Shown in pieces: positions 1 through 36,268 of a stretch of 36,268 nucleotides of DNA (within the stretch, counting starts at the first letter, position 1; each line of letters begins with the position of its first letter). Under the pieces are notes generated by a model. The model saw only the letters and a program-made list of their open reading frames with translations, did no database searches and had not been told where the DNA came from. The DNA lies in the NCBI GenBank assembly GCA_016214465.1, contig JACROI010000045.1, positions 1-36,268 on the forward strand. The letters are read 5' to 3'. The position numbers were made by a program, and so were the translations under genes. The stretch comes from Candidatus Magasanikiibacteriota bacterium. Lineage in GTDB: Bacteria > Patescibacteriota > Patescibacteriia > Magasanikbacterales > UBA10003.

Positions 1-1
1 T

Positions 2-1537
2 GGCCAATGGCAAACGGAAATCAGCGCGCCGCCACAGGCAGGAATTTATCAAGCTGTATTTTTAGTGAATTTTACTGACCAGACAAAAAATATCGTAAGT
101 TGGCAAATGGAATCCAAGTCGCCCGGACAGATTTATGAAAAAGTTAACGGCCAAAAGAAGGCCTTAGCCGGAGTGACTATTTCGCTTTGGCAAAATGGCG
201 TGTTGTGGCCGGCCAATGATTTTTTTCAGGGCAATCCTCAAGTGATCGGACAAGACGGCCTGTTTAGTTTTTTAGTTCCGGCCGGAAGTTATTTATTACA
301 AATTGAAAAAGACGGCTATTCTACGGAGAAGATTAATTTAATAAGCGATGGCGTTATTATCCACCCAAGCGTGGAGTTACTTTTCGTGCCGCCGCTTTTA
401 AAAGATGTGATTGATTTAAGCGCGCCGGTAGTGGAGAATTTGCAAAATATTGTTAAAAATTTAGGTGAGAAAGCTCAATTTATCAACAAAAAAATTGGTA
501 AAGAAGTTGGGCAAAGTGCGCAAAAAATCATTGGCGAGGCCGAAAAAATTATTGCCAATCCGGAAAATCAAAAAACAGCTGAACAGGTGGTCGCTCCAGT
601 CGTGGCCGGAGCAGCGGCCGCGGCTGCCACGGCCTCGGTGGGCTGGGTTTCGCTATTAAGTTATTTGCGCTTTTTATTCACCCAACCGGCTTTGCTTTTC
701 AAAAGAAGAAAACGCAAAAATTGGGGCGTGATTTACAACTCTTTAACTAAATTGCCTGTTGGTTTGATGACCGTGCGCTTGATTGACGCGGTTAGTGGCC
801 GTATTGTGCAAAGCCGTGTCACCGATGGCGAAGGTCGTTATGCCTTTTTTCCAGCTGTCGGCACTTATAAATTGGAAATTTCAGCTGACCAATTTGATTT
901 CCCTAGTCGATTTTTTGGCGGACTGCTTGAAGATGGTCAGTTTGTGGATTTGTATCATGGCGAAATAATTGAAGTAAAAGAAAAAGGCGCGACTATCACA
1001 GCGAATATTCCTTTGGATCCGGCTGGCGCGGAACGGCCGGTTGGGCATTTGATTTGGCAATTGGCTTGGCGTCGTATTCAGAATGTTTTGAGCGTTATTA
1101 GTTTAATAGTGGCTGTTGGTTTTGCTGTTTGGGTGCCGGGAATTATCACCGGCGGACTTTTGGCAGTGCAAATGGCTTTTTACGCCTTATTCAGGCATTT
1201 AGCCATACCACCCAAGCCAAAGAATTGGGGTATAATTTATGATGAACATACTCGTTTGCCCTTAGTCCAAGCCATTGCTCGTATTTTTGACCGGCAATAC
1301 AATAAATTATTGGAAACACAAGTAACTGATAAAAGCGGACGATATGCTTTTTTGGTTGGCCGTAATGAGTATTATGTAACTTATGAAAAAAATGGCTATG
1401 AAAAAAAACAGAGTGTATTGATTGATTTGAAAAATAGCTCTGAACCGGTTGCTTCTGTCGGTGTTGACACTGGTTTGAAACCGGCTGGTTTAGAGTTGGA
1501 GTTATCTGGGGATAAAAATGATATTATTAGAGAATAA
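2..1537 (+). CDS. Membrane protein with three carboxypeptidase-regulatory-like domains (5' partial)
   Basis: The frame is open to the left edge, so the GTG at 65 is probably internal and the gene begins outside the window. Three beta-sandwich domains of the carboxypeptidase-regulatory/CNA-B type are visible. The first starts near GQIYEKVNG and contains DGLFSFLVPAGSY. The second starts at KNWGVIYNSLTKLP and contains DGEGRYAFFPAVGTY. The third starts at KNWGIIYDEHTRLP and contains DKSGRYAFLVGRNEY. The second and third each follow a hydrophobic stretch: an Ala/Val-rich segment at about 590-700 nt and VLSVISLIVAVGFAVWV at about 1085-1200 nt. The topology is therefore alternating domain and membrane segment. 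A lysine/glutamate-rich linker (about 430-560 nt) may be a coiled coil. It lies 50 nt upstream of a secreted surface protein, so a role in cell-envelope assembly is plausible but inferred. Confidence 0.85.
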   Translation, partial: GQWQTEISAPPQAGIYQAVFLVNFTDQTKNIVSWQMESKSPGQIYEKVNGQKKALAGVTISLWQNGVLWPANDFFQGNPQVIGQDGLFSFLVPAGSYLLQIEKDGYSTEKINLISDGVIIHPSVELLFVPPLLKDVIDLSAPVVENLQNIVKNLGEKAQFINKKIGKEVGQSAQKIIGEAEKIIANPENQKTAEQVVAPVVAGAAAAAATASVGWVSLLSYLRFLFTQPALLFKRRKRKNWGVIYNSLTKLPVGLMTVRLIDAVSGRIVQSRVTDGEGRYAFFPAVGTYKLEISADQFDFPSRFFGGLLEDGQFVDLYHGEIIEVKEKGATITANIPLDPAGAERPVGHLIWQLAWRRIQNVLSVISLIVAVGFAVWVPGIITGGLLAVQMAFYALFRHLAIPPKPKNWGIIYDEHTRLPLVQAIARIFDRQYNKLLETQVTDKSGRYAFLVGRNEYYVTYEKNGYEKKQSVLIDLKNSSEPVASVGVDTGLKPAGLELELSGDKNDIIRE

Positions 1538-1541
1538 TTTG

Positions 1542-1550
1542 TGATATAAT
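1542..1550 (+). promoter_or_regulatory. Extended -10 promoter for the large surface protein
   Basis: TG at 1542-1543, one base, then a perfect TATAAT at 1545-1550: an extended -10 element 38 nt before the ATG at 1588. No good -35 is visible, as is usual for extended -10 promoters. The same TGATATAAT string precedes ftsK and the gene at 33335. Confidence 0.6.
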
Positions 1551-1587
1551 GTAGATAACAAAAGGAGAGGAGAGATCAGTCATTAAC

Positions 1588-4500
1588 ATGGCTGAAAAAG
1601 CTGAAAGAACAACTAAGATCAAATTGTTAAAAAAAGCCATTAACTTTGGGTTATTGGCAGTTTTTGCGTTTTTATTTTTTTGGATAAGTTCATCGCCGGT
1701 TGAGGCCGGTAATCAACAGCTCACTTTTCAAGGAAAACTCACTAATTCCAGCGGTAATAGTGTTACCAATGGCACTTATTATGTAAAATTAACGATTTAT
1801 GACGCTGCTACCGGCGGTTCTTGCCAATATACTGCTTCTTCCACTTGTTCTTCTGTCACCAGTACTCCGGTTACAGTTACCAATGGCATTTTTTCCATAA
1901 ATTTGGGTGATACTTCGGCCAGTTTGGCTGCCATCTCGCCGACTTTGTTTAATAGTAGCGCGTTATATCTAGGAATTACTGTCTGTTCCGGAGCTGGCAC
2001 AGGATGCGATAGTGAAATGACCCCACGCAAACGAATCACCGCGGCTCCTTACGCGTTTAACGCTGATTATTTGTCCGGCTTAGCTACTTCCACTATTGGC
2101 GGCCAAAGTTCTTATGTTCCTGTAACTGATTCCAGCGGGAATTTTATCATTAGTAATAAAGTTTTTGTTGCCACCACTACTGCCGGTCAGTTTGGTGTTG
2201 GCACTTCCACTGTGCCATCGGGCGTAAAAAGTTATGTTGAGGGTACCACTGCCACTGATAAATTGTTGGTGATTCGTGGTAATAGCAGTCAAAGCGGCAA
2301 TTTGCAAGAATGGCAGAATAGCGTCGGCACGGCTTTGGTAACAGTAAATTCTTCAGGTAATGTCAGTACTTCCGGCACTTTAGCGATTTTGAGCGCGGCC
2401 AGTTCCACTATTTCCAGCGCTTTGGGTATTAATTCAAGCACACCATCGCGTCGTTTGGTAGTGAATGGCGGTAGCGATACTATGGTAGGAATTTTTGAGC
2501 AAAATTTAAGTTCCAATACAGCTGCCATCTTACAATTGATTAATTATGATGGCGCCAACACTGATAAGACATTAGATTTTGTTTTACCGGGTGGCTCTAC
2601 TGCGGGAACTATTCAAGGATTATCTGCTGCCAATCGTGCTTCCATAAAAGCAACTAGTGACAGTCTTGTTATTGGAGCAGGTTCCGTAGTTGACGCTTTA
2701 GCTTTTAGTTTAAGCGATGTTCCTGTTTTGATTTTTGATGGAGTAAATAACAGAGCTATTTTTAAGAGTATCAGTATTCTTGTTGATGATGGTTCTACCA
2801 CCACCACTTTAACTAAAAATTCTTTGAAATTGGGTCAGACATCCACGATAGGCGCTGGAAAATTTTATGTTGACCTTTCCGGTAATACTTCTGCTTCCGG
2901 CACGCTCGGTGTTTTTGGCGATACAAATTTAATTGGCGGCGTTGTTTTAGGCGATAGTATTGCTGACAGCATTAGAGTGACCGGCATTTTAAGCACAATA
3001 AATATTTCCGACAATACTTCCGCCACCACTACTATTTCTAATAATTCTCTGACCTTGGGCATTGCTGCGAATTATAACGCTGGCGTATTTTCAGTTAATG
3101 ATCAAGGGATAGTTAAAGCATCAGGCACTATTACTGCTATTGGTATTACCAGTTCAGGCAGTTTAACTGTCAACGGCAATAGCACTTTAGGCGATTCTGA
3201 CGCGGCTGGCGGAGATACCGCGCGGATTTATGGCGCTCTCTCTATGGGTGTTGCTCCCACCGGCAACGCGCAAGTGTATTTGAAAGCCAGCTCCACTACG
3301 GCCGTACCGTTGTTGATACAGGATAACAATGGTTCAAGTTCTACGATTATTAATGGCTCTTCATTTATTTTGGGAAAAGGGACAAGTAGCTATAATTCCG
3401 GTGTGTTCAATATTGATTCCAATGGCAATGTGACAACTTCGGGCACTTTAAATTTAAGAAATACCACGGATTCCATTTCCGGTGTTATCTATAAAGGAAC
3501 ATCTCGCTTTATTCATAATTTTGCTTTGGCAGGGACTGAAGGGGAAAATACTTTTGTCGGCGTCAATGCCGGTAACTTTACGATGACCGGAAGTGTTGGT
3601 ACGCAAGGGAGTTACAATGTCGCAGTAGGGGGTAGTTCTTTGTTCTTCAACACAACTGGCTACTGGAATACTGCCAATGGTTATGCGTCTCTATACAACA
3701 ACACCACAGGCAATAACAACACCGCCAACGGTTATCAATCACTTTTCAATAACAACACTGGTTATTACAACACTGCCAATGGCGTTAGTGCCTTATACAA
3801 CAATACGACTGGTTATTACAACACTGCCAATGGCGTTAGTGCCCTGGCATCCAACACTACTGGCGCTGATAATACTGCCGTAGGTTTTCAGGCAGGTTAT
3901 AATTCGGATGTTTCGCTACAAATTTTCACCAGTTCCACATTTATAGGATCAAACGCTAATGCCAGCGTGAATGGATTGACCAATGTAATAGTTATTGGCT
4001 CGACCGCTCAAGCCACCGCTAGTAATCAAGTTGTATTGGGAAATTCCAGCATAACTCAGACACTTTTGCGTGGCAATGTTGGTATTGGTGTCGCACCAAC
4101 CGGCAATGCGCAGTTATTTATTAAGGCCTCTTCCACTACGGCTGTACCACTGCTGATACAAGACAACAGCGGTAATATTATCAGTCAGTTTTCCTCTTCA
4201 TCGGTGGAAGCCATTGTCAATGGCGCGCAGGTGACAGTAAATGGCTATTCACTTTTGTCACTTGGCCATTCCGGCAGTAAAGCCGGAGCATTATCAATTA
4301 GAGCGGCTAATTCCACCTCTCCAGGCGCAATAGTATTATACCGCGATGCCTCGGCAATAGGTGCGCAATTGACACCCGGCACTTTGATTGTTTCCGGCGG
4401 CGGTAGCGGTTCAACCAGCACTTTGGATTCATTAAATTTGACTATCGCTCAACAAACAAATTATAATAAAGGCGTGTTTTATGTTGACAATAATGGCAAT

Positions 4501-5865
4501 GCCTCTGTTTCCGGCACTTTGCGAGTTTTTGGCAGTACCACTACTGGCGGAGGACTGAAGATTACTGCGACAAATTCCACCACCACCATTACTTCATCTA
4601 TTTCCGGTTCCGGCATTGGAGCTTTTGTGTTGGATACAAGTTCTGTATTTGCAGCCAATGCCAGTAATATCTTATTATCAGTTCGCAATGGGGGAAATAA
4701 ACAATTCAGCATTGATACTTCCGGCAATGTGAAAGCAGTCGGTAGTTTTACCACGGATCCGAATCCTGGCGATTTTGCCGAAGTCGTTAATTTGGCGGTT
4801 GGCGAAGAAGCGGAACCCGGTGATGTGTTGACGGTGAATGCCGTTGGTTTAAATCAATTTCGCAAATCAACTTCCGCTTACGCTCGCAATGTCGCTGGCG
4901 TTATTTCTGACACCGGTAAATTTATCATTGGCGAGCCGGGGTCTGGTAAAGCCACTATGGCCTTGGCTGGTTTGGTTAAAACAAAGGTTTCGGATGAAAA
5001 TGGGCCGATTAATGCCGGTGATTATCTTGTTTCCGCTTCACTGCCCGGTTATGCGATGAAATTTGATTCTGCTTCTGGGAAAACTGCCGGTATTGTTGGT
5101 ATGGCCTTGGAACCATTGACCGCCGATATTGGAAAAATTATGATTTTGGTAAATAAAAGTCCAATCGGTGGTGGCGGCAACGCGGTTGGTTTGAATGTTT
5201 CTCAAAATAGTTCTGGTCAATTGGTGCAGAGCGGCGATTTGGATTTAGACGGGTATAGTATCTTGAATGTGAAAAAAGTTGTTGGCCAAAATAACAAATG
5301 GATGATTGATGAAGATGGATATTTAATTGCTAAAGTTACGACCAAAGAGGGCGACAAAAAATTATATGGTTTGCAATCTGGACAGGATAAAGAATTGGTT
5401 TTGTCAGGCTCGGCGCAATTAGAAAATGGTTTGAAAAAGATTGAATTGCCTTTGATTGATCAAGAAGTGATTGATCCTACCGCTGTTGTAAAAGTTTCAG
5501 TCACTCTCACTGGCGAAGCCAATGGTGTATTTGTGAGCGAAAAAAATTATCAGGGATTTATTGTTAAAGAATTGGGCGGCGGCACAAGCAATGCTTCGTT
5601 TGATTGGATGCTGATTGCCAAACGACGGGCGACGGATTATCAAGAACCGACAGTTGAGGCGCCTGCGCCAACTGCTACTGATGAAGTTGCTTCTTCCACT
5701 CCAAGCGAAGCGTCAGCGCCTGCTCCAATAGAAACACCGGCCGAAACTCCGTCCGATACCAGCCCAACCACTATTATTGAAGAAGTTCCGTCTCCTGTTA
5801 CCGAGCAGGCTAGTTCGCCAATTGAAGCGTCTCCAGCAGTATCGGTTGTTGTTCCGACTGAATAA
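1588..5865 (+). CDS. Giant secreted repetitive surface protein (adhesin/stalk-like)
   Basis: 1425 residues. An N-terminal Lys-rich stretch and hydrophobic segment (about 19-35) end in SPVEA, a likely signal-peptidase site near residue 40. Residues 43-155 form the domain LTFQGKLTN...MTPRKRITAAPYAFNA, known at the N-terminus of many CPR and Bacteroidetes surface proteins. A long Ser/Thr/Gly/Asn-rich region follows, with recurring SGNVSTSGTL-type beta-strand repeats. About residues 687-770 hold tandem 16-residue NTTGYYNTANGVSALY-like units, as in the YadA/trimeric autotransporter head. A block beginning GVAPTGNAQ and ending near PLLIQD occurs twice (nt about 3250 and 4090). The segment GDFAEVVNLAVGEEAEPGDV (nt about 4765) resembles C-terminal processing/chaperone regions of phage tail fibres. 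The tail is Pro/Ala/Thr/Ser-rich. A purine-rich GGAGAGGAGAG lies about 13 nt before the ATG. It probably forms a long surface fibre or sheath; the function is inferred. Confidence 0.9.
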   Translation: MAEKAERTTKIKLLKKAINFGLLAVFAFLFFWISSSPVEAGNQQLTFQGKLTNSSGNSVTNGTYYVKLTIYDAATGGSCQYTASSTCSSVTSTPVTVTNGIFSINLGDTSASLAAISPTLFNSSALYLGITVCSGAGTGCDSEMTPRKRITAAPYAFNADYLSGLATSTIGGQSSYVPVTDSSGNFIISNKVFVATTTAGQFGVGTSTVPSGVKSYVEGTTATDKLLVIRGNSSQSGNLQEWQNSVGTALVTVNSSGNVSTSGTLAILSAASSTISSALGINSSTPSRRLVVNGGSDTMVGIFEQNLSSNTAAILQLINYDGANTDKTLDFVLPGGSTAGTIQGLSAANRASIKATSDSLVIGAGSVVDALAFSLSDVPVLIFDGVNNRAIFKSISILVDDGSTTTTLTKNSLKLGQTSTIGAGKFYVDLSGNTSASGTLGVFGDTNLIGGVVLGDSIADSIRVTGILSTINISDNTSATTTISNNSLTLGIAANYNAGVFSVNDQGIVKASGTITAIGITSSGSLTVNGNSTLGDSDAAGGDTARIYGALSMGVAPTGNAQVYLKASSTTAVPLLIQDNNGSSSTIINGSSFILGKGTSSYNSGVFNIDSNGNVTTSGTLNLRNTTDSISGVIYKGTSRFIHNFALAGTEGENTFVGVNAGNFTMTGSVGTQGSYNVAVGGSSLFFNTTGYWNTANGYASLYNNTTGNNNTANGYQSLFNNNTGYYNTANGVSALYNNTTGYYNTANGVSALASNTTGADNTAVGFQAGYNSDVSLQIFTSSTFIGSNANASVNGLTNVIVIGSTAQATASNQVVLGNSSITQTLLRGNVGIGVAPTGNAQLFIKASSTTAVPLLIQDNSGNIISQFSSSSVEAIVNGAQVTVNGYSLLSLGHSGSKAGALSIRAANSTSPGAIVLYRDASAIGAQLTPGTLIVSGGGSGSTSTLDSLNLTIAQQTNYNKGVFYVDNNGNASVSGTLRVFGSTTTGGGLKITATNSTTTITSSISGSGIGAFVLDTSSVFAANASNILLSVRNGGNKQFSIDTSGNVKAVGSFTTDPNPGDFAEVVNLAVGEEAEPGDVLTVNAVGLNQFRKSTSAYARNVAGVISDTGKFIIGEPGSGKATMALAGLVKTKVSDENGPINAGDYLVSASLPGYAMKFDSASGKTAGIVGMALEPLTADIGKIMILVNKSPIGGGGNAVGLNVSQNSSGQLVQSGDLDLDGYSILNVKKVVGQNNKWMIDEDGYLIAKVTTKEGDKKLYGLQSGQDKELVLSGSAQLENGLKKIELPLIDQEVIDPTAVVKVSVTLTGEANGVFVSEKNYQGFIVKELGGGTSNASFDWMLIAKRRATDYQEPTVEAPAPTATDEVASSTPSEASAPAPIETPAETPSDTSPTTIIEEVPSPVTEQASSPIEASPAVSVVVPTE
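3649..3897 (+). repeat. Coding tandem repeats of 48 nt (YadA-head-like)
   Basis: Five consecutive 16-codon units encode variants of N-T-T-G-x-x-N-T-A-N-G-x-x-x-L-x. Two neighbouring units are nearly identical at the DNA level: the string ending in TGGCGTTAGTGCC occurs in both at about 3778-3795 and 3826-3843. Recent duplication and copy-number variation are likely. The repeats stay in frame inside the 1425-residue protein, so this is not a CRISPR array. Confidence 0.85.
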
Positions 5866-5878
5866 TCAAAAATTATTA

Positions 5879-5912
5879 AGGCGCTCATATAATGGGCGCC
5901 TCTTGTATTTTT
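5879..5912 (+). terminator. Rho-independent terminator of the surface-protein gene
   Basis: AGGCGCTC at 5879-5886 pairs with GGGCGCCT at 5894-5901 (8 bp with one G-U), around a 7-nt loop. A T-rich tail CTTGTATTTTT follows. It begins 13 nt after the stop codon. Confidence 0.75.
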
Positions 5913-5922
5913 AAGAAAAGGG

Positions 5923-5931
5923 TGATAAAAT
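5923..5931 (+). promoter_or_regulatory. Possible extended -10 promoter for tRNA-Ala/ychF
   Basis: TG at 5923-5924 plus TAAAAT at 5926-5931, about 20 nt before the tRNA. It sits between the upstream terminator and the tRNA, where a promoter is needed. The hexamer is one base off consensus and no -35 stands out. Confidence 0.4.
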
Positions 5932-5951
5932 TAAAAAATTGAAATTTTAAT

Positions 5952-6027
5952 GGGCCCTTAGCTCAGTTGGTAGAGCGTTCGCATGGCATGCGAAAGGTGA
6001 GGGGTTCGAGCCCCCTAGGGTCCACCA
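5952..6027 (+). tRNA. tRNA-Ala (anticodon GGC)
   Basis: A full cloverleaf can be drawn. The acceptor strands are 5952-5958 (GGGCCCT) and 6017-6023 (AGGGTCC). The D arm is GCTC/GAGC at 5961-5976. The anticodon stem is TTCGC/GCGAA with loop ATGGCAT at 5983-5989, giving anticodon GGC at 5985-5987. The T arm has stem AGGGG/CCCCT and loop TTCGAGC at 6005-6011. The third acceptor pair is G3-U70, the classic alanine identity element, which independently supports the assignment. Discriminator A and encoded CCA are at 6024-6027. ychF starts 16 nt downstream, so the two may be co-transcribed. Confidence 0.97.
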
Positions 6028-6043
6028 TTTCAGATTTGAATTT

Positions 6044-7120
6044 ATGTCTCTTTCAATCGGAATTGTCGGCTTGCCCAATGTGGGCAAGTCAACTTTATTT
6101 AAAGCCCTTACTAAAAAACAGGCTTTGATTGCCAATTATCCTTTTGCCACAATTGATCCAAATGTCGGCATTGTGGAGGTGCCTGATGATCGTTTGGCAA
6201 AACTGGCCGAGGTTTCTAAGTCGGACAAAATCGTCCCGACTGTTATTGAATTTACCGATATTGCCGGATTGGTAAAAGGAGCTAGCCAAGGCGAGGGTTT
6301 GGGCAATAAATTTTTGTCGCATATTCGCGAAACCGCGGCAATCGTGCAGGTGGTGCGCGCCTTTTCAGACCCTGATGTGATTCATGTTGGCGGTAGGGTA
6401 AATCCACAAGAAGATTTGGAAATTATTGGAGTTGAATTAGCTTTGGCTGATCTGGATTCTGCCAAAAAATACCTTAGTAATTTGAAGAGTAAGGCAAAGT
6501 CCGGGTCGACAATCGCATTGGAGCAGGAAATAAAATTGTTTGAAAGGATTGTTGATGCGTTAAATAAAGGACAGGCGATTCGCGATTTGTCTTTGACTGA
6601 TGATGAAAAAAAATTGATTAAAACATTGAATTTTTTAACCAACAAACCAATGATGGTGGTACTGAATATTGATGAGGCTGGCAGTGCCAAACAGTCAGTT
6701 CCGCCGTTAAAGTTTAATGGCCCGATTATTGAAATTTCCGCCAAAATTGAGGCGGAATTTGCTGATTTATCGCCAGATGAAGCAAAAGAATTTTTGTCAT
6801 CAATCGGCCAAAGCCAGACCGGTTTGGATAAATTGATTTTAGCCGGTTATAAATTATTGAATTTAATTACTTTTTTAACTTCCGGGCCAATGGAATCGCG
6901 CGCCTGGACTGTTGCGCGTGGCGCAAAAGCCCAGCAAGCAGCCGCAGTAATTCATTCTGATTTTGAAAAAGGATTTATCCGCGCCGAGATTTGCGATTAT
7001 TCAGATTTTATTAGTTTAGGCGGCTGGTCCAAAATGAAAGAGAGCGGCAAGATGCGTTTGGAAGGAAAGGACTATATGATGCGCGATGGCGATGTGGTGT
7101 TTTTTCATATCGGTAATTAA
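6044..7120 (+). CDS. ychF: YchF/OLA1-family P-loop ATPase
   Basis: 358 residues, the normal length for YchF, a ribosome-associated Obg-family protein that prefers ATP over GTP and is linked to translation and stress control. Visible motifs are the P-loop GLPNVGKST (residues 9-17), the G3 motif DIAG followed by LVKGAS, and NIDE at the G4 position. This fits the loss of the canonical guanine-specific NKxD that explains ATP preference in the family. The C-terminal TGS domain runs from about LITFLTSGPMESRAW to the end, with the conserved HSDFEKGFIRAE and DGDVVFF. The ATG at 6044 is immediately followed by the family-typical MSLSIGIVGLPNVGKS. There is no SD sequence. It lies just downstream of tRNA-Ala. 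Confidence 0.97.
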   Translation: MSLSIGIVGLPNVGKSTLFKALTKKQALIANYPFATIDPNVGIVEVPDDRLAKLAEVSKSDKIVPTVIEFTDIAGLVKGASQGEGLGNKFLSHIRETAAIVQVVRAFSDPDVIHVGGRVNPQEDLEIIGVELALADLDSAKKYLSNLKSKAKSGSTIALEQEIKLFERIVDALNKGQAIRDLSLTDDEKKLIKTLNFLTNKPMMVVLNIDEAGSAKQSVPPLKFNGPIIEISAKIEAEFADLSPDEAKEFLSSIGQSQTGLDKLILAGYKLLNLITFLTSGPMESRAWTVARGAKAQQAAAVIHSDFEKGFIRAEICDYSDFISLGGWSKMKESGKMRLEGKDYMMRDGDVVFFHIGN

Positions 7121-7130
7121 AGTGTTTAAA

Positions 7131-7156
7131 AAAGACCCAGATTTATCTGGGTCTTT
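7131..7156. terminator. Bidirectional terminator between ychF and the methyltransferase gene
   Basis: AAAGACCCAGAT (7131-7142) and ATCTGGGTCTTT (7145-7156) are perfect inverted repeats separated by two bases, with A/T runs at both ends. It can therefore end transcription on either strand. The minus-strand gene ends inside it: its stop codon and last codons are part of the stem. Confidence 0.85.
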
Positions 7157-8318
7157 TAATTTTTACAATTTCTCTCCCAACTTTTTGATCAGGCCTGGCG
7201 TAAATTAGTGTCTGGCGCGGTGTTTTGAACTGTTGAAAATCAGGTGACAGAAGTGGCTCAATTCGTAGATTCATCGCGGCTAATTTTTCCAGTAAAGACA
7301 AAAAGATTTTTTGTTGCAATATAGGCCAAATCATTATTATCACTCCGTTTGGTTTTAAAATTTTGGCAAATTCATTCAAACTGGCGCAGTATAGTTGGGT
7401 TAATTCATTAACTATTTTTTGTAAATTTTTTTTTGTTTCGCGGTTTCTTAATGGCGGACCAAGAAATGGTTCTGTAATAATTGCGTCAATGGAATTGGCG
7501 AGAAAACATTTGGATAGCAAGATGGCGTTACATTTTGTTAATTTACAGTTTTTTAATTTCAGCCAGTCAATATTTTTTTGCGCGTCAGCAATCGCTTTGT
7601 CGCTATTATCGCTTCCGAGTACGTTGGTATATCCCATAAGCATGGCTTCAGTCAAAATTGTGCCAGATCCGCAAAAAGGGTCTAAAATTACGGCATCTGT
7701 GCTTATTTCAGCCAAATTTATCATTATTTTAGCCAGTTTGGGTGGTAACATACCGGAAAATTTATCACGTCCCGGCCGGCCATAGTCGCGTTCGCTAAAT
7801 TCAGCAAATGGCTGTATGGCCAATGTTTGGCCAAGCCAAATTTGATTTTTGTCACCGGCAATGATTATTTCTACTCCATTTTCATTCAATAGTTTGTTTG
7901 TTTTTACAACCACAGATGACAAGACCTTTTCTCGTGAGCTCACAAAACGCGCTTTGATGTCTTGATCGGACAATTCTTTTTTAATTTCCAATCCAAGTGT
8001 TGGAAATTTGCCAATGTAGGCGCTGATGCCGAAAAATATTTTTCTGTCTGTTGCCTTGTCTTTTATTAAATTCAGTATTTCTTTTTTAAAATCAATCATT
8101 TCAATTTTTCCCAATTGTTTTTTCACTTCGGCAATTTTTACGGTTCCGCCCAATTGCGCCATAATTTTCGCTAAGTCTATTTTTTCAATAACATCTAAAA
8201 TCAGATTTTCTTTTTGGAAAAAGGAAACTCTGTATTCTATTTTTAATCGTTTGAACAAAGAAAAAATTTCGGCCGTTGACAATTCAGGTTCTCGGCCGAG
8301 AATGAAAATATATTGCAT
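7143..8318 (-). CDS. TRM11/TrmG10-like SAM-dependent RNA methyltransferase
   Basis: 391 residues. The C-terminal half is a Rossmann-fold methyltransferase with motif I at about 211-220 (ILDPFCGSGT), an acidic SAM-binding turn GSDNSDKA, and motif IV at 282-287 (TEPFLG in place of the usual DPPYG). The preceding RDYGRPGRDKF and MLPPKLA are typical of the Trm11/TrmG10 group, which makes N2-methylguanosine at tRNA position 10. The N-terminus (MQYIFILGREPELS) matches the family's THUMP-like substrate-binding region. The change from D/N-P-P to T-E-P in motif IV is a notable deviation, though similar variants occur in Trm11. It is the last gene of the pil operon, 14 nt after the small TM protein. 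RNA modification is the best call; the exact target is uncertain. Confidence 0.8.
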   Translation of the reverse strand: MQYIFILGREPELSTAEIFSLFKRLKIEYRVSFFQKENLILDVIEKIDLAKIMAQLGGTVKIAEVKKQLGKIEMIDFKKEILNLIKDKATDRKIFFGISAYIGKFPTLGLEIKKELSDQDIKARFVSSREKVLSSVVVKTNKLLNENGVEIIIAGDKNQIWLGQTLAIQPFAEFSERDYGRPGRDKFSGMLPPKLAKIMINLAEISTDAVILDPFCGSGTILTEAMLMGYTNVLGSDNSDKAIADAQKNIDWLKLKNCKLTKCNAILLSKCFLANSIDAIITEPFLGPPLRNRETKKNLQKIVNELTQLYCASLNEFAKILKPNGVIIMIWPILQQKIFLSLLEKLAAMNLRIEPLLSPDFQQFKTPRQTLIYARPDQKVGREIVKIKRPR

Positions 8319-8332
8319 AAGAAAGGAATCGC

Positions 8333-8653
8333 CTATTTGGTAAGTGGCGCGGATGGAAACGGATTGCGCACTTCTTGCCAGTTGGCAACAGGCGCATTTT
8401 TACGATTTTCCGCGGTAGATTTTACTTTTTGATATAGGTCAATATCCAAAATATCCACGGCCAGCTGTGATTTGAGAATCACAATTTCTTCCGCTTGTAT
8501 AAGAGTCAAATAAAACCGTTGATACAAAAAAAGCAAAAAAATAATGAATGTTGAGCTGATTATAAACAAAATACCGTAAAAAGTCAATCGGATGACCAGC
8601 TCCTGTTTGGAGACATTTTTATCAAGATATTTTTCAAGATTAATTTTGAACAT
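8333..8653 (-). CDS. Small single-TM protein in the pilus operon
   Basis: 106 residues. A short charged N-terminus (MFKINLEKYLDKNVSKQE) is followed by one transmembrane helix at about 24-48, then a soluble tail with DLYQKVKSTAENR. Its start overlaps the end of pilO by 14 nt, so the two are probably translationally coupled. Size, topology and position suggest a minor partner of the PilMNO inner-membrane platform. I do not recognise the family, and it lacks the lipobox expected of PilP. Confidence 0.75.
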   Translation of the reverse strand: MFKINLEKYLDKNVSKQELVIRLTFYGILFIISSTFIIFLLFLYQRFYLTLIQAEEIVILKSQLAVDILDIDLYQKVKSTAENRKNAPVANWQEVRNPFPSAPLTK

Positions 8654-9170
8654 ACACTTCAGCTTTCAATGACATGTTTATTAAAAATGAAGCGTCGCGA
8701 TTTAAGTTGACTTCTGAAATGGAAATAAGATAATCGCTGTGCTCCAATGCGGTTAAATATGACAATAAATCAACAAATTCCCCTTGAGTGTCAATTTGCA
8801 AATCTATTTTATCAATATCTCGGTTCTTTGTTTTATCAGCGCGGGCAATGTTGATTTTTTGTTTAATGGAGAATTTATCAGCCAAGCCCTCCAGATAAGA
8901 GATAAAGCCGATTTCTTCTCCATTTTTAATGAATAAGGACCTTAATTCAGTAGTGATTTGTTTGGCCTGCGCCAGAATATTTTGCGATTTGTGAAGATAG
9001 CGCACTTTTTCATATTTTAATTCCAAAGAAGTGCGCAGTTCTAAAATATGGTTGTTCATTTTTTGTATGCTTTGATATTGTGGGTAAATAATCAAAAAAC
9101 TCACTAAGAAAAAAAATGCTAAAATACCGCCTGTGATATAGATTAATTTTTTTTCATGTGTTTGAAACAT
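8640..9170 (-). CDS. pilO: Type IV pilus assembly protein PilO-like
   Basis: 176 residues. A short cytoplasmic N-terminus is followed by one TM helix at about 12-30 (GGILAFFFLVSFLIIYP), a coiled coil at about 33-75, and a ferredoxin-like C-terminal part. The latter contains FISYLEGLADKFSI and FVDLLSYLTALEHSDYLISI, a pattern typical of PilO. PilO pairs with PilN in the inner membrane to link the PilM ring to the pilus machinery. Sequence identity in PilO is low across bacteria, so position after pilM and pilN carries much of the weight. Gap to pilN is 8 nt; no SD. Confidence 0.85.
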   Translation of the reverse strand: MFQTHEKKLIYITGGILAFFFLVSFLIIYPQYQSIQKMNNHILELRTSLELKYEKVRYLHKSQNILAQAKQITTELRSLFIKNGEEIGFISYLEGLADKFSIKQKINIARADKTKNRDIDKIDLQIDTQGEFVDLLSYLTALEHSDYLISISEVNLNRDASFLINMSLKAEVYVQN

Positions 9171-9178
9171 AAGGTGTT

Positions 9179-9709
9179 TTATGGCAGATTCATTTCAATG
9201 TTGATGATAAAATTGATGTTTTCTTTGGCGGTTAAAGTTGAGGCCGGCAAGTCAAGCTTTTTAACCCAGGGCAATTTGGTTAAATTGTCTTTCAACAACA
9301 ACAGATCGGCGCGGGTTTTAGCCATACCCTGAATGATCAGATTTTCGTTTTCTTTATTAAAATCAAGGCCGTTTAGGAAAATGCCGGTTGACAGGTTTTT
9401 TAAGGTTTCAGCCAAATATGGTGTCCAGAAAAAAAAGTTACTTTGCGCCTCGTCTATATTTTTTAAATCTTTGTTGATTTTTTGAATTTCCTGATTGATT
9501 TGATTGTAGACCGGTTCCAGATTGGTAGTGCGTGATTGAACAGACCCGAGATTGGAGAGGAGTATCTGGTTGGCCACGACCAAAGAAATCGCCACTATCA
9601 GTCCGTAAAGTAAAATTATTTCAATTAAAAAACGCGAATAAAGAACCAAATAAATATGGTTAATCAGCTTCTTTTTTTCCGGCGGCATTAAATTGATAAT
9701 GATTTCCAT
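9179..9709 (-). CDS. pilN: Type IV pilus assembly protein PilN-like
   Basis: 176 residues. The N-terminal INLMPPE (residues 5-11) is the conserved INLLP-type peptide that PilN uses to dock onto PilM. A TM helix follows at about 30-52, then a coiled coil with NQINQEIQKINKDLKNI. The C-terminal ferredoxin-like domain contains IFLNGLDFNKENENLIIQGMA and INFIINIEMNLP. The length is slightly under that of proteobacterial PilN. It lies directly after pilM with a 6-nt gap. Confidence 0.9.
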   Translation of the reverse strand: MEIIINLMPPEKKKLINHIYLVLYSRFLIEIILLYGLIVAISLVVANQILLSNLGSVQSRTTNLEPVYNQINQEIQKINKDLKNIDEAQSNFFFWTPYLAETLKNLSTGIFLNGLDFNKENENLIIQGMAKTRADLLLLKDNLTKLPWVKKLDLPASTLTAKENINFIINIEMNLP

Positions 9710-9715
9710 AGAAAT

Positions 9716-10795
9716 CTACAAATTTATCGGCGTTTCCACCGCTCTCATCGCCAGTCCCACTGCCGTGGTATATAGAAGCGAGTGTTCTTCGTCAATTGGC
9801 GGTTGTCCGATTGGAAAAAGATTAACCCAAGGATTGGCTTTTCTCACTTTTAATTTTAATTTGGCTGACAGATAATTTTCCAATGCAGGCAAGTTGGCTC
9901 CGCCTCCGCATAGTCGAATGCCAGTTAAAGGATTTTTTTCCGGAAAATGCAGCTTGTAAAATTGAATGGCTTGAGTGATCTTGTCGGCCAATTCATTTAA
10001 ACTGCCCTCCAAGGCGGATTTAAGGTTTCCTTTACATTTTTTTGAGTCCAGCCCGCATTCTTTTTTCATTTTTTCAGCTTCGGACAATTCCAGATTCATG
10101 GCATTGGAAATTCTTTCAGTCACCTCTTGTCCTGCAAAAGCCAAAGAAAGTGAAAATTGTATTACTCCATGATCAAAAATTATAAAACTGGCTCTGGTGG
10201 CTCCCAAGTCCAAAATACCGCGAGCTTCGTGTGAAAGATCTTTTTGGCGATTGATAACAGCGCGGGTGATGGCAGTGGCTTCAACTTCCATTGCCAGAGG
10301 CGTGAGCCCGGCTATATTTAAAAGATAAGTATAGGTGTCCGCGATTCTTTTGGGTACAGCCGCGAGTAGCACCGAAACATTATTATCTTCTTGTCCAATA
10401 ACTTGCCAATCCAAATAAATATCATCCAAATCAAACGGTAAATATGATGGAGCAACTTCGCGGATAGTTTCTTCAGTAATTTCTTCTTCCGTTGTTTTTA
10501 ATTGAATCAATTGGATGTAAGTTTTGGTTTCCGGCAATGAAATGGCCACCCATGGAGAAACAGCCAGTCCGTCTTTTTGTTTGGCAATATGATTTTTTAA
10601 GATCTTCATTATTTCCTCCGGCTTTTGAAGTTCTCCGTCTATAATCCAACCCGGTGGCAGTGGAATTTGAGAATGGTGCGCTAATTTAAAATGTGGTTTT
10701 AAAAAATTATCGCGCATCTGTTGCAGCTGCACCAATTTAATGGAGCGGTCACCAATATCCAATCCGAAAGAGTTATGAAATGGGTTTAAAAACAT
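9716..10795 (-). CDS. pilM: Type IV pilus assembly protein PilM (actin-like ATPase)
   Basis: 359 residues, full length for PilM, a cytoplasmic actin-like ATPase that forms a ring and binds PilN. The first actin-fold phosphate loop is seen in FGLDIGDRSIKLVQLQQ (residues 10-26). A second is in ARGILDLGATRASFIIFDHG (about 192-210). The adenosine loop is IRLCGGGANLPALENYL near 293-309. The C-terminus LLYTTAVGLAMRAV is family-typical. It follows pilC by 7 nt. No SD precedes the ATG, as in the rest of this operon. Confidence 0.95.
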   Translation of the reverse strand: MFLNPFHNSFGLDIGDRSIKLVQLQQMRDNFLKPHFKLAHHSQIPLPPGWIIDGELQKPEEIMKILKNHIAKQKDGLAVSPWVAISLPETKTYIQLIQLKTTEEEITEETIREVAPSYLPFDLDDIYLDWQVIGQEDNNVSVLLAAVPKRIADTYTYLLNIAGLTPLAMEVEATAITRAVINRQKDLSHEARGILDLGATRASFIIFDHGVIQFSLSLAFAGQEVTERISNAMNLELSEAEKMKKECGLDSKKCKGNLKSALEGSLNELADKITQAIQFYKLHFPEKNPLTGIRLCGGGANLPALENYLSAKLKLKVRKANPWVNLFPIGQPPIDEEHSLLYTTAVGLAMRAVETPINL

Positions 10796-10802
10796 AAATA
10801 AA

Positions 10803-11891
10803 TTACATTGCTTGCGATAGGGAATACATTGGCATTATCACGGAAATTGCCAGTCCGCCCACTACTACGCCAAGGAAGATAATGAGCACCGGCTCGATAA
10901 TCGTGGAGATATTTTTCAGTGTCTGATCAATCTCTTCGTTGTAATATGCCGCCAGTTCATTTAGTAAGTCATCAGTGGTGCCAGAACGTTCTCCCACCAT
11001 AATCATTTGCGTGGCCAATGGCGGAAACAGTTTGGGATAAAATTCCAAAGAATCGGAAATGGTGACGCCGGTTTTGACATTTTTAGACGCCTCCAGAACA
11101 GCATTTTTGTAATGGACATTGTTTAAAACATCAGCAGTAATTTCCAAGGCCTCAATAATTGGTATGGCGCTTTTAGAAAGTGAGCTTAAAGTCATGGTAA
11201 ATCGAGCTAAATTTAATTGTTTGGAAATTTTGCCAAAAATAGGGAGTTTAAGCAGTAATGAATCCAAAGCCGAACGCATTGTTGGTTTCTTTTTTAGATA
11301 AATAAAACTGATTATCAGCAGAATCAAAAGTATTATCACCCAGATACCATAATTGATTAAAAATGAACTGACGGCAATAAGAATGCGCGTGGGCAGAGGC
11401 AACTCCACATTCATTTCACCAAACAGATCCAAGAGTTTCGGCAGAACAAATACCACCATTTCCACGCCTATGCCCGCCACTGCTGTCAAGACGACAATCG
11501 GATAAATCATAGCTCCTTTGACTTTAGAATTCAGCTCCTTATTTTTTTTCATTTGTTTAACAATCTCTGACAAGCTTTCATCCAATTTGCCTGACACCTC
11601 GCCAGCCGCCAGCATTTTTACATAAATCGCGGGCATTAATTCCGGAAACATAGTGAGAGTGTCGGCCAGTGTTGTGCCCTTGTTCACTTCTTGGCCAACG
11701 GCCTTCACCATTTCTTTTAGTTTGAGGTTGGGTGTTTGGGCTGCCAAAATGCGAAACGACTCGGTAATGGACAGTCCGGCTTTCAACATGACGCGCAGAT
11801 TATCCATTAAAAAGATTTTTTGCGCCACGCTGATGCGGTCGATTTTATCTGAAATTTTTTGCCAAAGAGTTTTGGTATTTTGTTTGGACAT
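10803..11891 (-). CDS. pilC: Type IV pilus inner-membrane platform protein PilC
   Basis: 362 residues with the duplicated type II secretion F domain: one copy at about 25-150 (FLMDNLRVMLKAGLSITESFRILA) and one at about 225-355 (LNLARFTMTLSSLSKSAIPIIEALEI). Each contains the conserved (L/T)xxLxxxGxxxxxAL pattern. Three TM helices are visible, at about 145-170, 190-212 and the C-terminal LIIFLGVVVGGLAISVIMPMY. PilC anchors the PilB motor and drives pilin insertion. It is slightly shorter than the usual about 400 residues. It begins 5 nt after pilB. Confidence 0.95.
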   Translation of the reverse strand: MSKQNTKTLWQKISDKIDRISVAQKIFLMDNLRVMLKAGLSITESFRILAAQTPNLKLKEMVKAVGQEVNKGTTLADTLTMFPELMPAIYVKMLAAGEVSGKLDESLSEIVKQMKKNKELNSKVKGAMIYPIVVLTAVAGIGVEMVVFVLPKLLDLFGEMNVELPLPTRILIAVSSFLINYGIWVIILLILLIISFIYLKKKPTMRSALDSLLLKLPIFGKISKQLNLARFTMTLSSLSKSAIPIIEALEITADVLNNVHYKNAVLEASKNVKTGVTISDSLEFYPKLFPPLATQMIMVGERSGTTDDLLNELAAYYNEEIDQTLKNISTIIEPVLIIFLGVVVGGLAISVIMPMYSLSQAM

Positions 11892-11896
11892 ATTAT

Positions 11897-13615
11897 TTAA
11901 TCGCGAGTAGCCTCTAAAATTTCTTCCAGAGTCGTAAGGCCGAGTTTGGCTTTAATTATGCCATCTTGAAGCATGCTAGTAAAACCATTTTTAATAGCGC
12001 CTTGACGAAGCTCTTCTACGCTGGCTTTTTTATTGATTAATTCGGCAATATCCTTGCTGACTTCAAGAGTTTCATAAATTCCCAATCGGCCTTTGTAGCC
12101 ATCGTTGTTGCATTTTTGGCAGCCCTCGCCGCGATAAAATGTCCATGATTTCAAAGCGGCGTCGCCTGTTTTTAAACATTCGTGTTTTTTAAATAGCTCA
12201 ACCATTTTTTTTGTATCCACTATTTTTTCCAAATCAGCGATGTTTTCCATTGTTAATTTGTATTCTTTTTTGCAAAACGGACAGATTTTGCGCACCAAAC
12301 GCTGTGCCATAATCAGATTGGTGGTGAAAGCAACGAGAAATGATGGCACGCCCATATCAAGTAAACGCGGAAGAGCTGTCGGGGCATCATTGGTGTGAAG
12401 AGTTGAAAGGACTAAGTGTCCTGTTAGGGCCGCATGAGCTGAAATTTCCGCGGTTTCCGGATCGCGGATTTCACCCACCATGATAATATCCGGATCTTGG
12501 CGCAAAAACGCGCGTAGTCCGGTGGCAAAAGTGTAATTCACCCGCGGTTGAACCTGGCTTTGATTAATGCGTGGCATGTGGTATTCAATCGGGTCTTCAA
12601 TCGTCACGATATTTACACCGGGTTGATTGAGAATATTTAGAACCGAATAAAGTGTAGTGGTTTTTCCAGAGCCGGTCGGGCCGGTTACCAAAACCATACC
12701 GTGCGGCTTGTTAATTGCGTTTTCAATTCTTTTTTTATCATCTGGCAAAAAGCCTAATTGGTCCAAGGTTAATGGTTTGGTGCTTTCTGGCAACAAACGC
12801 ATGACGATTTTTTCGCCATCATAGACCGGCAAAATTGACACGCGCAAAGATATTTTTTCATCCTGGATTTCAATTTTAATGCGGCCGTCTTGTGGTTGTT
12901 GGTGTTCATCAAGTTTGAGATTGGCGAGAATTTTGATTCTGGCGATTATGCCGGCCTGTACGGCTTTGGGCAAAGTCATCACTTGCCGCAAAACACCATC
13001 CACGCGATAGCGCACGGCCATTTCTTTTTCCATTGGTTCAATGTGAATATCCGACGCTTTTTCAAACACCGCGTGTTCCAAAATGCTGTTGACGATGTTT
13101 ATAATTGGCAGGTCTTCGGCAATTTTTTTCAATTGTTTTTCATCGCCAGCATCTTCCAATTTAATGATTTGCAGTTCCGATTCTAAAGTGGCGTGGTATT
13201 TTCGCAAGACCTCTTTCAAAGAGCCTGGTGTTGTCAAATGGATTTTTACGTCAAGCCCAGTTTTCCGTTTGATAAATTCAGCGGTTTGTAAATCTAAAGG
13301 ATCCAAAACCGCGACTTTCAATTCTTTGCCTTCTTTGGCAAATATCACCACTTGCCGGGCCACGGCTAAGGGGCTGGGAATGAGAGAAATCACTTCTTTT
13401 TTGATTTCACGATTTTTCAAATCAATAAAAGGCAGATTAAAATGGTCGGCAATGGCTTGATAAAAAACCGTTTCATCAACAATGTTTTTACTGGTTAAAT
13501 ATGATTCCAAAGGCAGGCGCGTTTTTTCCGCGGCTTTCAGCGCCGCGCGCAATCCGGCTTCATCTAGAATTTTTTTGTCTTTAATAATTTTTTTAAGGAT
13601 ATCAATATTGATCAT
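11897..13615 (-). CDS. pilB: Type IV pilus extension ATPase PilB
   Basis: 572 residues. The N-terminal domain (1-145) is of the MshEN/T2SSE_N type. The ATPase core shows Walker A GPTGSGKT at 312-319, the Asp box near 341, Walker B around RQDPDIIMVGEIRD (372-385), and the His box LSTLHTNDA. A four-cysteine zinc site is formed by C445, C448, C499 and C502, normal for PilB/GspE. It is the first gene of the pil operon. A second PilB-type ATPase sits at 34285-35946. No PilT retraction ATPase is present in the window. Confidence 0.96.
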   Translation of the reverse strand: MINIDILKKIIKDKKILDEAGLRAALKAAEKTRLPLESYLTSKNIVDETVFYQAIADHFNLPFIDLKNREIKKEVISLIPSPLAVARQVVIFAKEGKELKVAVLDPLDLQTAEFIKRKTGLDVKIHLTTPGSLKEVLRKYHATLESELQIIKLEDAGDEKQLKKIAEDLPIINIVNSILEHAVFEKASDIHIEPMEKEMAVRYRVDGVLRQVMTLPKAVQAGIIARIKILANLKLDEHQQPQDGRIKIEIQDEKISLRVSILPVYDGEKIVMRLLPESTKPLTLDQLGFLPDDKKRIENAINKPHGMVLVTGPTGSGKTTTLYSVLNILNQPGVNIVTIEDPIEYHMPRINQSQVQPRVNYTFATGLRAFLRQDPDIIMVGEIRDPETAEISAHAALTGHLVLSTLHTNDAPTALPRLLDMGVPSFLVAFTTNLIMAQRLVRKICPFCKKEYKLTMENIADLEKIVDTKKMVELFKKHECLKTGDAALKSWTFYRGEGCQKCNNDGYKGRLGIYETLEVSKDIAELINKKASVEELRQGAIKNGFTSMLQDGIIKAKLGLTTLEEILEATRD

Positions 13616-13623
13616 ACCCCAAC

Positions 13624-13632
13624 ATTATACCA
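13624..13632 (-). promoter_or_regulatory. Extended -10 promoter of the pil operon
   Basis: On the minus strand TG, one base and TATAAT (13629-13624) lie 8 nt before the pilB ATG. Transcription would start at about 13617, so the pilB mRNA would be nearly leaderless. No SD sequence is present, which fits. Confidence 0.6.
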
Positions 13633-13660
13633 AATTTTGTAAAAGAAGCATAGATGTTTG

Positions 13661-13689
13661 AAAAAGGCCCACAGCAGTTGCTGAAGGCC
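13661..13689 (-). terminator. Rho-independent terminator of the transglutaminase-like gene
   Basis: On the minus strand GGCC-TT-CAGCA pairs across an AC loop with TGCTG-TG-GGCC, interrupted by one T-T mismatch and one G-U pair. Five T residues (13665-13661) follow. It ends the gene at 13708-14265 just before the pilB promoter. Confidence 0.85.
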
Positions 13690-13707
13690 AAATCATCTCC
13701 TTTGTGG

Positions 13708-14265
13708 TTAGTCTTTGAAAACCCAAGCAAATCCAGGGTTTTGATATTTGCCGGTCGGGTCGGCGTAGTCAAGCTCGGTAATGTTGGCTCTAGTTAGCGA
13801 CTCGCTGAATAGGTCAATAATCATTGGCCCGGCATTGTTATCCATGGCCAATACCCAGGTGTAGCCGACACTGTCGGGTATAATTTTTCCGTAGGCCTTG
13901 GCAATTATTCCGCATTCTTTCAGCAAGATAAAGAGAAGCGCGTGATAGTAGCGGCAACAGGCCATGTGCTTCCTAAGCGCATAAGACAGATTGGTCTGCT
14001 CTTCCGTCGGTTGATTGACGAAAGAGTGGTAAAAAATCTGTTCTTCCGTTGTCTGAGCAGTGTTTTTTAGCGCCACGGCGTTTTTGGTAAAGACCTCCAA
14101 CACCTGCGCTTTCGCGGCCGCAATGCGGTCGTCTAGGTTCTCCAAACTGCGCCATGCTTTGGCGTTTTGGCACAGGTGACGAAGTTGAGGACAGTCATCA
14201 ATCACCACGCCATAGATACTGGCATTGAGCCAGTTCTTGCTTACCTGATATATTTTCTGTTCCAT
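13708..14265 (-). CDS. Transglutaminase-like protein lacking the catalytic His (hypothetical)
   Basis: 185 residues from the second of two adjacent ATGs. AAGGAGG lies at 14277-14271, five bases upstream, which decides the start; the first ATG at 14268 is possible. A longer reading from TTG at 14343 is wrong, because that TTG is the promoter -35 box. The segment ACCRYYHALLFILLKECGI looks like the transglutaminase-fold Cys helix (C-R-x-x-A-x-x-x-x-x-L-L-x-x-x-G-I). GYTWVLA then resembles the G-H-A-W-V strand but with Tyr for His, and MIIDLFSES matches the Asp strand. There is no signal peptide. The stand-alone unit has its own promoter, structured leader and terminator, and richer GC than its neighbours, suggesting transfer. 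The fold call is an inference from motif spacing and is moderate at best. Confidence 0.75.
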   Translation of the reverse strand: MEQKIYQVSKNWLNASIYGVVIDDCPQLRHLCQNAKAWRSLENLDDRIAAAKAQVLEVFTKNAVALKNTAQTTEEQIFYHSFVNQPTEEQTNLSYALRKHMACCRYYHALLFILLKECGIIAKAYGKIIPDSVGYTWVLAMDNNAGPMIIDLFSESLTRANITELDYADPTGKYQNPGFAWVFKD

Positions 14266-14288
14266 CATATCCTCCTTGTGGGTTGAAT

Positions 14289-14304
14289 CGCTCTTTCCAG
14301 AGCG
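14289..14304 (-). promoter_or_regulatory. GNRA-capped hairpin in the 5' leader
   Basis: CGCTCT-GGAA-AGAGCG is a perfect 6-bp stem with a GNRA-type tetraloop, between the predicted transcription start (about 14309) and the AAGGAGG. It may stabilise the mRNA 5' end. Confidence 0.55.
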
Positions 14305-14315
14305 AGGTTGATTAG

Positions 14316-14343
14316 AGTATAGATGAATTGAGTATTTTGTCAA
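14316..14343 (-). promoter_or_regulatory. Consensus sigma70-type promoter
   Basis: TTGACA (14343-14338), 16-bp spacer, TATACT (14321-14316) on the minus strand. It is a near-perfect housekeeping promoter for the transglutaminase-like gene. Confidence 0.85.
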
Positions 14344-14358
14344 TCATTTGAGTGCCTC

Positions 14359-14387
14359 TTGCCAAAAATTTAAGCCCATGATATACT
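14359..14387 (+). promoter_or_regulatory. Promoter of rpsF-ssb-rpsR
   Basis: TTGCCA at 14359-14364, 17-bp spacer and TATACT at 14382-14387, with TG one base before the -10 (14379-14380). The predicted start is near 14394, leaving a leader of about 110 nt. Confidence 0.75.
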
Positions 14388-14393
14388 TATTCT

Positions 14394-14505
14394 ACATTAA
14401 AAATACTTATAAATATCTATAAGCGAAGCTTGTAAATTGTTTGCTTTCAGCAAATAAATACATCGGGCTTCGCCCCGATATATCGGGGACTCATCCCTAG
14501 AAATT
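14394..14505 (+). promoter_or_regulatory. Structured 5' leader of the rpsF operon
   Basis: Several hairpins can form: CTTATA/TATAAG (about 14406-14423), TTTGCT/AGCAAA (about 14440-14454), and a GC-rich palindrome CCCCGATATATCGGGG at 14473-14488. The upstream half of this palindrome can instead pair with ATCGGG at 14463-14468, so two GC-rich hairpins are mutually exclusive. The position suggests autogenous control by S6:S18, which is known in other bacteria, but I cannot match the published S6:S18 leader consensus here. Confidence 0.45.
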
Positions 14506-14937
14506 ATGCGAAAATATGACTGTTTATTTCTTTTGCCAGGCACTTTTTCCGATAGCGAAGTACCGGGTCTTTTGGAAAATATCAAAGGCATTTTAGCCGA
14601 GTTTGGTGCGGAGAGTTCGCAATTTGAAAATTTGGGTCGGCAGAAATTGGCTTATCCGATTAAGGGCGGCCATTTTGCCTATGTAGTCAATTCTTCTTTT
14701 TCATTGGCTCCCGAAAAAGTGTCTGTTTTAAAAAGTAAAATGATTTTGGAGCCGTTTGTTTGGCGTTTTTTGCTTTCCGACCATCAAGCTAAAGAAGTTA
14801 TTAGACGCCGTTTGGTTCAACCAATGTCTGATAAGACATCGTCCGCTCAATCCAAAGAATCCTGTAAAGGGGTTGATTTGAAAGCTATTGACAAAAAAAT
14901 TGAAGAAATTTTACAGCAGGAAAATATTGAGATATAA
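14506..14937 (+). CDS. rpsF: 30S ribosomal protein S6
   Basis: 143 residues. The S6 fold is recognisable from RKYDCLFLLPGTFSDSEVPGLLENI, NLGRQKLAYPIKGGHFAYVV and EPFVWRFLLSD. S6 binds S18 on the platform of the small subunit. The protein is longer than the roughly 95-residue core. The extension from about residue 105 is charged and ends VDLKAIDKKIEEILQQENIEI, a tail style common in CPR S6. Gene order rpsF-ssb-rpsR is the classic bacterial one. The ATG has no SD. Confidence 0.95.
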   Translation: MRKYDCLFLLPGTFSDSEVPGLLENIKGILAEFGAESSQFENLGRQKLAYPIKGGHFAYVVNSSFSLAPEKVSVLKSKMILEPFVWRFLLSDHQAKEVIRRRLVQPMSDKTSSAQSKESCKGVDLKAIDKKIEEILQQENIEI

Positions 14938-14976
14938 TAAAGAACAATGTTTGTTAAAAATTTAAAATAAGCAAAT

Positions 14977-15429
14977 ATGAATTTGAATCGCGCAATGATT
15001 ATCGGCAACCTTACTCGCGATCCGGAAGCCCGCACCACTCCGACCGGGAAATCAGTTGTTTCTTTTGATGTGGCCACCAACCACTCCTGGACCAATAGCG
15101 CCGGAGTAAAACAGGACGAGGTTGAATATCACCACATTGTGGCTTGGGCAAAATTGGCTGACATTTGCCGCCAATATCTTAGCAAAGGTCGTAAAGTTTA
15201 TGTGGAGGGTCGTTTGAAAACACGCGAATGGGTAGGCAATGATGGAGTGAAACGCACTCGCACTGAAATTATTGCTGATAATATGATTATGCTGGATAGG
15301 GGATCGAGTGTCGGTGGAGGAGCCGCGCCATCTTTCACGCCTCCTTTGCCAACAGTTGACGCCGGAACCACGCCACCTGTTCAACCATCTAATGAAGAAG
15401 AAATAAAAGTAGAAGATATTCCATTTTAA
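14977..15429 (+). CDS. ssb: Single-stranded DNA-binding protein
   Basis: 150 residues. The OB fold runs from MNLNRAMIIGNLTRDPEARTTPTGKSVVSFDVATN through WAKLADICRQYLSKGRKVYVEGRLKTREW to TEIIADNMIMLD (about residue 108). A flexible Pro/Gly-rich linker follows, and the acidic tip VEDIPF recruits replication and repair partners in other bacteria. It lies 39 nt after rpsF, without SD; TATAAT at 14931-14936 might be a weak internal promoter. Confidence 0.97.
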   Translation: MNLNRAMIIGNLTRDPEARTTPTGKSVVSFDVATNHSWTNSAGVKQDEVEYHHIVAWAKLADICRQYLSKGRKVYVEGRLKTREWVGNDGVKRTRTEIIADNMIMLDRGSSVGGGAAPSFTPPLPTVDAGTTPPVQPSNEEEIKVEDIPF

Positions 15430-15440
15430 ATAACACCATT

Positions 15441-15671
15441 ATGATAAGAGGCAGAAAAAAAAGAATCGTTCCAAAAATTTGTTATTTTTGCGTTAATAAT
15501 TTGAATAAAGCGGATTATAAAGACATCACTTTGTTGCGCCGGTTTGTTTCTTCTTTTATGAAGATAGCTCCCAAGCGCCGCAGTGGTTTATGTTCAATGC
15601 ATCAGCGTAAAGTGGCTACAGCCATCAAGCGCGCCAGAGAAATGTCTTTGTTGCCGTATTTGCCGAGTTAA
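15441..15671 (+). CDS. rpsR: 30S ribosomal protein S18
   Basis: 76 residues, the usual length. Core motifs are DYKDITLLRRFVSSFMKIAPKRRSG and HQRKVATAIKRAREMSLLPY. CYFC near residue 14 and a Cys-Ser-Met-His near residue 53 make this a cysteine-containing S18 that could bind zinc. S18 partners S6, encoded two genes upstream. Gap to ssb is 11 nt, no SD. A strong hairpin follows. Confidence 0.96.
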   Translation: MIRGRKKRIVPKICYFCVNNLNKADYKDITLLRRFVSSFMKIAPKRRSGLCSMHQRKVATAIKRAREMSLLPYLPS

Positions 15672-15696
15672 ATTATTTGATATATAGAAAAATTTT

Positions 15697-15725
15697 AATA
15701 GGGGCGAGATTTTCTCGCCCCTATT
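15697..15725 (+). terminator. Hairpin terminator after rpsR
   Basis: AATAGGGGCGAGA and TCTCGCCCCTATT form a perfect 13-bp stem around a 3-nt loop, followed by TTAAT. The U tract is short, so termination may be partial, allowing read-through into epmA 8 nt further on. Confidence 0.65.
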
Positions 15726-15733
15726 TAATACCT

Positions 15734-16777
15734 ATGCGTTGGCAGGAATTAAAAAATAATCCAATAGCAAAAGAAAAATTGCGTCTGCGTGGAGAAATTT
15801 TAAAATTTATCCGCGAATTTTTTTGGCAGAACGGATTTTTGGAAGTTGAGACACCTTTATTGGTAAAAGACGGTAATTTGGAACCGAACTTGGAGTTGTT
15901 CAGAACCGAATTGAAAAAAAATGACGGAATAAAATGTAGCGCCCACCTGATTACTTCACCCGAATATGGTTTGAAGAAATTATTGGCAGTCGGTTTTCCA
16001 AAGATTTTTCAATTGGGCAAATGTTTTCGTAATAACGAACCTTGGGGTGGGGCGCACAATCCCGAGTTCACAATGTTAGAATGGTATGAGGCCAGTGAAA
16101 ATTATTTTGGTTTGATGTATAGAGTGGAAAAGTTGTTCCATGTCATTGCGAGCCACGCAGTGGCGAAGCAATCTCGTATTATTGAATATCAAGGTCGAAA
16201 AATAGATATTTCACAACCATGGCTCCGTTTATCAATGCGCGAGGTCTGGCAAAAATACGCCGATGCTGACTTGAATAATTTGATAACTTATGATACAATG
16301 CTCGCACTGGTTAAAGAAAAAAAATACTCTATTTCCGTCAGCGACACTTGGGCCGATTTGTTTTTTAAAATTTTTTTAAGCGAAGTTGAGCCAAAAGTCA
16401 CGGCCTTGAATCAGCCGGTTTTTCTTTATGATTATCCAGTGCCATTGGCCGCGCTCTCGCGAGTTAAAAAAGACGACCAGCGTTATGCCGAGCGGTTTGA
16501 GCTCTATATTGGTGGATTAGAAATTGCCAACGCCTATTCGGAATTGATTGATTGGCAAGAGCAGGAAAAACGATTTCAAGACGATGTGTTATTGCGGCAA
16601 AAGCTTGGTAAAGAAATGATTGATTACGACCGCGATTTAATTGCCGCACTCAAATCCGGCTTGCCTGAATGCGCTGGAATTTCCATTGGGGTTGATCGAC
16701 TAGTAATGCTTTTGACCAATTCAAAAAATATTGAAGAAATAATGCCGTTTACGGCTAGCGAATTATTTAATAAATAA
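15734..16777 (+). CDS. epmA: EpmA-type EF-P lysyltransferase (GenX/PoxA), LysRS paralog
   Basis: 347 residues from ATG at 15734. An upstream in-frame TTG would place the terminator hairpin inside the protein, so I reject it. This is a class II lysyl-tRNA-synthetase catalytic domain without the anticodon-binding OB domain, as in EpmA. Motif 1 is FLEVETPLLVKDG. Motif 2 is FQLGKCFRNNEPWGGAHNPEFTMLEWY. Motif 3 is SIGVDRLVML, with GGLEIANAYSEL between. EpmA attaches (R)-beta-lysine or lysine to EF-P. The next gene is efp, which strongly supports this call over a LysRS fragment. Residues encoded by 16141-16176 (roughly HVIASHAVAKQS) come from an interspersed palindromic repeat inserted in frame. 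No lysine aminomutase (EpmB) gene is in the window. Confidence 0.88.
   Translation: MRWQELKNNPIAKEKLRLRGEILKFIREFFWQNGFLEVETPLLVKDGNLEPNLELFRTELKKNDGIKCSAHLITSPEYGLKKLLAVGFPKIFQLGKCFRNNEPWGGAHNPEFTMLEWYEASENYFGLMYRVEKLFHVIASHAVAKQSRIIEYQGRKIDISQPWLRLSMREVWQKYADADLNNLITYDTMLALVKEKKYSISVSDTWADLFFKIFLSEVEPKVTALNQPVFLYDYPVPLAALSRVKKDDQRYAERFELYIGGLEIANAYSELIDWQEQEKRFQDDVLLRQKLGKEMIDYDRDLIAALKSGLPECAGISIGVDRLVMLLTNSKNIEEIMPFTASELFNK
16141..16176 (+). repeat. Interspersed palindromic repeat inside epmA
   Basis: TGTCATTGCGAG opens the element and GAAGCAATCTCG closes it. The centre is GCCAC-GCA-GTGGC (16152-16164). This is the widespread CATTGCGAG...GCAATCTC repeat type seen between genes in many bacteria. 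Here it is read in frame within epmA. Confidence 0.7.
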
Positions 16778-16805
16778 AGAAAGGGGCACGCCCCGAACAA
16801 CAACT

Positions 16806-17366
16806 ATGGCTTCGGTCAATGAAATTTCCAAAGAATCAATTTTGCGCTTGAATAATGAGATTTATCTGGTGATGGATTCACAGCATGTGAACCCCGGCAA
16901 GGGCGCGGCTTTTGTGCGCACCAAATTGAAAAATATTAAGAGTGGAAAAACCATTGAAATGACTTTTAAATCCAATGAGTCAGTGGAAATGGTGGAGGTG
17001 GAACGACGTAAAATGCAGTATTTGTATAATAATGGCGAGATGTATTCGTTTATGGATAATGAAAGTTATGAGCAGATTGAAATAAATGGTTCTCTGCTGG
17101 AAAGCAAGAAAGAATTTTTAAAAGAGGGCTTGGAAGTAATGGTAATTAAATTTGAAGGCGTGCCATTGAGCATGACCTTGCCAATGAAAGTGACATATAA
17201 AATAGTGGAGTCTGAACCGGGCGTGAAGGGCGATACAGCCGGCGGCAATGTGACCAAAGAAGCAACTGTGGAAAACGGCACGAAAATTCGTGTGCCGCTA
17301 TTTATCAAAGTGGGCGAAGAAGTAATTGTGAACACGGAAACAAGGGAGTATGTGGAAAGGGCTTGA
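16806..17366 (+). CDS. efp: Translation elongation factor P
   Basis: 186 residues, normal for EF-P, which relieves ribosomes stalled on polyproline. The KOW-like N-terminal domain contains HVNPGKGAAFVRTKLKN, where the Lys of PGKG is the residue modified in EpmA-type organisms. Two OB domains follow, with YLYNNGEMYSFMDNESYEQI and the C-terminal signature GDTAGGNVTKEATVENGTKIRVPLFIK. It starts 28 nt after epmA; a GGGGC/GCCCC mini-hairpin (16783-16794) lies in the gap. The pairing gives modifying enzyme and substrate in one unit. The large surface protein and the proline-rich protein at 26730 are possible polyproline clients. Confidence 0.97.
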   Translation: MASVNEISKESILRLNNEIYLVMDSQHVNPGKGAAFVRTKLKNIKSGKTIEMTFKSNESVEMVEVERRKMQYLYNNGEMYSFMDNESYEQIEINGSLLESKKEFLKEGLEVMVIKFEGVPLSMTLPMKVTYKIVESEPGVKGDTAGGNVTKEATVENGTKIRVPLFIKVGEEVIVNTETREYVERA

Positions 17367-17378
17367 AAAAGGTAAATT

Positions 17379-17412
17379 AAAAATCCCGATCAATTTGATC
17401 AGGATTTTTTTG
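17379..17412. terminator. Bidirectional terminator between efp and recA
   Basis: AAATCC-C-GATC and GATC-A-GGATTT form a stem with one mismatch, flanked by A- and T-rich runs (T7 on the plus strand). The genes converge here. Confidence 0.75.
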
Positions 17413-18474
17413 TTATTCTTCAACCGGCGGCGGCTCTTCATCTGGCGGCGAGGTATCAATGATTTCCATTGTTTCTTTTTTCTTCACTTCTTCCATTATT
17501 CTTTCGCGGATTTCTTTCATCAGTTCCGGATTGGCTCTTAAAAATGATTTGGCTGTTTCACGGCCCACTCCAAGTTTAATGTCGCCATAAGTATAGGAAT
17601 TGCCAGATTTAGTAATAACTTTTTCCACGACCCCGAGGTCTGTTAAATCACCGGAAATGGAAATTCCTTCGTTATACATAATATCAAACTCGCAAGTGCG
17701 GAACGGCGCGGCCACTTTATTTTTAACTATTTTCGCTTTGACGCGATTGCCGATTATTTTTTCTCCCATTTTTATTTGCGCGGCGCGGCGAACTTCAATG
17801 CGCACCGAGCAATAGAATTTTAAAGCATTGCCGCCGGTCGTGGTTTCAGGATTGCCGAAAAATACGCCGATTTTATGCCGGATTTGATTGATAAAAATTA
17901 CCACTGTATTGGATTTGCTGATAATGGCCGTGAGTTTGCGGAGCGCTTGTGACATTAAACGCGCTTGCAATCCCATGTGTGAATCACCCATATCGCCCTC
18001 AATTTCCGCCTTTGGTGTCAAAGCCGCCACTGAATCAACCACAATCACATCAACTCCATTGGATCGCACCAGTGTTTCCACAATATCCAATGCCTGTTCG
18101 CCGGTGTCCGGCTGGGAAATCAACAATTCCTTGCATTTGACGCCAATTTTTGCCGCATAGTCAGGATCAAGCGCGTGTTCCGCATCCACAAAAGCGGCAA
18201 TGCCGCCGACTTTTTGCAACTCCGCCACAATATGCAGAGCTAAAGTGGTTTTGCCAGAGGCCTCTGGCCCGAAAATTTCTACGATTCTTCCTTTAGGCAC
18301 TCCGCCAACGCCCAGAGCCAAATCCAAAGAAAGACAGCCGGTCGGCACTGTCTCCACTTGCATTTTTTTAGCTTCCCCTAAACGCATGATTGAGCCCTCG
18401 CCAAATCGTTCTTTAATTTGATTAATGGCCTCCTCCGCCGCCGCCATTCTTTCGTCAGTCGCTTTTTTTGCCAT
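17413..18474 (-). CDS. recA: Recombinase RecA
   Basis: 353 residues. Walker A GPEASGKT is at 69-76. Walker B is in [20 protein letters not shown]. Loop L2 is [16 protein letters not shown]. The C-terminus is acidic and proline-rich ([11 protein letters not shown]), as is common. In the INQIR segment His replaces the usual Met ([16 protein letters not shown]). RecA forms filaments on ssDNA for recombination. It is the last gene of the ftsK-TM protein-recA operon, 5 nt after its neighbour. No LexA-like operator is apparent. Confidence 0.98.
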
Positions 18475-18479
18475 AGAAA

Positions 18480-18866
18480 TTATTTCAAAGAAATATCTTT
18501 TTGTTCTTTAAAAATTACATTGCGAATTAAAGTTGTCGTCTGTCCGTATTTTTTTATCGCCCGCACTACAATCACATTCAAACCGGGATTTAAAATAATT
18601 GGTTCTTCAAAATTTCCTTTGATATTGCTGATTGTTTCATGTCCGTTGACTTGCACGCGCGTTTCCGGGTTAGTTAATCCTTTGACCAGCAAATCAGGCG
18701 CGGCATTCACCGAGTTATCAATCGGCGTTTCCAAATCCAATGGCGGAGCGCTGAAAGTTCCGGCCAGATTCATGCCTAGGTATATTAACAAACCAGCCAC
18801 AACAGTCAAGGCGATTGCGCGACGCAATATACCAGGTATGTCTTTTTGCAAAACCCAAGGCGCCAT
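18480..18866 (-). CDS. Single-TM protein with extracytoplasmic Ig-like domain
   Basis: 128 residues. A short N-terminal stretch is followed by a TM helix at about 17-36 ([20 protein letters not shown]) and an outside domain. That domain (about 58-120) reads [25 protein letters not shown]...[23 protein letters not shown], the pattern of glucodextranase-B-like/Big_9 Ig folds: a ligand-like VQVNG turn and a GxNxxxVxA strand. It sits 1 nt after ftsK and 5 nt before recA, so it is co-expressed with chromosome maintenance genes, but a link to them is not evident. Function unknown. Confidence 0.8.
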
Positions 18867-18867
18867 A

Positions 18868-21087
18868 TTAAATATCTACATTATTTTCTTCATCAATTTT
18901 CTCCTCTTGAATTATATTCTCATTTGTTCTTTTTATCAATAGTTCGCGGGGTTTGGCGCCGTCAGCAGGGCCGATAAATCCGATTTTTTCCAATAAATCC
19001 AACAGCCGCGCCGCTCTGGCGTAGCCGACTTTCAACCTTCTTTGCAAAAGAGAGGCTGAGCCCTTGCCCGCCTGAATTAATACTTCTTTGGCCTCGTCCA
19101 AAAGCGGGTCGTCGTCTTCAGAAGGAACATTCGCGCTATTAAATTCAAAAGTTTTTTGTTGTTTGGCGGTGATTTCATCATTATATTGCGGCAACTCGTC
19201 GCCTTTTAGAAATTCCACCACTTTTTTGGTCTCTTCTTCGCCAACAAACGCGCTTTGCAAGCGGCGTGGTTTTGATAATTCAGGCGGTTTCCATAGGCAA
19301 TCGCCACGACCCAAAAGTTTCTCTGCGCCGCTCATATCCAAAATAGTTCGCGAATCCATGAGAGACGTTACTGAAAAGGCTAAACGAGCAGGCATGTTTG
19401 CTTTAATAAGTCCGGTGATTATATCAACTGACGGTCTTTGTGTTGCTAAAACCAAGTGGATTCCCACAGCGCGCGCCATCTGTGCCAGCCGGATAATTCC
19501 AGCTTCCACTTCAGCCCCAGCTCCGGTCATTAAGTCGGCCATTTCATCAATAACAAAAACCAAATATGGCAATTTTTGATCCATTATTTTATTGTATGAA
19601 CTGATATCGCGCCGACCGGCTTTGGATAATAATTCAAGACGCCGCTCCATTTCGCCAATAGTCCAACGCAGCGCATTGACAACTTTTTGCACATCAGTGA
19701 TCACCGGTGTTAATAAATGTGGGATGCCGTTGTAATTTGGCAGTTCCACTCTTTTTGGATCAACCAAAATGAAACGTAGTGTTTCAGGTGTGTGTCGCAG
19801 AAGCAAACTTAATAATAATGAATTTATACTTACGGTTTTTCCGCTGTTAGTGGCGCCGGCAATTAATAGATGAGGCAAGTTGGTTAGGTCGGCAAACCAT
19901 GGTTTGCCGGAAACATCCTTACCTATCGGAATAATTAAATTGCCGCGCTGTTCGCGCGCCTCCGGAGTTTCTAAAAGTTCGCGCAAAGAAATCAAAGCCA
20001 CTTTTTGATTTGGCACTTCAATTCCTACAAGCGATTTGCCGGGGATTGGCGCCTCAATGCGAATTGGGTGGCTAGCCAAAGCCATAGCCAAATCATTTTG
20101 CAAAGCTGTCAAACGCGACAGTTTTACCCCATCAGCCGGTTTTAAAGTATATTGAGTTACAGTGGGCCCGACTTGCACCGCGCCCATTTCTACCACAATG
20201 CCGAAATTTTCCAATGTTTTTTGAATTGTAAAAAGATTAGCTTTGATATCGCCAGATGTGGGTTTGGATCGCATTGAAGATAGCAGATCAAGTGGCGGCA
20301 ATCCGCGAGTGTATTTGATGGCTGGAACAGTGTTTTCAAGAGCCGTCGTTGCATCATCGCCTATGTTGGGCGCGACCGCGGTCAAAGTCGTGTTTTCCTC
20401 TTCTTTTTTCAATGCACGAGTTTGAAAATCAAAAGCCGGTGCAGTTGATTCCTCGGCGCTGTAGTCAACCACCTTGGGAGTTTTTTTAATGAACAAAGAA
20501 ATCACGCCGATGATAATTTTTCCAAAAGTTCCAAGCTGCAGTAAAACAATTTTTTGCGCGTTGATGATGCGCGCGAGCGAAGTATTGAAAAGTAAAAGCA
20601 GTGATGCTAAAATCAGCGCTCCCAAAATTATCAATGCCGTCCAAAAGCCAAATAAGTATGACAAAGGATAGCCGGCGCCAAAGCCCATCAATCCACCAGC
20701 CTGGCCGGTCAGGGCAATTTTCCAAGCGCCAACAGTCGGTTCGTGAAAACGGATCAGATGAATTATTCCATTGACTCCAAAAAGCAAAAGAAAAAATCCC
20801 AGAAAATGCCGGACATCATGCGGATAATTCTGTTCCAATTCAATTAAAATACCAATAAGCACAAGTAGAATCGGCGCCAAAAATCGACTTTCGCCAAAAG
20901 CCACTCCCAACAGATAATCAATCATTGAGCCAGCTTGCCCGCCAATTCCTAAATAACTTAAAATCAAAATTCCGGCAATTAAAAAAAGCGCAATTACCAT
21001 GAGTCCGCGTTTAATTTCAGGATTAAGGCCGATTGATTCTTTGTGGCGCGGTTTGCGCTTTTCCACCTCTTTTTTTACATGTGGCAT
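18868..21087 (-). CDS. ftsK: DNA translocase FtsK/SpoIIIE
   Basis: 739 residues. Four or five TM helices lie in the first 200 residues, then a short linker (about 205-265), shorter than in E. coli. The alpha/beta motor domain contains Walker A GATNSGKT at 411-418, Walker B LVFVIDEMADLM, and the FtsK signature RLAQMARAVGIHLVLATQRP. The gamma winged helix near 655-725 (LLQRRLKVGYARAARLLDLLEKIGFIGPADGAKPRELL) reads KOPS/SRS-like polar DNA sequences. FtsK pumps DNA through the division septum and aids dimer resolution. It heads the ftsK-recA operon. No SD. Confidence 0.97.
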   Translation of the reverse strand: MPHVKKEVEKRKPRHKESIGLNPEIKRGLMVIALFLIAGILILSYLGIGGQAGSMIDYLLGVAFGESRFLAPILLVLIGILIELEQNYPHDVRHFLGFFLLLFGVNGIIHLIRFHEPTVGAWKIALTGQAGGLMGFGAGYPLSYLFGFWTALIILGALILASLLLLFNTSLARIINAQKIVLLQLGTFGKIIIGVISLFIKKTPKVVDYSAEESTAPAFDFQTRALKKEEENTTLTAVAPNIGDDATTALENTVPAIKYTRGLPPLDLLSSMRSKPTSGDIKANLFTIQKTLENFGIVVEMGAVQVGPTVTQYTLKPADGVKLSRLTALQNDLAMALASHPIRIEAPIPGKSLVGIEVPNQKVALISLRELLETPEAREQRGNLIIPIGKDVSGKPWFADLTNLPHLLIAGATNSGKTVSINSLLLSLLLRHTPETLRFILVDPKRVELPNYNGIPHLLTPVITDVQKVVNALRWTIGEMERRLELLSKAGRRDISSYNKIMDQKLPYLVFVIDEMADLMTGAGAEVEAGIIRLAQMARAVGIHLVLATQRPSVDIITGLIKANMPARLAFSVTSLMDSRTILDMSGAEKLLGRGDCLWKPPELSKPRRLQSAFVGEEETKKVVEFLKGDELPQYNDEITAKQQKTFEFNSANVPSEDDDPLLDEAKEVLIQAGKGSASLLQRRLKVGYARAARLLDLLEKIGFIGPADGAKPRELLIKRTNENIIQEEKIDEENNVDI

Positions 21088-21110
21088 AAGGCCTGTTTGA
21101 ATATCAGTCT

Positions 21111-21119
21111 ATTATATCA
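21111..21119 (-). promoter_or_regulatory. Extended -10 promoter of the ftsK-recA operon
   Basis: TGATATAAT on the minus strand (21119-21111), 23 nt before the ftsK ATG at 21087. It is identical to the elements at 1542-1550 and 33265-33273. Confidence 0.65.
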
Positions 21120-21130
21120 CATTTCGCCTC

Positions 21131-21333
21131 AAAACCAAAAAGCGGCGAATTGGCTATCACTCTTTTGAACCGACTAGGGGCCAGAGTCCCTATCTAAATG
21201 TTTGTGTTTTTAGATAGCGCGTTATCGCTAACGATATTTAGTCGTTGGACAATCGCGTTTATGACTTTAGTATAACCGATTCATCGTATAGTTATTCGCC
21301 GCTTTTTAGGTCCTTTGCTCTAGTAAAAGGCCT
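21131..21333 (-). ncRNA. Candidate novel structured RNA, about 200 nt
   Basis: A consensus promoter points into a non-coding stretch with dense secondary structure and an intrinsic-terminator-like end. From the 5' end: hairpin AGGCCTTTT/AAAGGACCT (21333-21305); a perfect 14-bp closing helix between 21294-21307 and 21137-21150 (minus strand AAAAAGCGGCGAAT with ATTCGCCGCTTTTT). Inside are an ATAAC/GTTAT hairpin with inner CGAT-GA-ATCG; a CGACTA/TAGTCG helix (21244-21239 with 21176-21171); a short TATCG/CGATA hairpin; and a perfect 9-bp CTATCTAAA/TTTAGATAG hairpin (21190-21198, 21209-21217). The 3' half of the closing helix runs into TTTTTGGTTTTG. It has no marks of tmRNA, RNase P RNA, SRP RNA or tRNA that I can recognise. 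It ends just before the ftsK promoter, so a separate RNA is likelier than an ftsK leader, though a leader is possible. Confidence 0.65.
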
Positions 21334-21338
21334 AAATA

Positions 21339-21367
21339 ATCATAACTTTTTAATAAAATTTTGTCAA
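21339..21367 (-). promoter_or_regulatory. Consensus promoter of the structured RNA
   Basis: Perfect TTGACA (21367-21362), 17-bp spacer and TATGAT (21344-21339) on the minus strand. The predicted start is 21333-21332, exactly at the foot of the first hairpin. Confidence 0.8.
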
Positions 21368-21603
21368 AAAAATTTACTCTTGTTTCCAGCCGCAAAACCA
21401 AGACATTCTGTTTTTGAAAATTGAGATTTTTCAGGGTTTTGATTTTTGTAAGAATTATAAAACGGAAATGGCGCTTGTGTTTAAATTCAATAAATCATTT
21501 TTAGTTCGCATATTTGATTTATTAACGCTTACAGATTTTGTAAATAATTTCAGCAAAAATTTTAAAGAGATTTTTAGAAAAAAATTGAAGAGATGGGTCG
21601 TTC
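21368..21603. other. AT-rich intergenic stretch, no supported gene
   Basis: Between the structured-RNA promoter and the rpsA promoter. One 73-codon plus-strand frame (21414-21635, TTG start) exists, but it has no SD, has biased Phe/Lys/Asn composition and runs through the rpsA promoter. I see no clear structure or gene here. Confidence 0.5.
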
Positions 21604-21632
21604 TTGACTTCCTCTACCCTTTAATATATACT
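21604..21632 (+). promoter_or_regulatory. Consensus promoter of rpsA-ftsH
   Basis: TTGACT at 21604-21609, 17-bp spacer, TATACT at 21627-21632. Predicted transcription start is near 21639. Confidence 0.85.
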
Positions 21633-21647
21633 TAAATCATTAATTAA

Positions 21648-21722
21648 CCCCTTAAACGGGGCCCCATAGCGGGGTAATTCTTTCATAAAAGAAAGAGTTA
21701 AAACTCTTCTTTTTTTAATCTC
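21648..21722 (+). promoter_or_regulatory. rpsA leader with terminator-like hairpin (possible attenuator)
   Basis: Two GC hairpins, CCCC/GGGG and then CCCC/GGGG again (about 21650-21675), are followed by CTTTC/GAAAG (about 21680-21695). Next comes AAGAGTT-AA-AACTCTT (21693-21708) followed by C and seven T residues (21710-21716). The last element is an intrinsic terminator in form and ends 6 nt before the rpsA ATG. The CTTTC/GAAAG stem overlaps its base, so the two can compete. The layout is that of an attenuator; the sensed signal is unknown. Confidence 0.55.
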
Positions 21723-22829
21723 ATGGCTACTTTAAAAGACGCTCTGGATAAGGAAATGGAGGAAAAGAAAAACAAGGATTTTAAACAATTGGTGGATGAC
21801 CCGCAATACACCAATATCCCCAAAGTCGGGGACATAGTGAAAGGCAAAGTGATAACTGCCGGCCGTTCTTTGATTCGTTTGGATTTGAATGGATTGGCCA
21901 TTGGCGTGGTGCGCGGAGCTGAATTGTATGAATCCGCGGCCTATTCCGGCCTCAAACATGGCGATGAAATAGAAGCGACTGTGGTGGATTTGGACAATGA
22001 AAACGGCGAATTGGAATTGTCTTTCCGAGCTGCCGGTCATCGCAAGGCCTGGGACAATGTTTTAGCTTTGCTTAAAGATGGCACTATCGTGGATGTAAAA
22101 GTTAAAGACGCCAATCAGGGCGGTTTGCTTTTGATGTATGGAACATTGGCCGGATTTATGCCAGTGTCCCAATTGTCTCCTGAACATTATCCTCGAGTGC
22201 CGGGCGGAGACCGGGCGCGCATTTTGGAAAAATTGCGCAGTTTTATCGGTCAACCATTGAAAGTAAAAGCAATTGATGTGGATGAAAAAACCAATAAATT
22301 GATTTTTTCGGAAAAAGCCGTGTGGGAAGAAGAAAAGAAAAGTATGCTGAGCGCTTACAAAGTCGGGGATTTGGTGGATGGAGTGATTTCCGCTCTTACG
22401 GATTTTGGCGCGTTTGTGAAATTCGGCGAGGTGGAGGGCTTGATACATATTTCAGAAATTGCTTGGCAGAGGTTGGATCACCCACGCGATGTTTTGAAAG
22501 TCGGGGACACTGTGAAAGCGCAGATTATTCAGATTGACGGTTCTAAAATTTTCTTGTCTCGCAAACGATTGTTGGATGATCCTTGGAAAAAAGTCGCGGA
22601 GAAGTATAAAGTCGGAGACACTGTGAAAGGCAAGGTCTTGAAAGTGAATCCGTTTGGCTTTTTTGTGGAATTGGACGAGGATATTCACGGCTTGGTGCAT
22701 GTGTCCAGCTTGGGAGCTGAAGCGCCAAAAGATTTGTCTGTGTTTGGCAAAGAAGGTGACGAAAAAGAATTTGAAATTATCACTTTAGAGCCGGGTGAGC
22801 ATAGGCTGGGATTGAAATTTAAGAAGTAA
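21723..22829 (+). CDS. rpsA: 30S ribosomal protein S1 (four S1 domains)
   Basis: 368 residues with four S1 OB-fold repeats, starting near VGDIVKGKVITAGRSLIRLDL (about 35), KDGTIVDVKVKDANQGGLLL (about 117), VGDLVDGVISALTDFGAFVKF (about 215) and VGDTVKGKVLKVNPFGFFVEL (about 298). Repeats three and four carry the strongest signatures (FGAFV/FGFFV, GLIHISE/GLVHVSS). Six-domain E. coli S1 is longer; four-domain forms are common in Gram-positives and CPR. S1 binds mRNA leaders and helps start translation on messages without SD, apt in a genome where core genes lack it. ftsH follows after 2 nt. Confidence 0.93.
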   Translation: MATLKDALDKEMEEKKNKDFKQLVDDPQYTNIPKVGDIVKGKVITAGRSLIRLDLNGLAIGVVRGAELYESAAYSGLKHGDEIEATVVDLDNENGELELSFRAAGHRKAWDNVLALLKDGTIVDVKVKDANQGGLLLMYGTLAGFMPVSQLSPEHYPRVPGGDRARILEKLRSFIGQPLKVKAIDVDEKTNKLIFSEKAVWEEEKKSMLSAYKVGDLVDGVISALTDFGAFVKFGEVEGLIHISEIAWQRLDHPRDVLKVGDTVKAQIIQIDGSKIFLSRKRLLDDPWKKVAEKYKVGDTVKGKVLKVNPFGFFVELDEDIHGLVHVSSLGAEAPKDLSVFGKEGDEKEFEIITLEPGEHRLGLKFKK

Positions 22830-22831
22830 AT

Positions 22832-24652
22832 ATGTCAAACTTACTCAAAAATTTTCTTTTGTTTGTTGGTATTTTTATTGTGTTGGCTTTGATTTTTAGC
22901 GGGTTTAATAAAACCGGCGTGAAACCGGAAGTGGTTGGCATTGGACAATTAGTGGCGCAAGTGCAAAATGAAGAAGTGAAAAAGATTGAGGTGCAGGGTG
23001 ATACTTTGTCGGTGTTGTTGAATAATAATAAAACAGAAGAGGTTAAAAAAGAAGCCAATGAATCACTCGGGGAGCTGTTGAAAAATTATGGCGCTGACGA
23101 AAGCAGGATAAAAAAAGTGGAAATAGTTGTGAAAGATAAAAGCGGCTGGTCGTATTGGTTGGGAAATTTGGCGCCTTTCATTCTGCCTTTTATTTTTTTT
23201 ATTGTTTTGATTTTTTTCATGACGCGGCAAGTTCAGAATGTTAATTCGCGGACCATGGGTTTTGGCGCGGCGGGCGCGAGGGAAAATCCTAAGGATGATA
23301 AAAACAAAACAACTTTCAAAGATGTGGCTGGCGCCAAAGAAGCCAAGGAAGAGTTGGAAGAAGTTGTGGAATTTTTAAGCAGTCCCAAAAAATTCGCGGA
23401 CATGGGGGCGAAAATTCCTAAGGGCGTTTTGCTTATGGGCGCGCCTGGCACAGGTAAAACCCTAATTGCCAAAGCAGTGGCCGGTGAGGCCAATGTGCCG
23501 TTTTTGCACATGTCAGGTTCAGAGTTTGTGGAAATGTTCGTTGGCGTAGGCGCTTCGCGAGTTCGGGATTTGTTCAAGCGTGCGAAAAAAGAAGCTCCGG
23601 CAATTGTTTTTATTGATGAAATTGATGCGGTCGGCCGTCGGCGCGGAGCCGGATTGGGCGGGTCGCACGATGAACGGGAGCAGACATTGAATCAAATTTT
23701 GGTGGAAATGGACGGATTTGAACCTAATGCAGGTGTGATTGTGATAGCGGCAACAAATAGACCTGATGTGTTGGACCCGGCGTTATTGCGCCCGGGCCGT
23801 TTTGACCGTCGTGTAGTAATTGATTTGCCTGATATTAAAGATAGAGAAGAAATTTTGGCAGTGCACGCGAAAAATAAACCATTGGCCACAGATGTGTCCG
23901 TGCGCAAGATTGCCGAGCGTACGCCTGGGTTTTCCGGCGCGGATTTGGCGAATTTGTTAAACGAGGCGGCTATTTTGGCAGTGCGGCGCGGTAAAAAGCA
24001 GGTTGAGGAAATGGAAATTTTAGAAAGCATTGAAAAGGTTTTGCTCGGGCCGGAGAAAAAATCTCGCGTGATGAGCGAAGAAGAAAGAAAAATGACCGCT
24101 TATCACGAAGCCGGACACGCCATTGTGGCTAATTTTTTGCCCAATTGCGACCCGGTGCGCAAAGTGTCAATTATTGGACGCGGCTTGGCCGGCGGCTACA
24201 CTTTGAGCATGCCTGACAAAGATGTGCGCTATCAGACACTGGCGAAATTTAAAGATGATTTGGCTATGATGTTGGGCGGGTATGTGGTGGAAAAAATGAT
24301 TTATGGCAATGAGCAGATTTCCACCGGGCCGTCGTCTGATTTGAAAAAAGCAACACAGTCAGTAACTTCAATGGTAATGCGTTTTGGAATGAGCGATAAA
24401 CTTGGCCCGCGTGTTTATGGCAATAATGAGGAATTGATTTTTTTGGCGCAGGAAATTCATGAAAAGAAAAATTACAGCGAAAAAACCGCCGAAATGATTG
24501 ACTTGGAAATCAGCCGTCTGTTAAAAGAGGCCGATGACAAGGCGTTGCGGATTCTCACAGAGCGCCGTCCGCAAATGGAGGCGTTGGTTAAAGTGTTGCT
24601 GGAAAAAGAAACCGTGGAGCAAGAGGAGTTTAGGAAAGCGGTGGCGGTTTAA
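22832..24652 (+). CDS. ftsH: ATP-dependent zinc metalloprotease FtsH
   Basis: 606 residues. Two TM helices (about 8-25 and 112-131) flank a small external domain. The AAA+ domain has Walker A GAPGTGKT at 203-210, Walker [16 protein letters not shown] from about 260, and the second region of homology [22 protein letters not shown] from about 307. The peptidase zinc site is HEAGH at 425-429, with a third ligand likely D503 in SSDLKKAT. FtsH degrades misassembled membrane proteins and regulators. All key residues are intact. Co-transcription with rpsA is very likely (2-nt gap). Confidence 0.98.
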
Positions 24653-24660
24653 AATTAATT

Positions 24661-24689
24661 TTGACTGTTTAGACAAAATTCGCTATAAT
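24661..24689 (+). promoter_or_regulatory. Consensus promoter of the GHMP-kinase-like gene
   Basis: TTGACT at 24661-24666, exactly 17 bp, perfect TATAAT at 24684-24689. Expected start is about 24696, giving a leader of roughly 23 nt to the ATG at 24719. Confidence 0.85.
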
Positions 24690-24709
24690 TATAGCGAGTT
24701 TTGTTTTAT
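24675..24709 (+). terminator. ftsH terminator sharing a palindrome with the downstream -10 box
   Basis: A 28-nt near-perfect palindrome is centred on CGCTATAATTATAGCG (24681-24696). Complementary AAAA/TTTT arms flank it, and TTTTGTTTTA follows. It can act as intrinsic terminator for rpsA-ftsH while containing the -10 box of the next gene, and its dyad could also be an operator. Confidence 0.6.
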
Positions 24710-24718
24710 AAAATCTTT

Positions 24719-26554
24719 ATGATAGAACGGATACCAATGAATTCAAAATCATTGCAAGTAGCTTTCCCAGAAGTATATCAGGAATTTTTTGCTAAATGCG
24801 ATTTAGTAGTTTCAGCCAATCGTCAAATTACTTGGACTGGCGATTACGGGGTGATCTATGGCGGCATTATGCTGCGCGAATCATTGCCAATTCGCACTTA
24901 TGTTGGGATAACACTTCGCGCTAGATCAAACAAAATTAAAATCGGCGGTTGTTTGGAATTTGATCCATCTAAACAGGTTTTTTTGTCGGCCGATCCGGAA
25001 ACTTATTATAAAAATAAATTCGAACATCATTTAAGTGAATTTTTGGAAAAGACAGCCGGTATTAAGTCCAATGGTTTTGAAATTCATATTTTAAATGAGA
25101 TACCATTTGAGCGTGGAATAGGACAAAGAGGCGCGTTTCTCTCTTCTCTGATTGCGGGTATATTATTGCTTAATGGCAAAATTAATCAAGCGGAAATCAA
25201 TAAATGGCGCGATTTAGATTCTCGTTCTCTTAAAGAGTCAATAAATAAGTTTGATTTTGTGTTTCGTCTAGCTTGGAAATTGGATAATTTTATTAATACA
25301 GCCGCATCTGGTAATACTATGTTTGGAGCATTATTTCCATCTTCCGAACCATTTGTATTTTTATCTAAATTGCCAAAAGAAATTTATCCAGAAGTTGGAC
25401 GAGGATTGTCACTTGACTCCTTGTCTTTGCTTGATCAGGGTGAATATTGGGGAGCGCGTTTATCAGAATTGACACAACAAAAAGAAGGGTGGCCTTGGTC
25501 TTTTGATTATGGATTAATCAACATCGGAGAGGCTAGTCATTCCCGGGTTTCAAATCTTTGGGCTGTTGAACAGATTAGGTCAATGAAAGATAATGGCATA
25601 AATTTTGAGAAACAATTTAATCAGCATTTTAATTTTTCTTCCAGTGCCGTTAAACCAACAGTTTATACTTTAGCCGCGGATTCGGATAATTTATGGTTTA
25701 ATTATGTTAATATCTTATTAATAAATGGATTGCAAACATTTCTTTGTTTCCGAGATATTTTTAAATTAAATTTATTGCCATCATTGGCAGATAGATTGAT
25801 TGAATTGTGGCAGCAGGAACAGCATTTATTTTATAATTTTAATTTATCTTCTTTAATGACAGATGAGATATGTTCTAGAATTCGTTCTTTATTTCAAGAA
25901 AAAGATAAAGCCAATTCTTTTGTCACAGTCAGGATGGCAGGTAGTCGGAGACAAAGTCAGGCCATATTTTTAATCAATTCTGACCAAATGAAAAATAAAG
26001 TCAACGAGGTAATTGTTGCTTTGAAAGCGGAGTTTAATGAGTCATCGGCTTTGGATTATGCCTCTTGGCTTGACGGTTATGAAGAAGAAGGCGGAATCAA
26101 AATAGAACAATATTTGGCTGATAATATTCATTCTCCACTGGTTTCAGCTGATATTTTAAAACTGGATTTGTACACCAAGGATGACATTGTAAATAAAATG
26201 GTCAAATTGGATAATTTGGATAAAAAAGAAATTGATTTGTTATTAGATACTGTTCACAATAAAATTTATATTAAAGGCAAGTCAGTGCACGCGGACCAAA
26301 TTCCAACCCAAATTGCCACGATTGAGATTGTAAAAAAACTTTTGGAACATTTGGGCAAAAATGTATCCAATAAAGAACTGCCTGCCAAGTCGTATTCCAG
26401 TTATCGCAATGAATTTCAAGGAAAAATTTCCAGTCCTTTGATGAAATTAATGGGCGACAAGATAAAAATTGATGTTGAGGGTGAGTTGATGAATTTTACC
26501 GTGCGATTGGAAATCAGTCGTGGTGCAAAAATTGGAGTATTAAAAATGATTTAA
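24719..26554 (+). CDS. GHMP-kinase-like protein with long C-terminal extension
   Basis: 611 residues from ATG at 24719; a second ATG at 24737 is also possible, and the in-frame TTG at 24701 lies too close to the promoter. The N-terminal 300 residues look like a divergent GHMP kinase. VVSANRQITWTGDYGVIYGGIML (about 34-56) resembles motif 1 of the family. EIPFERGIGQRGAFLSSLIAGILLL (about 130-154) sits where the P-X-G-X-G-L-G-S-S-A loop belongs, with Gln-Arg replacing Ser-Ser. WPWSFDYGLINIGEASHS may correspond to a later strand. The remaining half is unfamiliar. Near the C-terminus, VKKLLEHLGKNVSNKELPAKSYSSYRNEFQGKISSPLMKLM could be a helical or winged-helix domain. The altered phosphate loop makes kinase activity doubtful. 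Own promoter and terminator; no SD. Confidence 0.75.
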   Translation: MIERIPMNSKSLQVAFPEVYQEFFAKCDLVVSANRQITWTGDYGVIYGGIMLRESLPIRTYVGITLRARSNKIKIGGCLEFDPSKQVFLSADPETYYKNKFEHHLSEFLEKTAGIKSNGFEIHILNEIPFERGIGQRGAFLSSLIAGILLLNGKINQAEINKWRDLDSRSLKESINKFDFVFRLAWKLDNFINTAASGNTMFGALFPSSEPFVFLSKLPKEIYPEVGRGLSLDSLSLLDQGEYWGARLSELTQQKEGWPWSFDYGLINIGEASHSRVSNLWAVEQIRSMKDNGINFEKQFNQHFNFSSSAVKPTVYTLAADSDNLWFNYVNILLINGLQTFLCFRDIFKLNLLPSLADRLIELWQQEQHLFYNFNLSSLMTDEICSRIRSLFQEKDKANSFVTVRMAGSRRQSQAIFLINSDQMKNKVNEVIVALKAEFNESSALDYASWLDGYEEEGGIKIEQYLADNIHSPLVSADILKLDLYTKDDIVNKMVKLDNLDKKEIDLLLDTVHNKIYIKGKSVHADQIPTQIATIEIVKKLLEHLGKNVSNKELPAKSYSSYRNEFQGKISSPLMKLMGDKIKIDVEGELMNFTVRLEISRGAKIGVLKMI

Positions 26555-26576
26555 TTTGATAAATTAAATTTTAGCT

Positions 26577-26608
26577 AAAATAAGCCCAATTTTTGGGGTT
26601 TATTTTTG
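26577..26608 (+). terminator. Rho-independent terminator after the GHMP-kinase-like gene
   Basis: AAATAAGCCC pairs with GGGTTTATTT (one G-U) over an AT-rich loop, followed by more T residues. It closes the core region before the accessory cassette. Confidence 0.75.
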
Positions 26609-26729
26609 TTTTTCTCTATTTTTTCAGTATTTTTCTTTTGGTTTTTTGAAATAATAGCAGTGTTCTGAATCTAGGCAGGGTGTCTAGGTTTGGAATATAG
26701 TACCTTACAATAAATTAAGGAGGTGAATA

Positions 26730-27065
26730 ATGATGCCGCAATTCAAGCCGTTTGCTTGGTTGGATTTCCCAGGTCCTTTTAGATCGGTGAGTATATCCCC
26801 CTTGGAACCGGCGCCATTTATGAAGCTACCTGACCTCACGCCACCAGATCCATATCCGGATGTGGATCGCGTGTCTCGTAGCATGCTGGAGATTCATCGG
26901 TCGCTTCCCGATCCGCCACCTCCACTTCTCCGCCATCGTGAACCCGATGCGTTCGAGACCATCTCCGCGATGTTGGAAAAAAACAAGATTCAATACAGAG
27001 AAGAACGCGCTTACGCTGACGGCATCATGGATGGCTTGACGAGGTTCGGACGCTACCGGCCGTAG
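26730..27065 (+). CDS. Proline-rich small protein, first gene of the accessory cassette
   Basis: 111 residues. AAGGAGGTG at 26717-26725 lies 4 nt upstream of the first of two adjacent ATGs, a very strong SD in contrast to core genes. The first 70 residues are rich in proline with aromatic residues (FPGPF, PPDPYPDVD, PDPPPPLLRH). The last 40 form a charged, likely helical part (DAFETISAMLEKNKIQYREERAYADGIMDGLTRFG). There is no TM segment or signal peptide. The proline runs could need EF-P. I do not recognise a family; a scaffold or partner peptide for the downstream genes is a guess. Confidence 0.7.
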   Translation: MMPQFKPFAWLDFPGPFRSVSISPLEPAPFMKLPDLTPPDPYPDVDRVSRSMLEIHRSLPDPPPPLLRHREPDAFETISAMLEKNKIQYREERAYADGIMDGLTRFGRYRP

Positions 27066-27085
27066 TACATCGGGCCATAACTAAT

Positions 27086-27169
27086 GAGGAGATGTAACAT
27101 CTCCTCACCTTTCTCCTGAATCCAATAAAATTGGAAACAGAAGAAAGGTTGAATCAAGGCGGATTCAAC
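27086..27169 (+). promoter_or_regulatory. Three consecutive intergenic hairpins
   Basis: GAGGAGATG-TAA-CATCTCCTC (27086-27106, 9 bp), CCAAT-AAA-ATTGG (27122-27134) and GTTGAATC-AAGGCG-GATTCAAC (27148-27169, 8 bp) are all perfect stems. None has a U tract, so they look like mRNA processing or stability elements rather than terminators. An SD (AGAGGTGG) for the next gene follows. Confidence 0.6.
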
Positions 27170-27200
27170 TTAGCACATTGAAAATCAAAGAGGTGGAATC

Positions 27201-28142
27201 ATGATTATTCTTATTATCATTGGAGTTGTCGTTGGCGGTATGGCGCTCTCGTGGATCATCACCAGAGCTCCATATATCAGACCGGAAGATATTGATCACG
27301 CAACCAAGGAGACAGAGGGGCTATGGCAGGAGATTGTGCCAGTTATCAAGGATTTCACTGGCAAGGATCCGACCGAATCGTTGGCATTTCTCAAGAAATT
27401 GGTGGACATGCCGCAGTTCACTGCTATTGAATATCGGAGGCAGGCCGGCGAACTAATCAGACACTTAGAGGCGGCTGCTCAAGAAATCGCTGGAAAACTC
27501 TCGCAAGGCAAAAATGATTTTGCCGAGCGAGCTTGGCGCAATCTGTGCGATGAAATCAATCATTTGCGCCTCTCTTTGTCCTACGGAGTAGGTCCAACTG
27601 TTGAGGCCGGGCAGATTGAGAAAATTGTCAATCTTCTGCAGCAAGTCAATCAGAACAAAGAAAGGATCTTTGCTCTCACGAGCTTGTTTGCAGAGGCGCG
27701 CGAACTTCTCAAAACGGCATTGACTGCCTGCCAAGACGAAGATTGTGTGCGTGCCCTGCAGGCGCTCCGCAATAGATTGAGTGAACTCGTTTTGGCTGAT
27801 CTTTCTTTTACACGGCCAGATGAGATTCGCACCATTGAGCAGGAGTTGAAACAGGCGAAGCAGTACCTGATTGTCCTTCTTAATCAGGATATGGACGCAA
27901 ATGTTCCTCCAAGCTCAACTACTGGCGCTGATCCATTGTCAATCCTTGATGTGGACAAGACCGCCACCAAAGAGGAGATCAGGGACGCCTACCACAAAAA
28001 GATAGCAGCTTATCATCCGGATAAGATTGAGGCGCGCGTCAAACAGCTTTCGGACGAACCAGAAGTGCAGGAAAAGCTTCGTGCTTGGTTCACAGAGCAG
28101 GCACGTCAGATCAACGATGCCTATGAGAAACTCAAGAGCTAA
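27201..28142 (+). CDS. Membrane-anchored protein with C-terminal J domain
   Basis: 313 residues. One N-terminal TM helix (about 2-20) is followed by an alpha-helical, coiled-coil-prone middle (about 30-230) and a C-terminal J domain (about 243-313). The J domain has helix II EEIRDAYHKKIAAY, the HPD tripeptide at 272-274 (YHPDKIE), and a final helix with ARQINDAYEKLKS. J domains recruit and activate DnaK-type chaperones; DjlA is a known membrane-anchored example with the J domain also at the C-terminus. SD AGAGGTGG is at 27189-27196. The next gene (vWA) begins 11 nt after the stop, so tight co-expression is expected. Confidence 0.85.
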   Translation: MIILIIIGVVVGGMALSWIITRAPYIRPEDIDHATKETEGLWQEIVPVIKDFTGKDPTESLAFLKKLVDMPQFTAIEYRRQAGELIRHLEAAAQEIAGKLSQGKNDFAERAWRNLCDEINHLRLSLSYGVGPTVEAGQIEKIVNLLQQVNQNKERIFALTSLFAEARELLKTALTACQDEDCVRALQALRNRLSELVLADLSFTRPDEIRTIEQELKQAKQYLIVLLNQDMDANVPPSSTTGADPLSILDVDKTATKEEIRDAYHKKIAAYHPDKIEARVKQLSDEPEVQEKLRAWFTEQARQINDAYEKLKS

Positions 28143-28153
28143 GGAGGTAGCCC

Positions 28154-29017
28154 GTGGATACAACAAAAAAACCAGATTGGCTGATAAAGGCCATTCAACC
28201 TGTGTCTGGATTGCCGCGTCAGGAAGCGGTTTCAACGCCGTTGAGTATTACCCAGCGCATTCAAGCACTCTCCAGCAAGGGAGTGGCGTCGGGTAAACAC
28301 GCGGCTCTGCAAGTGGTATTTTTCTGCGACACCACCGGAAGCATGTACTCTTACTTTGACCGCGTGAGGTGTTCTATTAATCAAATTGTAGAACGAATCA
28401 CGCAAGAAGGCATCAGTGCGGAATTTGCGGTCTACGGCTATAAGAATCACGGCAAAGAAGAATGGATCATGAATGGGCTTCCATTCCAGCACCAAGCTTT
28501 CACTACCGATGCCGCAACTATCCTTAACATGAGGATGTGGAAGGGTGGCGGAGGAGATGGTCTTTGCGCTGTTGAGGATGCCTTTCATCACCTGAATCAA
28601 ACCATAAGCAGTCATCCCATTTTTTTCGGCGCCAAGCGCGTGGCCATTGTCATAGGTGATATGCCGCCGCATGGAGTGATAGACAGTGTGACGAACTGTC
28701 CATACCAATATGACTATCGCCAAGAAGTGAGAGAATTACATCGGCACGGTTTCACTTTCTATAGCGTCTTCTGTTGTTCAGAAGATGTGGCTAATCTCGG
28801 TTATGAAGAGATACCAAACTATTTCCGTTGGCTGGCTAAAGAAACCAACGGTCGGTATCTGGATATCTCTGACATTAATTCGCTCATTGACCTATTACTT
28901 GGTATCTGTATGAAAGAAATCAGGCGGCTAGATTCTTTCATCGCAGATTTGGAGAAACGCCGAACCCTTTCTCCAAACACCAAACGCCTGCTTCTCGCCT
29001 TGAAAGCAGGAAGTTGA
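28154..29017 (+). CDS. von Willebrand factor A (vWA) domain protein
   Basis: 287 residues from GTG at 28154; AAGGAGGT at 28141-28148 lies 5 nt upstream and fixes the start. The vWA fold occupies about 52-250. The MIDAS motif is DTTGSM at 59-64 (D-x-T-x-S form). GGGGDG at 131-136 precedes an EDAFHHL helix as in other bacterial vWA proteins, and an acidic loop GDMPPH is at 168-173. The metal site therefore looks intact. A 50-residue N-terminal extension and a charged C-terminus (MKEIRRLDSFIADLEKRR) flank it. No TM segment, so cytoplasmic. vWA proteins usually act as metal-dependent binding partners for ATPases, chaperones or membrane complexes. Pairing with a J-domain protein is unusual. Confidence 0.88.
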   Translation: MDTTKKPDWLIKAIQPVSGLPRQEAVSTPLSITQRIQALSSKGVASGKHAALQVVFFCDTTGSMYSYFDRVRCSINQIVERITQEGISAEFAVYGYKNHGKEEWIMNGLPFQHQAFTTDAATILNMRMWKGGGGDGLCAVEDAFHHLNQTISSHPIFFGAKRVAIVIGDMPPHGVIDSVTNCPYQYDYRQEVRELHRHGFTFYSVFCCSEDVANLGYEEIPNYFRWLAKETNGRYLDISDINSLIDLLLGICMKEIRRLDSFIADLEKRRTLSPNTKRLLLALKAGS

Positions 29018-29160
29018 CAACTCTAACCTGCAGAGGAGTGGCGTTGTAACTTAAATCAAATGTCATTCCTCTTCCCTTTTATCTCCATAAATTATTTTGT
29101 GGATATATAAGGGGAATGTTTCCCTCGTTCTTTTACAACTAACTTGATGGAGGTATCGTC

Positions 29161-30732
29161 ATGATCTCGGTCCAAAGCGTAGCCGTTATCGGCAAAAAGC
29201 TGTTCTGGAGGATTGCGCTAATCATTATTTTCTTGGTGTGCGTGCAGTACTTGGCCATCTTCGTTTTTCCTTTGACGATGAGTGGTGCCAAACAACTGTT
29301 CGGCGATGTATATCAGATCGGTGTCAATCACTATTTGGCGCAAGCCATTAATACTCTTCTGACACTGGCCATCACACTGTTGTCGATGAAATTCATCTTC
29401 GGCTGGGATGCCATGCTGAAAGCATTACTGATTGACCCAAAAAAGAAATACATCGGCTTCATTGGTATCGTGTTAGTGATAGTCGTGTATTTCTTGGGAA
29501 TGTGGTGGCTGACAAAGGATCAGCAGTTTGCAGCCGACGGCACGCCGTTCAGAGGCGCGTATAAGGATCCCATAACTGGAGTGCTTTCCGAGCATCCAAA
29601 TCCTTTTGGCATCACTGCCGAAGGCAATACTATAGAACCACTGACCAAGAAAAGCGCGACGGCTTTAATCTTTCAGGATCAGATCAAGAAAAACTTTCGT
29701 CCCCATCTTAATGAGTATGGGGAGTTCAATCGGGAATTTCTTCTTGATACAGAGAATATCAATAGAATACCTTGGGTAGATCAAACTACCGGTGATTCCA
29801 TGATATTCTACTGTCTTGATGCTGAAGGCAACCCGCATCTCTTCGCTTGGGAGGGTCGTTGCGCAGACGGCAAGGTGCGTGAACGAGCCGATAAGGGCAT
29901 TCAGATTATGCTCTTGTGCGACACCCGCCAACACAAAGAAGAGCAGAAGAAGATAGAAGAACAGCGCCAAAGCGCGGTTGACTTCAAAGCCGCGCTGGAA
30001 GCCACGAAGAAGAAGCAGGCCGACCTAGAGCAGCAAGTGGCGAGCAGTTCCGCTCAAGAAGTAGCTGGTCTGCGTGTTGAAGTGAAAATTCTTCGAGAGG
30101 CGCAGGCACGGCAAGCCAAAGGTATTCAAAACTGCGCAGAAGAGCAAAGAAATAATCTGCGCCGTCACAGGGCAGAATTGAAGAAAGACATGGATAGTTT
30201 GGCTGCGTATGAACTTGACCACGAAGCGCGTCTTCTTTACGACATAGCTTCTTGGAAGAGTAATATCTCTAGAGAGATTAACAGCTTCAACCAGCCATCT
30301 GTTCAGCCACAAGCCATAAATGTCGCGCATGCTCCTTCGTCAAAGTCAATGCATGCGCGAGTGATTCTAGAACAGCGCAGGATTCAAGGATGGGCGGGCT
30401 CTTATAATTCGTGGGTTTTGCGCGAGATCAATGGCGTCAATGTGACATTTGACCAGATGACGCTTACTATCTGGAAGCGCGGACGCAAGGATGAACCGAT
30501 TGAAATGGTAAAGCAACGCGCGCCAACAGTTTTCTCCAAACCCAATCTGTATCTCCAAGTTCCGGCAAAAGGCAAATTGGTTGTTTTTAATGAGCAACCA
30601 CCGCGTACTGATTTGCTGAATTTGAGAGATTATAGCGACTGGATGCACGGCTTGGTCTGGGTAGAAATAACTCTGACAGGCACGGATGTCAACGGCAACT
30701 CGCAACAACTCCTGCTCATGAAAGCAGGATAG
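29161..30732 (+). CDS. Multi-TM protein with large coiled-coil and C-terminal domain
   Basis: 523 residues. SD GGAGGT lies at about 29150-29155. Three TM helices are visible, at about 16-38 (ALIIIFLVCVQYLAIFVFPL), 58-80 and 97-117 (YIGFIGIVLVIVVYFLGMWWL). A soluble stretch follows, with CLDAEGNPHLFAWEGRCADGKV. A long coiled coil spans about 258-370 (HKEEQKKIEEQRQSAVDFKAALEATKKKQADLEQQ). A C-terminal beta-rich region contains WAGSYNSWVLREINGVNVTFDQMTLTIWKRG. I recognise no family. Position between a vWA gene and a two-TM gene suggests a membrane platform; that is inference. GC content and codon choice match the cassette, not the core genes. Confidence 0.78.
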   Translation: MISVQSVAVIGKKLFWRIALIIIFLVCVQYLAIFVFPLTMSGAKQLFGDVYQIGVNHYLAQAINTLLTLAITLLSMKFIFGWDAMLKALLIDPKKKYIGFIGIVLVIVVYFLGMWWLTKDQQFAADGTPFRGAYKDPITGVLSEHPNPFGITAEGNTIEPLTKKSATALIFQDQIKKNFRPHLNEYGEFNREFLLDTENINRIPWVDQTTGDSMIFYCLDAEGNPHLFAWEGRCADGKVRERADKGIQIMLLCDTRQHKEEQKKIEEQRQSAVDFKAALEATKKKQADLEQQVASSSAQEVAGLRVEVKILREAQARQAKGIQNCAEEQRNNLRRHRAELKKDMDSLAAYELDHEARLLYDIASWKSNISREINSFNQPSVQPQAINVAHAPSSKSMHARVILEQRRIQGWAGSYNSWVLREINGVNVTFDQMTLTIWKRGRKDEPIEMVKQRAPTVFSKPNLYLQVPAKGKLVVFNEQPPRTDLLNLRDYSDWMHGLVWVEITLTGTDVNGNSQQLLLMKAG

Positions 30733-30740
30733 GAGGCAAC

Positions 30741-30962
30741 ATGCTCTGGTACATCGTTCTACTTTTCATGGTGGCGGTGCTGGGAGTGGGGCTGGCCATG
30801 ATTTTTAACAAGATCACGGTTCCGCCCGAACACAAGGAGAAGTACCTCATCGGGGCGCTTACGGGCGGCACTCTGCTGGGACTTCTCAGCTTCATCCTTC
30901 CCAAGCCCAAAACGCCTGACTGGCTCAAGAGGAAGCCAGTCAACAACACTCCAGCCAAGTAA
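30741..30962 (+). CDS. Small two-TM protein, last gene of the cassette
   Basis: 73 residues. AGGAGG at 30731-30736 overlaps the stop of the preceding gene and lies 4 nt before the ATG, so the two are translationally coupled. TM helices are at about 2-22 (LWYIVLLFMVAVLGVGLAMIF) and 36-54 (LIGALTGGTLLGLLSFIL), with a short charged turn (PPEHKEKY) and a basic C-terminus. It looks like a small accessory subunit of the membrane protein upstream. No known family. Confidence 0.75.
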   Translation: MLWYIVLLFMVAVLGVGLAMIFNKITVPPEHKEKYLIGALTGGTLLGLLSFILPKPKTPDWLKRKPVNNTPAK

Positions 30963-30985
30963 AATTGTGCTTTCCTTTCAAAACC

Positions 30986-31046
30986 GGGGACGAGCTTCAA
31001 ATATAGGTATAAACAGAAAAAAACATCTGTTTGTATCCTCGTCCCC
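30986..31046 (+). terminator. Long bipartite hairpin at the end of the accessory cassette
   Basis: GGGGACGAG (30986-30994) pairs perfectly with CTCGTCCCC (31038-31046). Directly stacked inside, 31006-31017 pairs with 31026-31037 over 12 bp (two G-U), around an A-rich loop; an 11-nt bulge sits on the 5' side. There is no U tract, so it may protect the mRNA 3' end or be a processing site rather than a classic terminator. Confidence 0.5.
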
Positions 31047-31135
31047 CTTCCATTCCGTGGCACCAACCCGCCTGACAACCACGACGCCAAATGCAACATT
31101 CTCTCCATGTTCTACTCCTCGCACTATAGTGGTCG

Positions 31136-31149
31136 GGGTTGTCAAGACA
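31136..31149 (+). repeat. Left copy of the 14-bp inverted repeat (IS end)
   Basis: GGGTTGTCAAGACA is the exact reverse complement of 33151-33164. An imperfect third copy of its outer part (GACAACCACGAC) at 31074-31085 can pair with 31132-31143 with one mismatch. Read on the minus strand, this repeat lies downstream of the orfB at 31221, matching its position downstream of the decayed orfB on the plus strand. Confidence 0.75.
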
Positions 31150-31220
31150 CATAAATCGATAAAATGAGAGAGAGGAAGTTTTTAAATAAATAGGTTGTTG
31201 ATAAGTTAGTAAAGTTTTGA

Positions 31221-32006
31221 TTATTGAAAATAAATGTCACTCGGAGTCTGGTAATTCAAAGATTGATGCCGGTGCCGGTTGTTGTAGAAAAGAAAATATT
31301 CATTTAAGCCCGTTCTGGTTTCCAAGATATTTTGATACGAATTTAAATAAATGTTTTCTTGTTTCACTGTCCGCCATAATCTTTCCACAAAAATATTGTC
31401 CAAACAGCGGCCGCGGCCGTCCATGCTCACCTGAATGTCATTGGCTTTTAAAATTTTGGTAAACCGATGGCTGGTGAAATTGCTTCCTTGATCCGAATTG
31501 AATATTTCGGGTCTGTTTTTGTTTTGGGTCATAGCATCATCAAGGCATTCCAGACAAAAATCAATTTCCAGATTGTTTGACAGTTTCCAGTTAATCACAT
31601 AGCGAGAATACCAGTCAATAATGGCAATAAGATAAGCGAAGCCTCGTTCCAATCTTACATAAGTTATGTCAGTGCTCCAAACTTGGTTTGGTCTCTTAAT
31701 TTCCGTGTTTCTTAACAAATATGGATAAATATGGTGTTCTTTGTTTGGCTGGCTTGAATTTGTTGGTTGAGGATAAATCGCTTGAAGACCGAGCTTATCC
31801 ATCAATGTTCTCACATGGCCGCGGCCAATAATGATTTGATGCGTCAGATTCAATTCAGCTCTAATTCTCCTGTTTCCATAGAAAGGATAAGCTGTGTAAA
31901 TTTCATCGATTAAGTCCATTATTCTTTTGTCTGTTTCACTTACGCCAAACGGCTGATAATAGAGGCTGGAACGAGCCACTCCCAACAGCTCGCATTGTCT
32001 GGCCAA
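31221..32006 (-). CDS. IS3-family transposase OrfB (DDE integrase domain)
   Basis: 261 residues from TTG at 32006, although the frame is open back to the A9 tract near 32079 with family-like sequence (STPAEQKRLVEKDHDRISLARQ), so OrfB is probably made as a fusion with OrfA. The HTH_21-like part (YPFYGNRRIRAEL) is followed by the rve integrase core. The first catalytic Asp is in QVWSTDITYV, the second in FNSDQGSNFTS and the Glu in NIFVERLWRTVK. The C-terminus is YNNRHRHQSLNYQTPSDIYF. All DDE residues are present, so it may be active. It is oriented against the accessory cassette. Confidence 0.92.
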   Translation of the reverse strand: MARQCELLGVARSSLYYQPFGVSETDKRIMDLIDEIYTAYPFYGNRRIRAELNLTHQIIIGRGHVRTLMDKLGLQAIYPQPTNSSQPNKEHHIYPYLLRNTEIKRPNQVWSTDITYVRLERGFAYLIAIIDWYSRYVINWKLSNNLEIDFCLECLDDAMTQNKNRPEIFNSDQGSNFTSHRFTKILKANDIQVSMDGRGRCLDNIFVERLWRTVKQENIYLNSYQNILETRTGLNEYFLFYNNRHRHQSLNYQTPSDIYFQ

Positions 32007-32028
32007 AGATATCCTGTCATGATCTTTT

Positions 32029-32352
32029 TCAACCAGTCTCTTTTGTTCCGCAGGGGTGGAAAGTTGATAATTTTTTTTTAAGCCAGTCCAGCTCGGCGTC
32101 CCGCTGTCCTATGATTTTGTATAAATTGTCCAGTTGTTTTTGATATTCAAATTCTTGTTGTTTTTCTTTTTTACGATTGTCCTTGAATAAATCCGGAAAG
32201 TTTGCCAACGCATGTTTTTTCCACAATCCGATTTGAGTCGGATGCACTTGGAAATCTGAACTGATTTGAGACATAACTTTTTCTCCCCTGATGGCAGCTA
32301 ACGCCACTTGGGACTTTTCTTGCGGACTGAAGGTGCGCGGTGTTTTGGTCAT
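32029..32352 (-). CDS. IS3-family transposase OrfA (helix-turn-helix)
   Basis: 107 residues from ATG at 32352; an earlier TTG at 32361 is less likely. The HTH_Tnp_1 domain is TFSPQEKSQVALAAIRGEKVMSQISSDFQVHPTQIGLWKKHAL. A leucine-zipper-like helix follows (YQKQLDNLYKIIGQRDAELDWLKKK). It ends 22 nt before the listed OrfB start. The overlap region contains nine A residues (32079-32071 on the minus strand), and OrfB is in the +1 frame there. Confidence 0.9.
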   Translation of the reverse strand: MTKTPRTFSPQEKSQVALAAIRGEKVMSQISSDFQVHPTQIGLWKKHALANFPDLFKDNRKKEKQQEFEYQKQLDNLYKIIGQRDAELDWLKKKLSTFHPCGTKETG

Positions 32353-32403
32353 ATGATTCAATCATATCCTTCCATCTCATTTGTGTAAATTTCGTATCTA
32401 GAT

Positions 32404-32980
32404 TTGTCAGACTATTATACTGCGGTTCGCGTTGGGCGACGAATGCCAAATACTGATCGGCCGCGAGCAGACCCAGCGCCTGATGCGAATCTTTGGCATA
32501 GAAGCAATCCACCCAAAACACCGGACCACTGTTCCTGCTCCGGGACACAAGATTTATCCATATTTGCTGCGGAATGTGCCTATCATCCGTTCCAATCAGG
32601 TGTGGAGCACGGACATTACCTACATTCCATTGGAAATTGAAACCGCCTTCTGTGCCCGCGCTTTGAAAAGCGCGCTCGCGCGCGCTGTTCCGGAAATCCA
32701 CAACTCTGATCAAGGTTCGCAGTTTACATCAAATGAATATGCCGGCATATTGGAAGCAAACAAAATTCAAATCAGCATGGATGGCCGAGGCAGATGTTTA
32801 GACAACATTTTCGTGGAAAGATTGTGGCGGACAGTGAAGTATGAAGATATTTATCTAAAACATTATTGCACCATGCAAGAAACGTACGAAGGACTGCAAA
32901 ACTATTTTCCATTCTACAACCAAAAACGAAGACACCAGTCCTTGAATTACAAAACGCCGGAAATAGTGTATCATGGTTAA
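32404..32980 (+). pseudogene. Decayed IS3-family OrfB remnant
   Basis: The opposite-strand relative of the OrfB at 31221, similar over most of its length. OrfA and the first part of OrfB are missing. A frameshift near 32440 separates YYTAVRVGRRM from LIGREQTQRLMRIFGIEAIHP. An in-frame deletion of roughly 33 codons near 32640 joins TDITYIPLE directly to ETAFCARALKSALA, removing the strands between the first and second catalytic Asp. The three DDE residues remain (STDITY, NSDQGSQF, FVERLWRT), but the fold cannot be intact. Confidence 0.88.
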
Positions 32981-33267
32981 AGAAAAGATTAAAAAAGTCA
33001 AACTAAACAAAAAAATCCCGATTCTAATTGAGATTACGCAAATGTTCGTGGTTCAGGCCGATGTCTGATATGTTAAGAAACAATCAAATATCGCCCTGAC
33101 TCATGAACCAAAAAAGGTCGAAATCTTGTTCATGAAAAGGTGTTGATAACTGTCTTGACAACCCAGTCCAGCATAGTAGCGATATCTATTAAATAGGAAA
33201 CATCAATCCAACCCGACACCGCACTCCGTGTGGTGTCATTTTTATTTACCACTTTTCTTTTTTCTGA
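32981..33267. other. Non-coding relic 3' of the decayed IS
   Basis: No ORF of note. An imperfect 62-nt hairpin has TGGTTCA at 33049-33055 pairing with TGAACCA at 33104-33110, and inner GGCCGAT against ATCGCCC. TCATGAAC (33101-33108) is repeated inverted as GTTCATGA (about 33128-33135). The IS end at 33151-33164 follows. These are probably sub-terminal IS sequences. Confidence 0.5.
33151..33164 (-). repeat. Right copy of the 14-bp inverted repeat (IS end)
   Basis: TGTCTTGACAACCC, perfect inverted match to 31136-31149. It lies downstream of the decayed plus-strand OrfB. The span between the two copies is 2029 bp. I found no convincing target-site duplication outside them. Confidence 0.75.
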
Positions 33268-33273
33268 TATAAT
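33265..33273 (+). promoter_or_regulatory. Extended -10 promoter for the membrane protein-pilB2 unit
   Basis: TGATATAAT, the third copy of this exact extended -10. The predicted start is about 33280, leaving a leader of about 55 nt that contains the palindromic repeat. Confidence 0.6.
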
Positions 33274-33293
33274 GTGAGTATAACTTTTAAATA

Positions 33294-33321
33294 CTGGATT
33301 CCCGTTTTCACGGGAATGACA
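33294..33321 (+). repeat. Interspersed ATTCCCG palindromic repeat, copy 1
   Basis: CTGGATTCCCG, loop TTTTCA, then CGGGAATGACA. It is of the well-known family with ATTCCCG...CGGGAAT arms. It lies in the 5' leader of the gene at 33335, 5 nt before its SD. Copy 2, inverted, is at 35953-35979. Confidence 0.8.
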
Positions 33322-33334
33322 GCATGGGAGGAAT

Positions 33335-34294
33335 ATGAAACATCAACCACTGTATCGCGAGGTGTTGCGTGAGGCCTTGGCAGTCACGCGGCATCATAAA
33401 ATAGTTTTAATTTTTGGTTTGTTCGCGGCTTTTTTGGGTACTGGCGGGGCTTTGGAGGTTTTGGCGAGGCATTTTGACGCGTTATTTAGCACGCAATCAC
33501 TACAAATGTCCTGGGTTTTTTCTTTTGGTAATTTTGATTATTCCATGGGATTTTGGGTGTTGGCTTTGGGAATCTTGCTTTTAGGTTTGGCCGTGCTTTT
33601 AATTTTTACCATTATTAATTCTTTCAGCACTTTGATTTTTACCACTGATAAATTTAGAAAAGACAAGAAAATGGATTTAGCCAAGGTCTGGCTCGCGATG
33701 AAGAAAAAATTCGCGCCGGTTTTGGGTTTGGTGGTATTTTTCAAGATTTTGATTATGATTTTCGGTTCTTTGAGCGTGGCGCCATTGTGGTTGGTAATGA
33801 ATGGGACAGCCGGAGTCGGAATGATTGCAATGTATCCCTTGATTTTTTTATTTAGCATTTTAGCGATTTTGATCTGTTCATTTTTATTGGTGTACTCGTC
33901 CGCTTTTGTGATTTTGGAGGACTATACCATTGGTCAAGCAATAAAAGAAAGTTGGCTCCTTTTTATCGGGCATTGGCTGGTGAATTTGGAAATGGCTATA
34001 ATAATTTTTTTCATAAATTTATTAGCAGGGTTAGTGTCCATTGTCGTCGCGGCCATAATCGGCATTCCGGTTCTGATTGTCTTTTTATTTTCTCTGTTTA
34101 TTCAATTTTCGCCATTGGCCACTGTGGCTATCGTTCTTGGCCTGCTCTTGTTTGTTTTGGTTGTTTTATTCATTGCTTCAGTCATGGGCGCGTATCAGGT
34201 GGCGGCTTGGGTTTTGCTTTTTAGAAGAATGCACGCGGGCACGGCTGTGAGCAAGTTGATGAGATGGGCAAAATTTTTAAAAGTATGCCGTTGA
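33335..34294 (+). CDS. Polytopic membrane protein, unknown family
   Basis: 319 residues. GGGAGGA (33326-33332) lies close to the ATG, one of the few SDs outside the accessory cassette. Six or seven TM helices: about 22-45 (HHKIVLIFGLFAAFLGTGGAL), 70-100, 128-152, 162-190, 213-240 and 245-290. A loop with LEDYTIGQAIKESWLLFIGHW precedes the fifth, a pattern seen in several bacterial DUF membrane families with glycerophosphodiesterase-like membrane domains. It overlaps the start of pilB2 by 10 nt (ATG inside GTATGCCGTTGA), so the two are translationally coupled. A link to pilus function is possible but unproven. Confidence 0.8.
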   Translation: MKHQPLYREVLREALAVTRHHKIVLIFGLFAAFLGTGGALEVLARHFDALFSTQSLQMSWVFSFGNFDYSMGFWVLALGILLLGLAVLLIFTIINSFSTLIFTTDKFRKDKKMDLAKVWLAMKKKFAPVLGLVVFFKILIMIFGSLSVAPLWLVMNGTAGVGMIAMYPLIFLFSILAILICSFLLVYSSAFVILEDYTIGQAIKESWLLFIGHWLVNLEMAIIIFFINLLAGLVSIVVAAIIGIPVLIVFLFSLFIQFSPLATVAIVLGLLLFVLVVLFIASVMGAYQVAAWVLLFRRMHAGTAVSKLMRWAKFLKVCR

Positions 34295-35946
34295 AAATCA
34301 CATCAGACGAACAAGAAGAGCAATTTGGTGTTAAGATGAAACAGATCCAAATTGATCAAAAAGAAAAAGAAGCCGAAGCCGCGGCCGCTGGTTTTGGTGT
34401 GCCATATATTAATCTTTTTCGTTTTCCAATTACAGCCGAGGCCTTGAATCTTTTGCCGCGCGCCAAGGCGGATGAATTAAAAGTAATTTGTTTTTTTTAC
34501 AATGGCACGGAATTGCGTTTGGGAGCAATTGATCCAACCAATCAAAAGATATTGGATTTACAACACGAGTTGGAAGAGCGTAATCATGCCGGTTCCGCGA
34601 TATATTTAATTTCCGAACACAGTTGGCAAGAAGGAATGAAGTTTTATGAAACACTGCCGGTAATCAAAACGCGCACGCGCGATGTGATGATCAGCGAAAC
34701 GGATATTGAACGATTTGGCGCGGCAGTGGATTCATTCATAGCTTTGGACAAACAAGTGAAAGGCGCTTCGGTAACTGATGTGTTTTCCGTGCTGATTGCC
34801 GCGGCTTTGAAGTTTGATGCTTCTGATATCCACATTGAAGCTGAGGAAACAAAAATCGTGGCGCGGTTTCGTTTGGATGGGATTTTGCATCCGGTGGCTG
34901 ATTTGCCCAATGATTTGTGGGTGCGCGTAATTTCCCGTTTGAAATTGATTTCAGGTTTGAAAATTAATATTATTGATAAACCGCAAGATGGACGGTTCAC
35001 CATTGCCATCAAAGGGCAAAAAATTGATGTGCGCGTGTCCACGATTCCAACTGTTTATGGCGAGAGTGCGGTGTTGCGTATTTTAAAACCAATGGCTGTG
35101 GTGCAGTTTGAGAATTTAGGCGTGCGCGGGCAGTCCTTGGAAGAATTGCAACGACAAGTGGAGAGGCCGAACGGCATGATTATGACCACCGGTCCGACTG
35201 GTTCAGGCAAAACTACCACTCTTTACGCTGTTTTGCAAAAATTAAACGAGCCTGGCGTGAAAATCATTACTTTGGAAGACCCTGTGGAGTATAAATTGGA
35301 GGGAATCAATCAGAGCCAGATTGACCCGAGCCATGATTACACTTTTGTCAAGGGATTAAAATCAATTTTGCGCCAAGACCCGGATGTGGTGATGGTTGGT
35401 GAAATTCGCGATCTGGAAACGGCTGAGGTGGCGATTCAGGCCGCTTTGACAGGCCATTTAATGTTGTCCACGATTCATACCAACAGCGCCGCCGGCGCGA
35501 TTCCGCGCTTTTTATCAATGGGCGTGAAGTCATTTCTTTTAGCGCCTGCTTTAAACGCGGTGATTGGCCAACGGCTGGTGCGCAAGTTGTGCGAGAAGTG
35601 CAAAAAAGAAACAAAATTGGATGAAGCTGTGGCAAAAAAAGTTAAAGAAACATTGGGCACTATTCAAAATCAGACAGTGAAAATTGATTTGAATAATTTG
35701 AAATTTTTCGCCAGTGTTGGCTGTGAGGCGTGTCAGGGCTTGGGCTATAAAGGCCGCATCGGAATTTATGAAATAATGGTGATGAACAAAGAAATTGAGC
35801 AGTTGATTTTGAAAAGCGAGGTGTCCGAGTATGTGATGCAAGAAATCGCGGTGAAAAATGGCATGATTACTATGGCGCAGGACGGCCTGCTCAAGGCCTT
35901 GGACAAGATGACTTCGGTGGATGAAGTTTTCCGCGTTGCCGAATGA
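34285..35946 (+). CDS. Second PilB/GspE-type secretion or pilus ATPase
   Basis: 553 residues from ATG at 34285; an upstream in-frame ATG at 34264 would add seven residues. A charged N-terminal helix precedes a short MshEN-like domain (about 35-125, counted from 34264). The ATPase core contains Walker A GPTGSGKT (about 310-317), the Asp box TLEDPVEYKLEG, Walker B RQDPDVVMVGEIRD and His box LSTIHTNSA. Cysteine pairs CEKC and CEAC form the zinc site. It is clearly distinct from pilB at 11897-13615. The gene order membrane protein-pilB-unknown TM protein is unlike the PilBCMNO operon, suggesting either a second filament or secretion machine or a division of labour between motors. PilT is less likely because of the N-terminal domain and zinc site. 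Confidence 0.92.
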   Translation: MPLKITSDEQEEQFGVKMKQIQIDQKEKEAEAAAAGFGVPYINLFRFPITAEALNLLPRAKADELKVICFFYNGTELRLGAIDPTNQKILDLQHELEERNHAGSAIYLISEHSWQEGMKFYETLPVIKTRTRDVMISETDIERFGAAVDSFIALDKQVKGASVTDVFSVLIAAALKFDASDIHIEAEETKIVARFRLDGILHPVADLPNDLWVRVISRLKLISGLKINIIDKPQDGRFTIAIKGQKIDVRVSTIPTVYGESAVLRILKPMAVVQFENLGVRGQSLEELQRQVERPNGMIMTTGPTGSGKTTTLYAVLQKLNEPGVKIITLEDPVEYKLEGINQSQIDPSHDYTFVKGLKSILRQDPDVVMVGEIRDLETAEVAIQAALTGHLMLSTIHTNSAAGAIPRFLSMGVKSFLLAPALNAVIGQRLVRKLCEKCKKETKLDEAVAKKVKETLGTIQNQTVKIDLNNLKFFASVGCEACQGLGYKGRIGIYEIMVMNKEIEQLILKSEVSEYVMQEIAVKNGMITMAQDGLLKALDKMTSVDEVFRVAE

Positions 35947-35952
35947 TTCATT

Positions 35953-35979
35953 TGTCATTCCCGTGGAAGCGGAATCCAG
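35953..35979 (-). repeat. Interspersed ATTCCCG palindromic repeat, copy 2 (inverted)
   Basis: On the minus strand CTGGATTCCGC...CACGGGAATGACA, nearly identical to 33294-33321 apart from the loop and one missing base. It begins 7 nt after the pilB2 stop, so the two copies bracket the two-gene unit in opposite orientation. Confidence 0.8.
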
Positions 35980-36013
35980 TTGTAATATAAAATAATTTTT
36001 TAAAATAATATTT

Positions 36014-36268
36014 ATGCCACCACGCAAAAAATCCGCGTTGCCTCGCGCGCGAAAAAATAAAGAAGCCGCTGTTTTGGAAGATGTTTTTCCAATTCGCGTA
36101 GACAGCGCCGAGGAAGTGTCGGCGCCGGAAGACGGTTTTAGCCAGTCGCCGCGATTTTACAAAATAATTGCTACTACATTTTTAATCGCTACGATATTAT
36201 TGGTGGTGTTTGTCGTGTTTTTGACCGGCGGCCAGGCCACGATTTCTTTAAAATTAAAACCCCAAACA
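36014..36268 (+). CDS. Single-TM protein, cut by right edge
   Basis: 85 residues are visible; the frame is open at the window end. A basic N-terminus (MPPRKKSALPRARKNK) is followed by an acidic linker and one TM helix (about 54-73, IATTFLIATILLVVFVVFLTG). The outside part then begins GGQATISLKLKPQT. The orientation is N-in. The gene follows pilB2 after 67 nt and copy 2 of the palindromic repeat. No family can be named from this fragment. Confidence 0.7.
   Translation, partial: MPPRKKSALPRARKNKEAAVLEDVFPIRVDSAEEVSAPEDGFSQSPRFYKIIATTFLIATILLVVFVVFLTGGQATISLKLKPQT

Follow-up and report, generated by a model that had tools for sequence, protein, structure and literature searches.

The minus strand of a Magasanikbacteria (CPR) genome very probably carries a real RNA gene at positions 21130–21367 of the window (the whole 36,268-nt stretch of DNA analysed here), because the element recurs in relatives with compensating changes in its stems. 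At the level of the gene, we read it as an independent, structured and trans-acting RNA, to which we assign a probability of roughly 0.8. It is about 175–200 nt long and has a copy number of one in the window's genome (G000; 826 kb, 98% complete). A sequence-only reading of this DNA had proposed an undescribed, CPR-specific RNA gene, which is now supported by (i) the lack of any Rfam match, (ii) two-sided compensatory changes in homologues, (iii) a promoter and terminator of its own and (iv) its single copy. To our knowledge, CPR bacteria combine very small genomes with little known RNA regulation. An RNA that covaries, exists in one copy and stands behind a near-consensus promoter is absent from Rfam, which shows that lineage-specific core RNAs are still unlisted in CPR. 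The coordinates, homologues and structure given here allow a divergent 6S-type regulator to be tested against something new in these bacteria.

Architecture and fold of the RNA gene

The RNA lies between ftsK (minus strand) and the gene of the S1-domain protein rpsA (plus strand), and the flanking open reading frames agree with the placement given by the sequence-only reading. In the named collection, the closest match to this ftsK is Candidatus Magasanikbacteria UBA10142. The roughly 200 nt described as free of a reading frame indeed hold no long ORF, all six frames being closed in both the window and its sister species (G001, contig L024). One frame of the 5′ half, for which the two changes would be synonymous, was rejected as coding: its stops are conserved in both species and it has no usual start codon. 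The RNA was not matched in phage, plasmid or viral collections. The features are listed below; the homologues referred to are those of the window, the sister species and two genomes of a second genus in the same family f1 (G002 and G003).

18868–21087, minus strand: ftsK, 739-aa ORF; downstream neighbour of the RNA, not a required partner
21111–21119, minus strand: extended −10 element TGTGATATAAT (also written TGATATAAT), presumed for ftsK; identical in the sister species
21130–21141, minus strand: U-tract TTTTTGGTTTTG, presumed terminator together with P1; identical in the sister species
21137–21307, minus strand: structured core, closed by P1 (z −5.6); covarying homologues in G002 and G003
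21137–21150, minus strand: P1, 3′ strand; its last bases belong to the U-tract
21154–21160, minus strand: P2, 3′ strand GUGAUAG; bulged G common to all four homologues
21166–21188, minus strand: P3/P3b, 3′ strands, from minimum-energy folds; covariation in P3b
21190–21217, minus strand: hairpin B of the three-way junction (9-bp stem); covariation in four homologues
21219–21257, minus strand: hairpin A, at the three-way junction; located identically in the folds of the four homologues
21263–21283, minus strand: P3/P3b, 5′ strands, pairing with 21166–21188 in minimum-energy folds
21286–21291, minus strand: P2, 5′ strand CUAUAC, pairing with 21154–21160 around the bulged G
21294–21307, minus strand: P1, 5′ strand (14-bp closing helix), pairing with 21137–21150
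21309–21332, minus strand: 5′ leader hairpin AGGCCTTT..AAAGGACCT, near the predicted start; weak
21339–21367, minus strand: sigma-70 promoter TTGACA-17-TATGAT of the RNA gene, 11/12 consensus

The promoter that had been claimed is present with 11 of 12 consensus positions and is the best promoter-like site within the 1.5 kb scanned. Promoter and RNA are jointly conserved in the sister species, and the DNA beyond them on the upstream side aligns poorly or not at all; promoters occupy the same place in G002, G003 and in f2 and f8, two other families of the same order (Magasanikbacterales). At the opposite end, the closing helix runs into the U-tract, as had been read from the letters, and its role as a terminator is presumed. 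In G002 and G003, classical terminators just 3′ of P1 stand in place of the U-tract arrangement. The separate ftsK promoter proposed to follow the RNA is plausible, given the extended −10 element at 21119–21111 and its identity in the sister species. Transcription from the minus-strand promoter (21367–21339) would yield a single-copy, free-standing ncRNA of roughly 200 nt with its 3′ end at the U-tract behind the closing helix.

The structure of the RNA exceeds chance expectation: its folding energy of −66.2 kcal/mol compares with a shuffled mean of −43.6 (z −5.9), the core alone reaches z −5.6, the RNA of the sister species z −7.1, and the four family members range from −5.6 to −9.4. P1, P2 with its bulged G, P3, P3b and both hairpins (A and B) recur in the minimum-energy folds of all four; the predicted molecule is a long stem P1-P2-P3 topped by a three-way junction from which hairpins A and B emerge. 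Much of the fold first read from the sequence is retained, including the perfect 14-bp helix, which closes a domain of about 170 nt, and the inner hairpins with their perfect 9-bp member (CTATCTAAA/TTTAGATAG, 21209–21217 with 21190–21198). The 5′ hairpin stands in part, with five pairs (CCTTT/AAAGG) kept in the sister species and the outer pairs lost. The possible long-range CGACTA/TAGTCG helix finds no support: the sister species has lost its last pair, and the minimum-energy folds engage TAGTC in a different helix.

Homologues and compensatory changes

Between window and sister species, 165 of 176 core positions (21133–21308) are identical (94%), compared with 177 of 282 fourfold-degenerate sites in ftsK (62.8%; Fisher p about 5e-16, computed with 166 in place of 165 matches, an immaterial difference). 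The ten inner changes do not on their own form compensating pairs, so the comparison of these two species attests selection and not structure. A sequence search of 114 relatives gave a real match in the sister species alone, and a model from two g1 sequences found nothing further in whole-genome searches of 114 and 381 genomes. This model search produced a false negative for at least G002 (48.4 bits when nearly the whole G002 sequence is searched directly), and because a true copy was missed, its negatives, in f5 and other families, are not readable as absence.

The G002 copy was reached by two routes: (i) it is the top of four candidates in a scan of nearly the whole genome for a promoter with a long-range closing helix, and (ii) it is the best cmsearch match (E 2e-9 over 861 kb, a rough value from a two-sequence model). 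TTGAAA-17-TATAAT precedes it and a classical terminator follows; its location is on the rpoB side, close to the end of a contig and away from ftsK. BLAST from G002 identified the copy in G003 (E 2e-10), which likewise has its own promoter and terminator and, in the part of the G003 sequence covered, is not at ftsK. No convincing Rfam match was obtained for either RNA.

Compensatory changes in relatives, proposed beforehand as a check, are present. In the alignment of the four homologues, pairing holds in 98% of helix cells, and 19 of the 37 pairs differ on both sides, versus 11.6 in shuffles (0/500 shuffles) and 1–5 in slid controls. By hand count, which covers P1, P2, P3b and hairpins A and B (P3 is not countable on the four-sequence alignment), two-sided changes affect 6 of 14 pairs in P1 with none broken, 2 of 6 in P2, 1 of 4 in P3b, 3 of 5 hand-placed pairs in hairpin A (2 with a non-standard pair) and 7 of 8 hand-placed pairs in hairpin B. 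The counted structure was derived from the same four sequences, two of which are near-identical and which therefore amount to about three lineages, so that the covariation is strong but not deep.

Similar RNAs in the order

Family f8 has a recurrent rod RNA of about 155 nt upstream of ftsK. A model built from ten sequences finds one strong copy in each of 24 of 25 f8 genomes, and the 24 aligned sequences show two-sided change in 34 of 50 pairs. Most copies have a TTGACA/TACAAT-type promoter just upstream, and nearly all 24 carry an unpaired, pyrimidine-rich CUCUCUC bulge. The distance to ftsK, determined in 18 genomes, is below 700 nt in 11 and 1.6–3.6 kb in two, with the RNA on another contig in five; RNA and ftsK are thus apart in 7 of 18. 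In f2 genomes, an RNA of similar plan with a covarying P1 is found upstream of ftsK. For none of the f8, f2 and f6 RNAs did Rfam give a convincing match.

Common descent of the window RNA and the f8 RNA is likely, though not proven; the ftsK-upstream position, size, promoter, sister-copy alignment and the P1 signature in G002 speak for it. Against the sister copy, the f8 model scores 17.0 bits (E 0.001 in 6 kb), aligning end to end, in the right place and as by far the best match. The window copy reaches 7–8 bits with the f8 models (7.2 bits being the third-ranked match), the copies of G002 and G003 are inconspicuous as well, and chance matches elsewhere attain 15–21 bits. Comparison of sequence only is weak, with z 1.7 for the window and 2.5 for the sister species. 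The P1 signature GCUGCG/CGCAGC is common to G002, f2 and f8; in nearly the whole G002 genome, its CUGCG/CGCAG site is the sole such place with a promoter, and a second GCTGCG..CGCAGC place was rejected, as it has no promoter and no closing stem and looks like coding sequence. P1 of G003 (GCTGCG/TGCAGC) nearly matches the signature, and that of the window (GCGGCG/CGCCGC) differs by one pair changed on both sides. The f8 rod resembles the window RNA in size, TTGACA-type promoter, single copy and frequent position upstream of ftsK, and (G)CUGCG/CGCAG(C) closes its P1-P2 stem, which is also the case in G002; it differs as a simple rod with a CUCUCUC bulge, a feature missing from the window RNA, which instead contains a three-way junction.

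Four f6 loci (L090, L147, L148, L151) show another conserved structured RNA upstream of ftsK, with a common GGGTTTCGACTC motif and its own promoter where upstream DNA is covered. tRNA-Leu(UAA) lies near eight f8 copies; in four (L125, L127, L128, L133) it stands directly 3′ of the RNA gene on the same strand, an arrangement that suggests co-transcription and processing. Weak f8-model matches in G006, G032, G020, G017, G042 and G008 were dismissed on inspection: they are simple hairpins or probably coding sequence. In G004, a near-perfect long hairpin of about 167 nt (L066:3899–4065 and L098:547–713, both minus strand), with a weak match to the MIR8007 model, lies between the RNA gene and ftsK; it was rejected as the RNA, which sits further upstream, and looks like a separate palindromic element.

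Candidate roles and rival explanations

As a trans-acting gene product, the RNA would work as a folded molecule and not as an ftsK leader, presumably as a protein-bound housekeeping RNA orthologous to the f2 and f8 RNAs. Among specific roles, we tentatively rank a 6S/Ms1-like polymerase regulator as the most likely, in which the rod RNA with its internal loops would bind RNA polymerase and tune its activity. This assignment is favoured by the RNA's size and rod shape, its strong promoter and single copy, and an apparently empty 6S slot. Like 6S RNA (RF00013), which engages sigma-70 RNA polymerase and serves as template for product RNA, the RNA stands alone, is of the order of 160–200 nt and forms a long imperfect rod with internal loops behind a strong sigma-70 promoter in a single copy. 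Unlike 6S RNA, it has no RF00013 match, its internal loops are small where 6S has a large central bubble, and it ends in a three-way junction. A test of the window RNA for the 6S shape found a closing stem and internal loops, with small loops and a three-way junction as the apex, and these small loops and the end other than a simple rod may speak against a 6S-like step. RF00013 gave no match in the region up to E 5 or in the window's genome up to E 10, and nothing over the cut-off in 25 f8 genomes, results also compatible with a divergent 6S RNA elsewhere in the genome. A precedent is Ms1 of Actinobacteria, a 6S-like RNA that genome context revealed when similarity of sequence did not (PMC9130861). 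Ms1 shows no detectable sequence similarity between distant genera and was recognised via structure and conserved context (PMC9130861); it belongs to another phylum with other neighbours, and we invoke it as a precedent. A broader proposal, equally tentative, is that the f1, f2, f6 and f8 RNAs may be divergent versions of one ancestral, fast-evolving gene, one per genome, and form a new class of Magasanikbacterales housekeeping RNA with a role unlike that of any described bacterial RNA.

Rather unlikely, in our estimate, is a trans-acting regulator whose exposed single strands (the f8 CUCUCUC bulge, the junction loops of the window RNA) base-pair with ribosome-binding sites of mRNAs. Pyrimidine-rich stretches such as CUCUCUC can pair with purine-rich ribosome-binding sites, and the unpaired motif recurs in nearly all f8 sequences; however, the window RNA and its relatives in G001–G003 lack it, and most of the molecule is structurally constrained, unlike typical seed-type RNAs. 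The long regulatory leader of ftsK that the sequence-only reading had offered as an alternative, a cis-acting attenuator in which the closing helix and U-tract terminate transcription unless a signal opens the helix, is improbable. It would account for the RNA's place immediately 5′ of ftsK, on one strand with it, in the window's genome and the sister species, and for its staying with ftsK while the DNA beyond differs, as well as for the RNAs upstream of ftsK in f2 and most of the f8 genomes checked. However, the RNA is unlinked to ftsK in G002, G003 and the 7 of 18 f8 genomes, separate terminators follow the G002 and G003 copies, and a conserved extended −10 element for ftsK itself lies behind the RNA. 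Since the G002 and G003 copies sit away from ftsK with their own promoter and terminator, the RNA is better described as an independent gene than as a required ftsK leader.

The perfect inverted ends might also mark a mobile or repeated palindromic, MITE-like element with 14-bp terminal inverted repeats. This is refuted for practical purposes by the single copy, with no dispersed copies in the genome, the same place in the sister species and the divergent, covarying homologues with promoters; no flanking direct repeat was seen. Very improbable, too, is a highly diverged tmRNA, RNase P RNA or SRP RNA missed by Rfam, for which size and structure alone would speak. Rfam 15 gives no match at the gathering threshold, and relaxing the E-value to 5 brings up nothing on the RNA either, so that the Rfam check suggested beforehand returns no known family; Aragorn detects no tmRNA, whose hallmarks are a tRNA-like domain and a tag reading frame, at the locus. 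Copies elsewhere in the genome largely refute such an identity: a tmRNA at G000:C50 (138 bits) and an RNase P RNA at G000:C14 (156 bits, bacterial RNase P model) exceed their cut-offs, and an SRP domain IV-like hairpin is found at G000:C20, while the domain IV hairpin (tetraloop, AGCAG-type inner loop) is absent from the window RNA by inspection. The absence of tmRNA, RNase P, SRP or 6S signatures from the RNA, as first read, is borne out; tmRNA and RNase P RNA, and probably SRP RNA too, are situated elsewhere. No RNA of this sort was found described for CPR in the open-access papers searched.

The match at G000:C20 (8776–8845, plus strand; equivalent to L111:1501–1570) is a weak SRP match below the Rfam cut-off. 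It carries a GCC-AGAA-GGCAGCAGC apical hairpin and is probably a short, diverged SRP RNA.
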